A stretch of 64,000 nucleotides of DNA, taken from contig NZ_CP108088.1 of NCBI RefSeq assembly GCF_036192275.1, forward strand, positions 6,263,501 through 6,327,500, in the 5' to 3' direction. How positions within the stretch are numbered: the first letter of the stretch is position 1; each line of letters opens with the position of its first letter. A model generated the notes under the pieces. That model had not been told where the DNA came from. It made no database searches and saw nothing but the letters and a program-made list of their open reading frames with translations. The DNA comes from Streptomyces sp. NBC_00250 (GTDB lineage: Bacteria > Actinomycetota > Actinomycetes > Streptomycetales > Streptomycetaceae). Below are positions 1-64,000 of the stretch, one piece after another. Position numbers and translations under genes: made by a program.

Positions 1-1
1 G

Positions 2-187
2 GCGGGGTGCCCCGAGCTGCTGGCCGCGATGCGGTCGCGGATGCGGCGCCTCGACGACCAGATGGAGCGGCTCGCCCGCTCCCGCGACGCTCTCGCCGTC
101 TACATCGACGCGGCGGCGCGCACGGGCGCGGAGACCTATCCGCCCTTCGACGGCTCCGACGACCGGGAGTCCGTCCCGGCCGCCTGA
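2..187 (+). CDS. MerR-family regulator, C-terminal fragment (5' end outside window)
   Basis: This is the last 61 codons of a gene whose start lies before the window, in frame 2, ending in TGA at 185. The peptide contains the stretch LARSRDALAVYIDAA, which resembles the C-terminal dimerisation helix of MerR-type regulators. The DNA-binding part is not visible, so the effector and targets cannot be inferred. It runs towards, and is convergent with, the MarR gene, with 47 bases between their stop codons and no strong hairpin seen there. The family call rests on one short helix and is moderate. Confidence 0.55.
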   Translation, partial: AGCPELLAAMRSRMRRLDDQMERLARSRDALAVYIDAAARTGAETYPPFDGSDDRESVPAA

Positions 188-234
188 TCCGCCTGCCCGG
201 GTCCGCCCGCCTGGCCACCAGGGCCGGACCGGTC

Positions 235-660
235 CTAGGCGCCCAGCATCCTCTTCAGCAGGTCCCGCAGCAGCGTGCGCTCGGCCTCGGTCAGCTCTCC
301 CAGGGGCTCGCGGGCGAAGTCCAGGGACTCGCGGAGGGCGCGGGCCGTGGTGCGGCCCGCTTCCGTGGGGACGGCCAGCTTGACGCGGCGGTCCGCCGGG
401 TCCGGGTGGCGCTCCACCAGGCCGCGGGCCTCCAGGCGGTCCACGATCCCGGTGATGTTGGACGGCTCGCACTTCAGCTTCTGTGCGATGCGCCGCATCG
501 GCAGCGGGTCGAGCGAGAGAAGGCCGAGGACGCGGGCCTGGGCGCCGGTCAGCGCGTGCTGCGCCGCCGCCTGCTCGTACTCCTCGTAGTAGCGCGCCAC
601 GACCGTGCCGATCAGCTCGACGACTTCGAGGGTCAGGGGGTCCGTGCGTGAGGTGGCCAT
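235..660 (-). CDS. MarR-family transcriptional regulator
   Basis: A 141-residue winged-helix regulator. The recognition helix region reads IAQKLKCEPSNITGIVDRLE and the wing contains DPADRRVKLA, both diagnostic of MarR. It has a single cysteine (Cys64) placed in the DNA-binding domain rather than in the N-terminal helix, where OhrR proteins carry their peroxide-sensing cysteine; whether it is redox active is inference. ATG at 660 was preferred over ATG 669 because GGTAGG lies about nine bases before it; the choice is not certain. It is divergent from a reductase and an Ohr gene, and an imperfect palindrome lies between, so it probably represses both itself and the reductase-ohr pair. Confidence 0.9.
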   Translation of the reverse strand: MATSRTDPLTLEVVELIGTVVARYYEEYEQAAAQHALTGAQARVLGLLSLDPLPMRRIAQKLKCEPSNITGIVDRLEARGLVERHPDPADRRVKLAVPTEAGRTTARALRESLDFAREPLGELTEAERTLLRDLLKRMLGA

Positions 661-676
661 GCCCTCCATCCTACCC

Positions 677-701
677 AGATACTTGACAACATAAAATATC
701 T
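677..701. promoter_or_regulatory. Probable MarR operator between divergent genes
   Basis: A 25-bp imperfect palindrome with arms AGATA and TATCT plus matching inner bases (TT at 683-684, A at 686, T at 692, AA at 694-695). It lies 17 bases upstream of the MarR start and overlaps TTGACA at 684-689, a possible -35 box for the rightward reductase gene. It is strongly AT-rich against a 72% GC background, as usual for MarR boxes. Binding by the adjacent MarR protein is inferred from position. Confidence 0.65.
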
Positions 702-785
702 AGGCGCATGGTTGTTTCAGTCAGTGAACCTTTTGTGATCTGAAGCTTCTCCTGAGTTTTCCGATTTTGCCTGGAGGCCGTGCTC

Positions 786-1805
786 ATGTCCGTTCTTCCC
801 GCGTCCAGCCGTGAGTGGCACCTCGTCGCCCGGCCGCACGGCTGGCCCACCGCCGCGGACTTCGCCCTGCGCGAGACCCCGGTCACCGAGCCGGCCGAGG
901 GCCGCATCCTGGTGCGCAACCAGCACTTCTCCGTAGACCCCTACATGCGCGGCCGCATGAACGACGTGAAGTCCTACATCCCGCCGTTCAAGCTCGACCA
1001 CCCCATGGACGGCGGCGCGGTCGGCGAGGTCATCGCCTCCAACGCCGAGGGCTTCGCCGTCGGCGACCACGTCCTGCACGGCCTCGGCTGGCGCGAGTAC
1101 GCCGAGGTCCCGGCCCAGCACGCCACCAAGGTCGACCCGGCGCTCGCCCCCCTCTCGGCCTACCTCGGCGTCCTCGGCATGACCGGGCTCACCGCCTACG
1201 CCGGCCTCTTCGACGTCGCCTCCTTCAAGGAGGGCGACGCGGTCTTCGTCTCCGGCGCCGCCGGGGCCGTCGGCAGCCAGGTCGGCCAGATGGCACGCCT
1301 CAAGGGCGCCTCCCGAGTGATCGGATCGGCCGGCTCCGACGAGAAGGTCAAGTTCCTCGTCGAGGAGCTCGGCTTCGACGCCGCCTTCAACTACAAGAAC
1401 GGCCCCGTCAAGGACCAGCTCCGCGAGGCCGCCCCGGACGGCATCGACGTCTACTTCGACAACGTCGGCGGCGAGCACCTCGAAGCCGCGATCTCCTCGC
1501 TCAACGTGCACGGCCGCGCCACCATCTGCGGCATGATCGCCCAGTACAACGACACCGAGCCGGTGCCCGGCCCGCGCAACATGGCGATGATCATCGGCAA
1601 GCGCCTGCGCCTCCAGGGCGTCCTCGTCGGCGACCACTACGGGCTGCAGCAGCAGTTCGTCCAGGAGGTCGGCGGCTGGCTCGCGTCCGGCGAGCTCAAG
1701 CACCGGGAGACCTTCGTCGAGGGCATCGAGAAGGGCGTGGACGCCTTCCTCGGACTGCTCCGCGGCGACAACACCGGAAAGATGATCGTCTCGGTGACCC
1801 GTTAG
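786..1805 (+). CDS. NADP-dependent medium-chain oxidoreductase (CurA/PTGR-like)
   Basis: A 339-residue medium-chain dehydrogenase/reductase without zinc-ligand cysteines, of the family that contains curcumin reductase CurA, YfmJ and prostaglandin reductases. These use NADPH to reduce the double bond of enones and other electrophiles. The nucleotide-binding motif SGAAGAVGSQVGQ is near residue 155, followed by IDVYFDNVGGEHLEAA. ATG 786 is chosen because GGAGG ends eight bases before it; an in-frame GTG at 780 has no room for a ribosome binding site. It is followed 64 bases later by ohr on the same strand, so the two likely form one transcript under the MarR operator. The exact substrate is unknown. 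Confidence 0.9.
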   Translation: MSVLPASSREWHLVARPHGWPTAADFALRETPVTEPAEGRILVRNQHFSVDPYMRGRMNDVKSYIPPFKLDHPMDGGAVGEVIASNAEGFAVGDHVLHGLGWREYAEVPAQHATKVDPALAPLSAYLGVLGMTGLTAYAGLFDVASFKEGDAVFVSGAAGAVGSQVGQMARLKGASRVIGSAGSDEKVKFLVEELGFDAAFNYKNGPVKDQLREAAPDGIDVYFDNVGGEHLEAAISSLNVHGRATICGMIAQYNDTEPVPGPRNMAMIIGKRLRLQGVLVGDHYGLQQQFVQEVGGWLASGELKHRETFVEGIEKGVDAFLGLLRGDNTGKMIVSVTR

Positions 1806-1869
1806 TCTTCCCTCAGCCGTCGCGATCGTGGGCGCGAGTCGCGGCGAACCCATGAAGGAAGTACCTCGC

Positions 1870-2292
1870 ATGTCGATCCAGCACTCCGACGTCCTCTACA
1901 CCGCCGTCGCCACCGCCGAGAACGGGCGTGACGGCCGTGTCGCCACCGACGACGGCCAGCTCGACGTCGTCGTGAACCCGCCCAAGGCCATGGGCGGCTC
2001 CGGCGCGGGCACCAACCCCGAGCAGCTCTTCGCGGCGGGCTACAGCGCCTGCTTCCAGGGCGCGCTCGGCGTCGTCGCCCGTAACGAGAACGCCGACATC
2101 TCCGGCTCGACGGTCACCGCCGAGGTCGGCATCGGCAAGAACGACGACGGCTTCGGCATCATCGTCAAGATCTCGGCGACCATCCCGAACGTGGACGTCG
2201 AGACGGCCAAGAGCCTGATCGAGAAGGCCCACCAGGTCTGCCCGTACTCGAAGGCGACCCGCGGCAACATCACGGTCGAGCTCGCCGTCTGA
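1870..2292 (+). CDS. ohr: Organic hydroperoxide resistance protein (Ohr/OsmC family)
   Basis: A 140-residue cytosolic thiol peroxidase that reduces organic and lipid hydroperoxides. The family's two reactive cysteines are present: Cys61 in GYSACFQGAL and Cys124 in QVCPYSKATRGN. Arg and Glu residues around 20-23 and 51 fit the catalytic arginine and glutamate. The start at 1870 follows AAGGAAG; an upstream in-frame start at 1828 gives an N-terminus unlike Ohr. The context of a MarR regulator and an enone reductase suggests a joint response to lipid peroxides and their reactive breakdown products. Length is typical for the family. Confidence 0.95.
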   Translation: MSIQHSDVLYTAVATAENGRDGRVATDDGQLDVVVNPPKAMGGSGAGTNPEQLFAAGYSACFQGALGVVARNENADISGSTVTAEVGIGKNDDGFGIIVKISATIPNVDVETAKSLIEKAHQVCPYSKATRGNITVELAV

Positions 2293-2322
2293 GCCCTGGC
2301 GCGCTGCACCGACAGCACCGAA

Positions 2323-2357
2323 CGAGGACCGCACCCCTCCCGGGGGTGCGGTCCTCG
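2323..2357 (+). terminator. Rho-independent-type hairpin after ohr
   Basis: A perfect 15-bp stem (2323-2337 with 2343-2357) and a five-base loop begin 30 bases after the ohr stop codon. There is no long T-tract, as is usual in Streptomyces terminators. It ends before the kinase gene begins. Confidence 0.85.
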
Positions 2358-2413
2358 CTGTGTACGGGACCGCTTGCGGCATCATGGCGGTGTCCGGGGG
2401 ACAGGGGGAGCCG

Positions 2414-4072
2414 ATGGTGGCGTACGACGGGTCGGGGCAGGCCGGCCAGGAGCTGATCGGCGGTCGCTACCGCCTGGGCGAGCGGCTCGGCCAGGGCGGG
2501 ACGGGAGTCGTCCGGCGGGCCACCGACGAGCTCCTCGGCCGCCCGGTCGCGGTCAAGACCCTCACCTTCGACACGGACGCGGACCCGGCGGGCGCCCTCC
2601 GGGAGGCCCGGGTCGTCGCCCGTGTCCGCCATCCCCATGTGATCGTCGTCCACGACGTCGTCGAGCACCACGGCCGCCCCGCCCTGGTCATGGAGCTGGT
2701 CGACGGAGGGTCGCTCGCCGACCGCCTCGCCGCGCCCGACGGCGTCCTGTCCGTACGGGAGACCGCCCGTCTCGGCCTCGCCCTGCTCGACGCGCTGTCC
2801 GCGGCCCACGCACATGACGTACTGCACCGGGACGTGAAGCCCGCCAACGTCCTCCTGGAGAAGGGCACCGGCCGGGCGGTCCTCACCGACTTCGGCATCG
2901 CCAGCCTCCCCGGCGCCACCACCCTCAGCGGCACCGGAGTCTTCGTCGGCACCCCCGAGTACACCGCGCCGGAACGCATGCGGGGCGAGGAGGCGGGACC
3001 GGCCGCCGACCTGTGGTCGCTCGGCGCGCTGCTGTGCGCGGCGGCGACGGGCACCTCGCCGTTCCGCCGGGACTCGATCGGGGCCGTGCTGCACGCGGTC
3101 GTGTACGGGGAGATCAGGCCGTCCGAGCGCCTCGGCCCCCTCCTGCCGGTCGTCCACGGACTCCTGGAGCGCGACCCGGACCGGCGCCTGGACGCCGCGG
3201 AGGCCCGCCGGCTGCTCACCGCCTGCCTGGACCGCGAAACCGTCGACGCTTCCGAGCCCGACACTCCCCGGGTCGACACCCCCCGGCTTGCCGCTCCCCG
3301 GGTCGACATCCCCCGGCTTGCCGCTGCCCGGGTCGACACCCCTCGGCCCGACGTTCCCCGGCTCGACACCCCCCGCCTCGACACCCCGGCGGTACGGGAC
3401 CCGGCCGGTGCCGCCGGTCCGGCCCCGGGCGAGGCCGCCGCCGGCCGCCGGGGAGCCCTCGCGCTGCCCGTCGTCGCGGCGGTCGTCGCCGCCTGTGTCG
3501 CCGCCGTGACGGTCGCCGTGCTGCTCGCCGTCCGCGACGGCCGGACGCCGGAGGCCGGGCCCGCCGACCCCACCCGTACGACCGCTCCCGCCGCCGGGCC
3601 CCTGCCCGCCGGGTACACGGCGGTCGCCGACGAGCGCGGCTTCACCCTGGCCGTGCCGACCGGGGCGACCCGCTCGACCGACGGCGAGCGGGTCTTCTAC
3701 ACGACGGCCGACGGGGCCGTCTGGGTCGGGATCAGGATCCGGGCGATCCCCGCCGACGGGGCCATCGGCGCGATGCGCACCGCCGACGCGAGCGGCCCGC
3801 GCAACAACCCGGGATACCGGGACAGCGAGGTGGGGGAGACCCGGCACAAGGGGCTGCCCGCCGCCCGCTGGGAGTTCACCTGGAACGGCTTCACCGCCGC
3901 CGAGGGCCCCCGGCGCACCGTCGACCTCTGCTGGGAGCAGGCCGGGACGCTGTACGACGTGTGGGCGTCGGCCCCGGTGGGCCGGGCGGCCGAGGCCCGC
4001 GCCCATCTCGACGCGGCGCTCGACTCCTTCCGTACGTCCGGCGGTACGCCTGGTGGGACGCCCCGCGGCTGA
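2414..4072 (+). CDS. Membrane-bound serine/threonine protein kinase (PknB-like)
   Basis: A 552-residue Hanks-type kinase. The glycine loop is LGQGGTGVV (25-33), the ATP lysine is Lys48, the catalytic loop HRDVKPAN has Asp140, and the DFG motif starts at Asp159. Residues about 283-325 form a proline-rich linker of repeated DTPR/VDTPRL units, followed by one transmembrane helix (about 346-375) and an extracytoplasmic domain of about 170 residues with no PASTA motif. This outer domain has a W-rich C-terminal part as in many Streptomyces kinases, and its ligand is unknown. ATG 2414 follows GGGGGAG closely; GTG 2417 and upstream starts at 2360 and 2384 are possible. The gene is followed after 28 bases by an EI24 gene on the same strand. 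Confidence 0.93.
   Translation: MVAYDGSGQAGQELIGGRYRLGERLGQGGTGVVRRATDELLGRPVAVKTLTFDTDADPAGALREARVVARVRHPHVIVVHDVVEHHGRPALVMELVDGGSLADRLAAPDGVLSVRETARLGLALLDALSAAHAHDVLHRDVKPANVLLEKGTGRAVLTDFGIASLPGATTLSGTGVFVGTPEYTAPERMRGEEAGPAADLWSLGALLCAAATGTSPFRRDSIGAVLHAVVYGEIRPSERLGPLLPVVHGLLERDPDRRLDAAEARRLLTACLDRETVDASEPDTPRVDTPRLAAPRVDIPRLAAARVDTPRPDVPRLDTPRLDTPAVRDPAGAAGPAPGEAAAGRRGALALPVVAAVVAACVAAVTVAVLLAVRDGRTPEAGPADPTRTTAPAAGPLPAGYTAVADERGFTLAVPTGATRSTDGERVFYTTADGAVWVGIRIRAIPADGAIGAMRTADASGPRNNPGYRDSEVGETRHKGLPAARWEFTWNGFTAAEGPRRTVDLCWEQAGTLYDVWASAPVGRAAEARAHLDAALDSFRTSGGTPGGTPRG
3281..3340 (+). repeat. Two 30-bp direct repeats in the kinase linker
   Basis: Units 3281-3310 and 3311-3340 differ at two positions and lie within a longer degenerate array (3260-3388) that encodes repeated RVDTP/RLDTP motifs between kinase domain and membrane helix. 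The repeat keeps the reading frame. Confidence 0.85.
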
Positions 4073-4100
4073 CCGGGACCCCACCGATAAAGTGACCCCC

Positions 4101-4940
4101 ATGCGCGATCTCGGGGTGGGTTTCAAGTACCTGGTACAGGGCCAGAAGTGGGTCGGACAGCACGGGCGGTGGTTCGGTTTCGGGCTGCTTCCCGGCCTCG
4201 TGACCCTCGTGCTCTACGTGGGCGCGCTCGTCGGTCTCGGCTACGGCGCCGACGACCTGGTCGCCTGGGCGACCCCCTTCGCCGACGACTGGACGTCTCC
4301 CTGGCTCGGGATGTTCCGCGGCACCCTGACCGCTCTGGTCGTCGCCCTCGGACTGTTCCTCGCGGTCATCACCTTCACCGCCGTGACCCTGCTCGTCGGC
4401 CAGCCCTTCTACGAGTCGCTCTCCGAGGAGGTCGACCGCAGCGAGGGCGGCGAGGTGCCCGAGTCCGGGCTTCCGCTCTGGCGCGAGCTGTGGATCTCGG
4501 CCCGCGACAGCCTGCGGGTCCTGCTGCGGGTCGCGTTCTACGGCATCCTCCTCTTCGCCTGCGGGTTCATCCCGGTGGTCGGCCAGACCGTCGTCCCCGT
4601 CATCGGCTTCTGCGTCTCCGGCTTCTTCCTCGCCGAGGAGCTGACGGCGGTCGCGTTCCAGCGCCGGGGCGTCGAGCTCAAGGAGCGGCTCCAGCTGCTT
4701 CGCGGGCGCCGGATGGCCGTCCTCGGCTTCGGCGTTCCGCTGACGCTCGCCTTCATCGTGCCCTTCGTGGCCGTCTTCCTGATGCCGGGAGCCGTCGCCG
4801 GGGCGACCCTGATGGCCCGCGAGCTGGGCGGCGAGACCGGCGGCGGCGACCGGGACGAGGACTCCCGGGAAAATGATCACTCGCGCGGCAACCTTCCTTC
4901 CTCCGGTGGCGACCAGGAGGTGCACCACCTCCCCCACTGA
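4101..4940 (+). CDS. EI24 domain membrane protein (CysZ-like)
   Basis: A 279-residue integral membrane protein. It opens with MRDLGVGFKYLVQGQKWV, typical of actinobacterial EI24/CysZ-family proteins. About four hydrophobic segments follow: near residues 25-50, 75-105, 145-185 and 210-240. It ends in a charged, hydrophilic tail. CysZ proteins are sulfate permeases in enterobacteria, but the function of actinobacterial members is not established. The start is chosen by homology of the N-terminus; the ribosome binding site is weak and an in-frame GTG lies at 4092. Only 13 bases separate its stop from the pectate lyase start, without a terminator, so co-transcription is possible. Confidence 0.8.
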   Translation: MRDLGVGFKYLVQGQKWVGQHGRWFGFGLLPGLVTLVLYVGALVGLGYGADDLVAWATPFADDWTSPWLGMFRGTLTALVVALGLFLAVITFTAVTLLVGQPFYESLSEEVDRSEGGEVPESGLPLWRELWISARDSLRVLLRVAFYGILLFACGFIPVVGQTVVPVIGFCVSGFFLAEELTAVAFQRRGVELKERLQLLRGRRMAVLGFGVPLTLAFIVPFVAVFLMPGAVAGATLMARELGGETGGGDRDEDSRENDHSRGNLPSSGGDQEVHHLPH

Positions 4941-4953
4941 AGGAAGAAGAATC

Positions 4954-5778
4954 ATGACGTCAGCGTCACACAAGCGGAAGACAGGCCGTCGACGGGCGAT
5001 CATCGGCGGCCTGAGCGCCCTCGGTGTCACCGGGGCGGCGATCGTGACCACGACCCTGCTCGCCCCGGCGGGCGCCGCGAGCGCCCTGCCCGCCTGGCCG
5101 CAGGCGAAGGGCAGCAAGCCGGTCCCCGCCTCGATCGAGGTCTCCGGCACCTACGACGGCAGGCTCCAGCGCTTCTACGGCACCGGTGAGCTCGGCTCGG
5201 ACGGCCAGGACGAGAGCCAGAAGCCGGTCTTCGTCCTCAAGGACGGCGCGACGCTCAAGAACGTGATCATCGGCTCCCCGGCCGCCGACGGCGTCCACTG
5301 CCTCGGCAGCTGCACCCTGCAGAACGTCTGGTGGGAGAACGTCGGCGAGGACGCCGCCACCTTCAAGGGCACCTCGACGTCCTCGGTGTACGCGGTCCAC
5401 GGCGGCGGCGCGAAGAGCGCGTCCGACAAGGTCTTCCAGTTCAACGGCGCGGGCAAGCTGGTCGTGACCAGGTTCCAGGTCTCCGACTTCGGCAAGCTCG
5501 TCCGCTCCTGCGGCAACTGCAAGAAGCAGTACACGCGCACGATCCTGATCAACGACGTCGACGTCACCACCCCGGGCAAGTCGATCGTCGGCGTCAACGC
5601 CAACTACGGCGACACCGCCACCCTCCGGAACATCCGCGTCCACGGCGACACCAAGAAGAAGATCAAGCCGTGCACCCGCTTCACCGGCAACAACACCGGC
5701 AAGGAGCCCAAGGAGATCGGCACCGGAGCGGACGGCACCACCTGCCGCTACTCCGCCGGGGACCTCTCGTACGACTAG
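4954..5778 (+). CDS. Secreted pectate lyase, polysaccharide lyase family 3
   Basis: A 274-residue exported enzyme expected to cleave polygalacturonate by beta-elimination. The N-terminus has KRKTGRRRAIIGG followed by a hydrophobic stretch and the probable cleavage region PAGAASA; the twin arginines make Tat export possible. The mature part shows PL3 hallmarks: repeated parallel-beta-helix turns such as DGVHCLGSCTLQNVWWENVGEDAATFKG, and paired cysteines (CLGSC, CGNCKK). The start follows AAGGAAGAAGA. It is the last gene before a bidirectional hairpin. Its closeness to the EI24 gene is odd, as the two have no known functional link. Confidence 0.92.
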   Translation: MTSASHKRKTGRRRAIIGGLSALGVTGAAIVTTTLLAPAGAASALPAWPQAKGSKPVPASIEVSGTYDGRLQRFYGTGELGSDGQDESQKPVFVLKDGATLKNVIIGSPAADGVHCLGSCTLQNVWWENVGEDAATFKGTSTSSVYAVHGGGAKSASDKVFQFNGAGKLVVTRFQVSDFGKLVRSCGNCKKQYTRTILINDVDVTTPGKSIVGVNANYGDTATLRNIRVHGDTKKKIKPCTRFTGNNTGKEPKEIGTGADGTTCRYSAGDLSYD

Positions 5779-5878
5779 GGTCTTTCGTTTGGATCAGGCC
5801 GGATCGGTGGGCGGGCACCAGCGCACGCGAGCCGGGCGAGATCCGGACGAGAGGCTCTGGGCACCTCGGGACAGCCGA

Positions 5879-5914
5879 AGGGCGCCCGGCCTGGAACTTC
5901 GGGCCGGGCGCCCT
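5879..5914. terminator. Bidirectional terminator between convergent genes
   Basis: A perfect 13-bp stem (5879-5891 with 5902-5914), a ten-base loop and TTTCGT on the forward side. It lies about 100 bases after the pectate lyase stop and 18 bases from the symporter stop on the other strand, so it can serve both. Confidence 0.88.
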
Positions 5915-5931
5915 TTCGTCGGGCGTGCGCG

Positions 5932-7551
5932 TCAGGACGCGGAGGCGCTGTTCGCCGCGGGTGTGCCGGCCAGGATCGTCTCCTCCACCGCTTCGTACCG
6001 CATGCGCTGGTCGGCCGGGTCACGTTCGCGGAGCACCGTGCCGAGCCAGCCCGCGAGGAAGCCCAGCGGGGCCGAGAGGATGCCCGAGGTGGTGAACGGG
6101 AACCAGTTGAAGTCCTCGTCCGGGAAGATCGCCTGGGGCGATCCGGACACCAGGTTGCTGCCGGTCATGAGGATGAACGCGGAGGCACTGCCCACGATGA
6201 GGGTGCAGAGCAGTCCCGTACGGGAGTAGCGGCGCCAGAAGAGGCTGTAGATGAGGGCCGGTGCGACCGCGGACGCGCCGATGCAGAACGACAGGGTGAG
6301 CAGTGCCTGAAGGTTCAGATGCCGTGCACCGGCGGCGACCGCGATCGCCACGAACCCGACGCCCGCCGCGGCGGTCCGGGCGATGGCCATCTCCGTGGAG
6401 CCCTTCAGCTGCGCCTTGCGGCGCAACCCGTGCGTGATGAGGTCGTGCGCCAGGGTGTTGGCGCAGGCGAGGGTGATCCCGGCGACCGAGGCCAGCAGGG
6501 TGAGGAAGATGGCTGTCGACACGGCCGTGAACAGCAGTGTCTCGACGGTCGTCTGGTCCGTGCCCATGACGGCCTGGCTGACCATGAGGAACGCTGTCTT
6601 GCCCTGCGGGTCGCCGGCGACGATCCCCTGGTGGCCGACGATCGCCGCCGCGCCGAAGCCGATGACGGCGATCAGCACACAGGTCACGACGACGGTCGAC
6701 ACGGCCCAGGACATCGAGCGCCGCACGGCTGCCGCGCTGCGCGCGGTGAACATGCGCATGGTGATCTGCGGCAGCACCGCGGCGCCGAGCACGACCGTCA
6801 ACTGAGTGCTGATCATGTCGAGTTCGTTGCCGCCGAACTGCAGACCGGAGGCGAGATAGGCGTCTCCCGCCCCGCTGCCGCGCTTGGCGGCGTCCAGCAG
6901 GGAGGGCAGGCTGAAGTCGAAGCGGTGGAGGATGAGCGCGGCGATCGCGAGGGACGCGCCGAGCAGGGCGACGGTCTTGACGATCTGGATGAAGGCGGTG
7001 CCCTTCATGCCGCCGATCGCCGCGTACGCGATCATCAGCAGGCCCAGGAACACGATCGCCCCGGTCTTGAAGCCGTCGGAGTCGAAGCCGAGGACGACGG
7101 AGAGGAGATCGCCGGCGCCCGCGAGCTGGAAGATCACCAGCGGCAGCAGTGCGATCAGGGTGACCGCGGCCGTGGTGATCCGCACGGCGGGGCCGGGGAG
7201 GCGCCGGGTGAAGACGTCACCGATCGTGAACCGGCCGGCGTTGCGCAGCGGTTCGGCGAGCAGGAACATCATCAGGACCAGCGAGAGCGCGGTGCTCAGG
7301 GCGAGCGTGACGCCGTCGTAGCCGACGAGCGCGATGATGCCGATGGTGCCGAGCACGGTGCCGGCGGAGATGTAGTCGCCGGCGATCGCGAGGCCGCTCT
7401 GCACGGGGGAGAGCGAGCGGTAGCCGGTGTAGAAATCGCCCAGGTCTTCACGATCGGGGCCGGTCATCACGCACAGCAGCAGCGTGACGGTGATGACCGC
7501 GATGAAGGCCATCAGCGACATGGTCTGGGCCTCGGAGCTGAAGCTGGTCAT
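5932..7551 (-). CDS. Sodium:solute symporter (ActP/MctC-type cation acetate symporter)
   Basis: A 539-residue transporter of the solute:sodium symporter family with about 13 hydrophobic segments. Family signatures include DFYTGYRSLSPVQSGLAIAGDYISAGTVLG near the N-terminus and AYAAIGGMKGTAFIQIVK. Relatives take up acetate, propionate or pyruvate together with a cation. The start overlaps the stop of the preceding DUF485 gene by ATGA (7548-7551), so translation is coupled; DUF485-ActP pairs are widespread and typical for monocarboxylate uptake. The actual substrate cannot be read from sequence. Confidence 0.92.
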   Translation of the reverse strand: MTSFSSEAQTMSLMAFIAVITVTLLLCVMTGPDREDLGDFYTGYRSLSPVQSGLAIAGDYISAGTVLGTIGIIALVGYDGVTLALSTALSLVLMMFLLAEPLRNAGRFTIGDVFTRRLPGPAVRITTAAVTLIALLPLVIFQLAGAGDLLSVVLGFDSDGFKTGAIVFLGLLMIAYAAIGGMKGTAFIQIVKTVALLGASLAIAALILHRFDFSLPSLLDAAKRGSGAGDAYLASGLQFGGNELDMISTQLTVVLGAAVLPQITMRMFTARSAAAVRRSMSWAVSTVVVTCVLIAVIGFGAAAIVGHQGIVAGDPQGKTAFLMVSQAVMGTDQTTVETLLFTAVSTAIFLTLLASVAGITLACANTLAHDLITHGLRRKAQLKGSTEMAIARTAAAGVGFVAIAVAAGARHLNLQALLTLSFCIGASAVAPALIYSLFWRRYSRTGLLCTLIVGSASAFILMTGSNLVSGSPQAIFPDEDFNWFPFTTSGILSAPLGFLAGWLGTVLRERDPADQRMRYEAVEETILAGTPAANSASAS

Positions 7552-8144
7552 GCGCGCGCACCTCCGGTGGGCTGCTGCCACACGGGGCGTCCGGAGCGGC
7601 TCGGCCGTTCCGGCCGGGGCGCGGCTGCCGCCTGCTCGGCGCGTTCGCGGATCGCCGCGGCGAGCGGGTCGACGTGGTTGCGCGCCATCCGCTCGTACAG
7701 CGCGATCGCAGCCAGCGCCACGGGCAGCTGGAGGAGCCCCAGGACCAGACCGGTGGTGAGACCACCGGCGATGCTGCTGGTCATCATCGAGGGGGCGAAG
7801 CCGGACAGGAGAAGGAAGATGACGAAGTAGCCGAGCGCGGTGAAGGTGGCGACACGGCGGAGCCTGCGGTAAGCCGATCCGAGCCGGTGCAGATCATCAC
7901 GATCGTCGGTGGCGGCGGGCGGTTGCGGCTGCGGGGACGCGTCCCAGGACTGCTGCGCGGAGTCCCAGCCCTGCGGCGAGGAGTCCCACGCTCGCGGGGA
8001 CGAGTCCCAGGATGCCTGTGGATCGGTGTCCCAGGACGGCGATCCACTCTCCCAGGAATGCGACGCCGCCTCTTGGCGGTGTCGCCCGGCGTTCCGGTGC
8101 TGGGGTACGGGCGGTGGGCCGGGGAAAGGCTGGTGGTACGACAT
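7548..8144 (-). CDS. DUF485 membrane protein with tryptophan-repeat N-terminal tail
   Basis: A 198-residue protein. Residues about 80-160 hold the DUF485 core (LGSAYRRLRRVATFTALGYF, then a second helix ending YERMARNHVDPL), the small partner commonly encoded before acetate symporters. Unlike the usual ~100-residue family members it has an extra N-terminal tail with six tryptophans at residues 31, 38, 46, 53, 60 and 67 in repeated WDSSPQ-like units. The start ATG 8144 is preceded by AAGGAGC. It overlaps the symporter start by four bases. The role of the repeat tail is unknown; it should lie in the cytoplasm. Confidence 0.85.
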   Translation of the reverse strand: MSYHQPFPGPPPVPQHRNAGRHRQEAASHSWESGSPSWDTDPQASWDSSPRAWDSSPQGWDSAQQSWDASPQPQPPAATDDRDDLHRLGSAYRRLRRVATFTALGYFVIFLLLSGFAPSMMTSSIAGGLTTGLVLGLLQLPVALAAIALYERMARNHVDPLAAAIRERAEQAAAAPRPERPSRSGRPVWQQPTGGARA

Positions 8145-8440
8145 CGATCTTGCTCCTTGCCGCCCCGGGGACCGGGCGGGTGGCGCTGGTGGTCCGCGTA
8201 CGTTACTCATGGGTATAGCCCTTGCGTAAGGGGGTTTCCGACCGCTCGGTATGTCGGTTCGGTGACGATCCTGTGCGCGTGGCGACGAAACCGGCTGTAA
8301 CCCCCGTCGTGGATCTTTCCGCAGGTCACGGGTGAGTCTCGGGCCGCCCGCCACCGCGACCGGGGGCATCTCCCCGCAGGACTCCGGCGGGACCTCGGTG
8401 TCCTCGCGGCCGGTGTGCGCACCCGGTCCCCGGCGTCGTC
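8145..8440. other. Intergenic region upstream of the DUF485-symporter operon
   Basis: This stretch of 296 bases separates the tandem LysR gene from DUF485. It holds TATACC on the reverse strand (8212-8217), a possible -10 element about 65 bases upstream of the DUF485 start, next to a small CCCTT/AAGGG hairpin (8219-8232). Nothing else convincing is seen. Confidence 0.35.
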
Positions 8441-8462
8441 TCAGGCGTCGAGGACCGGGTGC
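8419..8462 (-). terminator. Hairpin straddling the lysR stop codon
   Basis: A perfect 11-bp inverted repeat (8419-8429 with 8452-8462) whose upstream arm lies inside the last codons of the LysR gene, with the stop codon in the 22-base loop. It could terminate lysR transcripts or protect their 3' end. Confidence 0.45.
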
Positions 8463-9403
8463 AGCTCCGGCCGCGCGTCCCACCACTCCCGGTAGAAGGC
8501 GTTGTTGTCGACGTTCGCCAGATAGGCGTGGACCGCCGCCCGGTACAGCAGCTCCGCCTGTCGGGCGGGGACCGCCGCCTTGTTCCAGGCGAGCCGGATC
8601 CGCCCCAGGACCGGGTCGCCCTCCAGGGGGCGCAGGACCGTGCCCTCCGCGTACGGGGCCGTCGGCTGGCTCATGGAGATCGCCCGGCCCGAGGCGATCA
8701 GGTCGTAGTGCATCTTCCGGTCGGCGACCCGGTGCCGCAGCGAGGGCGTGAACCCGGCCTTCGCGCAGGCGGCGACCAGCGCCTCGGGCCCGCCGTCGTC
8801 GTCCTCCACCAGCGTCATCCAGGACTCGCCGGCCAGCTCGGCCAGGGCGATCCGCTCCTTCCCGGCGAGCGGGTGCGCGGCGGACAGGCGCACGCAGAAG
8901 GGCTCCTTGGGGACCAGGGTCCTGGCGGTGGTGCCCTCCGGCAGGGCCACCTCGTGCTCGTTGACCTCCCCGTACAGCACGGCGTCGTACCGTCCCGCGC
9001 CGAGTCGCCGGGTCAGTGTGGTCGCCGAGTGCTCCACGGTCACCGAGATGTCCTGACCCGCCAGCACCCGCTCCAGCTGCCCGAGCAGCCCGTCGACCAG
9101 GACGAGCAGGATGCAGCCGAGACGCAGCGGGGAGCCGGGGGCGACGGCCCGCGCCCCGGCCGCGAGCGCGTCCATCTCACCGAGCACGAGCCGCGCCTTG
9201 GAGAGCACGAACTCGCCCAGCGGAGTGGGCTCCACACCCCGCCGGCCACGGGTGAACAGCTCCCCGCCCGCGACCCGTTCGATGCGCCGGAGCTGCGCGG
9301 AGAGCGCCGGCTGGGAGACCCCGAGCCGGCCGGCGGCGCGTCCCAGACTGCCCGCTTCCGCTATCCGGCAGACGGCTTCGAGATGCCTCAACTCCAGCTG
9401 CAT
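8441..9403 (-). CDS. LysR-family regulator, probable controller of the divergent metalloprotease
   Basis: A 320-residue LysR protein. The N-terminal helix-turn-helix is LEAVCRIAEAGSLGRAAGRLGVSQPALSAQLRRIE, followed by a substrate-binding domain of about 220 residues. ATG 9403 gives the standard LysR N-terminus (MQLELRHLEAV); in-frame starts further upstream are ignored because they would extend into the promoter. It is transcribed away from the M4 metalloprotease gene, 146 bases apart. In Streptomyces, LysR-type activators next to and divergent from secreted metalloproteases are known (snpR/snpA, mprR/mprA), so control of the neighbour is likely. Confidence 0.9.
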   Translation of the reverse strand: MQLELRHLEAVCRIAEAGSLGRAAGRLGVSQPALSAQLRRIERVAGGELFTRGRRGVEPTPLGEFVLSKARLVLGEMDALAAGARAVAPGSPLRLGCILLVLVDGLLGQLERVLAGQDISVTVEHSATTLTRRLGAGRYDAVLYGEVNEHEVALPEGTTARTLVPKEPFCVRLSAAHPLAGKERIALAELAGESWMTLVEDDDGGPEALVAACAKAGFTPSLRHRVADRKMHYDLIASGRAISMSQPTAPYAEGTVLRPLEGDPVLGRIRLAWNKAAVPARQAELLYRAAVHAYLANVDNNAFYREWWDARPELHPVLDA

Positions 9404-9436
9404 TTCAGCAGCGTACGCAGCACCGCGCGGCCGCAC

Positions 9437-9454
9437 CATAACCCGCGTCTTATG
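9437..9454. promoter_or_regulatory. Candidate LysR binding site
   Basis: Inverted repeat CATAA-N8-TTATG between lysR and the metalloprotease gene, 34 bases from the lysR start. It is AT-rich relative to its surroundings. The spacing approximates, but does not exactly fit, the usual T-N11-A LysR box. Assignment is by position only. Confidence 0.45.
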
Positions 9455-9549
9455 CCGGATGAGATGTCCCGAACCAGTCATGTCCACGCCCATACTCGGC
9501 GCGACGATCCGTCTCCCCCACCACGATCCCACCCCGATCGGAGCAGACG

Positions 9550-11742
9550 TTGCACCCCAGCAGAATCACGGCGGCCGTGGCCGCCCTGGCGCTCTCGGCG
9601 AGCCTCGCGACCGCCCTCGCCGGTACCGCCACCGCCACCGCGGCCCCGCAGGCGCAGCCCGTACCCCCGGGCCACGGCAAGTCCCTCGCGCTCGCCGCCG
9701 CCGACGGCGCCGCGGCCAGCGGCCTGGACGAGCTGCGGCACGGCGCCGACGAGGACCTCGTCCGGACGTCCGTCACCCCCTGGACGAACGGCCTGTACTA
9801 CGCCTCGTACGAGCGCACCTACCGCGGCCTGCCGGTCGTCGGCGGCGACGCCGTCGTCGTCTCCGACAGCTCCGGCAAGGTCCGCGAGGTCACCGGCGCC
9901 CCGGCGCCCGCCATCAGGATCTCCACCAAGGCCAAGGTGGCCGCCGCCTCGGCGCTCGCCACCGCCCGCAAGCAGCTGGCCTCGGTGGAGAGCGCGAGCG
10001 CCCCCGAACTGACCGTGCTCCTCAAGGGCGGCAAGGCCGTCCTGACCTGGCACACCCTGGTCATCGGCCGGACCGCGCAGGACACTCCGAGCTCCCTCGA
10101 CACCTACGTCGACGCACGCACCGGATCGGTGGCCCGGGCCACCGACAAGATCCTGCACGCCGACGGCCGCGGCTACCACAACGGCAACGTCACCATCGAC
10201 ACCGCCGCGAGCTCCATGACCGACACCAGCCGCGGCGGCTTCAAGTGCGGCGGGCAGAACGGCAGCGCGTACACGGGCTCCTCGCCCTGGGGCAACAACG
10301 GCGCCAACGACCTGGTGACCGCCTGCGTCGACATCATGTACGCGGCGCAGAAGGAACACTCCATGCTCAAGGAGTGGTTCGGCTACAACGGCCAGAACGG
10401 CCAGGGCGGCATGGTCCCGGCCCGCGCCGGACTCTCCGAGGTCAACGCGTACTACGACGGCACGAAGACGACCTACGGGCGGGCCCAGACCGGCTCGAAC
10501 CAGCTCACCGGCATCGACGTCGTGGCGCACGAGTACGGCCACGAGATCTTCGACCGGACCCCGGGCAGCGCCGGCTCCTCCAACGAGAACGGCGGGCTCA
10601 ACGAGTCCACCGGCGACATCTTCGGCGCGCTCACCGAGCACTACGCCAACAACCCGAACGACACTCCGGACTACACGGTCGGCGAGAAGGTCAACTTCTT
10701 CGGCGACGGCAAGCCGATCCGGAACATGTACAACCCCTCGCTCGTCGGCAACGACCCCAACTGCTACCCCCAGTTGAGCTCGGGCACCGAGGTGCACGCG
10801 GCGGCCGGACCGCAGAACCACTGGTTCTACCTGCTCGCCGAGGGCTCCAACCCGGGCGGCGGCAAGCCCAACAGCCCCATATGTTCCGGCGGTCCGTCCT
10901 CCGTGACCGGCATCGGCATCCAGAAGGCCGGCAAGGTCTTCATGGGCGCCCTGCTGATGAAGACCTCCTCCTGGAACCACCTCGCCGCCCGCAAGGCGAC
11001 CCTGACCAGCGCCAAGAACACCTACGGCAGCGTCGAGTGCAACGCGGTGAAGGCGGCCTGGAACGCGATCGGCGTCCCCGCCCAGTCCGGTGAGACCGAC
11101 TGCGGCGGCACCACCACCCCGGACTTCTCGCTCGCCCTGAACCCGTCCTCGGGCTCGGTCCAGGCCGGTGCCTCCGTCACCTCCACCGTGAACACCAGCA
11201 CCACCGGCGGCAGCGCGCAGACCGTCCAGCTCTCCGCGAGCGGCGCCCCGAGCGGCGTCACGGTCTCCTTCAGCCCGGCGTCGGTGACCTCCGGCAACGC
11301 GTCGACGATGACCGTGCAGGTCGCGTCGGGCACGGCCAACGGCACCTACCCGATCACCGTCACCGGTACGGGCTCGGCCACCCACACCGTCACCTACCAG
11401 CTGTCGGTCGGCACCACGACTCCGCCCACCGGCTGTGACAACACCGAGTACAGCTACCAGGGCAGCCTGACCTCCGGCCAGACCGCGGCCCAGCCGGACG
11501 GCTCGTACTACTACTCGGCGACCTCCGGTACCCACGTGGGCTGCCTGCGCGGCCCGGCCGGCGCCGACTTCGACCTCTACCTGCAGAAGTGGAACGGGTC
11601 GGGCTGGGTGGACGTGGCCGTCGGCGGCACCGAGGCGGCCGATGAGGACACCAGCTACTACGGCTCCGCGGGCTACTACCGGTACCTGGTCCACGCGTAC
11701 AGCGGCTCCGGCGCGTACACGCTGGGCCTGAGCGCCCCGTAA
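9550..11742 (+). CDS. Secreted M4 (thermolysin-type) zinc metalloprotease
   Basis: A 730-residue secreted endopeptidase. Order: signal peptide (about 1-32, ending ATATAAPQA), FTP/PepSY-type propeptide to about residue 200, then the M4 catalytic domain. Zinc ligands are His327 and His331 in HEYGH and Glu352 in NESTGD; NHWFYLLAEGSNPGG belongs to the C-terminal catalytic lobe. After residue 520 come an Ig-like module and a C-terminal PPC-like domain (CDNTEYSYQG to the end). The start is TTG 9550 with GGAG six bases before it; no ATG fits. Expression is probably controlled by the divergent LysR. A strong hairpin follows the stop. Confidence 0.95.
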   Translation: MHPSRITAAVAALALSASLATALAGTATATAAPQAQPVPPGHGKSLALAAADGAAASGLDELRHGADEDLVRTSVTPWTNGLYYASYERTYRGLPVVGGDAVVVSDSSGKVREVTGAPAPAIRISTKAKVAAASALATARKQLASVESASAPELTVLLKGGKAVLTWHTLVIGRTAQDTPSSLDTYVDARTGSVARATDKILHADGRGYHNGNVTIDTAASSMTDTSRGGFKCGGQNGSAYTGSSPWGNNGANDLVTACVDIMYAAQKEHSMLKEWFGYNGQNGQGGMVPARAGLSEVNAYYDGTKTTYGRAQTGSNQLTGIDVVAHEYGHEIFDRTPGSAGSSNENGGLNESTGDIFGALTEHYANNPNDTPDYTVGEKVNFFGDGKPIRNMYNPSLVGNDPNCYPQLSSGTEVHAAAGPQNHWFYLLAEGSNPGGGKPNSPICSGGPSSVTGIGIQKAGKVFMGALLMKTSSWNHLAARKATLTSAKNTYGSVECNAVKAAWNAIGVPAQSGETDCGGTTTPDFSLALNPSSGSVQAGASVTSTVNTSTTGGSAQTVQLSASGAPSGVTVSFSPASVTSGNASTMTVQVASGTANGTYPITVTGTGSATHTVTYQLSVGTTTPPTGCDNTEYSYQGSLTSGQTAAQPDGSYYYSATSGTHVGCLRGPAGADFDLYLQKWNGSGWVDVAVGGTEAADEDTSYYGSAGYYRYLVHAYSGSGAYTLGLSAP

Positions 11743-11793
11743 CGGGGGCGGGGCACGCCGTCACGGACCGGGGGTTCCGTGGCGACGGCCCCG

Positions 11794-11830
11794 GAGCCGG
11801 GCGGCCGAACGTCCCACGGCCGCCCGGCTC
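11794..11830. terminator. Bidirectional terminator
   Basis: A perfect 13-bp stem (11794-11806 with 11818-11830) followed by TTCTCC. It sits between the convergent metalloprotease and nitrilase genes and can end both transcripts. Confidence 0.88.
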
Positions 11831-11846
11831 TTCTCCGTACCCCGGC

Positions 11847-12560
11847 TCAGCCGATCTCGGCGAGCACGAACCCCTGCTTCTCCGGGCCCGCGTCGGCGAT
11901 CCGCCCGCCGTCCGGGCCCCAGACCCCGGCGGCGCCGCCGCCCACGCCGTCCTCGTTGACCCCGAGGACATTGCCGAGCACCACGTACAGACCGAAGTCC
12001 CGGGCCCGTACCGGATACACCGTCTCGAACGAGTCGTTGTCGGCGGCGAGCACCGAACTCGCCAGATACGCCGCGCAGTTGTCGGCGGCGGCACGCTCGG
12101 CCAGCTCGGGGAAACGGTTGTCGTAGCAGGTGGCCGTCGCGAACCGGACCCCGTCGAGCGCGAACCGGCCGTCGGTCGTGCCCGGCGCGAAGACCTCCTT
12201 CTCGATCCCGTACAGGTGCTGCTTGTCGTAGCGGGCGAGGAGTTCACCGTCCGGGCCGATGACAAGGGACGTGACCGCGGGGCGGCCGTCCGACGTCCGC
12301 ACCGGGCCGTTGACGACGGCCGCCGCAGAGACCTCGCGGCAGGCCTCCCGTACGGGTTCCAGGCGAGGGTCGTCCTCGGTGAGGACCAGACCGGGGGTGT
12401 CCCGGATCAGGGACGGCTCGTACCCGCTGAGGCAGAGCTCGGCGAAGACGACCACGCGGGCGCCTTCCGCCCCGGCGGCCCTGACCAGACCGGCGACGGT
12501 TCGGACGTTGGCGGCGATGTCCCCGGCGACCGGGGCGAACTGGGTGGCTGCGACGATCAT
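11847..12560 (-). CDS. Carbon-nitrogen hydrolase (nitrilase superfamily)
   Basis: A 237-residue cytosolic amidase-like enzyme. The Glu-Lys-Cys triad is visible: Glu41 in VFAELCLSGY, Lys113 in YDKQHLYG and Cys145 in ATCYDNRFPE. Length is somewhat short for the superfamily, but all three motifs and the intervening spacing fit. The substrate is unknown. Its ATG overlaps the stop of the upstream LysR gene (ATGA, 12557-12560), so the two are translated together, which suggests that this LysR governs an amide- or nitrile-related step. Confidence 0.88.
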   Translation of the reverse strand: MIVAATQFAPVAGDIAANVRTVAGLVRAAGAEGARVVVFAELCLSGYEPSLIRDTPGLVLTEDDPRLEPVREACREVSAAAVVNGPVRTSDGRPAVTSLVIGPDGELLARYDKQHLYGIEKEVFAPGTTDGRFALDGVRFATATCYDNRFPELAERAAADNCAAYLASSVLAADNDSFETVYPVRARDFGLYVVLGNVLGVNEDGVGGGAAGVWGPDGGRIADAGPEKQGFVLAEIG

Positions 12561-13477
12561 GCGCCCATCATCCCGTCCGGCCGCGAGACCGTCGCCTCCG
12601 CCGTCTCCCGCAGCAGCCCCAGGAAGGCCGTCGCCGCCGCGCTCGGCGTCGGCGGGGTCGCCGCGCAGACCCGGCGGTACGGGACGTCGTCCGGGTGGAT
12701 CGTGACGAGCACGACCTCCCGGGGGACGGACGCCGCGGCGAGCGCCGGTACGAGCGTGATGCCGAGACCGGCGGCGACCGCCCCGAGCTTGGCGATCCAG
12801 TCGTGCGCGAGCAGCCCGGTACGAGGCCGGAACCCGGCGGCGACGGCCGGGCGGAACAGGGTGTCCTCCAGCCGCTCGGCGCCCACGATCCACTCCTCGT
12901 CGGCCAGCTCGGCCAGCCGAACCGCCCGCCGGCCCGCCTGCGGATGGCCCCGTTCCAGGGCCACCAGCATCGGCTCGTCCAGGAGGTGGTGGAGCGTCAC
13001 GCCCTCCGGCGGGGGAGCGGCCAGGGCCGGGGCGACCACCGCGAGGTCCTGATCCCCGGCGGCGAGCTGCGCCAGATGCTTCACGGACGGGCCCTCGGTG
13101 CGGGTGACGGTCACCCCCGGATGCCGGGCGCGGAACACGGCCTGCGTACGGGGGACGAGCGCCGCGTTGGCGCTGGAGAACGAGCCGAGCCGGAGCAGCC
13201 CGCCCTCCAGGGTGCGCAGCGCCTCGAGGTCGGCCCGGGCCGCGAGGAGCCGGTCCCGTACGGCCTCGGCGTGCGGCAGCAGCACCCGGCCCGCCTCGGT
13301 GGGCCGCACCCCGCGCGGCAGCCGCTCGAACAGCACGGCGCCCGTCTCGTCCTCCAGGGCCTGGACCTGGCGCGAGACGGCGGACTGGGTGTACCCGAGG
13401 GTGCGGGCGGCAGCGGTGAAGGACCCCTCGCGGGCGACGGCGAGGAAGACCTCGTACAGGACATGACCGTTCGGCAT
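12557..13477 (-). CDS. LysR-family transcriptional regulator
   Basis: A 306-residue LysR protein with the helix-turn-helix [35 protein letters not shown] and a full effector domain. Three in-frame ATGs (13495, 13486, 13477) are possible; none has a good ribosome binding site. I prefer 13477 because TAGCAT (a -10-like hexamer on the reverse strand) lies seven bases before it, which fits a leaderless transcript. It overlaps the nitrilase start and is divergent from an NAD(P)-dependent dehydrogenase gene, 58 bases away, so both neighbours are candidate targets. Confidence 0.88.
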
Positions 13478-13499
13478 GGATGCCATGCTAGACATTCGC

Positions 13500-13528
13500 T
13501 TGTCGCATGGGACGGTCATGCCTAGCGT
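13500..13528 (+). promoter_or_regulatory. Promoter of the dehydrogenase gene, leaderless
   Basis: TTGTCG (13500-13505) and TAGCGT (13523-13528) are separated by exactly 17 bases, a good match to the Streptomyces housekeeping consensus. The ATG at 13536 is seven bases after the -10 box, where transcription would start, and no ribosome binding site is present. Confidence 0.6.
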
Positions 13529-13535
13529 CGTCCTC

Positions 13536-14423
13536 ATGAACACCACGGACAGCACGGACAGCACGGACAGCACGGACAGCACGGACAGCACGGTCGGCAC
13601 GGCCGGCTCGGACGCCACGGACAGCGCGGCCGGCTCGCGACAGAGGATCGCCTTCCTCGGCCTCGGTTCCATGGGTCTCCCGATGGCCCGCCGACTCCTG
13701 GACGCCGGACACCCGTTGACCGTCTGGAACCGCACGGCCGCCAAGGCCGACGCGCTGGTCGCGGGCGGCGCCGTCCGTGCCGGGAGCCCCGCCGACGCGG
13801 TCCGGGAGGCCGATGTCGTCATCACCATGCTGGCGGATCCGGCCGCCGCCCTCGCCGTCGCCGACGCCATCCTTCCGGCACTGCGCCCCGGCACCCACTG
13901 GATCGACACCTCGACCGTCGGCCCCGACACCGTCGGCGTCCTGGCCGCCCGGCTCCCCGACGGGGTCACCCTGATCGACGCGCCCGTCATGGGCAGCGTG
14001 GACCGGGCCGCCACGGGCGAGCTGCTGATCCTCGCGGGTGGTGACACCGCCCCCGTCGCCGCCGTCCTCGACCGTCTGGGCGCGGTCACGGCGTGCGGCG
14101 GACCCGGTGGCGGGGCCGCCCTCAAACTCGTCCTCATCAACGCCGTCATCGGTGGGGTCGCGCTGATCGGGGAGGCCCTCGCGCTCGCCGGAGCGCTCGG
14201 CCTGCCCCGCGAACTCGCCCTGCGGACCCTCGCCCAGGGGCCCCTCTCCGGCGCCGTGGCCCGCGCCACCGCCACCGGCTCGTACTTCCCGGTCGCCCTC
14301 GCGGCCAAGGACGTGGCCCTGGCGACGGCGGCGGCGAAGCTCCCCGTCCTGGAATCCGTCCACCGCGCCCTCACCGAGGACCCGTCCCTGCTCGGCGAGG
14401 ACCTGGCGGCCGTTGTTCGCTAG
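13536..14423 (+). CDS. NAD(P)-dependent beta-hydroxyacid dehydrogenase (3-hydroxyisobutyrate dehydrogenase-like)
   Basis: A 295-residue oxidoreductase. After an unusual N-terminal tail of five TDS repeats the Rossmann fold begins with [21 protein letters not shown] (glycines 42-47), and the substrate motif [22 protein letters not shown] and the lysine-bearing [11 protein letters not shown] complete the family signature. Members oxidise 3-hydroxyisobutyrate, tartronate semialdehyde or similar acids; some are imine reductases. The tail is encoded by a 9-bp tandem repeat and is absent from typical relatives. It is divergent from a LysR gene that may control it. Confidence 0.88.
13545..13589 (+). 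repeat. 9-bp tandem repeat (five copies) in a coding N-terminus
   Basis: Five exact copies of ACGGACAGC encode Thr-Asp-Ser five times directly after the start codon region of the dehydrogenase. Because the unit is a multiple of three, copy number changes would not break the frame. Confidence 0.95.
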
Positions 14424-14485
14424 CGGCCCACCGGCGGACACCTTCTAGAATCCGCCCAGCGGCGTCGCGCGCGATGCCGCAGGGT

Positions 14486-14611
14486 GCGGGGCCGTGGCAG
14501 AGCACGGTCGATTGCGAATCCGGGCGGCGGAGGTTCCCCGTGCCCGGGGCGAGCGGCCGGTCGCCGGACCTGGCGGCCGGACCCCGCGGGTTCGAATCCC
14601 GTCGGCCCCGC
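14486..14611 (+). other. tRNA-like relic (serine-type features), probably not functional
   Basis: The ends 14486-14494 and 14603-14611 pair perfectly over 9 bp, like an acceptor stem (GGGGCCG with CGGCCCC plus two more pairs). A canonical T arm is present: GCGGG-TTCGAAT-CCCGT at 14586-14602. The D arm region GGCAGAGC...GGTCGATTGC (14496-14515) resembles tRNA-Ser. However, no 7-base anticodon loop with a 5-bp stem can be formed, the total length (about 123 bases) exceeds any tRNA-Ser, and CCA is not encoded. It occupies most of the gap between two convergent genes. I read it as a degenerate or expanded tRNA copy. Confidence 0.5.
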
Positions 14612-14646
14612 ACCCGAACTCCCTCCCGTGGCGCCCGAGTCGGCGG

Positions 14647-15222
14647 CTACGGCCGCTCCTCGCCCCCGTGCAGCAGACGCAGGAAGTCCCGGAAGGCGGC
14701 CGGCATGTCCACCGCCGAGGGGTCCAGGAGCCACTGGTACTGCAGCCCGTCCATCACCGCGGTCAGGAGCGGCGCCGCACGCTCCGGGCTCAGCCCGCTC
14801 GGCAGCCGGTCGCCGAACTCCAGGCGCAGCACCTGCGCCATGTTCGCCCGCACCTGCGTGTAGCGCTCGGTGAAGAAGGCGCGCGCCGGGTGCTCGTCCG
14901 TGACGCTCTCGCCGAGCAGCGCGGAGAAGGTCTGGACGATCCCGGGCCGCATCGCGTTGTACTCGACGAGCGATTCGAGCAGGTCGAGCCGCCAGCCCTC
15001 ACGGTCCCGGCCGCCGCTCGTGTCCCAGCGGTCGCGCTCCTCCAGGACGGCGACGAGCAGCGCCTCCTTGGTCGGGAAGTAGTGCAGCAGTCCCTGCTGG
15101 GTGAGGCCGACCCGTTCGGCGACGGAGCCGAGGGTCGCGCCCCGGTAGCCGCGCTCGGCGATCACTTCGAGGGCGGCGCGGAGGATCTCCGCCCGCCGTT
15201 CCTCGCTCCTGGCCCGCACCAT
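14647..15222 (-). CDS. TetR-family repressor, likely controlling the beta-glucosidase
   Basis: A 191-residue TetR protein. The N-terminal DNA-binding domain reads ILRAALEVIAERGYRGATLGSVAERVGLTQQGLLHYFPTKEAL; the rest is an all-helical ligand domain. ATG 15222 is chosen because GAGAGGGGG lies just upstream and the N-terminus fits the family; the in-frame ATG at 15300 lies in the presumed operator. It is divergent from the GH3 beta-glucosidase gene, with a 24-bp palindrome in between. A glycoside ligand is plausible, but nothing in the sequence proves it. Confidence 0.9.
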   Translation of the reverse strand: MVRARSEERRAEILRAALEVIAERGYRGATLGSVAERVGLTQQGLLHYFPTKEALLVAVLEERDRWDTSGGRDREGWRLDLLESLVEYNAMRPGIVQTFSALLGESVTDEHPARAFFTERYTQVRANMAQVLRLEFGDRLPSGLSPERAAPLLTAVMDGLQYQWLLDPSAVDMPAAFRDFLRLLHGGEERP

Positions 15223-15297
15223 CGCCGTGGCCCCCTCTCCGGTCGTCGCTTCCGACAGGACCGTACCCCCTCCGTAAAAATAACAAACGGATAACAT

Positions 15298-15321
15298 CAC
15301 CTACCGATCTACAGGTAAGTG
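15298..15321. promoter_or_regulatory. Probable TetR operator
   Basis: Inverted repeat CACCTACC-N8-GGTAAGTG, seven of eight positions complementary, midway between the tetR start and the bglX-like start. It lies beside an AT-rich segment (15275-15296) with two ATAACA copies that may carry promoter elements. Regulation by the adjacent TetR is inferred. Confidence 0.6.
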
Positions 15322-15374
15322 GGTGCACGATGGGGTCATCGGGGTCAGCAGTACGTCACCAAGGAGGTACGGCC

Positions 15375-17834
15375 ATGACGGAGACCGGCGCGGACACGGC
15401 ACGGGCAGGGGCGGACGCGGCACGGGAGGAGGTCGTCGAGGCGGCGCTCGCCAAGCTCGACCTGGACTCCAAGACCCGGCTGCTCGGCGGCCAGGACATG
15501 TGGTCCCTGACCGCCCTGCCGGAGATCGGCCTGCGGTCCCTGGTCATGTCCGACGGCCCCATCGGCGTCCGAGGTGTCCGCTGGACCGCCGACGACCCGT
15601 CCGTCGCCCTGCCGTCCCCGACCGCGCTCGCCGCCGCCTGGGACCCCGACCTCGCCCGCCGCGCCGGCCGCCTCCTCGCCCAGGAGGCCCGCCGCAAGGG
15701 CGTCCACGTGCTGCTCGCGCCGACCGTCAACCTGCACCGCACCCCGCTCGGCGGCCGCCACTTCGAGGCCTACAGCGAGGACCCGTACCTCACCGGCGCC
15801 ATCGGCACCGGCTACGTCCAGGGCGTCCAGGACGGCGGCGTCGGCACCACCGTCAAGCACTTCGTCGCCAACGACGCCGAGACCGACCGCTTCACCGTCG
15901 ACAACAGGATCGCCCCGCGCCCCCTCCGCGAGCTCTACCTCGCCCCCTTCGAAGCCATCGTCAAGAACGCCCACCCCTGGGGCATCATGACCGCCTACAA
16001 CCAGGTCAACGGCATGACCATGACCGAGCACCACCACCTGGTCAACGAGGTCCTGCGCGGCGAGTGGGGCTTCGACGGCTACAACGTCTCCGACTGGATG
16101 GCAGCCCGCTCCACCACCGGCGACATCGAGGGCGGCCTCGACGTCGCCATGCCCGGCCCGGCCACCGTCTACGGCGAGGCCCTCGCCGCCGCCGTCCGCG
16201 CAGGCGAGGTCGAGGAGTCCACCGTCGACACCGCCGTACGCAACGTCCTGCGGCTCGCCGCCCGCGTCGGCGCCCTCGAAGGCGCCCCGCCGGTCGTCGC
16301 CGAACCCCCGGCCGCCCTCGACGGCGACGCCCTCGCCCGCGAGATCGCCCGCCGCGGCTTCGTCCTCGTGCGCAACGAGAACGAGGCCCTCCCGCTGCGG
16401 CCCGGGACCGTCGCCCTCTCCGGCGCGGCCGCCCGCGACGCCCGCGTCCTCGGCGGCGGCTCCGCCCAGGTCTTCCCCGACCACGTCGTCTCGCCGCTCG
16501 ACGGCCTCACCGCAGCCCTTCCCGAGGGTGCGCTCACCTTCACCGTCGGAGCCGACCCCAGCGACGAACTCGCCCCCGCCGACCATGGATTCACCCTCCG
16601 CGCCCGCTGCCGCGACGCCGAGGGCCGCCTCCTCGGCGAGGGCTCCCTGCCCAACGGGCAGGTCCAGTGGATCGGCGACGACCTCCCGGCCGGGGTCACC
16701 CACGAGGCCCTCGCCTCCATCGAGGTCGTCGGCACCTTCACCCCGCGCGAGGCCGGCGAGCACTCCTTCGGCACCCGCGGCCTCGGCGCCTACACCCTCG
16801 CCGTCGCCGGCGAGACCCTCTTCGAGGGCGTCCAGGCGATGGGCCCCGAGAGCGACCCCTTCGAAGCCTTCTTCGGCTCCCCGGTCGAGCGCGCCAAGGT
16901 CGCGCTCACCGCCGGCGAGACCGTCGAGGTGTCCCTGCTGCACACCCTCGACAAGGAGTTCGCGGCCCCGCTGCCGGCCGTCATGTTCTCCTTCGTCCAC
17001 CTCGGTCCGCGCCGTCACCCCGACGAACTGATCGCCGAGGCCGTCGAGGCGGCCCGCGCCGCCGACACCGCCGTCGTGGTCGTCGCCACCACCGAACGCG
17101 TCGAGTCCGAGGGCTTCGACCGCAAGGACCTCGCCCTCCCCGGCCACCAGGACGACCTCGTACGGGCCGTCGCCGCCGCCAACCCGAACACCGTCGTGGT
17201 GGTCAACGCCGGCTCCCCGGTCGAGCTGCCCTGGCGCGAGGACGTCGCGGCGATCCTGCTCAGCTGGTTCCCCGGCCAGGAGGGCGGCGACGCGCTCGCC
17301 GACGTCCTCACCGGCGCCGAGGAGCCCGGCGGCCGCCTCCCCACCACCTGGCCCGGCACCCTCGCCGACGTCCCGGTCACCGACGTCACCCCGGCCGAGG
17401 GCGAACTCGCCTACAGCGAGGGGATCTTCGTCGGCTACCGCGCCTGGGACCGGGTCGGGGAGGCCCCCGCGTACGTCTTCGGCCACGGCCTCGGCTACAC
17501 GACCTGGTCGTACGACTCGCTGGACGTCACCCCGACGTCGGCGAAGGTCCGGCTCACCAACACCGGGGACCGCCCCGGCCGCGAGGTCGTCCAGATCTAC
17601 CTGGCGCCGCGGCCCGTGCGCGGCCCCGACCGCCCCGACCGCTGGCTGGCCGGGTTCGCGAGCGTCGGGGCCGGACCCGGCGAGACCGTCGAGACCGAGA
17701 TCGCGCTGCCCCGCCGCGCCTTCGAGATCTGGGACGAGCGGAAGGCAGACTGGGCCCTCGTCCCCGGCGGCTACGAGGTACGGGCCGCCCACTCCCTCGC
17801 CGACGTCCGCCTGAGGGCCACCCTGGAGATCTGA
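15375..17834 (+). CDS. Glycoside hydrolase family 3 beta-glucosidase with PA14 domain
   Basis: An 819-residue enzyme without signal peptide, so cytoplasmic. The GH3 N-terminal barrel contains KHFVANDAET and GFDGYNVSDWMA, with Asp240 as nucleophile. The second GH3 domain (from about 325) is interrupted by a PA14-type beta-barrel (about 400-545, including FTPREAGEHSFGTRGLGAYTL), and the protein ends with a fibronectin-III-like domain after GYTTWSY. This architecture is typical of enzymes releasing glucose or other sugars from beta-glucosides and plant glycosides. ATG 15375 follows AAGGAGG by seven bases. The divergent TetR is the probable regulator. A hairpin terminator follows. Confidence 0.95.
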   Translation: MTETGADTARAGADAAREEVVEAALAKLDLDSKTRLLGGQDMWSLTALPEIGLRSLVMSDGPIGVRGVRWTADDPSVALPSPTALAAAWDPDLARRAGRLLAQEARRKGVHVLLAPTVNLHRTPLGGRHFEAYSEDPYLTGAIGTGYVQGVQDGGVGTTVKHFVANDAETDRFTVDNRIAPRPLRELYLAPFEAIVKNAHPWGIMTAYNQVNGMTMTEHHHLVNEVLRGEWGFDGYNVSDWMAARSTTGDIEGGLDVAMPGPATVYGEALAAAVRAGEVEESTVDTAVRNVLRLAARVGALEGAPPVVAEPPAALDGDALAREIARRGFVLVRNENEALPLRPGTVALSGAAARDARVLGGGSAQVFPDHVVSPLDGLTAALPEGALTFTVGADPSDELAPADHGFTLRARCRDAEGRLLGEGSLPNGQVQWIGDDLPAGVTHEALASIEVVGTFTPREAGEHSFGTRGLGAYTLAVAGETLFEGVQAMGPESDPFEAFFGSPVERAKVALTAGETVEVSLLHTLDKEFAAPLPAVMFSFVHLGPRRHPDELIAEAVEAARAADTAVVVVATTERVESEGFDRKDLALPGHQDDLVRAVAAANPNTVVVVNAGSPVELPWREDVAAILLSWFPGQEGGDALADVLTGAEEPGGRLPTTWPGTLADVPVTDVTPAEGELAYSEGIFVGYRAWDRVGEAPAYVFGHGLGYTTWSYDSLDVTPTSAKVRLTNTGDRPGREVVQIYLAPRPVRGPDRPDRWLAGFASVGAGPGETVETEIALPRRAFEIWDERKADWALVPGGYEVRAAHSLADVRLRATLEI

Positions 17835-17859
17835 GGTCCCCGACGACCCTCATGACCGG

Positions 17860-17891
17860 CCCCGGGGCGGCACCTGACAACCGCCCCGGGG
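17860..17891. terminator. Bidirectional terminator
   Basis: A perfect 11-bp stem (17860-17870 with 17881-17891) and a ten-base loop between the convergent beta-glucosidase and SGNH lipoprotein genes, five bases from the latter's stop codon. Confidence 0.85.
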
Positions 17892-17895
17892 TCCC

Positions 17896-18813
17896 TCACT
17901 CCTTCGTGATCCGCCGGTACGCGAGCTCCGCGAGCCGCGCCTGCCCGTCCTTGCTCGGATGGAAGAAGTCCCAGGGGCTCAACTGGCCCTCGTCGAAACG
18001 GAAACCGAAGACCGCCCCGCCGTCGTAACGGCAGCGCTCGTCCTCGGCGCACACCTCCGAGAGCACCCGGTTGTACGCCACCACCCGGTCCTGCACCTCG
18101 GCGCGCCGCCGGTCCGCCGCGGCACTCAGGTCCTCGGCGTCCGTCAGCATCGCGCCGCAGATCCCCAGCTTCCACACCTCGAGGCCCATCGGGCTGACCC
18201 GCCCCGTCGACCACAGATGCATCAGGGACGGCACGCTCGCCACGTACACCTGCGCCTTCGGAGCGCCCTTCCGCAGCCGCGCGAGGGCCGTCTCGAAGGA
18301 GGTCCGGAAGTCGGCGACCGGCGTCATCAGGTCCGGGGTGGGACGGCAGGCGTCGTTGGCGCCCATCATCACCGTGACCAGCTCGGGCCGTTCGGCCGCC
18401 GCGCCGGCCATCTGCTCCGGAAGCTCCGCCATCCGCGCGCCCGTCCGCGCCAGGTTCCAGCTGCGGGTGGCCACCTTCTCCGGGCCGAGGAGGCGCAGCG
18501 CGAGGCTGTTCACGGTGGTGTCCGTGCCGGTCGCCCAGGAGACCTCGGGGCAGTCCGTCAGGACCGAACAGGCGTCGAAGGCGCGGGTGACGGAGTCGCC
18601 GACGGCCGCGACGGAAGCGGGGGAGACGTCCCACAGCGGGGACGGCCTCGGGGTCGGCTTCGACGGCGGTTTCGGAGTCGGCTTCGACGTCGATCTCGCC
18701 GTCGTGCCGTTCGCCGTGGGCTCCCCGGCGGTGCAGCCGGACAGGGCCCCCGCGCACAGCAGCGCCGCCGTCGCGGCGGCGACAGCGGTACGAAATCTGC
18801 TTCGGCCGCGCAT
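17896..18813 (-). CDS. SGNH/GDSL-type hydrolase lipoprotein
   Basis: A 305-residue exported lipoprotein: a basic N-terminus, a hydrophobic segment and the lipobox LSGC with Cys27. A Thr/Ser/Pro/Lys linker (about 30-60) precedes the catalytic domain. SGNH blocks are visible: VGDSVTRAFDAC (Ser), MGANDACRP (Asn) and DFFHPSKDGQ (Asp/His). Such enzymes are esterases, lipases or acetylhydrolases acting outside the membrane; the substrate is unknown. ATG 18813 follows AAGGAGGGG. It is divergent from the DUF3145 gene with 259 bases between. Confidence 0.9.
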   Translation of the reverse strand: MRGRSRFRTAVAAATAALLCAGALSGCTAGEPTANGTTARSTSKPTPKPPSKPTPRPSPLWDVSPASVAAVGDSVTRAFDACSVLTDCPEVSWATGTDTTVNSLALRLLGPEKVATRSWNLARTGARMAELPEQMAGAAAERPELVTVMMGANDACRPTPDLMTPVADFRTSFETALARLRKGAPKAQVYVASVPSLMHLWSTGRVSPMGLEVWKLGICGAMLTDAEDLSAAADRRRAEVQDRVVAYNRVLSEVCAEDERCRYDGGAVFGFRFDEGQLSPWDFFHPSKDGQARLAELAYRRITKE

Positions 18814-18967
18814 CCCCGGCCCCTCCTTCGGCGTCCTGGCGGGTGAAAGCTTCGTGTTCACCCGCCCCCGGACCGACCGTACGTCACACCGATGACGGTG
18901 CGGCACGGTAGCTTTTCCCCCGTCGAACCAGAGGCACCTTTGCCGACCGGCTCCGGTAAATTACATC

Positions 18968-19005
18968 ACGTCACATCCTGTCCCCTTTTTGATGGTTTGT
19001 GACGT
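18968..19005. promoter_or_regulatory. Inverted repeat between SGNH lipoprotein and DUF3145 genes
   Basis: Perfect 8-bp arms ACGTCACA (18968-18975) and TGTGACGT (18998-19005) flank a T-rich 22-base centre in the intergenic region. The half-sites resemble CRP-type TGTGA motifs, but the spacing is too wide for one CRP dimer. Function unknown. Confidence 0.4.
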
Positions 19006-19072
19006 TTTGCTCCTGATGCTGTTTACTGAGGCCGCTGGGAAAGGCGAACCTCGTCCCACACTGGAGGTCCCG

Positions 19073-19567
19073 GTGACGACACGTGGAGTCCTGTACGTTC
19101 ACTCCGCACCGCGCGCGCTGTGCCCGCACGTCGAATGGGCGGTCGCGGGTGTCCTCGGTGCGAGGGTCCAGCTCGACTGGATCCGCCAGCCGGCGTCCCC
19201 CGGCACCTGGAGAGCCGAGTTCTCCTGGCAGGGCCGTACCGGCACCGCCTCCGAACTCGCCTCCGCACTGCGCGGCTGGCAGATGCTCCGCTTCGAGGTC
19301 ACCGCGGAGCCCTGCCCCACCGCCGAGGGCGAGCGCTACAGCGCCACCCCCGACCTGGGCATCTTTCACGCCGTCACCGGCATGCACGGGGACATCCTGG
19401 TCCCCGAGGACCGGCTGCGGGCCGCCCTCGCGCGCTCCGCGCAGGGCGAGACGCAGCTGGAGGCCGAGATCGCCAAGCTCCTCGGAAAGCCCTGGGACGA
19501 CGAACTGGAGCCCTTCCGGTACGCGGGCGAGGGAGCCCCGGTGCGCTGGCTGCACCAGGTCGTCTGA
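19073..19567 (+). CDS. DUF3145 family protein
   Basis: A 164-residue conserved actinobacterial protein without known function. It starts MTTRGVLYVHSAPRALCPHVEWAVAGVLG, the signature of DUF3145, and contains LRGWQMLRFEVTAEP and IFHAVTGMHGDILVPEDRL. No membrane segment is seen. GTG 19073 follows GGAGG by six bases. It lies close to the fatty acid synthase operon, but is on the opposite strand and separated from it by a PQQ-repeat gene. I know of no experimental role. Confidence 0.88.
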   Translation: MTTRGVLYVHSAPRALCPHVEWAVAGVLGARVQLDWIRQPASPGTWRAEFSWQGRTGTASELASALRGWQMLRFEVTAEPCPTAEGERYSATPDLGIFHAVTGMHGDILVPEDRLRAALARSAQGETQLEAEIAKLLGKPWDDELEPFRYAGEGAPVRWLHQVV

Positions 19568-19633
19568 AGGGCCGTCATCGACGCGCGGTAGATTCCGCCC
19601 GGGCGGGCAGGGGGCACGCCGGGCGGGAGAGAA

Positions 19634-21169
19634 GTGACGCGAGAAGGTACGGCGCCGGTCAAGGCCGCCGTTCTGCTGTCGGGCGCCGCGTTCGGCGCCG
19701 CGGCGGCCTTCCTGGGGGCCGGGGTCGTCGCGGGTTCCTGGCCGAGGGGCTGGGCGGCGCTCACGTGCGCGCTGGTCCTGGTGGCGCTAGGGGTGACGGG
19801 TCTGGTGACCGGGCGGCAGAACCGTACGGTCCCGGATTCGGCTTCCGTCCCGGACGACTCCCCGGCCCTGGCCAAGGCCGACACCGCCGGGCCTTCCGGT
19901 CGGTCCTCGGCTCTGGTGGTCGGAGTCGTCTGGCTGCTGGCGCTCGCGGCCGCCGGTACCTGGGGCCTGGTGGCGGCGGGCGACGACGACGGCGACGAGC
20001 AGGGCCGGGCGTCCGGCAAACCCGCCGCCCCGTCCTCGGCCCCGCCGTCCCGGGGCAGGCCCACGGTCGCGTGGACCGTCCCGGCCGTCGGAGCGAAGCA
20101 CGACCGAGGCGTGGGCGCCTGGGCCCTCGGCGAGACCGTGGCGCAGGGCCGGCTCGACGGACTGTCCGCGTACGACTCCGCCGACGGCACCGTGCGCTGG
20201 AAGGTTCCCGCGCCGACCCGCGAGGGCCTCTGCGGGATGTCCCCCGACACCGATCAGGGCATCGGACTGATCGCCCACGCCCGCCACGGCCGGCCGTGCG
20301 CGACCCTCCTCGCCGTCCGAACCTCCGACGGCAAGGTCCTGTGGCGCACGAGCCTCACCGGCAAGGGCCTCCTCGCCCGCGGCCTCGCCGTCGGCGGCGG
20401 TACCGCCGTCACCGCCGAGGACGGCGCCGTCCGTGGCCGCTCCGGTGAGACGGGCGAACAGCGCTGGCAGCGGGCGCTCGCCGAGGACTGCCGGGTCCTG
20501 GCCGTGGACTCGGACGCCACCCGTACCCTCGTCGCCGAACAGTGCGGCAAGGGCGCGCGGCTCGTCGCCCTGGACACCCGTACCGGCGCACAGCGGTGGC
20601 TCCGGGAGCTGCCCGTCGAGTCGAGGGCCGACGCCTCGGTGGTCTCCGTCTCACCCGTCGTCGTCGCCGTCGACGAGGACGACCCGCGCGGCACCCACGC
20701 CTTCCTGGGCTTCGACGACAAGGGCGCGCCGACGGCGACGATCCCGTTCACCGGGCCCGAAGGCGAACTCTCCTGGCAGGGCGGCCCGGGCAGCGGCGAC
20801 GTCACCCGGCCACTCGTCCGTGACGGGCACCTGATCACCCTGGCGGAGCGGGAGGACATCGTGCCCCATCACGTCGTCGCGTACTCCCTCGCGGACGGCC
20901 GGAAGGCGTGGGTGTACCACTCCGATGAGCAGAAGGCGGCGCTGGCGACGGCGGCGGACGGAGTCATCGCGGTCCTCGAGGGCTACGGCCGGGCCAGGAT
21001 CGTGCTGCTCGACCCCGCCACGGGCAAGGCCGGCACGGTGATCGCCCCGGAGAGCCCGAAGACGCAACTCTCCATAGAGCCCGAACTCCTCGCCGCCCCC
21101 GGCGGACGGTACGTCGTCGTCAACCACATCCTGATGGACGCGGAACCCTCGGCGTTCGCCCTGCGCTGA
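19634..21169 (+). CDS. Membrane protein with PQQ-like beta-propeller
   Basis: A 511-residue protein. Three hydrophobic segments (about 8-30, 33-55 and 88-110) anchor it, and an acidic linker (GDDDGDEQ) leads to an extracytoplasmic domain with repeated PQQ-enzyme-like blades: YDSADGTVRWKVP, VRTSDGKVLWRTSL, RSGETGEQRWQRAL, LDTRTGAQRWLREL and YSLADGRKAWVYHS. Such propellers often bind proteins or ligands and are not necessarily enzymes. GTG 19634 follows GGGAGAGAA. It is 66 bases after DUF3145 and may share its transcript. A very strong hairpin follows. Confidence 0.85.
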   Translation: MTREGTAPVKAAVLLSGAAFGAAAAFLGAGVVAGSWPRGWAALTCALVLVALGVTGLVTGRQNRTVPDSASVPDDSPALAKADTAGPSGRSSALVVGVVWLLALAAAGTWGLVAAGDDDGDEQGRASGKPAAPSSAPPSRGRPTVAWTVPAVGAKHDRGVGAWALGETVAQGRLDGLSAYDSADGTVRWKVPAPTREGLCGMSPDTDQGIGLIAHARHGRPCATLLAVRTSDGKVLWRTSLTGKGLLARGLAVGGGTAVTAEDGAVRGRSGETGEQRWQRALAEDCRVLAVDSDATRTLVAEQCGKGARLVALDTRTGAQRWLRELPVESRADASVVSVSPVVVAVDEDDPRGTHAFLGFDDKGAPTATIPFTGPEGELSWQGGPGSGDVTRPLVRDGHLITLAEREDIVPHHVVAYSLADGRKAWVYHSDEQKAALATAADGVIAVLEGYGRARIVLLDPATGKAGTVIAPESPKTQLSIEPELLAAPGGRYVVVNHILMDAEPSAFALR

Positions 21170-21182
21170 GGCCCCAGGACAC

Positions 21183-21222
21183 GCCGGAGGCCCACCCCCC
21201 GCTGAGGGGGTGGGCCTCCGGC
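21183..21222. terminator. Strong bidirectional terminator
   Basis: A perfect 17-bp stem (21183-21199 with 21206-21222) with a six-base loop. It separates the PQQ-repeat gene from the convergent fabF and ends the fatty acid operon on the reverse strand. Confidence 0.92.
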
Positions 21223-21238
21223 ATGCGTCAGTGCGAGG

Positions 21239-22501
21239 TCAGATCGTGCGGAACGCCAGGACCACGTTGTGGCCGCCGAAGCCGAAGCTGTTGTTGATCG
21301 CGGCGATCGTGCCCTGCGGGAGTTCGCGGGGCACGTCGCGGACGATGTCCGCGTCGACGTCCGCGTCCAGTTCGTCGATGTTGATCGTCGGCGGGGCCAG
21401 GCGGTGGTGGAGCGCCAGGACCGTCGCGACGGTCTCGATGCCGCCCGCGCCGCCGAGGAGGTGGCCGGTCATCGACTTCGTCGCGGAGATCGCGACGTGG
21501 TCCAGGTCGTCGCCCAGGACCTTCCGCAGCGCCTTGATCTCGGCGACGTCACCCTGCGGCGTCGACGTGGCGTGCGCGTTGAGGTGGACGACCTCGGACG
21601 GCTTGAGGTCGGTCGCGTCGAGCAGGTTCTGCATCGCGGCGGCGATGCCACGGCCGGTCGGCTCGGGCTGCGCGATGTGGTGGCTGTCGGCCGACAGACC
21701 CTGACCGAGGACCTCGCAGTAGATACGCGCGCCGCGCGCCTTCGCGTGCTCCTCGGACTCCAGGATCACGACTCCCGCGCCCTCGCCGAGCACGAAGCCG
21801 TCGCGGCCGGTGTCGTAGGGACGCGAGGCCTTCGTCGGCTCGTCGTTGTTCTTGGACATCGCCATCATGTTGGCGAAGGCGGCGATCGGCAGCGGGTGGA
21901 TCGCGGCCTCGGTACCGCCGGCGACGACCACGTCGGCACGGCCGGTACGGATCATCTCGACGGCGTAGCCGATCGCCTCGGCACCCGACGCACACGCCGA
22001 GACCGGGGTGTGGACGCCCGCCCGGGCGTTCACCTCGAGGCCCACGTTGGCGGAGGGGCTGTTCGGCATGAGCATGGGCACGGTGTGCGGGGAGACGCGG
22101 CGAACGCCCTTCTCCTTCAGCACGTCGTACTGGTCGAGCAGAGTCGTGACGCCGCCGATGCCGGAGGCGATGACGGAACCGAGCCGCTCGGGCACGATCT
22201 TCTCGTCCTCGCCGGCAGGGGCGGTGTAGCCCGCGTCGGCCCAGGCCTCACGGGCCGCGATCAGCGCGAACTGCGCCGAGCGGTCCAGCTTGCGGGCGAG
22301 CGGGCGGGGCAGGACGTCACCGGGGTCGACGGCGGCGGTCGCGGCGATCTGCACGGGCAGTTCGGCGAAGCGCTCGCCCTCCAGGGGCTTGACGCCGGAG
22401 CGCCCCGCGAGAAGACCTTCCCAGGTCGACGCGGAGTCGCCACCCAGCGGTGTGGTTGCGCCGATACCGGTGACGACCACGGTGCGATTGGTCGAGCTCA
22501 C
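21239..22501 (-). CDS. fabF: 3-oxoacyl-ACP synthase II (KAS II)
   Basis: A 420-residue condensing enzyme that elongates acyl-ACP with malonyl-ACP in fatty acid synthesis. Catalytic residues are Cys170 in SACASGAEA, His310 in NAHATSTPQGD, Lys342 and His347 in TKSMTGHLLGG. GTG 22501 gives the usual N-terminus (SSTNRTVVVTGIGATTPLGG); a start further upstream at 22546 would add an atypical leader. It is the last gene of the fasR-fabD-fabH-acpP-fabF run, 79 bases after acpP, and ends at a strong terminator. Confidence 0.97.
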   Translation of the reverse strand: MSSTNRTVVVTGIGATTPLGGDSASTWEGLLAGRSGVKPLEGERFAELPVQIAATAAVDPGDVLPRPLARKLDRSAQFALIAAREAWADAGYTAPAGEDEKIVPERLGSVIASGIGGVTTLLDQYDVLKEKGVRRVSPHTVPMLMPNSPSANVGLEVNARAGVHTPVSACASGAEAIGYAVEMIRTGRADVVVAGGTEAAIHPLPIAAFANMMAMSKNNDEPTKASRPYDTGRDGFVLGEGAGVVILESEEHAKARGARIYCEVLGQGLSADSHHIAQPEPTGRGIAAAMQNLLDATDLKPSEVVHLNAHATSTPQGDVAEIKALRKVLGDDLDHVAISATKSMTGHLLGGAGGIETVATVLALHHRLAPPTINIDELDADVDADIVRDVPRELPQGTIAAINNSFGFGGHNVVLAFRTI

Positions 22502-22580
22502 AGGAATTCGTTCTCCATGTGTGTGATGGTCGGAATACGGCGCCACCGCCGGGTGGCGGACCGAGTCAGCGAGGGCCGAA

Positions 22581-22829
22581 TCAGGCCTGGTGCTTCAGGA
22601 TGTAGTCGGCAGCGTCGCCAACCGTCTTGAGGTTCTTGACGTCCTCGTCCGGGATCTTGACGTCGAAGCGCTCTTCGGCGGCGACGACGACCTCGACCAT
22701 GGAGAGCGAGTCGACGTCCAGGTCGTCGGTGAACGACTTGCCCAGCTCGACGTCCTCGACCGGGATGCCGGCGATCTCGTTGACGATCTCGGCGAGGCCT
22801 TCGACGATCTGGTCCTGGGTGGCGGCCAT
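22581..22829 (-). CDS. acpP: Acyl carrier protein
   Basis: An 82-residue acidic carrier of the type II fatty acid synthase. The phosphopantetheine attachment serine is Ser41 in DLDVDSLSMVEV. Length and helix pattern are typical. It starts with MAATQDQIVEGLAEIVNEIAG after AAGGAGCGCC. It lies between fabH and fabF. Confidence 0.98.
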   Translation of the reverse strand: MAATQDQIVEGLAEIVNEIAGIPVEDVELGKSFTDDLDVDSLSMVEVVVAAEERFDVKIPDEDVKNLKTVGDAADYILKHQA

Positions 22830-22885
22830 GGTGGCGCTCCTTCTTGTGATTACTTGGGAAAAGGCTTCCGGAAGAACCGGAGTGC

Positions 22886-23917
<1,032 letters not shown>

Positions 23918-23935
23918 GCTTCTCGACACTCCTTG

Positions 23936-24877
23936 TCAGACGGCCGCGTGCTCAGCGATGAGCGTACGGGCCGCGTCGAGGTCGTCGGGAGTCTTGAGGG
24001 CGACCGTGGCCACGCCCGGCAGGGCGCGCTTGGCGATGCCGGTCAGGGTGCCGCCGGGGCACACCTCGATCAGCGCGGTCGCGCCGAGCGCCTGGAAGGT
24101 CTCCATGCACAGGTCCCAGCGGACCGGGTTCGCGACCTGGCCGACGAGACGGGCCACGACCTCGGCGCCGTCGGCGACGACCTGCCCGTCCTTGTTGGAC
24201 ACGTAGCGGACGGTCGGGGCGGCCGGGGACAGCTCCTTCGCCGCCGCTTCCAGCTTCGCCACGGCCGGGGCCATGTGGTGGGTGTGGAAGGCACCGGCGA
24301 CCTTGAGCGCGACGACCCGGCGGACACCCTCGGGCTTGTCCGCCTCCAGGGCGGCCAGCTGCTCCATGGTGCCGGCGGCCACGATCTGGCCCGCGCCGTT
24401 CACGTTGGCCGGGGTCAGGCCGAGCTTCTTGAGGTGCGGGACGCTCACCTCGGGGTCGCCGCCGAGCAGCGCCGACATACCGGTCTCGGTGATCGCGGCG
24501 GCCTCGGCCATCGCGAGACCGCGGGTCCGGACGAGACGCAGCGCGGCGGTGTCGTCGAGGACGCCCGCGAACACGGCGGCGGTGAACTCACCGACGCTGT
24601 GACCGGCGACGACGCCGGCGACGCCCGCCGCCTTCGCGGCGGAGGACCCGTCGCCGAGCGCGGCGGCGGACAGCAGGCCGGCGGCGACGAGGAGCGGCTG
24701 GGCCACGGCGGTGTCACGGATCTCGTCCGCGTCCGCCTTCGTGCCGTAGTGGGCGAGGTCGAGCCCGATGGCGTCCGACCAGGCCGCGATGCGGTCGGCG
24801 GCGCCGGGGAGTTCGAGCCAGGGAGTCAGGAAGCCGGGCGTCTGAGCGCCTTGGCCGGGAGCGACGAGTACGAGCAC
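23936..24877 (-). CDS. fabD: Malonyl-CoA:ACP transacylase
   Basis: A 313-residue acyltransferase that loads malonyl groups onto ACP. The nucleophile is Ser94 in AGHSVGEFTA, with Arg119 (RTRG) and His198 (GAFHTHHM) completing the site. GTG 24877 gives MLVLVAPGQGAQTPGF, the standard start; GTG 24883 is an alternative. It leads the fab operon immediately downstream of fasR; the 89-base gap with an AT-rich inverted repeat is the likely promoter. Confidence 0.97.
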   Translation of the reverse strand: MLVLVAPGQGAQTPGFLTPWLELPGAADRIAAWSDAIGLDLAHYGTKADADEIRDTAVAQPLLVAAGLLSAAALGDGSSAAKAAGVAGVVAGHSVGEFTAAVFAGVLDDTAALRLVRTRGLAMAEAAAITETGMSALLGGDPEVSVPHLKKLGLTPANVNGAGQIVAAGTMEQLAALEADKPEGVRRVVALKVAGAFHTHHMAPAVAKLEAAAKELSPAAPTVRYVSNKDGQVVADGAEVVARLVGQVANPVRWDLCMETFQALGATALIEVCPGGTLTGIAKRALPGVATVALKTPDDLDAARTLIAEHAAV

Positions 24878-24945
24878 CCTCACACTCTCTCTTGGGGACG
24901 GCTCCGAGCGCCCGTGGGGACAGGGACGAAGAACCGTCGGGGGAA

Positions 24946-24962
24946 TTGTTGGTGTTCGACAA
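24946..24962. promoter_or_regulatory. Candidate FasR site / fabD promoter element
   Basis: TTGT-N9-ACAA inverted repeat in the 89-base gap between fasR and fabD; on the coding (reverse) strand it includes TTGTCG, a possible -35 box. FasR is known from Streptomyces coelicolor to activate the fab operon by binding its promoter. The exact site here is inferred. Confidence 0.45.
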
Positions 24963-24966
24963 AAGT

Positions 24967-26148
24967 CTAGGACTGCTGATCTCCGTCGGCCAAGCGCCCC
25001 AGAATCAGCGCGATCCGCAGCGTGAACGCGGAACGTACATCGGAGGGTGACCAGCCGGTGACGTCGGTCACACGTCGAAGCCGGTAGCGCACGGTGTTGG
25101 GGTGCACGAACAACATCCGGGCCGCGCCTTCCAGGCTGCTGGCCTGCTCCAGATAGACACTGAGAGTTTCGAGGAGCGCCGAGCCCGCTTCCTCCAGCGG
25201 TCTGTAGATCTCCTCCACCAGCTGCTCGCGCGCCGAAGGGTCGGAGGCGATGGCGCGCTCCGGCAGGAGATCGTCCGCGAGGACCGGGCGGGGGGCGTCC
25301 TGCCAGGCCGAGCAGGCCTTCAGACCCGCCGCGGCGGCCTGCGCGGAGCGGGTCGCGGCCAGCAGATCGGGGACGACGGGGCCCGCGACGACCGGGCCCG
25401 CGGCATACGGGCCGATCAGGGCCTTGGCCACGGCCAGCGGATTGTCGTTGCCGCCGGCGATGACGACCAGACGGTTGCCGAGGACACCGGTGAGGACCTG
25501 GAGCTTGGCGTGGCGGGCCGCGCGGCGGATCGCCTCCACGGTGAGCTCGCTGTCGCCGTCGGGGGCCGTACCGAGGATCACGCACACATGGTCCGGGGAG
25601 TTCCAGCCGAGCGCCGCCGCACGCGAGACCGCGCCCTCGTCGGCCTCGCCGGAGAGGACCGCGTTCACCACGAGCGACTCCAGGCGCGCGTCCCAGGCGC
25701 CCCGTGCCTCGGCGGCCTGCGCGTACACCTGGGCCGTCGCGAAGGCGATCTCCCGGGCGTAGACGAGGAGCGCCTCGCGGAGGATGGACTCGTCGCCGGG
25801 GGCGGCGACCTCCTCGATCGCCGTCTCCATGACCTCGATGGTGGTGCGCACCATCTCCACGGTCTGGCGCAGGGTGATCGCGCGGGTCAGCTCGCGGGGC
25901 GCGGTGCCGAAGACGTCCGTCGAGATGGCCTGCGGGGTCTCCGGGTGCCGGAACCACTCGGTGAACGCGGCGATACCGGCCTGGGCGACCAGACCGATCC
26001 ACGACCGGTTCTCGGGCGGCATCGCCCGGTACCAGGGCAGCGTCTCGTCCATGCGGGCAATGGCGTTGGCGGCGAGCCGCCCGGAGGACTGTTCGAGGCG
26101 CTTCAGGGTCGCGGCGTGCGGGTGAGGGGCGTTCGTGGGTTCTGGCAC
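24967..26148 (-). CDS. fasR: Fatty acid biosynthesis activator FasR (PucR-type HTH; MabR orthologue)
   Basis: A 393-residue regulator with a C-terminal PucR-type helix-turn-helix (ASSLEGAARMLFVHPNTVRYRLRRVTDVTGW). Position directly before fabD, the HTH type and the length match FasR of S. coelicolor and MabR (Rv2242) of M. tuberculosis, which control the fab/FAS-II operons in response to acyl-CoA. The start is GTG 26148, reading VPEPTNAPHPHAATLKRLEQSSGRLA; its ribosome binding site is weak. Upstream lies an array of 24-bp repeats and then the divergent pirin gene. Confidence 0.92.
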   Translation of the reverse strand: MPEPTNAPHPHAATLKRLEQSSGRLAANAIARMDETLPWYRAMPPENRSWIGLVAQAGIAAFTEWFRHPETPQAISTDVFGTAPRELTRAITLRQTVEMVRTTIEVMETAIEEVAAPGDESILREALLVYAREIAFATAQVYAQAAEARGAWDARLESLVVNAVLSGEADEGAVSRAAALGWNSPDHVCVILGTAPDGDSELTVEAIRRAARHAKLQVLTGVLGNRLVVIAGGNDNPLAVAKALIGPYAAGPVVAGPVVPDLLAATRSAQAAAAGLKACSAWQDAPRPVLADDLLPERAIASDPSAREQLVEEIYRPLEEAGSALLETLSVYLEQASSLEGAARMLFVHPNTVRYRLRRVTDVTGWSPSDVRSAFTLRIALILGRLADGDQQS

Positions 26149-26214
26149 GTGGACAAGACTGCCTTATCGGGACGGCAGTGTGCGGGGTCGGGGCGGGTTC
26201 GCCTCCGGCCGGTT

Positions 26215-26350
26215 CCGGGTTCGCCCTCGGGCCGTGGTCCGGGTTCGCCCTCGCGCCGTGGTCCCGCCGGGCTCTCGCGCTGTGGCCCGGCCGGGCCCTC
26301 GCGCTGTGGCCCGGCCGGGCCCTCGCGCCGTGGTCCGGCCGCGCCTCGCG
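26215..26350. repeat. Tandem 24-bp repeats between fasR and the pirin gene
   Basis: Five imperfect 24-bp units (26215-26334, variants of CCGGCCGGGCCCTCGCGCTG plus four bases) and a partial sixth lie in the divergent intergenic region. Units 3 to 5 are nearly identical and units 1 and 2 form a second subtype. The array is GC-rich and non-coding as far as I can tell. Confidence 0.9.
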
Positions 26351-26392
26351 TCGGCGCCCGGCGCGCGGGGAGGCCGCACTACCGTAGGGCCC

Positions 26393-27094
26393 GTGATACG
26401 CATCCAGCGCGCGGCGGAGCGGTACCCCGGGGGTGACCCGGCCGCCGGGATCGAGACCCGGCACGCCCTGTCCTTCGGGCCGCACTTCGACCCCGACAAC
26501 CTCCGCTTCGGCGCCCTGCTCGCCTGCAACGAGGAGCGGCTCGCGCCGGGCGCGGGCTTCGACGAGCATCCGCACAGCCACACCGAGATCGTCACCTGGG
26601 TCGTCGAGGGGGAACTCACCCACCACGACACCGCCGGCCACACCACGGTCGTCCGCCCCGGCGACCTCCAGCGGCTGAGCTCCGCCGGGGGAGTCCGGCA
26701 CGTCGAACGCAACGACGCCGAGGTGCCGCTCGTCTTCGTGCAGATGTGGCTCGCACCGCTGTCGCCGGGCGGGGAGCCCTCGTACGAGGTGGTGCGCGGG
26801 CTCGCGGAGCCCTACGACCTCCCGGCGGCGGACGCGCGGCTGCACGTCCGTCGGCCGGTTCGGGGCGAGAGGGTCGCCGTACCGGACGCCGATTTCGCGT
26901 ACGTCCATGTCGTACGCGGCACGGTCGGGCTCGACGGGGAGCCGCTGTCCTCCGGCGACGCGGCCCGGATCACCGACGCCGGGGGACACATGCTCGTCGC
27001 CACGACCGATGCGGAGGTCCTGATCTGGGAGATGCGGGACTGGCGCAAGGCCCTGGGCCGAGAGGACCCGGCCGAAGGGCCGGAGCTCGTCTGA
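26393..27094 (+). CDS. Pirin-family protein
   Basis: A 233-residue bicupin protein. The metal-binding cupin motif is GFDEHPHSHTEIVTWVVEGELTHHDTAGH with three histidines and a glutamate; GDLQRLSSAGGVRHVERN is the second conserved block. Some bacterial pirins are quercetin dioxygenases, others regulate pyruvate dehydrogenase; the role here is open. GTG 26393 is used, giving VIRIQRAAERY. It converges on the L,D-transpeptidase gene with only 19 bases between, without a hairpin. Confidence 0.9.
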   Translation: MIRIQRAAERYPGGDPAAGIETRHALSFGPHFDPDNLRFGALLACNEERLAPGAGFDEHPHSHTEIVTWVVEGELTHHDTAGHTTVVRPGDLQRLSSAGGVRHVERNDAEVPLVFVQMWLAPLSPGGEPSYEVVRGLAEPYDLPAADARLHVRRPVRGERVAVPDADFAYVHVVRGTVGLDGEPLSSGDAARITDAGGHMLVATTDAEVLIWEMRDWRKALGREDPAEGPELV

Positions 27095-27113
27095 GCAGCC
27101 CCGGGCCGGCGCT

Positions 27114-28292
27114 TCAGGCGAGCGCGCTCTTCGCCTTCCACTGCTCCCAGCTCAGGTTCCACGCCCCGTAGCCGTTGCCCTCGGCGACGGTGCCCTTGGT
27201 GTCCTTGCCGGTGATCTCGAAGGGGTCGCCGACGTTCACCGCGGCGTAGAAGGACGCGGCGTTCTCGTCGCTCATGCCGATGCAGCCCGAACTCATGTTG
27301 GCGCGGCCGAAGTACGCCGCGTTCCACGGGGCCGCGTGCGCGTACATGCCCGACCAGGTCAGCCGCATCGAGTAGTCGACGTCCTTGTCGTACGCGTCCC
27401 CGAGTCCGACGGTCTCCGAGTTCATGTTGATGGTGCCCTCCTTCGCCATCAGCACGGCCGTGCCCCGCCAGGACCGCTTGTCGCCGCCCGGGGTGCCGCC
27501 GGAGACCGGGATGGTGCGGACCGTGCGGCCGTCCTTCTTCACGGTGAGCTTGTGCCGGTCGAGGTCGACCTTGACGATCTGTGCCGAGCCGATGGTGAAG
27601 CCTGTGCGGTAGTCCCGTACGAACCAGCCGCCGCCCGAGTCCGTGCCGTTCAGGTCGGCTTGCAGGGTGACCTTCGTGCCGGGCTTCCAGTACGTACGGG
27701 GGCGCCAGTCCGCCCTGTCCCGGCCCGAGTAGTCCTTGACCCAGCCCCAGGAACCCTCGGTCGCGTTCGAGGTGGTCACCTTGAGCTGCTTCTCCACGTC
27801 CGCCTTCTTCGTGACCGGGAGGTCGAAGACGATCGAGAGGGGGTGGGCGATGCCGACGGTGGTGTTCTTGCCGGGGGCGAGGGTGAGCTTGTTGACCTTG
27901 TCCGCCTCGGCCGTCTCGAAGGAGGACTTGGTCGTCGACTCCTTGCCGTCGGCGCCCCGGGAGGTGACCTCCACGGTGTACGCGGTCCCCGGCGCGGCCT
28001 TGCGGTCGGAGACCCAGCGGGTGCCGCCCGCGCCCGCGCGCCCGGCGAGCGAACCGCCGTCCGCGTCCACGACCTTCACCTCGGCGATCGTGCCGCCCGT
28101 CGCGGTCACCGTCACCGGGAGACCGGCCGCCGGGTGCACGACCGTCACCTTCGCCGGCTGACCCTTCGACGCGTTCGACGCCGGGGCCTCGGTCCCTCCG
28201 GGACCGCTCGCGGCCTGTGCCGTGCAGGCCGTGAGGGAGACGCTCAGCGCTACGGCCGCGAGAACGGGACGGGATGTGCGTATGCGCAGCAC
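27114..28292 (-). CDS. L,D-transpeptidase lipoprotein with Ig-like domains (LdtMt2-type)
   Basis: A 392-residue exported enzyme that makes 3-3 crosslinks in peptidoglycan or attaches proteins to it. The lipobox SLTAC gives Cys23. Two bacterial Ig-like domains (about 48-130 and 131-235) precede the YkuD catalytic domain, which contains YAHAAPWNAAYFGRANMSSGC with catalytic Cys337 in SSGCIGM. A short C-terminal extension ends GAWNLSWEQWKAKSALA, as in mycobacterial LdtMt2. GTG 28292 follows GGAGG. It is divergent from the femX-murJ pair, so three envelope genes cluster here. Confidence 0.94.
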   Translation of the reverse strand: MLRIRTSRPVLAAVALSVSLTACTAQAASGPGGTEAPASNASKGQPAKVTVVHPAAGLPVTVTATGGTIAEVKVVDADGGSLAGRAGAGGTRWVSDRKAAPGTAYTVEVTSRGADGKESTTKSSFETAEADKVNKLTLAPGKNTTVGIAHPLSIVFDLPVTKKADVEKQLKVTTSNATEGSWGWVKDYSGRDRADWRPRTYWKPGTKVTLQADLNGTDSGGGWFVRDYRTGFTIGSAQIVKVDLDRHKLTVKKDGRTVRTIPVSGGTPGGDKRSWRGTAVLMAKEGTINMNSETVGLGDAYDKDVDYSMRLTWSGMYAHAAPWNAAYFGRANMSSGCIGMSDENAASFYAAVNVGDPFEITGKDTKGTVAEGNGYGAWNLSWEQWKAKSALA

Positions 28293-28502
28293 GGAAGACC
28301 TCCGCAGAGTGAGGGAGTGGCGAGTGGGATGTTTCGGACTGTAGGTCGCTCCCGGCGCCCCGAGTCGGCCGGAGCCCCATGTGACAAGGGCTGCGGCAAA
28401 ATGGTCATCGTCCGGTCACATTCGCCGCGCGACTCGGTCGAATTCGGCTGTGAGCCTGCTGTGCGCCCCACCACCGAGGGGCGGAACAAGGAGGCTCCCG
28501 TT

Positions 28503-29678
28503 GTGTCAGCCCTGCTCGTGACGGCCGCACCCACTGAGCGCCGCTCCCTGCGGCTCGGCCAAGTGACCCCCGAGGTCTACCGTGCCTTCCTCGCGTCCCG
28601 CTCCGGTGCGGACGGGCCCAGCTTCCTCCAAGTCCCGGCCTGGGCCCAGGTGAAGGACGGCTGGCAGCACCAACTGGTCGGCTGGGGGCCCGAGTCCGGC
28701 GAGCTGACCGGAGTCGCCCTCGTCCTCATGCGGCCCTTTCCCGGCACCCGCAAGTACTTCGCCTACCTTCCCGAAGGGCCCGTCGCCGACTGGGCCGATC
28801 CCGACGTCGACAGCTGGCTCGCCCCGCTGCTCGGGCATCTGCGCTCCTGCGGCGCCTTCGCCGTACGCATAGGCCCCGGGCCCGCCTACCGGCGGTGGAA
28901 CGCCGCCACCGTCAAGGCCGCCACCGGGCCCGGCCGCCGGCTCTCCGACGTCCTCGCCGACGAGGTCGACCCGCTGGGGACCGCCGTCGCCGAACGCCTC
29001 CGGGCGCGGGGCTGGCGGCGCTGCGGCGGGGAGTCGGAGGACGGCGCCGACGCCCAGCCCCGGCACGTCTTCCAGGTGCCGCTCACCGGGCGCACCCCCG
29101 ACGACCTGTGGAACGGCCTCAACCAGGAGTGGCGGCGCAACGTCCGCAAGGCCCGCAAGTCCGGCGTGGAGATCACCGTCGGATCCGCCGCCGACCTGCC
29201 GGAGTTCTACCGGCTGCTCCGCATCACCGAGGAGCGCGACGGCTTCCGCCTCGGCCGCTCCCTCGCGTACTACGAGCGGCAGTACGCCGTCCTCAACGCC
29301 GAGCACCCCGGCCGCATGAAGCTCTACCTCGCCCGCCACGAGGGCGAGATCCTCGCCGCCCACACCATGGTCACCGTCGGCGGACGCGTCTGGTACCAGA
29401 CCGGCGCCTCCGCCGATCACCGCCGCGAGGTCCGCCCCTCCAACGCCCTCCAGTGGCGCATGCTGCTCGACGCCCACGCCCTCGGCGCCGCCGTCTACGA
29501 CCTGCGCGGGGTACCCTCCACCCTCGATCCGGGCGACCGCGCCCACGGGCTGCTCCGCTGGAAGCTCGGCACGGGCGGACAGGTCGTCGAGACGTTGGGG
29601 GAGTGGGAGACACCGATGCAGGGCACGACCAACCACGCGCTGTTCCGCGCCTTCCAGGCGTATCTGGCCCGCCGATGA
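28503..29678 (+). CDS. FemAB/FemX-type peptidoglycan bridge aminoacyltransferase
   Basis: A 391-residue protein of the FemAB family, two tandem GNAT-like halves with NGLNQEWRRNVRKARKSGVEI and the C-terminal AVYDLRGVPSTLDPGDRAHGLLRWKLGTGG. In Streptomyces, FemX adds the glycine of the interpeptide bridge to lipid II, using charged tRNA in the cytoplasm. GTG 28503 follows AAGGAGG by eight bases. Its stop overlaps the ATG of murJ by four bases, coupling the enzyme that modifies lipid II with the probable lipid II flippase. Which amino acid it adds is not readable from sequence. Confidence 0.88.
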   Translation: MSALLVTAAPTERRSLRLGQVTPEVYRAFLASRSGADGPSFLQVPAWAQVKDGWQHQLVGWGPESGELTGVALVLMRPFPGTRKYFAYLPEGPVADWADPDVDSWLAPLLGHLRSCGAFAVRIGPGPAYRRWNAATVKAATGPGRRLSDVLADEVDPLGTAVAERLRARGWRRCGGESEDGADAQPRHVFQVPLTGRTPDDLWNGLNQEWRRNVRKARKSGVEITVGSAADLPEFYRLLRITEERDGFRLGRSLAYYERQYAVLNAEHPGRMKLYLARHEGEILAAHTMVTVGGRVWYQTGASADHRREVRPSNALQWRMLLDAHALGAAVYDLRGVPSTLDPGDRAHGLLRWKLGTGGQVVETLGEWETPMQGTTNHALFRAFQAYLARR

Positions 29679-31330
29679 CGGCCACGCTCACCGCCGAAAG
29701 GCCCGGCAGGGGCCGGGCGAAGGCCAAGCCGTCCGCGCTGCGCAGCGGTGCGCTCATGGCCGCCGGGTCGCTCGTCTCGCGCGCCACCGGTTTCGTCCGC
29801 GCCTCCGTCGTCGCCGCGGCGCTCGGCGCCGCGTCCGTCGCCGACGGCTACGCGGTCGGCAACACCGTCCCCACCATCATCTACACGCTCCTCCTCGGCG
29901 GCGCCCTCAACGCCGTCTTCGTCCCCGAGCTGGTCAAGGCCGCCAAGGAGCACGAGGACGGCGGAGTCGCCTACACCGACCGACTGCTCACCCTGTGCGC
30001 GTTGGCCCTCGTCGCCCTCACGGCCGGCGCGGTGTTCGCGGCGCCCCTGATCGTCGACACGTACACCGACTACGTCGGCGATCAGCGGGAGATGACGATC
30101 GCCTTCGCGCGCGCGTGCCTGCCGCAGATCTTCTTCCTCGGCCTCTTCACCCTGCTCGGACAGGTCCTCAACGCCCGGGGCCGCTTCGGCGCCATGATGT
30201 GGACCCCCGTCCTCAACAACGTGGTCGTCGTCTCCGTCTTCGCCCTCTTCCTCGTGGTCGGCGACGGCGGCGCGCTCACCCCCGGGGAGACCGCCCTCCT
30301 CGGCTGGGGCACCACCGCCGGCATCGTGCTCCAGGCCCTCGCCCTCGTGCCCTCGCTGCGCGCCGCCCGCTTCCGCTGGCGGCCCCGTTTCGACTGGCGC
30401 GGCAGCGGCCTCGCCGAACCGCTCCGCTCGGCCGGCTGGCTGGTGCTCCTCGTCCTCACCAACCAGGGCGCGTACTGGGTGACCACCCTGCTCGCCACCT
30501 CCGCCGGCGACACGGTCAGCGGCGGCGGCCTCGCCGCGTACAACAACGCCTATCTGCTGTGGAGCGTCCCGCACGGCATCATCACGGTCTCCCTCGTCAC
30601 CGCGCTGCTGCCCCGGATGAGCGGCGCGGCCGCCGACGGCGACCTCGCGGGGGTCCGGCGGGACGTCTCGTACGCCCTGCGGACCAGCCAGGCCGCCCTC
30701 GTGCCGGCGGCCTGCGCCCTCCTCGCGCTCGCCGTCCCGCTGATGACGGTCGTCTTCCGGTACGGGGCGACCAGCGACGGCGACATCCGCGCCATGTCCT
30801 GGATCCTGATGGCCTTCGCGCCGGGCCTCGTCGCCCTCTCCGGACAGTACGTGTGCACGCGCGCGTTCTACGCGCTGCGGGACACCCGCACCCCGTTCCT
30901 GCTCAATCTGGTGATCGCCGGGCTCAACGCCGCGCTGTCCTTCGCCGCCTACCACTACCTGCCCACGCGCTGGGCCGTCGCCGGCATGGCCGCCGGGTAC
31001 TCGCTCGCGCTCTGGGCGGGCTGGGGACTCACGGCGTACGTGCTCGGGAGGCGGCTCGAGGGGGGCGGCGCGAAGGACGAGGGCGCCGACACCGGCGGCT
31101 CCGTCTCCGCGCTCGTGCGGCTGATGGCCGCCGCCGTGCCCGCCGCCGGTTACGGGCTCCTCGTCACCGACCTCACCGGTCCCGCCGGAGCCGTACCGTC
31201 CGGGCTCGCCGGCGCGCTGACCGTCCTCACCGTCTTCGCCGTCCTCGCCCAGCCCCTCCGCCTCACCGGGGTCCAGACCCTCCTCGCGGCCGGGAGCGGC
31301 CGGCTGCGCGGCCTGGCCCGCCGTACCTGA
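29675..31330 (+). CDS. murJ: MurJ/MviN-family lipid II flippase
   Basis: A 551-residue polytopic membrane protein with about 14 hydrophobic segments. The N-terminal part (GALMAAGSLVSRATGFVRASVVAAALG...DGYAVGNTVPTIIYTLLLGGALNAVFVPEL) and NARGRFGAMMWTPVLNN are clear MurJ/MviN motifs, and LSGQYVCTRAFYALRDTRTP is the conserved loop. Family members move lipid II across the membrane. Streptomyces usually have another MurJ near the chromosome end of the origin region, so this may be a paralogue. It is translationally coupled to the femX-like gene. Confidence 0.9.
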   Translation: MTATLTAERPGRGRAKAKPSALRSGALMAAGSLVSRATGFVRASVVAAALGAASVADGYAVGNTVPTIIYTLLLGGALNAVFVPELVKAAKEHEDGGVAYTDRLLTLCALALVALTAGAVFAAPLIVDTYTDYVGDQREMTIAFARACLPQIFFLGLFTLLGQVLNARGRFGAMMWTPVLNNVVVVSVFALFLVVGDGGALTPGETALLGWGTTAGIVLQALALVPSLRAARFRWRPRFDWRGSGLAEPLRSAGWLVLLVLTNQGAYWVTTLLATSAGDTVSGGGLAAYNNAYLLWSVPHGIITVSLVTALLPRMSGAAADGDLAGVRRDVSYALRTSQAALVPAACALLALAVPLMTVVFRYGATSDGDIRAMSWILMAFAPGLVALSGQYVCTRAFYALRDTRTPFLLNLVIAGLNAALSFAAYHYLPTRWAVAGMAAGYSLALWAGWGLTAYVLGRRLEGGGAKDEGADTGGSVSALVRLMAAAVPAAGYGLLVTDLTGPAGAVPSGLAGALTVLTVFAVLAQPLRLTGVQTLLAAGSGRLRGLARRT

Positions 31331-31337
31331 ACCGCCG

Positions 31338-31354
31338 CCCCTCCGCGTGAGGGG
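31338..31354 (+). terminator. Weak hairpin after murJ
   Basis: CCCCTC-type arms of six bases (31338-31343 with 31349-31354) just after the murJ stop codon and before the response regulator. Too short to be sure it terminates transcription. Confidence 0.35.
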
Positions 31355-31380
31355 CCCGTCGACCTTGGGATACTCCACAG

Positions 31381-32073
31381 ATGCCCCGCGTGCTCCTGAT
31401 TGAAGACGACCCCTCCGTCCGCGAAGGCGTCGAGCTCGGGCTCCGGCGCCGCGGGCACGAGGTGCGCACCGCCGCCACCGGGGAGGCCGGGCTCGACGCG
31501 CTCGGGGAGTTCCGGCCGGACCTGCTGCTGCTCGACCTCATGCTGCCCGGCATGAACGGCGTCCAGGTCTGCCGCCGGGTGCGCGAGACCAGCCAGCTGC
31601 CGATCATCATGCTGACCGCCCGCGGCGACGACTTCGACGTCGTCATAGGCCTGGAGGCCGGAGCCGACGACTACATCGTCAAGCCCGCCCGTACCGAGGT
31701 CATCGAGGCCCGGATACGAGCCGTGCTCCGGCGTATCGAGGAGCCGGGAGGAGCTAAGGCCGCCGTCGAGTTCCACGGGGAGCTGGCCATCGACCGGGCC
31801 GGGCTCACGGTCGCCAAGTCGGGCGAGCGGATCGGCCTCGCCCCCTCCGAGCTGAAGCTGCTGCTCCATCTCACGGCCGCGCCCGAGCAGGTCTTCAGCC
31901 GCCAGCAGCTCCTCGAACACGTCTGGGAGCACAGCTACCACGGGGACGCCCGGCTGGTCGACGCCTGTGTCCGACGGCTGCGGAACAAGATCGAGGACAC
32001 CCCGGGCGACCCCCGCTACATCCAGACCCTGCGCGGCTTCGGCTACCGCTTCGGCCCGCTGGGCCCGATGTGA
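31381..32073 (+). CDS. OmpR/PhoB-type response regulator
   Basis: A 230-residue regulator. The receiver domain has the acidic pair Glu8-Asp9, phosphoacceptor Asp52 in LLLDLMLPG, and IVKP near residue 100. The winged helix contains LAPSELKLLLHL and the wing RYIQTLRGFGYRFG. It forms an operon with the histidine kinase (GTGA overlap at 32070-32073) and a lipoprotein. The promoter is probably in the 50 bases after murJ. Targets are unknown; the receiver resembles the AfsQ1/CseB class, but I cannot assign either. Confidence 0.93.
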   Translation: MPRVLLIEDDPSVREGVELGLRRRGHEVRTAATGEAGLDALGEFRPDLLLLDLMLPGMNGVQVCRRVRETSQLPIIMLTARGDDFDVVIGLEAGADDYIVKPARTEVIEARIRAVLRRIEEPGGAKAAVEFHGELAIDRAGLTVAKSGERIGLAPSELKLLLHLTAAPEQVFSRQQLLEHVWEHSYHGDARLVDACVRRLRNKIEDTPGDPRYIQTLRGFGYRFGPLGPM

Positions 32074-33608
32074 AGGCCTGCGTCACCCCGGAGGCGGACG
32101 AGGACACCGGGCACGAGTCCCACGGCACGGGCGTGCGCGGCCGCGCGGCCCGGCGCGGGGCCCGGAGCCCGCGGCTGCGTCCGCACCCCTTCGGCCTGCG
32201 CACCCGTCTCGTCCTCGCCTTCCTGCTCGTCGCCGCCGTCGGCTGCGGCACCACCGCCGCCCTCACCTACCGGGCCGCCCGCAACGCCATCCTGGAGCAG
32301 ACCCAGGACACCGCCGTCTCCGCCTTCCGCGAGCAGGTCGACGCCCTCGGTACCAGCCTGCCCGTCGAACCGGAGATGCTGCGGGACTCGCTCATGCGGA
32401 TCGCCCGTCAGGGCAAGCCCCGCGCCTGGCGCGTCTACGCCGAGTACGGCACCCTGCGCGTCTCCTCCACCGACCGGCCCACCTCCTCCGTCATCACCCC
32501 GGAGCTGCGGGCCCGCGCCGCGGACGACGAGGCCGTCCCGCACGGCAGTTTCCAGCGGGTGGTCAAGAACGGCACCCCGTACCTCACGATCGCCGTTCCC
32601 GCCGTCTTCCTGGCCCGTTCGGCCGCGGGACCGCCACAGCGCACCGGTCTCGTGTTCTATGCCGTCATGGAACTCTCCGAGGAGGAGGCGAACGTGGAGG
32701 CGATGGTCACGGCCGCCCGCGACGGCGCCCTGCCGGCGCTCGCCATCGCCCTGATCCCCGCGCTGATCGCCGCGCGCGGAGTCCTCCGGCCCGTACGGGA
32801 GCTCCGCCACGCGGCCCACAGCATGGGGCGCGGCCGGCTCGACACCCGTATCCACGCCAAGGGCAGCGACGAACTCGCCGATCTCGCCCGCACGTTCAAC
32901 GAGTCCGCCGCCGAGCTGGAACGTTCCGTCGCGGAACTCCGCAACGCCGAGGCGCGCGCCCGCCGCTTCGCCTCCGACGTCTCGCACGAACTCCGCACCC
33001 CGCTCGCCGGGATGCTCGCCGTCACCGAGGTCCTCGACGAGGACGCCGAAGGCCTCGACAGCGACACCGCCCGCGCCGTCCGGCTGATCAGCGCCGAAAC
33101 CGGCAAGCTCGCCGTGCTCGTCGAAGACCTCATGGAGATATCCCGATTCGACGCGCGCGCCGCCGAGCTCCACACGGACGAGGTCGACGCCGCCGACTGC
33201 GTCCGCAAGACCCTCCAGCACCGGCACTGGACGGACCCGACCCAGGTCGTCCCGTACCTCGCCGAGGGGATCAGGGCCCGGCTCGACCCGCGCCGCTTCG
33301 ACGTCGTCGTCGCCAATCTCGTCGGGAACGCCCTGCGGCACGGCGGGGCGCCGGTGACGGTCCGGCTGTGGGCGGAGGGGGAGCAGCTGGTGACGGAGGT
33401 CGCCGACCGGGGGCCCGGCATCCACCCGGACGTCCTGCCGCACGTCTTCGACCGCTTCTACAAGGCGGACCAGGCACGTACGCGCTCGGCGGGCAGCGGC
33501 CTCGGGCTCGCGATCACCCAGGAGAACGTACGGCTCCACGGAGGCACCGTCACGGCCGCCAACGACCCCGAGGGCGGAGCGGTCTTCACCGTTCGGATGC
33601 CGCTGTGA
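32070..33608 (+). CDS. Sensor histidine kinase with HAMP domain
   Basis: A 512-residue membrane kinase. Transmembrane helix 1 (about 48-70) and helix 2 (about 218-240) flank an extracytoplasmic sensor of about 145 residues. HAMP follows (RELRHAAHSMGRGRLDTRIHAKGSDELADLARTFN), then the dimerisation helix with His306 in DVSHELRTPLAG, and the ATPase domain with N, G1 (DRGPGIHPD) and G2 (SGLGLAIT) boxes. Its GTG overlaps the response regulator stop, and its own stop overlaps the following lipoprotein gene, so all three are translated as a unit. Confidence 0.94.
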   Translation: MKACVTPEADEDTGHESHGTGVRGRAARRGARSPRLRPHPFGLRTRLVLAFLLVAAVGCGTTAALTYRAARNAILEQTQDTAVSAFREQVDALGTSLPVEPEMLRDSLMRIARQGKPRAWRVYAEYGTLRVSSTDRPTSSVITPELRARAADDEAVPHGSFQRVVKNGTPYLTIAVPAVFLARSAAGPPQRTGLVFYAVMELSEEEANVEAMVTAARDGALPALAIALIPALIAARGVLRPVRELRHAAHSMGRGRLDTRIHAKGSDELADLARTFNESAAELERSVAELRNAEARARRFASDVSHELRTPLAGMLAVTEVLDEDAEGLDSDTARAVRLISAETGKLAVLVEDLMEISRFDARAAELHTDEVDAADCVRKTLQHRHWTDPTQVVPYLAEGIRARLDPRRFDVVVANLVGNALRHGGAPVTVRLWAEGEQLVTEVADRGPGIHPDVLPHVFDRFYKADQARTRSAGSGLGLAITQENVRLHGGTVTAANDPEGGAVFTVRMPL

Positions 33609-34291
33609 CCGGCGGGAGGGCCACTGCCGTACCCCGCCGCCGGGCGGGGGGAGCCGCGAAGCGCCGTACCAAGGTCGCCGCCGCCCTGCTCGCCCTGCTG
33701 ACGCCGCCCGCGCTGGCCGGCTGCGGCATACAGAAGAGCGACGTCGTGGAGGCGGGCGGGGCGGCCACCCTCCATGTCCAGCCGATACTCGACAACCGGA
33801 TCGTGCTCTACTTCGTCGGCCCCGACGGCCGGTCGATGCCGGTGGCCCGCGATGTCGAGCAATCCGCCCCGGTGATCACCTCCCCGCCGGAGGGCTCGGG
33901 AGGCGCCGTCCCGTCGGACGTGTTCGGTCCGGACTACGAGGTGTCCCGCGACGAGCTGCGCCACGGCAAGATCGTCACGGACAAGATCCTCGCCATGCTC
34001 CTCGTCGGCCCCAAGGCGAACGAGACCGCGGCGGGCATCACCACCGCCCTGCCCGGGGTGGAGGGAGAGACTCCGACCGTGCTGCAGACCTCGAAGGGGA
34101 GCGCCTCGGCGGGGAACCCGGCGCGTCGGCTGATCTGGGTGCGGACGCCCTTCCCCGTCAAGAAGCTGTCGGAGGCGGGCGTCCACCAGCTGGTCTGCAC
34201 GACCGCCTACGCGGAGGACCCGGCAGGCCTGGTCGAGGTGTCGCTCAGCGGCCCGGACGGCATCCTGCCCACCGCCCGCTGCGACGGGTAG
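33605..34291 (+). CDS. Lipoprotein encoded with the two-component system
   Basis: A 228-residue lipoprotein: basic N-terminus (RRRAGGAAKRRTK), hydrophobic segment and lipobox LAGC with the cysteine near residue 40. The mature part (IVLYFVGPDGRSMPVARDVEQ, ILAMLLVGPKANE, GLVEVSLSG) resembles GerMN-type lipoproteins. GTG 33605 overlaps the kinase stop (GTGA). By position it is a candidate accessory protein that modulates the kinase from outside, as the lipoprotein CseA does in the CseBC system; this is inference. Confidence 0.78.
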   Translation: MTGGRATAVPRRRAGGAAKRRTKVAAALLALLTPPALAGCGIQKSDVVEAGGAATLHVQPILDNRIVLYFVGPDGRSMPVARDVEQSAPVITSPPEGSGGAVPSDVFGPDYEVSRDELRHGKIVTDKILAMLLVGPKANETAAGITTALPGVEGETPTVLQTSKGSASAGNPARRLIWVRTPFPVKKLSEAGVHQLVCTTAYAEDPAGLVEVSLSGPDGILPTARCDG

Positions 34292-34298
34292 CCGCGTC

Positions 34299-35129
34299 TC
34301 AGGCGGTCCGCAGATCGGCGAGGACCGCGTCGGTGAACGGCGGCCAGGCCTCGACCGCCCACGGCCCGAAGGGCCGGTCGGTGAGCGCCACGCACGCGGC
34401 CCGCGCGTCCGGGTCGACCCACAGGAACGTGCCGGACTGCCCGAAGTGTCCGAAGGTGCGCGGCGAGGACGTGGCGCCCGTCCAGTGCGGGGACTTGCCG
34501 TCGCGGATCTCGAAGCCCAGGCCCCAGTCGTTGGGCCGCTGGTGCCCGTAACCGGGCAGGATCCCGGTCAGACCGGGGTACGCGACGCTCATCACCTCCA
34601 GGACGGTGCGCGGGTCGAGCAGCCGCGGCGCCTGCACCTCGGCGGCGAACCGCACCAGATCGTCCACGGTCGACACGCCGTCCTTCGCGGGCGAACCCTC
34701 CAGGGTCGTCGACGTCATGCCGAGCGGCTCCAGGACCGCCTGGTGCAGATACTCGGCGAAGGGGATGTCCGTCGCCTTGGCGAGGTGGTCGCCGAGTGCC
34801 TCGAAGCCGGTGTTGGAGTAGATCCTGCGGGTGCCCGGAGCGGCCATGACCCGGTTCTCGTCGAAGGCGAGCCCCGAGGTGTGGGCGAGGAGGTGGCGCA
34901 CGGTCGAGCCCTCGGGCCCGGCCGGCTCGTCGAGGTCGATCGCCCCCTCCTCGTACGCGACGAGGACGGCGTACGCCGCGAGCGGCTTGGTGACCGAGGC
35001 GAGCGGGAAACGCCGCCCGGTGGGGCCGTGGGACCCGGCCAGGGTGCCGTCCGCGCGGACCACGGCGGCAGCCGCGGTGGGGACGGGCCAGTTCTCGATC
35101 GACGCCAGGCTCGGCACGCTGCTCTGCAT
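34299..35129 (-). CDS. Serine hydrolase of the beta-lactamase/penicillin-binding protein fold
   Basis: A 276-residue class C beta-lactamase-like protein with no signal peptide. The SxxK motif is ASVTKPL (Ser and Lys near residues 45-50), YSN appears in RIYSNTGFEALGDHL, and the third motif is HFGQSG in place of KTG. Such cytosolic members are mostly esterases or peptidases of unknown substrate. ATG 35129 is used because further upstream starts enter the MerR promoter. It is divergent from merR and convergent with the lipoprotein gene (7 bases apart). Confidence 0.87.
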   Translation of the reverse strand: MQSSVPSLASIENWPVPTAAAAVVRADGTLAGSHGPTGRRFPLASVTKPLAAYAVLVAYEEGAIDLDEPAGPEGSTVRHLLAHTSGLAFDENRVMAAPGTRRIYSNTGFEALGDHLAKATDIPFAEYLHQAVLEPLGMTSTTLEGSPAKDGVSTVDDLVRFAAEVQAPRLLDPRTVLEVMSVAYPGLTGILPGYGHQRPNDWGLGFEIRDGKSPHWTGATSSPRTFGHFGQSGTFLWVDPDARAACVALTDRPFGPWAVEAWPPFTDAVLADLRTA

Positions 35130-35143
35130 GGGGCCGAGCCTAC

Positions 35144-35174
35144 TTGCTTCGAGTGCACTCGAACGTTTTAGCGT
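35144..35174 (+). promoter_or_regulatory. MerR-type promoter with 19-bp spacer and internal palindrome
   Basis: TTGCTT (35144-35149) and TAGCGT (35169-35174) are spaced by 19 bases, the overlong spacing characteristic of MerR-activated promoters. A perfect 16-bp palindrome (TTCGAGTGCACTCGAA, 35148-35163) sits between the hexamers where MerR proteins bind. The MerR gene starts seven bases after the -10 box, so the transcript is nearly leaderless. Confidence 0.85.
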
Positions 35175-35181
35175 GGGGGGC

Positions 35182-35613
35182 ATGAGCGTGATGGCGAGCA
35201 CGAGTACGAGCACAGGCACGAGCGGCACCCGGATCCCCCGGACGCACTACACGATCAGCGAGGTCGCCGCCCTGACCGGCCTTTCGGCCCACACCCTGCG
35301 CTGGTACGAGCGGATCGGCCTCATGTCGCACGTCGACCGTTCGCACACCGGCCAGCGCCGCTTCACCGAGCGGGACCTGGGCTGGCTCGCCTTCGTCGGC
35401 AAGCTGCGGCTGACCGGAATGCCGGTCGCCGACATGGTCCGGTACGCCGAACTCGTCCGCGAGGGCGACCACACCCGCGACGCACGACGGGAACTCCTGG
35501 AGACCACCAGGCGGGACGTGCTCTCCCGGATCACCGAACTCCAGGACACGCTCGCCGTGCTCGACATCAAGATCAGCCACTACGGGACCGCAAGCGGAGG
35601 AACGCCTTCATGA
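35182..35613 (+). CDS. MerR-family regulator
   Basis: A 143-residue regulator with the MerR DNA-binding domain THYTISEVAALTGLSAHTLRWYERIGLMSHVDRSHTGQRRFTERDL and a coiled-coil dimerisation helix. No cysteine metal site is visible, so a metal sensor is unlikely; organic or redox effectors are more probable. ATG 35182 is chosen because it coincides with the expected transcription start; ATG 35191 is possible. Its stop overlaps the aldo/keto reductase start (ATGA, 35610-35613), so it likely controls its own operon through the 19-bp-spacer promoter. Confidence 0.92.
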   Translation: MSVMASTSTSTGTSGTRIPRTHYTISEVAALTGLSAHTLRWYERIGLMSHVDRSHTGQRRFTERDLGWLAFVGKLRLTGMPVADMVRYAELVREGDHTRDARRELLETTRRDVLSRITELQDTLAVLDIKISHYGTASGGTPS

Positions 35614-36635
35614 CCAGCGTGAGCAGGATCGACACCGTACGCCTCGGCGGCCAGGACGGACCCGAGATCGGCGTCCAGGGCTTCGGCGCCATGGGCATCA
35701 GCGAGTTCTACGGCGACACCGACGAGGCCGCCGCCCGCGACACCCTCGACGCGGCCCTGGAGGCCGGCGTCACCCTGATCGACACCGCCGACGTCTACGG
35801 CAGCGGCGCCAACGAGGAGTTCCTCGCCCCGTTCCTCGCCGCCCACCGCGACGAGGTCACCCTCGCCACCAAGTTCGCCATAGAGCGGCGCGCCGACGAC
35901 CCCACCTACCGGGCCGTCCGCAACGACCCGGCCTACATCAAGAAGGCCGCCGAGGACAGTCTGCGCCGGCTCGGCGTCGAGACCATCGACCTCTACTACA
36001 TGCACCGCCGCGACCCGGAGATCCCCTTCGCCGAGTCCGTCGGCGCCATGGCCGAACTCGTCCAGGAGGGCAAGGTCCGTCACCTGGGCCTCAGCGAGGT
36101 CACCGGACCCGAACTCCGCGAGGCCCACGCCGTCCACCCGATCGCCGCCCTCCAGTCGGAGTGGTCGCTCTTCTCCCGGGACGTGGAGCGCAGCGCCGTC
36201 GGCGCCGCCGCCGAACTCGGCGTGACCTTCGTGCCGTACTCGCCGCTCGGCCGCGGCTTCCTCACCGGAGCGTTCGCGGACGCCGCCAAGGACCTGTCGG
36301 GCGGCGACTTCCGCCAGTACCAGCCCCGGTTCACCGGCGAGAACGCGGAGCGGAACGCCGCCCTGCTCGACCCGGTCCGGAAGATCGCCGCCGCGCACGG
36401 CGCGACCCCGGCGCAGATCGCCCTCGCCTGGGTGCAGCAGCGGGCCTCCGTGCACGGCCTGACCGTCGTCCCGATCCCCGGCACCCGCAAGCGCTCCCGC
36501 CTGGAGGAGAACGCGGCCGCCACCCGCATCACCCTCACCGCCGCCGAACTGGCGGAGCTGGAGCCGATCGCCGGGCTGGTGGCGGGCGACCGCTACCCGG
36601 ACATGCGCTTCACGTCGGCGTCGCGCGAGGCCTGA
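35610..36635 (+). CDS. Aldo/keto reductase
   Basis: A 341-residue NADPH-dependent reductase of the AKR superfamily. The catalytic tetrad is visible: Asp58 and Tyr63 in LIDTADVYG, Lys88 in ATKF, His132 in YYMHRRDP. The cofactor loop is VPIPGTRKRSRLEENAAA. Ribosome binding site AGCGGAGG. It is coupled to the upstream MerR gene. Typical roles are detoxification of aldehydes and quinones. The following acyltransferase gene converges with 17 bases between stop codons. Confidence 0.93.
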   Translation: MTSVSRIDTVRLGGQDGPEIGVQGFGAMGISEFYGDTDEAAARDTLDAALEAGVTLIDTADVYGSGANEEFLAPFLAAHRDEVTLATKFAIERRADDPTYRAVRNDPAYIKKAAEDSLRRLGVETIDLYYMHRRDPEIPFAESVGAMAELVQEGKVRHLGLSEVTGPELREAHAVHPIAALQSEWSLFSRDVERSAVGAAAELGVTFVPYSPLGRGFLTGAFADAAKDLSGGDFRQYQPRFTGENAERNAALLDPVRKIAAAHGATPAQIALAWVQQRASVHGLTVVPIPGTRKRSRLEENAAATRITLTAAELAELEPIAGLVAGDRYPDMRFTSASREA

Positions 36636-36652
36636 GCCACCGGTCCCACGGG

Positions 36653-37870
36653 TCACGCGAGGCCCAGGGCGAAGACCGCGAACCCCGCCGCGAGCAGCCC
36701 CGCCAGGGTGCGGCGGCCCGGGCCGGTCTTCGCCCACGGGGACTCGAACCCGCGCGCGTACCGCCCGATCAGGACGAGCAGTCCCGCGAAGACCGGCATC
36801 CACGCCAGCCGGGCGAGGATCCAGCCGACCGAGTCGGGCGCCCCGACCAGGCCCGGGATCTCCCCGAGGTACGAGGCGGGGATCGCCGCGGTGAGCATCG
36901 CCGTCTGGTGCCAGCACAGGATCGTCATCGCCGAGAGGTTGACGACCACGACGGGCGCCCACAGCGCGGGCCGCTTCAGGAGCCTGCCGAGGCGGTCCCT
37001 GAGCAGGATCGCCGCGCCGCTCTGCGCGGCGGCGAGGGCGAGCACGAGCAGCGACGGCGGGTGCGAGTTGGTGCGGGCCTCGCCGGGGACGCCGACCATC
37101 GACGCCGGGTAGCCGAAGGCGAGCAGGAGGGCGGCGAAGAGCGCGGCCCCGCCGAGCAGCAGTGCCCAGGCGTGCCGCCTGGTGACCCGGCCCTCACCCC
37201 AGGAGACGCCGAGCTGATAGGCGAAGAGCCAACCGGGCAGGATGTTCAGGAGGCTCAGCCAGGACGGTACGGCGTCGGCGTACGGCCCGTACCGCAGGAA
37301 GTCGACGACGGCGACCGAGCCGAGCAGCGGGGCCGCGGCCCACACCCCGAGGCGGCGGGCCGCCCGTACGCACAGCGGGGTCAGCGCGGTGACCACCGTG
37401 TACACCCCGACGAACCAGAGCGGCTGGATCACGAGCGTGGACGCCGTCCGCAGGCTGTCGACGGGCACCCCGACCCCGAAGTGCAACACGGGGAGGAGCG
37501 CCGCCCAGACGGCGGTGACACCGAGGACGGGGCGGCCGAGCCGGGCGAGGCGGCCCTTGAGCCACTCACCCGTGGAGCCCTTCCTGCGCCGGTAGGAGAG
37601 CACCGAGGCGTAGCCGCCGACGAGGAAGAAGATCCCCAGCATCTGCAGGACCCAGCTGACCGGTGCGAGACCCGCGAACGTACCCAGCGGGCTGGCGTTG
37701 TGGATCGCGCCGTCGGAGGAGAGCGTGAAGCCGCCGAGCAGCCAGTGCCCGGTGGGCACGGCGAGCAGCGCCAGGGCGCGCAGCCCGTCGATCGCCCGGT
37801 CGCGGTGGGCGGGGGTGCCCGACTCGATCTTCCGGGCCGTGCGGCGGGCCATGGTCGTGAGGGTGCTCAT
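36653..37870 (-). CDS. Acyltransferase family 3 membrane protein
   Basis: A 405-residue protein with about ten hydrophobic segments. The family signature is in the first third: RDRAIDGLRALALLAVPTGHWLLGG, followed by QMLGIFFLVGGYASVLSYRRRKG. Relatives O-acetylate or O-acylate glycans, antibiotics or lipids at the membrane. Its ATG overlaps the stop of the upstream DUF1023 hydrolase (ATGA), so both belong to one operon. The substrate is unknown. Confidence 0.87.
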   Translation of the reverse strand: MSTLTTMARRTARKIESGTPAHRDRAIDGLRALALLAVPTGHWLLGGFTLSSDGAIHNASPLGTFAGLAPVSWVLQMLGIFFLVGGYASVLSYRRRKGSTGEWLKGRLARLGRPVLGVTAVWAALLPVLHFGVGVPVDSLRTASTLVIQPLWFVGVYTVVTALTPLCVRAARRLGVWAAAPLLGSVAVVDFLRYGPYADAVPSWLSLLNILPGWLFAYQLGVSWGEGRVTRRHAWALLLGGAALFAALLLAFGYPASMVGVPGEARTNSHPPSLLVLALAAAQSGAAILLRDRLGRLLKRPALWAPVVVVNLSAMTILCWHQTAMLTAAIPASYLGEIPGLVGAPDSVGWILARLAWMPVFAGLLVLIGRYARGFESPWAKTGPGRRTLAGLLAAGFAVFALGLA

Positions 37871-38847
37871 CGGACGTCCCCCTCGGCGATCGCGGCGAAG
37901 GCACGCAGGGAGGCGGTGCCGGGCGCGAAGTAGCCGCCGTGGCCGGCCGCGTCGTCGGCCGCGATCCGACGGGCCCCGAAGGCCGGATCGGCGGGGTCGG
38001 CGCCGTGTCCGAGGTCCCCGACCTCGACGTTCGGGACCCGGTCGATCCAGTCGGTCGGATCCTTCGCCGCCCAGACGCGGGCGGAGGTGCCGAGCTCGTC
38101 GACGTTCTCGGCGCGCATCCCGGGGGAGCCGAAGACCACCAGGTCCTTGGCCTTCAGATCGTGGGCGGCGAGGCCGCAGACCACGGAGCCGTAGCTGTGA
38201 CAGAACACGGACGGCTCGGCCGCCCCGACGGCCGCGAGACCGTCCGTGAACCGGGTGAGCCGGTCCGCACCCGCCTCGGCGAGCCGGCCGGTGGCCGCGT
38301 CCAGACCGACACCGACCGGGGTCGTGTACCCGGCCCAGGCGACGACCGCCGTACGGCCGTCGGTCGCCCGGCGCAGGGAGGCCGCCATGTCCGTGAGCGG
38401 CCGCAGGCGGCCCGCGTCGATGTCGGATCCGGGCACGATCACCGCCACGTGCTCGGCCCGCGCCAGGTCCCCGTACACCAGGGCCACCTGACCCCGGCCG
38501 CGGGCGTCGTGGGCGAGGACCCGCGCCTCGCCGAACGCCCCCTGCGTGGCCCGGGCGTTGGCCTCGTACCGCAGCTCCAGGGGCGCCCCGTCGAGGTTCC
38601 CGACGACCGTCGGGTGGGTCCGGGCCAGCTCCCGCTGTCGTACCGGGCTCAGCCCGGCGAAGAACCTCGCCACCCCGGCCGGGTCCATCCGCTCGGGGTC
38701 CGGCAGCCCCGCCGCCCGCCACTCCGCCGTCCCGGCCGGCGCCCCGGTCACGGCCTCCTGGCTGTCACCGGACGCCCAGCCGGCCGTCCCGCCGATCACG
38801 GTGGTCACCAGGGCCGCGGTGATCAGGGTCCTCGAAATGCGGCGCAT
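37867..38847 (-). CDS. Secreted alpha/beta hydrolase, DUF1023 family (paralogue 1)
   Basis: A 326-residue protein with a signal peptide (MRRISRTLITAALVTTVIGGTAGWASG). The hydrolase core contains the nucleophile motif FCHSYGSVVCGLAA, preceded by VIVPGSDIDAGRL and AWAGYTTPVGVGLDAATGRLA, all hallmarks of DUF1023. Function of the family is not established. ATG 38847 follows GGGAGGGC. A second copy of the same family lies at 42261-43484. It is coupled to an acyltransferase gene. Confidence 0.87.
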   Translation of the reverse strand: MRRISRTLITAALVTTVIGGTAGWASGDSQEAVTGAPAGTAEWRAAGLPDPERMDPAGVARFFAGLSPVRQRELARTHPTVVGNLDGAPLELRYEANARATQGAFGEARVLAHDARGRGQVALVYGDLARAEHVAVIVPGSDIDAGRLRPLTDMAASLRRATDGRTAVVAWAGYTTPVGVGLDAATGRLAEAGADRLTRFTDGLAAVGAAEPSVFCHSYGSVVCGLAAHDLKAKDLVVFGSPGMRAENVDELGTSARVWAAKDPTDWIDRVPNVEVGDLGHGADPADPAFGARRIAADDAAGHGGYFAPGTASLRAFAAIAEGDVR

Positions 38848-39158
38848 GGGGTCGCCCTCCCTCTCCGGTATTCGCTCGTTCGCTGGCGAGAGGAAGGTAG
38901 GAAGACGACGGGTGACGGCACGTCACACCGGGGAGCCAACTCCGTTCCGATACCGGGGTAGGGGGTGGAGGAGCAGGCAACACCAGGCGGGGGGTGGGGT
39001 TTTCCCCCGGGGGCCGGCAGGTGTGGGGGACGGTTCGTGCAGGTGGGGCGCGGCCCACGCGCGCGCGTGGGCGGGCACGGCCAGGTCGTGTCCGGGAAGC
39101 AGCGCCGTCTGCCCGCGGGCCGGGCGGGACTCTCCGGGCACGACCTAGGTGTCGGTCG
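38848..39158. other. Intergenic region between DUF1023 and response regulator genes
   Basis: This 311-base gap holds the upstream region of the DUF1023 gene and the 3' flank of the response regulator. Its main structure is the long hairpin at 39083-39146. The remaining sequence is GC-rich with no recognisable gene or operator. Confidence 0.5.
39083..39146 (-). terminator. Large hairpin after the NarL-type response regulator
   Basis: Outer arms 39083-39095 and 39134-39146 pair at 12 of 13 positions, with a GC-rich inner segment able to fold further. It lies 12 bases beyond the response regulator stop codon on the reverse strand. Confidence 0.6.
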
Positions 39159-39839
39159 TCAGGACGTGCCCGGGGTCACGAGGCCCGACTCGTACGCGAA
39201 GACCACCGCCTGCGCCCGGTCGCGCAGGTCCAGCTTGGCGAGGACGCGGCCGATGTGGGTCTTCACCGTCTGCTCGGCGAGGACGAGATGGTCCGCGATC
39301 TCCTGGTTCGACAGGCCGCGGGCGATGAGCTCCAGGACCTCGGTCTCGCGCGGGGTGAGACCGTTCAGGCGCAGCGCCGTGGTGTCCTTGCGCGGCGCCG
39401 GCCGGGAGGCGGCGAAGTCGGCGATCAGCCGCCGGGTCACGGACGGGGCGAGCAGCGCCTCGCCCGCCGCCACCACCCGTACCGCCGCGATCAGGTCCGC
39501 CGGCGGCGCGTCCTTCAGGAGGAAGCCGGACGCGCCGGCGCGCAGCGCCTCGTACACGTAGTCGTCCACGTCGAAGGTGGTCAGCATCAGCACCTTCGGC
39601 CGGTGGGTGACCCCGGCCGGCGGGTGGAGGATCTCCCGGGCGGCGGCGAGCCCGTCCAGCTCCGGCATCCGTACGTCCATGAGGACCACGTCCGGGTGCG
39701 TCGAGCGTGCCACGTCGACGCCCTGCCGCCCGTCCGGGGCCTCGCCCACGACGTCGATGTCGGGTTGCGCGGCGAGCAGCGCGGCGAAACCGGCCCGCAC
39801 CATGGCCTGGTCGTCGACGATGATCACGCGGATGGTCAC
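39159..39839 (-). CDS. NarL/LuxR-type response regulator
   Basis: A 226-residue regulator. The receiver has Asp9-Asp10 and phosphoacceptor Asp55 (VLMDVRMPE), and the C-terminal LuxR helix-turn-helix is LTPRETEVLELIARGLSNQEIADHLVLAEQTVKTHI. GTG 39839 overlaps the stop of the upstream sensor kinase (GTGA), so it is coupled to it. Targets are unknown. A large hairpin follows. Confidence 0.95.
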   Translation of the reverse strand: MTIRVIIVDDQAMVRAGFAALLAAQPDIDVVGEAPDGRQGVDVARSTHPDVVLMDVRMPELDGLAAAREILHPPAGVTHRPKVLMLTTFDVDDYVYEALRAGASGFLLKDAPPADLIAAVRVVAAGEALLAPSVTRRLIADFAASRPAPRKDTTALRLNGLTPRETEVLELIARGLSNQEIADHLVLAEQTVKTHIGRVLAKLDLRDRAQAVVFAYESGLVTPGTS

Positions 39840-41194
39840 TCGGAGTCCTTGGCGGTCGGGGTCGGATGCGTCGCCGCCGAGGGCATCGGGTCCGGGGTCA
39901 GCGGCAGCCGCGCGGCGACCCGGAAGCCGCCGTCGGGCAGCGGCCCGGTGTCGAGCGAGCCGCCCGTCAACCGTACGCGCTCCCGCATGCCGACGAGCCC
40001 GTGCCCGGTGCCGGACGCGCCGCGCTCGACCGCGGAATCCGCCTCCGTGGAGGGCCCGTTGACGACGAGGACCGTCAGCCATCCCTCGTCCGCCCGGATC
40101 GACACCCGGGTCGACGCCCCCGGCGCGTGCCGGACGATGTTCGCGAGCGCCTCCTGCACGATCCGGTACGCCGACAGGTCCACCGCCTGCGGTACGTCCC
40201 CGAGGTCGGCGGCCAGCCGCAGCTCGGCCGGCACTCCGGCCCGTACGGTCGCCTCGACCAGCTGCTGGACCCGGTCCAGGCCCGGTTGCGGGGCCCGCTC
40301 GCCCTCGCTGCCGTCACTGCGCAGCACCGAGAGCAGCCGTCGCATCTCGGCGAGCGACTCGCGCGCGCTCGCCGCGATCGAGGTGAACTCCTCGCGGGCC
40401 GCGTCGGGGAGGTCGGGGATGCGGTACGGGGCCGAGTCGGCCTGCACGGTGATCACGGACATGTGGTGGGCCACGACGTCGTGCAGCTCGCGCGCGATCC
40501 TGGCCCGCTCCTCCAGGAGGGTGCGGCGGGCGCGTTCGGCCTCGCTGATGGTCTCCTGCTCGACGAGCCGCCGCTGGGCGTCGCCACGCGCGCGTACCGC
40601 CGAGGTGAGGAGGAGCAGCACCCCGCTGAGGACCAGCAGCAGGGTGTGGAGGCTGGTGTACCCGGACGGCTTGAAGACCTCCAGGACGTACCCGGCGGCG
40701 CCGGTCGCCAGCCAGACGCCGAACAGCGCCCGGCGGGACTCGCGCAGCCCGAGCGCGATCATCAGCGCGCAGTAGCCGATGACGATCGGCGGGGTCCAGG
40801 GCCAGAATTCGGCGCGTGGGCCGTCCGCGGCGAGCAGCACGACCGCGCCGAGCACATCGGCGGCGAAGATGACCCACCAGGCCTGCAGGGGACGGGCGAC
40901 AGCGAGCAGCAGCGGCGCGGTCTGCGCGGTGGCGACGGCTCCCGCGAGGCCGCCGTTGACGCCGTAGTCCCCGGCGAGCAGCAGGATCGTGCTGGGCAGG
41001 AGCGAGGCGACGAAGGCGAGGGCGACGACGTACGGCAGCAGCCGCACCCACCGTGAGGAGGCGTCGGCGAAGAGGGGCGCCCCCGGTGTGGTGGGGGTGG
41101 TGAGCGCGGTCCCGAGCCCCTGGAGCATCTCGCGTGTCCGGGTGCTGAGCTGTCGGAGGGTGGGCGGCAGCTCGTGCCGCGGTTCGGTAGCCAT
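39836..41194 (-). CDS. DesK/NarX-type sensor histidine kinase (HisKA_3)
   Basis: A 452-residue kinase with about five to six transmembrane helices in residues 50-210 and no large external domain, which suggests sensing of the membrane. The dimerisation motif is RARIARELHDVVAHHMSVI with the phosphoacceptor in ELHDVVAHH; the ATPase domain has YRIVQEALANIVRHA and HGLVGMRERV. ATG 41194 is used, with a weak ribosome binding site. Partner response regulator downstream. Confidence 0.93.
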   Translation of the reverse strand: MATEPRHELPPTLRQLSTRTREMLQGLGTALTTPTTPGAPLFADASSRWVRLLPYVVALAFVASLLPSTILLLAGDYGVNGGLAGAVATAQTAPLLLAVARPLQAWWVIFAADVLGAVVLLAADGPRAEFWPWTPPIVIGYCALMIALGLRESRRALFGVWLATGAAGYVLEVFKPSGYTSLHTLLLVLSGVLLLLTSAVRARGDAQRRLVEQETISEAERARRTLLEERARIARELHDVVAHHMSVITVQADSAPYRIPDLPDAAREEFTSIAASARESLAEMRRLLSVLRSDGSEGERAPQPGLDRVQQLVEATVRAGVPAELRLAADLGDVPQAVDLSAYRIVQEALANIVRHAPGASTRVSIRADEGWLTVLVVNGPSTEADSAVERGASGTGHGLVGMRERVRLTGGSLDTGPLPDGGFRVAARLPLTPDPMPSAATHPTPTAKDSE

Positions 41195-41301
41195 GACCAG
41201 CTCAGGGTAGGCAGGGGGCCGGGCCCCCGACGTCATACCGGGGACCGGGCTCGCACCTGATACCGGGGTATGACGCCGGGGCGCGGTCGCGCACCGTCCG
41301 G

Positions 41302-42195
41302 CTACAGCTCCGCGAGGAGTTCCGCTTTCTTCGCCGAGAACTCCTCGTCCGTCACCAGTCCCGCCTGGTGCAGTTCACCCAGGTGCCGAATCCTTTCGGC
41401 GACGGCCCCGGGAGCCGCGACACGAGCGGGCACGCGGTCCGAGGTCCTGATCGCCGCGAGGACCGCCGCCGCGAAGGGGAGCGACAGGTGCACCGGCCCG
41501 TAACCGAGGCCGAAGACGACGGAGGAGGGGTCCCGGTCGGCCTGGGACGCCCGGGGTTCGCCGCCCCGCGGCACCAGACGCAGATGCCCGTCGAGGACGT
41601 CCGGCGAGCGCCACTCGACCCCGCACAGGTCCCGTACGTGGAAGAACTGGTCACCCGCCTTCCACTTCTCCGAGGACGCCCCCGTCCAGGACCAGCGGAA
41701 CGCGACCTCCGACTGCCCGTCGAAGCTCGCCTTCCCGTCGTACGCCTTGAAGGACTGCGGACCCTGCGGCGGCGCCACGAGGAAACGGTCGGCGGGCGTC
41801 ACGTCGGCGGCGCCCGGCAGGTCGGGATCGCCCGACGGCTCCTCGGTGTACGGGCTCCGCCGTGCGACGCCCGCACGCAGCTCGTCCCGGTAGTACTCGG
41901 CGAGCGTCTCGCGGTCCGCCGGGAGCACCAGGCGGTACGGATCGCAGTTCTCCGCGAGCTGCCCGGCGGCCGCCTCCATCAGCGGATCGGCGCCCGGTCT
42001 CGGCACGGCGTGCAGCACGACGGTGCCCCGCTTGCCGGGCGAGAGCGTCACCGACGCCAGCGCCTCGTGCGGTACTCGTCGTTCGCGCAGCGCGTTGAAC
42101 AGCCTTGGCGCACGGTTCCCCCGGTCGAAGCGGATGACGAGGGCGTCACTCTCGAACTCCCAGGTGGCATGAATTCCGGCCAGCACATCACCCAT
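41302..42195 (-). CDS. DUF4429 protein with C-terminal SHOCT motif
   Basis: A 297-residue cytoplasmic protein. The N-terminal DUF4429 part is MGDVLAGIHATWEFESDALVIRFDRGNRAPRLFNALRERRVP, with a second half-repeat around residues 155-240, and it ends in the SHOCT motif (IRHLGELHQAGLVTDEEFSAKKAELLAEL). SHOCT domains occur at protein ends and are thought to aid oligomerisation. ATG 42195 has GAGG a few bases before it; ATG 42204 is possible. No function is known. Confidence 0.82.
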   Translation of the reverse strand: MGDVLAGIHATWEFESDALVIRFDRGNRAPRLFNALRERRVPHEALASVTLSPGKRGTVVLHAVPRPGADPLMEAAAGQLAENCDPYRLVLPADRETLAEYYRDELRAGVARRSPYTEEPSGDPDLPGAADVTPADRFLVAPPQGPQSFKAYDGKASFDGQSEVAFRWSWTGASSEKWKAGDQFFHVRDLCGVEWRSPDVLDGHLRLVPRGGEPRASQADRDPSSVVFGLGYGPVHLSLPFAAAVLAAIRTSDRVPARVAAPGAVAERIRHLGELHQAGLVTDEEFSAKKAELLAEL

Positions 42196-42260
42196 ACGCC
42201 TCATCGTAAGCGGCGTGTGCCCGCGCGTCGCCCCCGTGATAGGTCCCGAAATTACGTGAT

Positions 42261-43484
42261 CTACGCGCGTCGGCGCCCTTCCGTGCCGGATATTCCGTCG
42301 TGGCAAGCGCTGTCGGCACGTGCGCACACCAGGCTCCCGTAGGAGCCGAGGCCTATCGCGGCGAAGTTGCCGAGGCTCTCGGTGCCCGGCTCGAAATAGC
42401 CGCTGTGGCCGATTGCCCCCCGAGCCGAGAGCAGCCGGGCGCCGAACTCCGGGGCCACCGGATCGGCGCCGTGCCCGACACCGCCCAGCTCCAGGTGCGG
42501 CACGTCCGCGATCCAGTCGTCGGCGTCCCGCATCGCCCACACGCGCGCGCGGGTGTGGAGTTCCGCCGCCCGTTCCACCCGCATCCCGGGGCTTCCGGCC
42601 ACGGCCAGATCCGTCACCCGGGCGGGCAGCCGGGGCGCCGCGACCCCGCAGAGCACGGAGCCGTAGCTGTGGCAGAACAGCGCCACGCGCGCGTCCCCGG
42701 GCAGTGCCTCGGTCAGCCGCACGAGGCGTTCGGCGCCACCCTCGGCGAGGCGGCCGGTCATCGCGTCGACACCGACCCCGACGGGCGTCGTGTAGTCGGC
42801 CCAGGCGATCACGGCGACCCGGGCTCCGGGGGAGGCCCGCCGCTCGGCGCCGTAGAGCGCCTCGGCCATGCCCGCGGGAGCCCCGTACCGGCCGTGGGTC
42901 TTCTGGAAGGTGAGGAGGTTGGTGTCGACGCCGGGCACGATCACCGAGACGCGCCGGGCCCGCTCCAGGTCCCCGAGGACCTCGGCCGTCCGCCCCGTAC
43001 CCGTCGGGTCGAAGGCGAGGATCTGCCGGCCGGGCCGCAGCAGCGAGCGGAACCGGTCGAGCCGGCGCTGCGCCTCGTGCCGGCCCTCGGCGGAGAGCCT
43101 CGTGTCGTGGACCCTGCCCCGTTCGGCGGAGAGCGCGCGGTCGAGGGTGATCCGGTTGGCGCGGTAGCGCAGGGCGACGGGGGCGCCGTCGAGATTGCCC
43201 ACGACGAGCGGATGCCGCTCGGCGAGCCCGGCCGCGCGCGCCTGGCCGAGCCCGGCGAAGAACGCGGCGATGCCCCGGGCGGGGGTGTCCGGGCCCGGCA
43301 GCGGACGCTGGTCGAGCCGGTCGCGCGCCCAGGCCGCGAGCGCGGCCTCACGGGACGGGCCGGGCACGGGACGGTGCTTGATCGTCGTCCACCCGGTGGT
43401 CGCGAGCAGCACGAACACGACGGCGAGCGCGAGCAGGGTGCGCACGACGACCAGCGTGGGGGAGGCGGCTTCGACTGGGGTCAC
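42261..43484 (-). CDS. Membrane-anchored alpha/beta hydrolase, DUF1023 family (paralogue 2)
   Basis: A 407-residue protein with one N-terminal membrane segment (VVVRTLLALAVVFVLLATTGW). It shares with the 37867-38847 gene the blocks VVGNLDGAP, VSVIVPGVDTNL, WADYTTPVGVGVDAMTGRLAEGGAERL, FCHSYGSVLCGVAA and LGGVGHGADPVAPEFGARL, so the two are paralogues. It is about 80 residues longer, mainly at both ends and in an insertion near residue 130. GTG 43484 start. Function unknown. Confidence 0.87.
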   Translation of the reverse strand: MTPVEAASPTLVVVRTLLALAVVFVLLATTGWTTIKHRPVPGPSREAALAAWARDRLDQRPLPGPDTPARGIAAFFAGLGQARAAGLAERHPLVVGNLDGAPVALRYRANRITLDRALSAERGRVHDTRLSAEGRHEAQRRLDRFRSLLRPGRQILAFDPTGTGRTAEVLGDLERARRVSVIVPGVDTNLLTFQKTHGRYGAPAGMAEALYGAERRASPGARVAVIAWADYTTPVGVGVDAMTGRLAEGGAERLVRLTEALPGDARVALFCHSYGSVLCGVAAPRLPARVTDLAVAGSPGMRVERAAELHTRARVWAMRDADDWIADVPHLELGGVGHGADPVAPEFGARLLSARGAIGHSGYFEPGTESLGNFAAIGLGSYGSLVCARADSACHDGISGTEGRRRA

Positions 43485-43515
43485 GGGCGGCCACCCTACG
43501 GTGCGCGGGTGAATT

Positions 43516-43631
43516 CTCGCGGATCAGGTTTGGCCGGCCCGGCCCGGTGACCCCCGCGGATCGGCCTTCGCGGGGCGGCCCCGTGACCTCGCGGATCCAC
43601 GCTCGCGGGCAGCGCCGCGACCTCGCGGATC
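43516..43631. repeat. Four dispersed copies of a CTCGCGGATC element
   Basis: CTCGCGGATC or CCCGCGGATC occurs at 43516, 43553, 43588 and 43622, spaced 34-37 bases apart, twice preceded by a GAC or GTGAC context. The copies fill the gap between the DUF1023 start and the TetR stop. They look like a small REP-type array of unknown role. Confidence 0.7.
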
Positions 43632-43636
43632 CGGCT

Positions 43637-44296
43637 CTACCGGGCCCCGGTTTCCCGCTCGTCCGGGCGGTTGCGCCAGTGCGGGGCGAGGGCCGGGCCG
43701 AGGTGGTCGAGGTACTCCTCGGTGAGATCGCGGATGGCCTCCAGGCTCTGATCCGTACCCCGGCCCCACAGCTGGCCGGTGACCCGCATCACACCGCTGA
43801 ACGCCGCCACCGCGATCCGGGGGCGCGGGTCCCGGTCGACGTCGAGGCCCTCGCGTTCGGCGATGATCCGGGAGATGGTCTCCTCCATCTCGGTGGAGCG
43901 GCGCAGATGGACGGCGAGCAGCGCGGGCGTCGACTCGATCATCTGGTAGCTGCGCAGGTACAGCTCGACCGGTACGACCTCGGTGATGGCGTCGCCGATG
44001 GTGTCCCAGGCGCAGAGCACGGCGTTGCGCATCGCGTCGAGGGGGCCCTCGCCGGGCGGCCGCTGCCCGAGGGCCTCGACGAAGCGCTCCTCCACCATCT
44101 GCTGGACGGCGAAGGCGACCTCCTCCTTGGAGGAGAAGTACCGGAAGAAGGTGCGCTGGGAGACCTCGACCGCGTCGACGATCTCGTCGACGGTCGTCCC
44201 CTCGTACCCCTGGGTGGTGAAGAGCTCCAGGGCCACCCGGGTCAGCGCGTCGCGCGTGCGTTGCTTCTTCCGCTCACGCAGGCCGGGCAGGGTCAC
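43637..44296 (-). CDS. TetR-family repressor of the adjacent efflux gene
   Basis: A 219-residue TetR protein. DNA-binding helices: ALTRVALELFTTQGYEGTTVDEIVDAVEVSQRTFFRYFSSKEEV. The C-terminal half is a TetR ligand domain. GTG 44296 follows GAGGAC. It is divergent from a DHA2-type drug transporter with a palindrome in the promoter between, the classic repressor-pump arrangement. Confidence 0.93.
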   Translation of the reverse strand: MTLPGLRERKKQRTRDALTRVALELFTTQGYEGTTVDEIVDAVEVSQRTFFRYFSSKEEVAFAVQQMVEERFVEALGQRPPGEGPLDAMRNAVLCAWDTIGDAITEVVPVELYLRSYQMIESTPALLAVHLRRSTEMEETISRIIAEREGLDVDRDPRPRIAVAAFSGVMRVTGQLWGRGTDQSLEAIRDLTEEYLDHLGPALAPHWRNRPDERETGAR

Positions 44297-44376
44297 GTCG
44301 GGGTCCTCTTTTCGCGCATTTCGTCCAGCTCAGCGTACCTGTGAGCTACGTGACAGTTACCGACGTGTGAATCGCT

Positions 44377-44406
44377 TTGTCAATTGTCAGTGACTGTCAC
44401 TAGCCT
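44377..44406 (+). promoter_or_regulatory. Efflux gene promoter with palindromic operator
   Basis: TTGTCA (44377-44382) and TAGCCT (44401-44406) are 18 bases apart. A perfect palindrome AGTGACTGTCACT (44389-44401) overlaps the spacer and -10 box, so a bound repressor would block polymerase. A related half-site TGACAGT occurs at 44351-44357. The ATG at 44414 is seven bases after the -10 box, so the message is probably leaderless. Confidence 0.7.
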
Positions 44407-44413
44407 CTTTCGC

Positions 44414-46036
44414 ATGACTAGTCAGACCACCGTGGAAAAGGCCCCGCAGGGTCAGGGGGATGCCCGGGAACCCGTACCGGTCCCGGCGAAGGGACTGCGC
44501 GGCCACCCCTGGCTGACCCTGTTCGGCGTGGCCGTGGGCGTGATGATGGTCGCGCTCGACGGCACGATCGTCGCCATCGCCAACCCGGCCATCAAGACCG
44601 ACCTCGGCGCCTCCCTCGCCCAGGTCCAGTGGATCACCAACGGCTATCTGCTCGCGCTGGCCGTCGCCCTGATCACCGCCGGCAAGCTCGGTGACCGCTT
44701 CGGCCACCGGCAGACCTTCCTCATCGGCATCGCCGGCTTCGCCCTCGCCTCCGGCGCCATCGGCCTCTCCGACTCCATCGGGGCCGTGATCGTCTTCCGC
44801 ATCCTGCAGGGCCTCTTCGGCGCCCTGCTCATGCCGGCCGCGCTCGGCCTGCTGCGTGCCACCTTCCCCGCCGAGAAGCTGAACATGGCCATCGGCATCT
44901 GGGGCATGGTCATCGGCGCCTCCACCGCGGGCGGCCCGATCGTCGGCGGCCTGCTCGTCGAGCACGTCAGCTGGCAGTCCGTCTTCTTCATCAACGTGCC
45001 GGTGGGCGTCGTCGCGCTCGTCCTCGGCCTGGTCATCCTCAAGGACCACCGCGCGGAGAACGCGCCGCGCTCCTTCGACATCCTCGGCATCCTGCTGCTC
45101 TCCGGCGCCATGGCCTCCCTCGTCTGGAGCCTCATCAAGGCCGGCGAGTCCTGGGGCTGGTCGAGCGGCAAGACCTGGGGCGGCCTGCTCGGCGCCGTGC
45201 TGCTCTTCGCGGTCTTCGCCTTCTGGGAGACCAAGGTCAAGGAGCCGCTGATCCCGCTGGCCATGTTCCGCTCCGTGCCGCTCTCGGCCGGTGTGGTCCT
45301 CATGGTCCTTATGGCCTTCGCCTTCATGGGCGGCCTGTTCTTCGTGACCTTCTACCTCCAGGGCGTGAAGGGGCTCAGCCCGGTCGACAGCGGTCTGCAC
45401 CTGCTGCCGCTGACCGCGATGATGATCGTCTCCTCGCCGCTGGCGGGTGCGCTGATCACCAAGTTCGGCCCGCGGGTGCCGCTGGTCGGCGGCATGGTCT
45501 GCACGGCCGTCGCCATGTTCGGCATGATCACGCTCTCCGCCGGCACCGGCACCTTCGTGATGTCGCTCTGGTTCGCGCTGCTCGGCCTCGGGCTCGCCCC
45601 GGTCATGGTCGGCGCCACCGAGGTCATCGTCGGCAACGCGCCGCTCGAACTGTCCGGCGTGGCCGGCGGTCTGCAGCAGGCCGCGATGCAGGTCGGCGGC
45701 GCGCTCGGTACGGCGGTGCTCGGCGCCGTCATGTCCTCCAAGGTCGCCGGCGCCTTCGAGGGCAACTGGAAGGAGGCCGGGATCCCGGCCCCGGTCAACC
45801 CGCAGCTGGAACAGGCCGCCGAGTTCGGCATGGCCCCGCCGGGGCTGGCCCAGGCGCCGGGGATGACCCCCGATCTCCTCCAGCAGATCACCGGCGTCAT
45901 CCACGACACCTTCCTCGACGGCATGGGCCTGGCCTTCACCGTCGCCGGTGCCGTCGCCGTCGTCGCCGCCCTCGTCGCCACGCTCACCAAGCGGGGCGAG
46001 AACGCGGAGGCGGGCGGCATGGGCGGTCACATCTGA
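44414..46036 (+). CDS. MFS drug:proton antiporter, DHA2 family (14 TM)
   Basis: A 540-residue exporter with about 14 hydrophobic segments. Motif A appears as GKLGDRFGHRQTF and motif C as GASTAGGPIVGG; MMVALDGTIVAIANPAIKTDLGAS is the usual first helix with the D-x-T-I-V motif. DHA2 members expel antibiotics and dyes. ATG 44414 has no ribosome binding site, in keeping with a leaderless transcript. Regulation is most likely by the divergent TetR. A hairpin follows the stop. Confidence 0.93.
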   Translation: MTSQTTVEKAPQGQGDAREPVPVPAKGLRGHPWLTLFGVAVGVMMVALDGTIVAIANPAIKTDLGASLAQVQWITNGYLLALAVALITAGKLGDRFGHRQTFLIGIAGFALASGAIGLSDSIGAVIVFRILQGLFGALLMPAALGLLRATFPAEKLNMAIGIWGMVIGASTAGGPIVGGLLVEHVSWQSVFFINVPVGVVALVLGLVILKDHRAENAPRSFDILGILLLSGAMASLVWSLIKAGESWGWSSGKTWGGLLGAVLLFAVFAFWETKVKEPLIPLAMFRSVPLSAGVVLMVLMAFAFMGGLFFVTFYLQGVKGLSPVDSGLHLLPLTAMMIVSSPLAGALITKFGPRVPLVGGMVCTAVAMFGMITLSAGTGTFVMSLWFALLGLGLAPVMVGATEVIVGNAPLELSGVAGGLQQAAMQVGGALGTAVLGAVMSSKVAGAFEGNWKEAGIPAPVNPQLEQAAEFGMAPPGLAQAPGMTPDLLQQITGVIHDTFLDGMGLAFTVAGAVAVVAALVATLTKRGENAEAGGMGGHI

Positions 46037-46057
46037 CGTCCGTCGGGGTTCCCGTAG

Positions 46058-46094
46058 GGGGCCGTCACCCGTTCGCGTGAACGGGGGCGGCCCC
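46058..46094 (+). terminator. Terminator after the efflux gene
   Basis: Outer arms GGGGCCG (46058-46064) and CGGCCCC (46088-46094) enclose an inner CCCGTTC/GAACGGG stem with a GCGT loop; TCTTCC follows. It lies 21 bases after the stop codon. Confidence 0.82.
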
Positions 46095-46125
46095 TCTTCC
46101 GTCACCGGGTGACCTCCGCCATGCT

Positions 46126-46148
46126 TTTGATTACAGAGAGTAATCAAA
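46126..46148. promoter_or_regulatory. AT-rich perfect palindrome upstream of the I36 inhibitor gene
   Basis: TTTGATTAC and GTAATCAAA, nine bases each, perfectly complementary, separated by AGAGA. It stands 16 bases before the ATG and is very AT-rich for this genome, so it looks like a repressor operator. No regulator gene adjoins it. Confidence 0.65.
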
Positions 46149-46164
46149 CGGGGGGTTGATCAGC

Positions 46165-46557
46165 ATGTACGTCAGCATGTGTACGAAGACCACGCTCGCC
46201 GTCGCGGCCGTTCTGACCGCCCTCCTGACCGCGCTCCCGGCGGCCCCGGCGGCGGCCGTGCCGTCCGGGACCGCTCTCGGGGCCTGCGGTCCGGGGCGGC
46301 TCTGCCTGTGGTCCAAGCCCGATTTCAAGGGCAGGGCGCAGAGCCACGAGCTGGCCACGACCGACATCGAGAGCTGTGTCGCACTGCCGCCGGGCACCTC
46401 GGCCCAGTCCCTCGCCAACCGCACGGGGCGACCGGTCACCACGTACCAGTCCGCCGAGTGCGCGGAGACGGGGGAGTTCGAGACCTACCCGGGGCGCGGG
46501 ACCTGGGTGCCGCAGACGCCCTACGAGGTCAGAGCGTTCAAGCTGTGGGAGCGGTAG
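46165..46557 (+). CDS. Secreted peptidase inhibitor I36-type protein
   Basis: A 130-residue exported protein. A signal peptide (about 1-31, ending ALPAAPAAA) is followed by a beta/gamma-crystallin-like domain: CGPGRLCLWSKPDFKGRAQSHELATTDIESC and SLANRTGRPVTTYQSAEC, with four or more cysteines, as in the Streptomyces metalloprotease inhibitor family I36. ATG 46165 is used; ATG 46177 is possible. A strong palindrome lies in its promoter. Its last 20 bases overlap the 3' end of the convergent K+ channel gene. Confidence 0.82.
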   Translation: MYVSMCTKTTLAVAAVLTALLTALPAAPAAAVPSGTALGACGPGRLCLWSKPDFKGRAQSHELATTDIESCVALPPGTSAQSLANRTGRPVTTYQSAECAETGEFETYPGRGTWVPQTPYEVRAFKLWER

Positions 46558-47383
46558 GGGCGGTGGCCGGAGCCGCGGTCGGGGCGCCGACCGGAGGGGC
46601 GGCCGGTGGGGCGGTCGGTGCGGCGGCCGGGGCGGCGGTCGGAGCGGGCACGTCCGGCGAAGGGGCTGCCTCCGCCGGGCCCGACAGCCGGGCGACCTCG
46701 GCGCGCAGTTCGCGGACCTCGTGGGTCAGCGCCTCCAGAAGCTCGGTCTGCCGGCGCTCCACCGCGTCGTCGCGGTCGAAGCGGGAGATGAACCAGGCCG
46801 CGATGTTGGCGGTGACGACGCCGAGCAGGGCGATGCCCGAGAGCATCAGGCCCACCGCGAGGACCCGGCCCAGACCCGTGGTGGGGGCGTGGTCGCCGTA
46901 GCCGACCGTGGTCATCGTGGTGAACGACCACCAGACGGCGTCTCCCAGCGTCTTGATGTTGCCGTTCGGGGCGTCCCGCTCGACGTGCAGCACGGCCAGC
47001 GAGCCGAACATCATCAGCCCGACGACCGCCCCCGCCACATAGGTGGTGAGCGTTATCTGCGGGGCCATCCGGGCCCGCCGGCCGACGAGGAGGAGCGTGG
47101 AGACGACCCGCAGCAGCCGCAGCGGCTGCACCATCGGCAGCAGGACCGCGAGCAGATCGAGGGGGTGGGAGCGGACGAAGGCCCAGCGGGCCGGGGCGAT
47201 CGCCAGCCGGACCACGTAGTCGAGGGCGAAGGCCGCCCAGACCGCCCACTCGACATGGGTGCACAGCCGGTGCACCCAGGGTGCGGCGCCGGGAGCCACG
47301 ATCGGCACGGCGTAGGCGACGCCGAACGCCACGGCCAGCACGAGCAGCGGTGCCTGCGTGCGTTCTTCCCAGCGATCCTTCAT
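46538..47383 (-). CDS. Voltage-gated-type potassium channel
   Basis: A 281-residue channel subunit with about six transmembrane segments. The voltage-sensor-like S4 contains LRLLRVVSTLLLVGRRARM, and the pore loop has the selectivity filter TMTTVGYGD followed by the inner helix VLAVGLMLSGIALLGVVTANIAAWF. A coiled-coil (ERRQTELLEALTHEVRELRAEVARL) and an Ala/Pro/Thr-rich tail (about 245-281) form the cytoplasmic C-terminus. ATG 47383 is used. Its end overlaps the I36 gene by 20 bases. Confidence 0.9.
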   Translation of the reverse strand: MKDRWEERTQAPLLVLAVAFGVAYAVPIVAPGAAPWVHRLCTHVEWAVWAAFALDYVVRLAIAPARWAFVRSHPLDLLAVLLPMVQPLRLLRVVSTLLLVGRRARMAPQITLTTYVAGAVVGLMMFGSLAVLHVERDAPNGNIKTLGDAVWWSFTTMTTVGYGDHAPTTGLGRVLAVGLMLSGIALLGVVTANIAAWFISRFDRDDAVERRQTELLEALTHEVRELRAEVARLSGPAEAAPSPDVPAPTAAPAAAPTAPPAAPPVGAPTAAPATAPTAPTA

Positions 47384-47409
47384 GCGGGGAATCGTAGAGA
47401 ACGCCGAAG

Positions 47410-47435
47410 GGCGGCGAGACCGAGGTCCCACCGCC
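47410..47435 (-). terminator. Probable terminator after aceE
   Basis: On the reverse strand GGCGGTGGGACC and GGTCTCGCCGCC can pair over 12 positions (including two G-U pairs) with a very short loop. It lies about 50 bases after the aceE stop and before the K+ channel gene. Confidence 0.4.
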
Positions 47436-47484
47436 CCTCACCAGGTGCGCCGTGCTACCGGGCGACCGCCCGAGGGCTAGCGGA

Positions 47485-50217
47485 TCAGGCGTCGCCGCCC
47501 GCGGGGCCCGGGTCGGCGGCCGCCACGTCGAGCAGCTGGTAGCGGTCCACCGCCTGCTTCAGTGCCGAGCGCTCGATCTTGCCCTCGCGGGCCAGCTCGG
47601 TCAGCACGGCCAGCACGATCGACGGGGCGTCGATGTGGAAGTAGCGACGGGCCGCGCCCCGCGTGTCCGCGAAGCCGAAGCCGTCCGCGCCCAGCGAGCC
47701 GTACGGGCCCGGCACCCAGCGGGAGATCTGGTCCGGCACCGCCCGCATCCAGTCCGAGACCGCCACGAACGGGCCCTCGGAGCCCTGGAGCTTGCGCGTC
47801 ACGTACGGGACGCGCTGCTCCTCGTCCGGGTGGAGCAGATTGTGCTCCTCGACGGCCACGGCCTCGCGGCGCAGCTCGGTCCAGGAGGTCGCGGACCAGA
47901 CGTCGGCCCGTACGTTCCACTCCTCGGCGAGGATCCGCTGCGCCTCGATCGCCCACGGCACGGCGACACCGGAGGCCATGATCTGCGCCGGGATGGTGCC
48001 CGCCTCGGCCGGCTTGAAGCGGTGGATGCCCTGGAGGATGCCCTCCACGTCCACGTCCGCCGGCTCGGCCGGGTGCTGGATCGGCTCGTTGTAGACGGTC
48101 AGGTAGTAGAAGACGTCCTCGGCCTCGGAGCCGTACATCCGGCGCAGACCGTCCTTGACGATGTGCGCGATCTCGAAGCCGTACGCCGGGTCGTAGGCGA
48201 TACAGGCCGGGTTGGTCGAGGCGAGCAGGTGGGAGTGGCCGTCCGCGTGCTGGAGGCCCTCGCCGGTCAGGGTCGTACGGCCGGCGGTGGCGCCGAGCAC
48301 GAAGCCGCGGGCCAGCTGGTCGGCCATCTGCCAGAACTGGTCGCCGGTCCGCTGGAAACCGAACATCGAGTAGAAGACGTACACCGGGATCAGCGGCTCG
48401 CCGTGCGTGGCGTACGCCGAACCGGCGGCGATCAGCGAGGCCGTGCAGCCGGCCTCGGAGATGCCGTCGTGCAGCATCTGGCCGGTCGGCGACTCCTTGT
48501 AGGCGAGGAGGAGTTCACGGTCCACCGCCTCGTACTGCTGGCCCAGCGGGTTGTAGATCTTGGCGCTCGGGAAGAACGCGTCCATGCCGAAGGTGCGGTA
48601 CTCGTCGGGGGCGATCAGCACGAAGCGCTTGCCGATCTCCTTGTCCCGCATGAGGTCCTTCAGGATGCGGACGAAGGCCATGGTGGTGGCGATCGACTGC
48701 TGCCCGGAGCCCTTCCTGGCGGCCGCGTAGGTCTTGTCGTCGGGGAGGATCAGCGGCTTCGCCCGCACGACCCGGGTGGGGACGTACCCGCCCAGCGCCT
48801 TGCGGCGGTCGTGCATGTACTGGATCTCCTCGGAGTTCCGGCCCGGGTGGTAGTACGGCGGCAGGCCGTCCTCCAACTGCCGGTCGGTCACCGGGATGTG
48901 CAGCCGGTCGCGGAAGCGCTTCAGGTCGTCGACCGTCAGCTTCTTCATCTGGTGCGTCGCGTTGCGGCCCTCGAAGTTCGGGCCCAGCGTCCAGCCCTTG
49001 ACGGTCTGGGCGAGGATCACCGTCGGCTGGCCGGCGTGGGCCTTCGCCGCCGCGTAGGCCGCGTAGATCTTCTTGTGGTCGTGACCGCCGCGGCCCAGGT
49101 GCAGGACCTGCTGGTCCGTCATGCCCTCGACCATCGCCCGCAGTCGGTGGTCGTCGCCGAAGAAGTGGTCGCGGATGTAGCCGCCGGTCTCCGTGGCGTA
49201 CGTCTGGAACTGGCCGTCCGGGGTGGTGTTCAGCTTGTTGACCAGGATGCCGTCGCGGTCCTGCGCCAGCAGCGGGTCCCAGGAGCGGTCCCAGATCAGC
49301 TTGATGACGTTCCAGCCGTTGCCCCGGAAGATCGACTCCAGCTCCTGGATGATCTTGCCGTTGCCGCGCACCGGGCCGTCGAGCCGCTGGAGGTTGCAGT
49401 TGACGACGAAGGTGAGGTTGTCGAGGCCCTCACGGGCGGCGATGGAGAGCTGGCCGAGCGACTCGACCTCGTCCATCTCGCCGTCGCCGAGGAACGCCCA
49501 GACGTGCGACTTGGAGGTGTCGGCGATCCCGCGCGCCTCCATGTACCGGTTCATCCGGGCCTGGTAGATCGCGCCGAGCGGGCCGAGGCCCATCGACACG
49601 GTCGGGAACTCCCAGAAGTCCGGCATCAGGCGCGGGTGCGGGTACGACGAGAGCCCGTTCGGGAACTTCGACCTCTCCTGGCGGAAGCCGTCGAGCTGCG
49701 TGTCGTTCAGCCGGTCCAGGAGGTACGCGCGGGCGTAGATGCCGGGGGAGGCGTGCCCCTGGAAGAAGATCTGGTCGCCGCCGTCGCCCTCGTCCTTGCC
49801 GCGGAAGAAGTGGTTGAAGCCGACGTCGTACAGCGAGGCGGAGGAGGCGAAGGTCGCGATGTGACCGCCGACGCCGATCCCGGGACGCTGGGCGCGCGAG
49901 ACCATCACGGCCGCGTTCCACCGGGTGGCGTTCAGGACCTTGCGCTCGATCTCCTCGTTGCCGGGGAAGAAGGGCTCGTCCCTGGTCGCGATCGTGTTGA
50001 CGTAGTCCGAGCTGCGCATCTCGGGCACGGCCACGCGCTTCTCGCGGGCCCGCTCGATCAGCCGGAGCATGAGGTAGCGGGCGCGCTCACGGCCCCGCTC
50101 GTCGACGGCGGCGTCGAGGGAGTCGAGCCATTCCTGGGTCTCTTCCGGGTCGAAATCCGGGACCTGGCTGGGAAGGCCGCCAATGATGATCGGGTTGCGA
50201 TCGGATCCGGGAGCCAC
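47485..50217 (-). CDS. aceE: Pyruvate dehydrogenase E1 component (homodimeric type)
   Basis: A 910-residue thiamine-diphosphate enzyme that decarboxylates pyruvate and acetylates the lipoyl group of E2, feeding acetyl-CoA to central metabolism and lipid synthesis. The ThDP motif runs from GDGEMDE (244-250) to NCN (273-275). Early motifs [31 protein letters not shown] are typical of actinobacterial AceE. GTG 50217 is preceded by GAAGGAAGAGC; an in-frame ATG at 50277 would add 20 atypical residues. It is divergent from DUF3052 and ahpE, an order also seen in M. tuberculosis. Confidence 0.97.
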
Positions 50218-50636
50218 GCTCTTCCTTCGCTGTTCGGTGGTGCCCACGGGGCCACACGAAGTGGTCGGGATGTCCATCGTGTACCCCGTCTGCGCCAGAC
50301 GTCACATTTACCGAGGGGTAACCCCCAGCGGTGTCCTCCACGTGTCCGGGTGGGTCAAATCGCAACCTTACGCTCAACCCGCGCATGCGTTTCGTCCGGG
50401 CGTTCGGCAGACTGAAACCTCAGAAGTCCGTAAACCGGGATGAATCATGTGTGCCTGATCACGGAACGGGGTCCTCGCGGTGCCGGAAGTTGCGGCGAGA
50501 CGGCCCCAAACGTCACCGTTTCGGCGGTCTCCACGGCCGGGTACTTGCGCGATCCACCCCGGCACGTGTGGACTACGGCCAGCGCCGCGCGCCCACGTGC
50601 GGCCCAAGCATTTACCGAATGAGCAGGAGGCAAGCC
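50218..50636. other. Divergent promoter region of aceE and DUF3052
   Basis: A 419-base region without a convincing gene. The only symmetry near the aceE side is GGGGT-A-ACCCC (50315-50325). The DUF3052 side has an AT-richer patch around 50605-50622. I find no riboswitch-like fold and cannot place the promoters. Confidence 0.4.
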
Positions 50637-51059
50637 GTGAGCGCGACCGCGGACCACGCGGAGGAGCGGACCAACCCGGCCGTCAGGCTGGGGTTCGAGC
50701 CCGGACAGGTGGTCCAGGAGATCGGCTACGACGACGACGTCGACCACGATCTCCGTGAAGGCATCGAGTCCATCATCGGGGCCGAGCTCGTGGACGAGGA
50801 GTACGACGACGTCGCAGACGCCGTGGTGCTGTGGTTCCGCGACGAGGACGGCGATCTCACCGACGCCCTGGTGGACGCCATCGGTCTTCTGGAAGACGGC
50901 GGCACCATCTGGCTGCTGACGCCGAAGACCGGCCGCGACGGCTACATCGAGCCGAGCGACATCAACGATGCCGCGCAGACAGCTGGTCTCTCCCAGACCA
51001 AGAGCATCAGCGTCGCCAAGGACTGGACGGGCACCCGCCTGACCGCCCCCAAGCGCTGA
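50637..51059 (+). CDS. DUF3052 family protein
   Basis: A 140-residue acidic protein conserved in actinobacteria. It contains VRLGFEPGQVVQEIGYDDDVDHDLREGIE, ADAVVLWFRDEDGDLTDALVDA and GTIWLLTPKTGRDGYIEPSDINDAAQTAGLSQTKSIS, the full DUF3052 pattern. GTG 50637 follows GGAGG by six bases. In M. tuberculosis the orthologue (Rv2239c) is beside ahpE and aceE as well. Function unknown; the constant partner ahpE suggests an oxidative-stress link. Confidence 0.92.
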   Translation: MSATADHAEERTNPAVRLGFEPGQVVQEIGYDDDVDHDLREGIESIIGAELVDEEYDDVADAVVLWFRDEDGDLTDALVDAIGLLEDGGTIWLLTPKTGRDGYIEPSDINDAAQTAGLSQTKSISVAKDWTGTRLTAPKR

Positions 51060-51075
51060 TCACCACGCTGCGAGT

Positions 51076-51103
51076 AGCCCCCGCCGGTCCGCCGGCGGGG
51101 GCT
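51076..51103 (+). terminator. Terminator after DUF3052
   Basis: A perfect 12-bp stem (51076-51087 with 51092-51103), TCCG loop and TTCGT tail, 17 bases after the stop codon. It separates DUF3052 from the peroxiredoxin gene, so ahpE may have its own promoter. Confidence 0.9.
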
Positions 51104-51214
51104 TTCGTGCGCGTCGGCCCGCCGGGCCTCGCGGGGGCCTGTGCGCACAGGCCGTAGGGTGGGGTTCACCGATTCGGCCCAAGGTCAGGGCCCCGCCGAA
51201 GGGATGCGTACGCG

Positions 51215-51709
51215 ATGGCGATCGAGGTCGGCGCCGAGGCCCCGGAATTCGAGCTCAAGGACAACCACGGGCGCACCGTGCGGCTCTCCGACTTCCGCGG
51301 CGAGAAGAACGTGGTGCTGCTCTTCTACCCCTTCGCCTTCACCGGCGTCTGCACGGGTGAGCTCCGCGAGCTGCGCGACAACCTTCCGGAATTCGTCGAC
51401 GAAGACACCCAGCTCCTCGCCGTCTCCAACGACTCCATCCACACCCTGCGCGTCTTCGCCGAGCAGGAGTCCCTGGAATTCCCGCTGCTCTCCGACTTCT
51501 GGAAGCACGGCGAGGCCTCCCGTGCCTACGGTGTCTTCGACGAGGAGAAGGGCTGCGCGGTGCGCGGCACCTTCATCATCGACAAGGAGGGTGTCGTCCG
51601 CTGGACCGTCGTCAACGCCCTGCCGGACGCCCGTGACCTCGGCGAGTACCTCAAGGCCCTCGACGCGATCCGATCCCCGGTCCGACCCGCGGTCCAGGCC
51701 TCGATCTGA
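51215..51709 (+). CDS. ahpE: AhpE-type peroxiredoxin
   Basis: A 164-residue thiol peroxidase that reduces hydroperoxides and peroxynitrite. The peroxidatic cysteine is Cys46 in the motif [12 protein letters not shown] (P-x-x-x-T-x-x-C). A second cysteine (about 113, EKGCAVRG) is present, so a 1-Cys or atypical 2-Cys mechanism cannot be decided. ATG 51215 is preceded by GAAGGGA. Neighbours DUF3052 and aceE match the ahpE block of mycobacteria. Confidence 0.92.
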
Positions 51710-51836
51710 CCCGACACCCGGATTCACCGGGCGAATCGACTGTTTCGAGCGGGAACCCGTCACTAGGATCCACTCGTTGATCCGATGCCAACGCACGACT
51801 GGGGGCGCTGCCCCTGGAAACCACATGGAGGGACTC

Positions 51837-52412
51837 GTGGGAGTCAGCCTCAGCAAGGGCGGCAACGTCTCGCTGACCAAGGAGGCCCCTGGCCTCACCG
51901 CCGTGACCGTCGGTCTGGGCTGGGACGTCCGCACCACCACCGGTACGGACTTCGACCTCGACGCCAGCGCCATCCTGGTGAGCGCGGAGGGCAAGGTCCG
52001 CAACGACCAGGACTTCGTCTTCTTCAACAACCTGAAGAGCGCCGACGGCTCCGTCGAGCACACCGGTGACAACCTCACCGGCGAGGGCGAGGGCGACGAC
52101 GAGCAGGTCAAGGTCAGCCTGGCCACCGTGCCGGCCGACGTGGCCAAGATCGTCTTCCCGGTCTCGATCTACGACGCCGAGAACCGCCAGCAGTCCTTCG
52201 GCCAGGTGCGCAACGCGTTCATCCGCGTGGTGAACCAGGCCGGCGGCGCCGAGATCGCGCGGTACGACCTCTCGGAGGACGCCTCGACCGAGACCGCCAT
52301 GGTCTTCGGCGAGCTCTACCGCAACGGCGACGAGTGGAAGTTCCGTGCCGTCGGCCAGGGCTACGCCTCGGGCCTGCGCGGCATCGCGCAGGACTTCGGC
52401 GTCAACGTCTGA
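51837..52412 (+). CDS. TerD-family stress protein (copy 1)
   Basis: A 191-residue protein. TerD signature: [48 protein letters not shown], with the acidic calcium-site cluster DFDLDASA, and later [19 protein letters not shown] and [22 protein letters not shown]. TerD proteins bind Ca2+ and act at the membrane in tellurite and oxidative stress responses. GTG 51837 follows GGAGG. The following gene is a close paralogue; together with terC they form one operon. Confidence 0.96.
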
Positions 52413-52496
52413 GCCGAACCGTTCCAACCGTCCGGCGCCGCACACATCCCGTGCGGCGCCGGACGTGCCTCATCACCACCGGGGAGGAAACGAATC

Positions 52497-53072
52497 ATGG
52501 GCGTCACGCTCGCCAAGGGAGGCAATGTCTCCCTCTCCAAGGCCGCACCCAACCTCACCCAGGTCCTCGTCGGGCTCGGCTGGGACGCGCGCTCCACCAC
52601 CGGAGCCCCCTTCGACCTCGACGCAAGCGCGCTGCTGTGCCAGGCCGGACGGGTCCTCGGGGACGAGTACTTCGTCTTCTACAACCAGCTGCGCAGCCCC
52701 GAGGGCTCCGTCGAGCACACCGGCGACAACCTCACCGGCGAGGGTGACGGGGACGACGAGTCCCTGATCGTGGACCTCTCCAAGGTGCCCGCCCACTGCG
52801 ACAAGATCGTCTTCCCGGTATCGATCCATGACGCCGACAACCGGGGTCAGAGCTTCGGCCAGGTCAGCAATGCGTTCATCCGCGTGGTGAACCAGATGGA
52901 CGGCCAGGAACTCGCGCGCTACGACCTCTCCGAGGACGCCTCCACAGAGACGGCGATGATCTTCGGCGAGCTCTACCGATACAACGGCGAATGGAAGTTC
53001 CGCGCCGTCGGTCAGGGGTACGCGTCGGGGCTGCGGGGCATCGCTCTAGACTTCGGGGTCAACGTTTCGTAA
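52497..53072 (+). CDS. TerD-family stress protein (copy 2)
   Basis: A 191-residue TerD with the same length as copy 1 and the same motifs ([59 protein letters not shown]). Conservation is highest in the C-terminal half. It differs by two cysteines near the middle (LLCQAG, AHCDK). ATG 52497 follows GGGAGGAAA. The stop is 29 bases before the TerC-like gene, so they are co-transcribed. Confidence 0.96.
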
Positions 53073-53101
53073 AGCCATGTAATTTCACGATGGGGTAGAC
53101 A

Positions 53102-54250
53102 GTGGTTCTGAAAACCTTCGGCTGGTCGTTCGCCATCACGGCGCTCGGTCTGGTCGCAGCGGTGCTCTACGGGGGGTGGGAAGCGTTCGGGATCGTCGCG
53201 ATCCTGTGCATCCTCGAGATCTCGCTGTCCTTCGACAACGCAGTGGTCAACGCCGGAATCCTGAAGAAGATGAATGCCTTCTGGCAGAAGATCTTCCTCA
53301 CCGTCGGTGTGCTCATCGCCGTCTTCGGCATGCGTCTGGTCTTCCCCGTCGTGATCGTGGCGATCAGTGCCAAGATCGGCCCGATCGAGGCCGTCGATCT
53401 CGCCCTCAACGACGCCGAGCGCTACGAGCAGCTCGTGACCGACGCCCACCCGTCGATCGCGGCCTTCGGCGGCATGTTCCTCCTGATGATCTTCCTCGAC
53501 TTCATCTTCGAGGACCGTGACATCAAGTGGCTCGGCTGGCTGGAGCGCCCGCTGGCCAAGCTCGGCAAGGTCGACATGCTGTCGGTCTGCATCGCCCTGA
53601 TCGTCCTGGCGGTCAGCGCCATGACCTTCGCGACCCAGGCCCACCAGCACGGCGGCCTGCACGTCGACAAGTCGGCGACCGTCCTCCTCTCGGGCGTCTT
53701 CGGTCTCATCACGTACCTCATCGTCGGCGGTCTCTCGGGTTACTTCGAGAACAAGCTGGAGGAGGAAGAGGAGCGCGAGCAGGAGGCCGAGGAAGAGGCC
53801 AAGCGCAGCGGCAAGAAGGTCGGCGTCGTGCAGCTGGCCGGCAAGGCCGCCTTCTTCATGTTCCTCTACCTGGAGGTCCTCGACGCCTCCTTCTCCTTCG
53901 ACGGTGTCATCGGCGCCTTCGCCATCACCAACGACATCGTCCTGATGGCGCTCGGCCTCGGCGTCGGTGCCATGTACGTCCGTTCGCTCACGGTCTACCT
54001 GGTCCGCCAGGGCACCCTCGACGACTACGTCTACCTGGAGCACGGCGCGCACTACGCGATCGGCGCGCTGGCCGTGCTCCTCATGGTCACCATCCGGTAC
54101 GAGATCCCCGAGGTGGTCACCGGTCTCATCGGTGTCACCCTCATCGCCTGGTCCTTCTGGTCCTCCGTCCGCCGGAACAAGGCGATCGCGGAGGCCGAGG
54201 GCGGGTCCGGTTCCTCGGGAGACAAGACCGAGGTGACGTCCGGGGTGTGA
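53102..54250 (+). CDS. TerC/DUF475-type integral membrane protein
   Basis: A 382-residue membrane protein with about nine hydrophobic segments. Two internal motifs, LEISLSFDNAVVNAGIL near residue 40 and LYLEVLDASFSFDGVIGAFA near residue 260, are the acidic membrane motifs of the TerC superfamily; the DUF475 subfamily has this length. A highly charged loop (about 220-238: LEEEEEREQEAEEEAKR) faces the cytoplasm. TerC proteins are linked to metal (Mn2+) export and anchor Ter complexes. GTG 53102 start with a weak ribosome binding site; closely follows terD copy 2. Confidence 0.92.
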   Translation: MVLKTFGWSFAITALGLVAAVLYGGWEAFGIVAILCILEISLSFDNAVVNAGILKKMNAFWQKIFLTVGVLIAVFGMRLVFPVVIVAISAKIGPIEAVDLALNDAERYEQLVTDAHPSIAAFGGMFLLMIFLDFIFEDRDIKWLGWLERPLAKLGKVDMLSVCIALIVLAVSAMTFATQAHQHGGLHVDKSATVLLSGVFGLITYLIVGGLSGYFENKLEEEEEREQEAEEEAKRSGKKVGVVQLAGKAAFFMFLYLEVLDASFSFDGVIGAFAITNDIVLMALGLGVGAMYVRSLTVYLVRQGTLDDYVYLEHGAHYAIGALAVLLMVTIRYEIPEVVTGLIGVTLIAWSFWSSVRRNKAIAEAEGGSGSSGDKTEVTSGV

Positions 54251-54276
54251 CACCCCCGGCAATGAGGAACGCTTCA

Positions 54277-54311
54277 CTGCGGGGCGGCCGGTGCACCCGG
54301 CCGCCCCGCAG
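54277..54311 (+). terminator. Terminator after the terD-terD-terC operon
   Basis: A perfect 15-bp stem (54277-54291 with 54297-54311) and a five-base loop, 26 bases beyond the terC stop. The next gene on this strand starts 72 bases later. Confidence 0.92.
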
Positions 54312-54382
54312 GCATGTGCGCGGGGCCGGCTACCAGGCGCCGGCGATCAGTGGGGTTGCGATCAGTGGGGGGTGAAGGCGGC

Positions 54383-55123
54383 ATGGCCTTCTGGGACAAC
54401 CTGTTTCCGGGGAGGGCGGCGACGCAGTTCGACTCGGGCAGCGCCGCGTCGAACACGATCGACCTGACGAAACGGCGTCCGTCCGTCTCGCTCACCAAGC
54501 AGGGCGCCGCCACCGGCAACCTCCGGGTGAACCTCTCCTGGCGGATGCGGACCTCCGACCTCGAAGGACGCTCCCGCCAGAGCGGCCGACTGCTCCGCAA
54601 CCCCTCCCAGCTCTTCAAGCCCGAGGTCGTGCAGGCGCACACCCAGGGCATGGTCAACGTCGACCTGGACCTGGGCTGCCTCTACGAGCTCACCGACGGC
54701 AGCAAGGGCGTCGTGCAGCCGCTAGGCGGCTTCTTCGGGGACCTGAACGGCGCCCCGTACGTGAAACTCAGCGGCGACGACCGCTTCGGCGGCTCGTCCG
54801 GGGAGACGATCTTCGTCAACCTGGACCACAAGGACGAGATCAAGCGCCTGCTGTTCTTCGTGTACATCTACGACCAGACGCCGGCCTTCGACCGTACGCA
54901 CGCCAAGATCACGCTCTACCCGAGCAACGGCCCCCGGATCGAGATCGAGCTGGACGAGCGCGCCCCGCAGGCCCGCTCCTGCGCGGTCTTCTCCGTGGAG
55001 AACGCCAAGGGCGAGCTGACGGTCCGCCGCGAGGTGCGCTTCGTCTACGGCTTCCAGGCCGAACTGGACCGGCTGTACGGCTGGGGCCTCCAGTGGGGAC
55101 GCGGCTACAAGACCAAGGCGTAG
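54383..55123 (+). CDS. TerA/TerD-like stress protein
   Basis: A 246-residue protein with the Ter fold: SLTKQGAATGNLRVNLSWRMR, VDLDLGCLYELTDGSKGVVQPLGGFFGDLNGAPYVKLSGDDRFGG and HAKITLYPSNGPRIEIELDERAPQARSCAVFSVEN. This matches the TerA-like branch rather than canonical TerD. The N-terminus MAFWDNLFPG is usual for this branch. ATG 54383 follows GAAGG. It faces the long-tailed TerD gene, convergent, with 51 bases of 9-bp repeats between. Confidence 0.85.
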   Translation: MAFWDNLFPGRAATQFDSGSAASNTIDLTKRRPSVSLTKQGAATGNLRVNLSWRMRTSDLEGRSRQSGRLLRNPSQLFKPEVVQAHTQGMVNVDLDLGCLYELTDGSKGVVQPLGGFFGDLNGAPYVKLSGDDRFGGSSGETIFVNLDHKDEIKRLLFFVYIYDQTPAFDRTHAKITLYPSNGPRIEIELDERAPQARSCAVFSVENAKGELTVRREVRFVYGFQAELDRLYGWGLQWGRGYKTKA

Positions 55124-55138
55124 CCGTTGCCCGCGTCC

Positions 55139-55183
55139 TCAGGACACTCGGGACACTCAGGACCCTGCGGACCCTCAGGACCG
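55139..55183. repeat. 9-bp tandem repeat (five copies) across the terD stop codon
   Basis: Five imperfect units of TCAGGACAC type at 55139-55183; the last one contains the stop codon of the reverse-strand TerD gene. Three of the five units begin TCA, that is TGA on the reverse strand. Confidence 0.85.
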
Positions 55184-56077
55184 GACGAACTGGGGGCCCA
55201 TGGGCGGCATCCGGAACTCCGGTGCCGGGTTCTGCTCGGGGGCGGTCACCGGCTGCGGATAGCCGTACGCGGGCGCCCGCTCGGGCATGGGCGGGGGCAT
55301 GGTCGGCTGCGGCGGTACGGGGCTGTGGGCGACGGTCAGGTCGAGGTCGGGGCCGGGGGCGCGTACGACGGCCGCCGTGGCCTCCTGGGCCGCTCCTCCG
55401 GCGCCCGGGCCGCCCGGGGCCTCGCGGAAGCCGCCCTGCGCCTCCTGGAGGCCGTCCTGGGCCTCCTGTGCGCCGTGGGCCTCACCCGCCGGCGTGTCCT
55501 GTCCCGCAGCGTCCCGCCCCGCGTCCTGCGCGTCCTCGTCGACGGAGATGCCGAAGTCGGTGGCGAGGCCGATCAGGCCGGTCGGATAGCCCTGGCCCAC
55601 CGCGCGGAACTTCCAGCCGTCCCCGCGGCGGTACAGCTCGCCGCAGATGACCGCCGTCTCCTCGCCCGTCTCCGCCGTCACGGAGAACAGGGCCAGCGCC
55701 TCGGCCTCGGGCCCGGCCGTCGCGTCGTACAGCAGGATCCGCAGGTCGGACACGGAGCGGAAGGTGCCGCCGTCGGAGGAGGCCGCGATCACCACCCGGT
55801 CGACGGAGGGGTCGAGGCTGCCGAGGTCGGCTTCCACGGTGTCCGTGAGACCCTTGGAGTCACGCTTCTTCGGCAGCCGTCGCACCAGGCCCGAAGGGTG
55901 GCGCGGCTGGTTGTAGAAGACGAAGTCCTCGTCGGACCGCACCCGGCCGGAGGGCCCGAGCAACAGGGCCGAGGCATCCACGTCAGGGACCCCGGAGCCC
56001 GGGGTCCAGCGGAGCACGGCCCGTACGGCCGCGGTGTCGAGAGGGACGTTGGAGCCCTTCAGCATCGCGTGCGTCAT
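55175..56077 (-). CDS. TerD-family protein with long low-complexity C-terminal tail
   Basis: A 300-residue protein. Residues 1-180 are a TerD domain ([79 protein letters not shown]). The rest is a tail with Gln/Glu/Gly/Ala repeats (AHGAQEAQDGLQEAQGG) and a proline-rich end (PPQPTMPPPMPE), a form known from Streptomyces TerD-like proteins. ATG 56077 is used; ATG 56065 is possible. It is divergent from the citE-like gene and convergent with the TerA-like gene. Confidence 0.9.
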   Translation of the reverse strand: MTHAMLKGSNVPLDTAAVRAVLRWTPGSGVPDVDASALLLGPSGRVRSDEDFVFYNQPRHPSGLVRRLPKKRDSKGLTDTVEADLGSLDPSVDRVVIAASSDGGTFRSVSDLRILLYDATAGPEAEALALFSVTAETGEETAVICGELYRRGDGWKFRAVGQGYPTGLIGLATDFGISVDEDAQDAGRDAAGQDTPAGEAHGAQEAQDGLQEAQGGFREAPGGPGAGGAAQEATAAVVRAPGPDLDLTVAHSPVPPQPTMPPPMPERAPAYGYPQPVTAPEQNPAPEFRMPPMGPQFVRS

Positions 56078-56263
56078 GACCGCAATCCTGCCCTCCCGGT
56101 CGACCCGCGGACAACGCGGGGGCGTCACCGATACCGGGCCGAGACGACAGATGCTGACGAGTTACCTGGATTTCATACGCGAAGGGAACTGCGGACACCC
56201 GCACCTACGTACTATTACCGGCCACATGTCGACAGGGTCCAGAGAGGTAGACGGGGGACTTAT

Positions 56264-57460
56264 ATGCGTCATTTCGGGCACATCCCGTCCGCGACACGAG
56301 CCGGTCTCTTCCACCGGGAACCGGCCACGTTCACGGCAGATTCGCCCGCGCGCACGCTCGCGGTGGCCCTGGGTGCCACGCTCTACAGCCCGGCCACCCG
56401 GCCGCGGCTCGCCGACGACGTGCGCAAGCAGGCGGCCCGTGGAGTGGTCTCCATGGTGCTCTGCCTGGAGGACTCCATCAGCGACGCCGACGTCGAGGAG
56501 GGCGAGGACAACCTCGTCCGCCAGTTCGCCGACCTCGCCGCCGGGACCGTGACGGACGCCGACACCGCCACGGACACCGCCACCGACGTACCCCTGCTCT
56601 TCATCCGGGTCCGCGATCCGCGCCAGATCACCGACCTCGTCGACCGGCTCGGAGAAACGGTCCGCCTGCTGTCCGGATTCGTACTCCCCAAGTTCACCGA
56701 GACGCGTGGCCACGCCTTCCTCGAAGCGCTCACCCACGCCGAGCGGACGAGCGGCCGGCGCCTCTTCGCCATGCCCGTCCTGGAGTCCCCCGAGCTCCTC
56801 CACCTGGAGACCCGGGCCGAGACCCTCGCCGGCATCGCCTCGATCACCGACAAGTACCGCGACCGCGTCCTCGCCCTGCGCCTCGGCGTCACCGACTTCT
56901 GCTCCGCGTACGGGCTCCGCCGCTCGCCCGACATGACCGCCTACGACGTCAAGATCGTCGCCAACGTCATCGCCGACGTCGTCAACGTCCTCGGCCGCTC
57001 CGACGGCACCGGCTTCACCGTCACCGGCCCCGTCTGGGAGTACTTCCGGCTCGGCGAGCGCATGTTCAAGCCCCAGCTGCGCCGCAGCCCCTTCCTGGAG
57101 GGCCGCGCCGAGGACCTGCGCACCGCCCTCATCGAGCACGACCTCGACGGCCTGCTGCGCGAGATCGAACTCGACCGCGCCAACGGACTGCTCGGCAAGA
57201 CCTGCATCCACCCCACCCATGTGGTGCCGGTGCACGCCCTCTCCGTGGTCAGCCACGAGGAGTGGAGCGACGCCCAGGACATCCTGCGGCCCGAACAGGG
57301 CGGCGGCGGAGTCCTCCGCTCCGCCTACACGAACAAGATGAACGAAGTGAAGCCGCATCGCGCGTGGGCCGAGCGCACCCTCCTGCGCGCCGAGGTCTTC
57401 GGCGTCGCCAACGAGGACGTCGGCTTCGTGGATCTGCTCACCGCCGGACTTGCCGGCTGA
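56264..57460 (+). CDS. HpcH/HpaI/CitE-family C-C lyase of the Ter metabolite operon
   Basis: A 398-residue TIM-barrel lyase of the citrate lyase beta/HpcH family: VSMVLCLEDSISDADVEEGEDNL, FVLPKFTE, LFAMPVLESPELLHL, and HPTHVVPVHA near the end. Family members cleave or form carbon-carbon bonds of small acids. In Ter-linked operons this lyase stands with two phosphoribosyltransferases and a HAD phosphatase in a predicted nucleoside-like pathway. ATG 56264 follows GGGGGA. Eighteen bases separate it from the fused phosphoribosyltransferase gene, so it heads a three-gene operon. Confidence 0.9.
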   Translation: MRHFGHIPSATRAGLFHREPATFTADSPARTLAVALGATLYSPATRPRLADDVRKQAARGVVSMVLCLEDSISDADVEEGEDNLVRQFADLAAGTVTDADTATDTATDVPLLFIRVRDPRQITDLVDRLGETVRLLSGFVLPKFTETRGHAFLEALTHAERTSGRRLFAMPVLESPELLHLETRAETLAGIASITDKYRDRVLALRLGVTDFCSAYGLRRSPDMTAYDVKIVANVIADVVNVLGRSDGTGFTVTGPVWEYFRLGERMFKPQLRRSPFLEGRAEDLRTALIEHDLDGLLREIELDRANGLLGKTCIHPTHVVPVHALSVVSHEEWSDAQDILRPEQGGGGVLRSAYTNKMNEVKPHRAWAERTLLRAEVFGVANEDVGFVDLLTAGLAG

Positions 57461-57478
57461 CGAAGGGACGTCGACGAC

Positions 57479-60211
57479 GTGGTGTGGACCGGAACGTGGG
57501 TCGCGGAGCGACTGGGCGTCGAACTGATCGGCGACGAGGCGCTACCGGCCCTGTTGGGCCTCGCACTGCGTCGCAACCCCAAGCGCGCGCATCTGCTGGT
57601 CTCCAGTGTGCTGGGCAAGCACGTGCCCCAGCGCCCCTCCGTGGTGTACGGCTCCGGCCTCGACCTCGGCCGGCGCGTCCGCGCGCTCCTCGGTGACGAG
57701 GAGGCCGCGCGCTCCGTCGTCCTCGGGTACGCCGAGACCGCCACGGCCCTGGGTCACGCCGTCGCCGACGGCCTCGGCCTCGCCCCGTACCTCCACTCCA
57801 CCCGACGGCCGGTGGACGGGGTCGCCCGCGCGGGCGGCTTCGAGGAGTCCCACTCGCACGCCACCTCGCACCTGCTGCTGCCCGAGGACCCCAAGCTCCT
57901 CGCGGGCGACGGGCCGCTGGTTCTCGTCGACGACGAGTTCTCCACCGGCAACACCGTCCTCAACACCGTGCGTGCCCTGCACGAGCGCTACCCCCGCGAC
58001 CGGTACGTCGTCGTCGCCCTGGTCGACATGCGCTCGGCCGCCGACCTCGGCCGCCTGGACGCCTTCGCCACGGAGATAGGCGCCCGGGTCGACCTGATAT
58101 CCGGCGCCGCCGGGACCGTACGCCTCCCGGAAGGGGTCCTGGAGAAGGGCCAGGCACTGGTGGCGGAACACGAGCGGGCGTACGAGCCGCCGAGCACGGG
58201 AGGTTCGTCCGCCGCCGGCCCCGCATCCGGCTCCGGGCCCGCCCATGGATCGGCGTCCGCATCCGGCTCCGGGCCCGCCCACGGAGCGGCGTCCGCTTCA
58301 GGCTCCGAGTCCGGGCTCGCTGCCGAATCCGCCACGGCCCCGCATCGGCACGAGCCCGTGCGCGTGGCGCTGGACTGGCCGGAGGACGTACCCGACGGCG
58401 GACGGCACGGCTTCACGCCCGACCAGCGCGATCGCCTGGAGACGGCACTGCCCGCCATGGCGCGCAGGATCGCCGAGGCGCTGGGCGGTCCGGCCGCGGA
58501 GGACCGGACCGGTCCCGTGGCCACGCCGTCCGCAGGACCCCGCACCGCAGGACCCCGCGTCCTCGTCCTCGGCTTCGAGGAGCTGATGTACGCGCCGCTG
58601 CGCCTCGGTACCGCCCTGGAGGACGCCGGACTCGACGTCCGCTACTCCACCACCACCCGCTCGCCCGTCCTCGCCGTGGACGACCCCGGCTACGCGATAC
58701 GCACCCGGCTCGTCTTCCCCGCCCACGACGACCCCGCCGACGGCCCCGGCGAGCGCTACGCCTACAACGTGGCCGGCGCGGGCTTCGACGCCGTCGTCCT
58801 CGTCGTCGACTCCACCGCCGACACCCCGGCCCTGCACGCCCCGGACGGCTTGCTCGCCCAGCTCGCCGCGCACATCCCGCGCGTCGTGCTCGCCGTCGTT
58901 CCTTCGTACACCCCGGCGCCCGCGCCGCACCCCCCGTACGAGGCACACGAAGCACACGAAGTACACGAGGCACACGAAGCGCACGCGACCACGCCGAACG
59001 CCTCTCCGTACCCGCCCCAGGTCACCGAAGCTCCCGAAAGGAGCTCCATGCTGCCCGAGCCCCTCCGCGGCCCCGCCTTCTCGTCGTACGCACCCGAGGA
59101 GGTCGGCTGGCTGCTCCAGGACCTCTCGGACGTCGAGTTGGAGGCGCCCACCGAGGAACGCGAGGAAGCCATCCAGAGCGGCGGCGCGCACTACGCCGAG
59201 TCGCTCCCCGTCGAGTACCAGCCCAGCGACCGCTACCAGGAGCTGTTCCACACGGCCCTGGAGACGTCCGCCGCCCGGATCGCCCGCGCCGTCGGCACCG
59301 TCACCGAGACCGTCCTCGCCGAACGGCCGGGCCGCCGACCCGTGCTCGTCTCGCTCGCGCGGGCCGGTACCCCCGTCGGCGTCCTCATGCGCCGCTGGGC
59401 GCAGGCCCGCCACGGCCTCGAACTCCCGCACTACGCCGTCTCCATCGTGCGCGGCCGCGGCATCGACGCCAACGCCCTGCGCTGGCTGGCCGCCCACCAC
59501 GACCCGGCGGACGTCGTGTTCGTCGACGGCTGGACCGGCAAGGGCGCCATCACCCGCGAACTCGCCGACGCCATCAAGGAGTTCGAGGCGGCCGAGGGCG
59601 TCACGGGCTTCGACCCGGAGATCGCGGTCCTCGCCGACCCCGGTTCCTGTGTCCGTACGTACGGCACGCGCGAGGACTTCCTCATCCCCTCCGCCTGCCT
59701 CAACTCCACGGTCTCCGGCCTGATATCCCGTACGGTCCTCCGTGCCGACCTCGTCGGACCGGACGACTTCCACGGCGGGAAGTTCTACCGCGAACTGGCC
59801 GGCGCCGATGTCTCCAACGACTTCCTCGACGCCGTCGCCGCCCGCTTCGACGAGGTCGGCGGAGCCGTCGACACCGACACCAAGGAACTCCTGGCCGCCG
59901 ACCGCACTCCCACCTGGGAGGGCTGGGCCGCCGTGGAGCGGATCAGCGAGGAGTACGGCATCCACGACGTCAACCTGGTCAAGCCGGGCGTCGGCGAGAC
60001 CACCCGCGTCCTGCTCCGCCGCGTCCCCTGGAAGATCCTCGCCAAGCGGGGCGCCGACGCCGACCTCGCGCACGTCCGGCTGCTCGCCGAGCAGCGCGGC
60101 GTACCGGTCGAGATCGTCGACGAACTCCCGTACAGCTGCGTCGGTCTGATACACCCTCAGTACACCAGGGGTGCGACAGGCGCCGACGGCAGGGCGGTGG
60201 TGTCCCAGTGA
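57479..60211 (+). CDS. Fused phosphoribosyltransferase - TRSP - StiP protein
   Basis: A 910-residue three-part protein. Residues about 1-235: a phosphoribosyltransferase with PRPP loop VLVDDEFSTGNT (Val150-Asp151-Asp152). About 240-285: low-complexity linker containing a 36-bp DNA repeat. About 300-470: TRSP domain with the signature TRSP at 393-396. About 475-523: His/Glu/Ala-rich linker (HEAHEVHEAHEAH). From 524: StiP-type domain with a second PRPP-like loop VFVDGWTGKGAIT (Asp683) and the C-terminal PYSCVGLIHPQYTRG. In many genomes the first and last parts are separate proteins. An internal ribosome binding site and ATG lie at the StiP boundary. GTG 57479 start; overlaps the HAD gene (GTGA). 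Confidence 0.88.
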   Translation: MVWTGTWVAERLGVELIGDEALPALLGLALRRNPKRAHLLVSSVLGKHVPQRPSVVYGSGLDLGRRVRALLGDEEAARSVVLGYAETATALGHAVADGLGLAPYLHSTRRPVDGVARAGGFEESHSHATSHLLLPEDPKLLAGDGPLVLVDDEFSTGNTVLNTVRALHERYPRDRYVVVALVDMRSAADLGRLDAFATEIGARVDLISGAAGTVRLPEGVLEKGQALVAEHERAYEPPSTGGSSAAGPASGSGPAHGSASASGSGPAHGAASASGSESGLAAESATAPHRHEPVRVALDWPEDVPDGGRHGFTPDQRDRLETALPAMARRIAEALGGPAAEDRTGPVATPSAGPRTAGPRVLVLGFEELMYAPLRLGTALEDAGLDVRYSTTTRSPVLAVDDPGYAIRTRLVFPAHDDPADGPGERYAYNVAGAGFDAVVLVVDSTADTPALHAPDGLLAQLAAHIPRVVLAVVPSYTPAPAPHPPYEAHEAHEVHEAHEAHATTPNASPYPPQVTEAPERSSMLPEPLRGPAFSSYAPEEVGWLLQDLSDVELEAPTEEREEAIQSGGAHYAESLPVEYQPSDRYQELFHTALETSAARIARAVGTVTETVLAERPGRRPVLVSLARAGTPVGVLMRRWAQARHGLELPHYAVSIVRGRGIDANALRWLAAHHDPADVVFVDGWTGKGAITRELADAIKEFEAAEGVTGFDPEIAVLADPGSCVRTYGTREDFLIPSACLNSTVSGLISRTVLRADLVGPDDFHGGKFYRELAGADVSNDFLDAVAARFDEVGGAVDTDTKELLAADRTPTWEGWAAVERISEEYGIHDVNLVKPGVGETTRVLLRRVPWKILAKRGADADLAHVRLLAEQRGVPVEIVDELPYSCVGLIHPQYTRGATGADGRAVVSQ
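58223..58294 (+). repeat. Two 36-bp direct repeats in the PRTase-TRSP linker
   Basis: Units 58223-58258 and 58259-58294 differ at few positions and encode ASGSGPAHG(S/A)AS; a decayed third copy follows. In frame, so copy number could vary freely. Confidence 0.85.
59037..59050 (+). promoter_or_regulatory. In-frame internal ribosome binding site and ATG before the StiP domain
   Basis: AAAGGAG (59037-59043), four bases, then ATG (59048-59050) in the frame of the fused gene. Translation from here would give a 387-residue stand-alone StiP protein beginning MLPEPLRGPAFSSYAPEEVGW. The spacing is slightly short but usable. Confidence 0.65.
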
Positions 60212-61065
60212 GTACGACTCCAGTGAGCACGGACTCGGTGAGTGCGACGACGGCTCAGGTCCCCGTACTGGTCGCGAGCGACCTCGACCGCACCCTCATC
60301 TACTCGTCCGCGGCCCTCGCCCTCGGCATGCCCGACGCCCAGGCGCCCCGGCTGCTCTGCGTCGAGGTCCACGAGTCCAAGCCGCTCTCCTACATGACCG
60401 AGGACGCGGCCGACCTGCTCGCGCGGCTGACCGCCGAAACCGTCTTCGTCCCCACCACCACCCGGACGCGCAAGCAGTACCAGCGCATCCAACTCCCCGG
60501 CACCGCACCGAAGTACGCGATCTGCGCCAACGGCGGCCACATCCTCGTCGACGGCGTCACCGACGCCGACTGGCACGCCTCCGTACTGCGCAGGCTCGCC
60601 GAGGAATGCGCGCCGCTCTCCGAGATCCGCGCCTACCTCACCGCCACCACGGACCTGTCCTGGGTACGCAAGCACCGCGTCGCCGAGGACCTGTTCGCCT
60701 ACCTCGTCGTCGAGCGGGAACGGCTCCCCGAGGACTGGCTGGGACGCTTCGGCGACTGGGCGGGGGAGCGCGGCTGGACGGTCTCGCTCCAGGGCCGCAA
60801 GGTGTACGCCGTACCGAAGCCGCTCACCAAGAGCGCGGCCGTCCGCGAGGTCGCCCGCCGCATCGGCGCCACGCTCACCCTGGCCGCGGGCGACTCCCTC
60901 CTCGACGCCGACCTGCTGCTCGCCGCGGACCGGGCCTGGCGCCCGGGCCACGGCGAACTGGCCGACAGCGACTGGACCGCCCCCCACCTCGACGTCCTCG
61001 CGGAACGCGGGGTCGCGGCGGGGGAGGAGATCCTGCGCCGCTTCAGGGCGGCGGCCGCCGTCTGA
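60208..61065 (+). CDS. HAD-family phosphatase of the Ter metabolite operon
   Basis: A 285-residue Cof-type HAD hydrolase. Motif I is ASDLDRTLIYSS with Asp25 and Asp27, motif II VPTTTRT, motif III lysine in KPLTKSAAV, motif IV AGDSLLDADLL. It would remove a phosphate from a small molecule, plausibly the product of the phosphoribosyltransferases. GTG 60208 overlaps the preceding stop; further GTG codons at 60223 and 60238 are alternatives. It is convergent with the FmdB gene, six bases away. Confidence 0.9.
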   Translation: MSTTPVSTDSVSATTAQVPVLVASDLDRTLIYSSAALALGMPDAQAPRLLCVEVHESKPLSYMTEDAADLLARLTAETVFVPTTTRTRKQYQRIQLPGTAPKYAICANGGHILVDGVTDADWHASVLRRLAEECAPLSEIRAYLTATTDLSWVRKHRVAEDLFAYLVVERERLPEDWLGRFGDWAGERGWTVSLQGRKVYAVPKPLTKSAAVREVARRIGATLTLAAGDSLLDADLLLAADRAWRPGHGELADSDWTAPHLDVLAERGVAAGEEILRRFRAAAAV

Positions 61066-61071
61066 GGCGTC

Positions 61072-61293
61072 TCAGCCGCAGCAACCCCCACCGCAGCAGC
61101 CACCCCCGCCTCCGCCCCCGCCGCCGCTCGGCGCGGGGGCGGAGGACGAGCCGCCGACGGCCACGGCCGAGAGCAGCTTCACGGTGTCGTCGTGCCCGGC
61201 GGGGCAGGAGGCCGGATCGGAGGACTCGGCCATGGGACGGCTGAGCTCGAAGGTGTCGCCGCAGGTACGGCAGCGGAATTCGTAACGAGGCAT
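61072..61293 (-). CDS. FmdB-family zinc ribbon protein with Gly/Cys tail
   Basis: A 73-residue protein. The FmdB zinc ribbon is MPRYEFRCRTCGDTFELSRPMAES...SCPAGH, with ligands CRTC and CPAGH. The C-terminus is a run of nine glycines followed by CCGGGCCG, which could bind metal. The start is the conserved MPRYEF. Role of FmdB-like proteins is not well defined. Convergent with the HAD gene. Confidence 0.88.
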   Translation of the reverse strand: MPRYEFRCRTCGDTFELSRPMAESSDPASCPAGHDDTVKLLSAVAVGGSSSAPAPSGGGGGGGGGCCGGGCCG

Positions 61294-61368
61294 GGGAACA
61301 GGCTAGAGCCTGCGCCCGGCCAGGGGCAGGTGCCCCGGCCTCGCACCGGGGCGCGCGCTCCGGGAGCG

Positions 61369-61465
61369 CCGGGCAGGTGCCTCGGTCCTCCGGTCCCGGC
61401 TCCGCGCCCGGGGGTCACGGGCAGGTACCCCGGGGTACCCCGGTCCTCCGGTCCCGGCCCCGCGC
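61369..61465. repeat. Two imperfect ~55-bp repeats upstream of fmdB-like gene
   Basis: GGGCAGGT plus a 25-bp core CGGTCCTCCGGTCCCGGCTC... occurs at 61369-61407 and again at 61419-61465 with an 8-base insertion (CGGGGTAC). The cores 61383-61407 and 61441-61465 match at 24 of 25 positions. They fill the gap between fmdB and the coiled-coil gene. Confidence 0.75.
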
Positions 61466-61484
61466 TCGGGTCGGCGGCCGCGGC

Positions 61485-62894
61485 TCAATGCCCGGAGCCC
61501 CGGTCCTCCCGGATCTGCCCGACGACGTGCGCGGCCGTGGCCCGTACGCCCTCCAGCTCGGTCAGGAAGTGCCAGTAGTCCGGGTGGCGGCCCTCCAGGC
61601 CGTCGACCGCGCGGTCCAGCCGGGCGACGGCCTCGTCGAGGGGCCGGGCGTGGCGCGGGTCGGGGGTGTTCCGCCCGGCCATCGCGAGGCGCTGGGCGTC
61701 CCGTACCGCGAACCGGGCGCGGTCGATCTCCGCCTTGGGGTCCTTGGCGACGGCGTCGAGGCGACGCAACCGGTCGCCGGCGGCGGAGACCGCCTCGTCG
61801 GTGGAGTCGAGCAGCGCGCGGACGGTGGAGAGCAGCGAGGTCGCGTCGGGCCAGCGCTGCTCGGCGCGTGCCCTTCCGGCCTCGGCGAGCCGCTCCTCGG
61901 CCTGCCGGAGGGTGGCGGCGGCCTGCTCGGGCACGTGCTGGAGGTCCTGCCAGCAGGGCGCGGTGAAACGCCGCCGCAGCTCGGAGAGGACCGGCTCGAC
62001 CTTCTCGGCGCGGGTGGTGAGCGCTTCGGTGCGGGTACGGAGGGAGACGAGGCGCCGGTCGATCTCGGCGGCCCGCGCGGGCAGTCGCTCGGCCTCGGCC
62101 CGTACGGCCTCGGCGTCGCGCAGCACCTTGTCGGCACGCTGGAGGGTCTCGGGGACGCCGTGCCGGCCGGCGCCCTCGTTGAGCCGGGTGAGCTCGGGCC
62201 CGAGGGCGGCGAGCCGGGCGGCGAGGTCGTCCGCGCGCAGCCCGCTCTCCCGTACGGAGTCGAGGGCGCCGCTCGCACCGCGCAGGGCCTGGCGGGCGCG
62301 CTCGACGGCCGGGGCGAGCCGGGCGAGCTGGGTCTCGGCCTGCCCGAGCAACGGAGCGAGGCCCGCCTCGAACCGGTCGAGCTCCCCCTTGACCCGGTCC
62401 AGCTCGTCCTTGGCACGGGTCAGTTCGGCCCGGGCCCGGTCGGCGGTCGCGGCGTCGAGCTCGTCGCGGTCGAGATCGTGGGCGTCGACGGCGCTGATGT
62501 AGGTGTGGCTGACCTCGTCGATCCGGCGCCCGAGGGCCTCGAAGCCCTCGACGGCGCGGCGCGTCTCGGGGGAGCTGTCGACGGCGGTGATGGTCTCGAT
62601 GGAGATGCGCAGCCCGCGCTGGGCGGTGTCGAGCTCGTAGAAGGCAGCGGCGGCGGCGTCCTTGGCGGCCTGCGCCTCGGCCCGTTGGCTCTCACCGCGC
62701 CCACCGAACCAGCGGCGGGTACCGCCACCGGCGAAGGCGTGCGGCAGCATGGCACCGAGGAGCAGCGGAAGGGCAAGGGCAAGCCGAAGCCCGGAAATCC
62801 CTGCCCTCGGGCCGTCCTCGGAGTGGGTCTGCCCTCGGCTTGGCGCATCACGACGCCGAACGCCGCCCGCCCCCCTCGCGTCGCTCGCCGCCAC
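61485..62894 (-). CDS. Membrane-anchored coiled-coil protein
   Basis: A 469-residue protein predominantly alpha-helical and rich in Ala, Glu, Arg and Leu heptads from residue 70 to 460, the pattern of a long coiled coil (e.g. LTRAKDELDRVKGELDRFEAGL). An N-terminal hydrophobic stretch (LRLALALPLLLGAMLPHAFA, about 36-55) may be a membrane anchor or signal. GTG 62894 is used because GGGAGAGG stands just before it; many annotations may choose ATG 62750 (MLPHAFAGGGTRRWF), giving 421 residues. No enzymatic motif. Family not recognised. Confidence 0.75.
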   Translation of the reverse strand: MAASDARGAGGVRRRDAPSRGQTHSEDGPRAGISGLRLALALPLLLGAMLPHAFAGGGTRRWFGGRGESQRAEAQAAKDAAAAAFYELDTAQRGLRISIETITAVDSSPETRRAVEGFEALGRRIDEVSHTYISAVDAHDLDRDELDAATADRARAELTRAKDELDRVKGELDRFEAGLAPLLGQAETQLARLAPAVERARQALRGASGALDSVRESGLRADDLAARLAALGPELTRLNEGAGRHGVPETLQRADKVLRDAEAVRAEAERLPARAAEIDRRLVSLRTRTEALTTRAEKVEPVLSELRRRFTAPCWQDLQHVPEQAAATLRQAEERLAEAGRARAEQRWPDATSLLSTVRALLDSTDEAVSAAGDRLRRLDAVAKDPKAEIDRARFAVRDAQRLAMAGRNTPDPRHARPLDEAVARLDRAVDGLEGRHPDYWHFLTELEGVRATAAHVVGQIREDRGSGH

Positions 62895-62971
62895 GTACCT
62901 CTCCCGTGCTGTGTCCGCCGTGCCCGGTCCGGTTCATTCTCCCACCCGGTAAGGACGAACACACGGGCCGG

Positions 62972-63742
62972 TCAGTTCGCCGTGAGGACGGATACGTCAC
63001 CGTTGTCGCTGCGGACGCTCACGGAGTGCTCGCTCTTGTCACGGCGTGGGACGTCGATCCGGACGTCGCCGTTGTCGCTGGCGCCGGTCACCTCGTACTC
63101 GGCGGTGGGGACGGAGACGTGGACGTCGCCGTTGTCGGTGACGACGTCGACGCGGCGGGGGACGGAGCCGAGGACGATGCGTACGTCGCCGTTGTCGGAC
63201 CGGGCGACGACCTCGGGCGCGGTGGCCCCGGGCTCGACGGCGACGTCACCGTTCTCGGTGCCGAGGTCCAGAGCGCCGCCGGCCTTGCGCACACGGACGT
63301 CCCCGTTGTCGGAGCGCACCTTCATCGGGGTGGTGAAGCCCTCGGCGGTGACGCGCCCGTTGTCGCTCTCGACGGTGACGGCGACGTCGCGGGGGACCTG
63401 GATCCGGTGGACGGCGTCGCAGTTGGCGGAGACACCGTCGCAGTCGACCCGCAGGGTCAGCTTCCCGTCGACGAGCTTCCACTCGGGATCGGGCCCCGAC
63501 CCCATGAACACCCACCCGTCCACCTGCCGCTCGACGCGCACGTCGTCGATGTCGGCGGGAGTGATGACGAGCTCGGAGTCGTCGGAGTCGACGGTGAGCG
63601 CGGTCCCGCCGAAGGCGAACGTCTTCCGCTCCACGGGCGCCCCCTCGACATCGGTCGATCCGCACCCGACGAGCGCGAGAGAGGCGACCAGCACTCCACC
63701 GGAGGCGAACAAGACCCGGAACGGACGACGTGCAACACCCAT
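62972..63742 (-). CDS. DUF4097-type repeat lipoprotein
   Basis: A 256-residue lipoprotein: basic start MGVARRPFRVLF, hydrophobic stretch and lipobox LVGC (Cys27). The mature part is a beta-solenoid-like array with seven SDNGDV-type repeats (for example VRSDNGDVRVRK, GTENGDVAVEP, VTDNGDVHVSV). This is the DUF4097 pattern. Extracytoplasmic; function unknown. ATG 63742 has only a distant G-rich ribosome binding site. Upstream lies tRNA-Val. Confidence 0.9.
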   Translation of the reverse strand: MGVARRPFRVLFASGGVLVASLALVGCGSTDVEGAPVERKTFAFGGTALTVDSDDSELVITPADIDDVRVERQVDGWVFMGSGPDPEWKLVDGKLTLRVDCDGVSANCDAVHRIQVPRDVAVTVESDNGRVTAEGFTTPMKVRSDNGDVRVRKAGGALDLGTENGDVAVEPGATAPEVVARSDNGDVRIVLGSVPRRVDVVTDNGDVHVSVPTAEYEVTGASDNGDVRIDVPRRDKSEHSVSVRSDNGDVSVLTAN

Positions 63743-63919
63743 GACGCCAAGACCCCCACAAGAAACCCGGAAACGCGAACAGTCCCCCGACCGTACGACC
63801 CCACCACCCGCCGTCACGATCCGGCGACCCACCGTCCCCAGGGTGGGGATACCCCCCCACCGGGAGGTATCGGTTTGCAGCACCCACCCGTGCGCCATGT
63901 AGGCTGTTGCCTCTTCCAC

Positions 63920-63994
63920 GGGTGCGTAGCTCAGGGGTAGAGCGCTGCTCTTACAAAGCAGATGTCGGCGGTTCGAAACCGTCCGCGCCCACCA
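63920..63994 (+). tRNA. tRNA-Val (anticodon UAC)
   Basis: A complete 75-base tRNA including encoded CCA. Acceptor GGGTGCG pairs with CGCGCCC (one T-G); D arm GCTCAGGGGTAGAGC; anticodon stem CTGCT/AGCAG with loop CTTACAA (anticodon TAC); T arm GGCGG-TTCGAAA-CCGTC; discriminator A. A -10-like TAGGCT lies 15 bases upstream (63900-63905). Confidence 0.97.
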
Positions 63995-64000
63995 GCAGGT

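Follow-up and report, generated by a model that had tools for sequence, protein, structure and literature searches.

A conserved internal start signal at the StiP seam of a fused PRTase_2-TRSP-StiP-PELOTA gene suggests a dual-product gene in Streptomyces

The window analyzed here, a stretch of 64,000 nucleotides from Streptomyces sp. NBC_00250, carries a fused gene of 910 codons whose reading frame is free of stops from its GTG start to its end (57479-60211, forward strand). The absence of a stop between the TRSP and StiP parts, which had been remarked upon in the preliminary description, was thus verified on the ORF. A search of the genome of the strain returned one match to this gene. The four domains PRTase_2, TRSP, StiP and PELOTA_1 (Table 1) all exceeded the Pfam gathering cut-offs. 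When compared by sequence with the PDB, StiP, for which the "two-PRTase pathway" of the preliminary description would imply a PRTase activity, gave no convincing relative (best match E 0.27); the name of its family in Pfam is that of a cysteine protease. Each of the two inter-domain linkers contains a tandem repeat, at 58221-58307 (36 bp, 2.4 copies) and 58938-58985 (9 bp, 5.3 copies), and each period is a multiple of three. The second of these, with its 9-bp unit, corresponds to the repetitive linker that had been noted ahead of StiP.

Table 1. Coordinates of the fused gene, its parts and its immediate neighbours in the window.
Feature	Coordinates	Strand	Basis or remark
C-C_Bond_Lyase (PF15617), upstream neighbour	56354..57460	+	Pfam E 1.9e-121; coordinates run from first matched residue to stop, start codon not fixed
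Fused ORF PRTase_2-TRSP-linker-StiP-PELOTA, 910 aa, GTG start	57479..60211	+	ORF list and Pfam
PRTase_2 (PF15609), residues 25-212	57551..58114	+	Pfam E 1.8e-66
TRSP (PF12500), residues 306-461	58394..58861	+	Pfam E 5.5e-37
Inter-domain linker, hypervariable, 9-bp repeat 58938-58985 inside	58862..59047	+	
Internal Shine-Dalgarno (SD) GAAAGGAG, codons GAA AGG AG.	59036..59043	+	anti-SD match
Internal in-frame ATG, Met524, predicted start of free StiP-PELOTA	59048..59050	+	
Predicted second product StiP-PELOTA, 387 aa, roughly 42 kDa	59048..60211	+	inferred from sequence
StiP (PF11202), residues 535-786	59081..59836	+	Pfam E 6.6e-106
PELOTA_1 (PF15608), residues 813-892	59915..60154	+	Pfam E 3.6e-35
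HAD-like gene, downstream	60208..61065	+	its GTG overlaps the stop of the fused gene (GTGA)

Five further ORFs were scanned upstream. TerD was found in three of them (51.1-52.4, 52.5-53.1 and 55.2-56.1 kb) and TerC at 53.1-54.3 kb, and the ORF at 54.3-55.1 kb matched neither TerD nor TerC. On the other side, the HAD-like label of the downstream gene is a weak one (TIGR01486, E 1e-4, under the family cut-off; no Pfam match). Adjoining this gene, an ORF of 73 amino acids (MPRYEFRCRTCG..., 61072-61293, reverse strand) has Cys in its N-terminal part and a tail rich in glycine and cysteine, and by eye it looks FmdB-like. No sigma-70-type promoter and no terminator was found in 55900-61400 by a scan of the sigma-70 type, other Streptomyces promoters being outside its reach. 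By its domain content and its TerD, TerC and lyase neighbours, the fused gene fits the Ter-associated PRTase_2-TRSP/StiP-PELOTA set. A Ter gene set with PRTase_2, TRSP, StiP, PELOTA, C-C lyase and HAD was reportedly described by Anantharaman, Iyer and Aravind in 2012 from domain and gene-context analysis, and the same domains and neighbours are present in the window.

At the seam between TRSP and StiP, the motif AAAGGAG (59037-59043) lies within the octamer GAAAGGAG, and 4 nt beyond it stands an ATG in frame with the GTG, from which it is separated by 1569 nt, or 523 codons. A start codon in frame, with an SD at a workable distance, is thus present within a longer ORF. Since the 16S rRNA 3′ ends of the source genome read GGCTGGATCACCTCCTTTCT (5 sites), the whole of GAAAGGAG is a perfect anti-SD match of 8 nt. 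The repetitive linker precedes the ATG and the StiP profile match begins 11 codons past it, which places motif and start codon at the beginning of the StiP part, as reported in the preliminary description.

Of 121 genomes drawn evenly from the genus, with the window itself representing the source genome, 119 contained StiP, with 114 loci fused, 3 split (L208, L217, L225) and 2 at contig ends (L197, L232), the latter being counted neither as fused nor as split. In other genera of the family, 29 of 60 loci were fused and 31 split, and separate genes there frequently overlap or lie close together. These 60 family loci, together with 20 loci of the class and with L121-L123, L245 and L246, formed an extra set of 85 (39 fused, 45 split, 1 without a PRTase match). 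L245 (G022, C2:545175-548595) is a second, diverged StiP of 59% identity in an open frame of 440 aa on a 555-kb contig; the fetched stretch holds no PRTase match, and the same genome also carries a fused gene. In L244 (G378) and L239 (G429), the StiP match comes in two pieces, which may reflect sequencing error or decay. Also, a motif scan of 80 named contigs (79 with Streptomyces in the title, 1 with Microtetraspora) placed 79 of them (L066 was missed), with an ATG at the seam in 77 and a GTG in 2.

Two trees were built, one of StiP (204 rows, FastTree) and one of PRTase and StiP concatenated (190 rows, quick IQ-TREE), a usable PRTase being present in 196 of the 204 rows, from which L346, L335, L347, L332, L330 and L244 were then omitted. 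The remote L124 and L125, as well as L126, which has no StiP match, were excluded from all trees. A core clade of the genus was recovered in both (95 rows in the StiP tree; 91 rows with an SH-aLRT of 96 in the concatenated tree) and includes not a single split gene in either, L197 being cut by a contig end. On each of the two trees, the fused and split states have switched at least 14 times. The 93 fused genes of the core clade were the basis of the signal tests.

The linker ranged between 8 and 92 aa in 87 of the 93 core rows, with 33 different lengths and at least 56 length changes, all of them multiples of three; the TRSP end was located by a text pattern, so that individual lengths are approximate, and the 6 rows without a recognisable TRSP end were left out of the count. 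By definition a fused row is in frame; the informative point is that zero core rows are out of frame. Taken together, the in-frame length changes and the lack of split core genes suggest that selection acts on the fused frame; the fusion itself thus appears to be under selection too, with the long frame maintained. This bears on the reading in which initiation at the second start makes free StiP the predominant protein, with the fusion as a minor by-product. In the NBC_00250 gene, the internal SD does surpass that of the GTG start (8 nt and −12.1 against 4 nt and −10.8), as such a reading would lead one to expect. Nevertheless, the upkeep of the frame through so many linker changes speaks against it, and we consider it unlikely.

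The conservation of the start signal was scored as a contiguous anti-SD match at 4-12 nt from the start codon, and windows of equal size from the rest of each gene served as control. An ATG or GTG with an SD of at least 4 nt was found at the seam of 89 of the 93 core genes, against 552 of 4637 control windows. With stricter settings the separation was sharper: ATG with an SD of at least 5 nt in 64/93 against 4/4637, and with at least 6 nt in 50/93 against 2/4637. The core rows are kin and these raw counts are not independent of one another. A signal present in 64 of 93 seams and in 4 of 4637 windows elsewhere goes beyond chance. Four core genes (L220, L227, L139, L152) failed the first criterion. 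L220 and L227 lack an ATG or GTG with SD at the seam, and L139 and L152 retain the ATG behind GAAGAGAG, an imperfect SD. The L227 seam has a CTG codon preceded at 4 nt by GGAGGA; this may be a site in decay or a start of non-standard type. Of the 21 fused genes of the genus that fall outside the core clade, only 2 had ATG with an SD of at least 4 nt, near the background of 28 in 1070 control windows, which indicates that the second start is dispensable there. This comparison of fused orthologues, which had been proposed in the preliminary description as a check, supports the dual start as a conserved trait confined, in our sample, to one large clade of the genus.

Other indicators were discarded. 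Duplex energy alone separates poorly, as values of −5 kcal/mol or lower were reached by 83 of 90 seam ATGs and also by 295 of 525 other internal ATGs, and contiguous anti-SD matches were therefore used. A looser count, in which every GTG close to the seam was admitted, gave 96 of 114 fused genes; it included spurious GTGs and was replaced by the windowed control. Local RNA structure at the start was weaker (−9.2 vs. −17.4 kcal/mol, 40 sampled rows), and the openness of the RNA was rejected as evidence, since base composition explains most of it (relative to shuffled sequences, +0.6; n = 89). Of 120 listed proteins, 24 were given a start at the seam Met by gene callers; this reflects a preference of the software, probably on broken or partial frames, and is no evidence of translation.

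The split relatives bear on the origin of this signal. In L208, L217 and L316, an in-frame stop lies 3 nt ahead of the homologous ATG, and in L298, L306 and L324 the two genes overlap out of frame. The fused L207 and L218 are the sister pair of the split L208 and L217 in the concatenated tree, with 4 differences between L207 and L208 over the 23 nt that end with the ATG. Some split relatives begin StiP at the homologous site, so the simplest account is that the internal ATG is the ancestral StiP start and that the fusion arose by loss of a stop, even if trees alone do not fix the direction of each change. The SD match has a median of 6 nt in fused core genes (n = 93; −7.4 kcal/mol) and of 4 nt in split genes of the family (n = 34; −4.3 kcal/mol), in a comparison which ignores phylogeny and whose energies cover the rows with a site. 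As the fused gene contains no stop, there is no reinitiation and the second start must recruit ribosomes directly; the longer SD of the fused core genes is consistent with such a need.

One of the two possibilities raised in the preliminary description was a fusion of recent date in which the old start signal survives. The survival of that signal agrees with our data, the signal being most simply the old StiP start, but the recency does not hold, because 89 of 93 core genes share the fused state and the SD with start, and the median difference between core genes at four-fold sites is 41% (400 sampled pairs). Persistence, not recency, is thus indicated. The signal could still be regarded as a relic that the fusion has yet to lose, with free StiP of no consequence. 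Such a relic would be inherited, in line with the true starts of split relatives, and the presence of ATG and SD in 2/21 genes outside the core clade is in its favour. However, the site has lasted beside a hypervariable linker, and it has been retained through changes of SD type. GAAAGG-type SDs occur in 50 core rows (PER in 37, TER in 6, others in 7), AGGA in 32 (mostly RQE) and others in 7, and the two main types overlap in L196. At least 10 switches of type on the StiP tree, or 11 on the concatenated tree, were counted, for example from PER to RQE, with the SD retained each time. Windowed conservation, four-fold divergence and these switches largely refute the relic, which we judge very improbable.

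In five related genomes (L144, L145, L157, L189, L194), GTG stands in place of ATG with CAGGAG intact, so that the property kept is a start codon and not a methionine, GTG here encoding Val. The offset of the start relative to StiP varies from −36 to +3 nt with at least 12 changes, and the SD remains upstream.

Codon columns were followed on the tree in the 73 core rows with ATG or GTG exactly at the anchor. Arg in the SD column is encoded by AGG in 49 rows and by AGA in 3, that is, by AGR in 52 of the 52 core rows with Arg there, against a background of 2.4% AGG and 0.5% AGA (2.9% in sum) among 7891 Arg codons. It is the only one of 70 Arg columns with more than 30% AGR, and on the tree it shows a single codon change; among 49 other Arg columns, only 2 have as few. 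The SD Glu column reads GAA in 48/51 rows against a background of 15.7%; its slowness on the tree is not unusual, being matched by 20 of 30 Glu columns. Among codons −12 to −6 before the start, the top residue reaches at most 30 of 73 rows. Compared with like columns, codons +1 to +12 past the ATG change a little more slowly (mean percentile 0.23, 11 columns), and codons +13 to +39 have a mean percentile of 0.40 (19 columns). The signal is conserved at the nucleotide level beyond the needs of the protein, although the Glu column alone does not show this.

These data also allow two readings without initiation to be weighed. A rare AGG and an SD-like sequence might slow the ribosome at the domain boundary for co-translational folding; the site is indeed located at such a boundary, and AGG accounts for only 2.4% of Arg codons. 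Yet a pause of this kind predicts neither a start codon at SD spacing nor the exchange of ATG and GTG, and of the 32 core genes whose SD is of AGGA type, 28 carry neither AGG nor AGA in the seven codons before the start. We regard the pause as a most improbable explanation. Conservation of (P)ERxxM(LPEPLRG) for protein function, for example as a cleavage site, is scarcely credible, for although LPEPLRG is nearly invariant beyond the Met in the 73 core rows, it is a nucleotide-level property that is kept (AGR in 52/52) and the peptide ahead of the start changes (PER, TER, RQE, EKR) while the SD stays.

We therefore return to the dual-product gene. It is very probable, in view of the comparative evidence, that this gene resulted from stop-codon loss in a coupled gene pair, was then kept by selection, and yields both the fusion and free StiP-PELOTA. 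In some split relatives the homologous site is a genuine start, and SD, start and frame are conserved beyond protein need. A working second start, the other possibility put forward in the preliminary description, is supported by the conservation, rare-codon, SD-type and frame tests. Initiation at GTG 57479 would give the 910-aa PRTase_2-TRSP-StiP-PELOTA fusion, and 30S subunits binding GAAAGGAG would start independently at ATG 59048 and give the free StiP-PELOTA of 387 aa. The ancestor was probably a translationally coupled two-gene pair, the in-frame stop of the first gene would have been lost, fusing the genes, and the SD and start of the second gene would have been kept, and probably strengthened, by selection. 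From these data we infer the production of both proteins; its purpose may be a surplus of StiP over PRTase_2, for example for unequal subunit numbers in a complex. The two products might also be made in a chosen ratio, as a dosage device, as put forward in the preliminary description. More tentatively, it is possible, if not quite probable, that fusion ends reinitiation, that selection strengthens the internal SD in response, and that the mix of fused and free protein serves a complex with more StiP than PRTase_2. This would be a general route from operon to dual-product gene, and one that can be read from genomes.

Among the literature matches listed, no paper concerned the PRTase_2-TRSP/StiP junction. 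SCO2366 proved to encode FasR and is irrelevant here. The closest precedent is Cas11, which is described as arising from an internal start in cas8 or cas10 genes of type I-B, I-C and I-D CRISPR-Cas systems, the small product having been demonstrated experimentally (PMC11899642). What the two cases share is a start lying in frame within the gene for a large protein, from which the C-terminal part is, or in our case would be, made separately and in unequal stoichiometry; the proteins differ, however, and the second product is deduced here from sequence, whereas the small Cas11 product is experimental (PMC11899642). Also, unlike Cas11, the seam start would be an ancestral gene start left in a fusion, because the halves are separate genes in relatives. 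In Salmonella, in a Ribo-RET study, pairs of N-terminal proteoforms made by alternative in-frame initiation were detected experimentally (PMC11005335). These share with the fused gene the principle of one frame, two starts and two proteins, but our case is derived from conservation, and its second product would be a whole independent domain set. Finally, overlapping or closely spaced gene pairs are described as coupled by termination and reinitiation (PMC10666635). Many split relatives resemble them, with a stop overlapping the start or a few nt from it, and may be coupled likewise; the fused gene differs in having no stop. Internal in-frame initiation is already known, as in Cas11, and the fused StiP case would have reached it by a well documented evolutionary route.

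Annotation would list one protein for this gene, where evolution points to two. One bacterial family displays the split, the dual-start and the start-less fused states, and with them a path from separate genes through stop loss to a kept second start. The case further suggests a role of some importance for free StiP-PELOTA in the Ter pathway, itself poorly understood.
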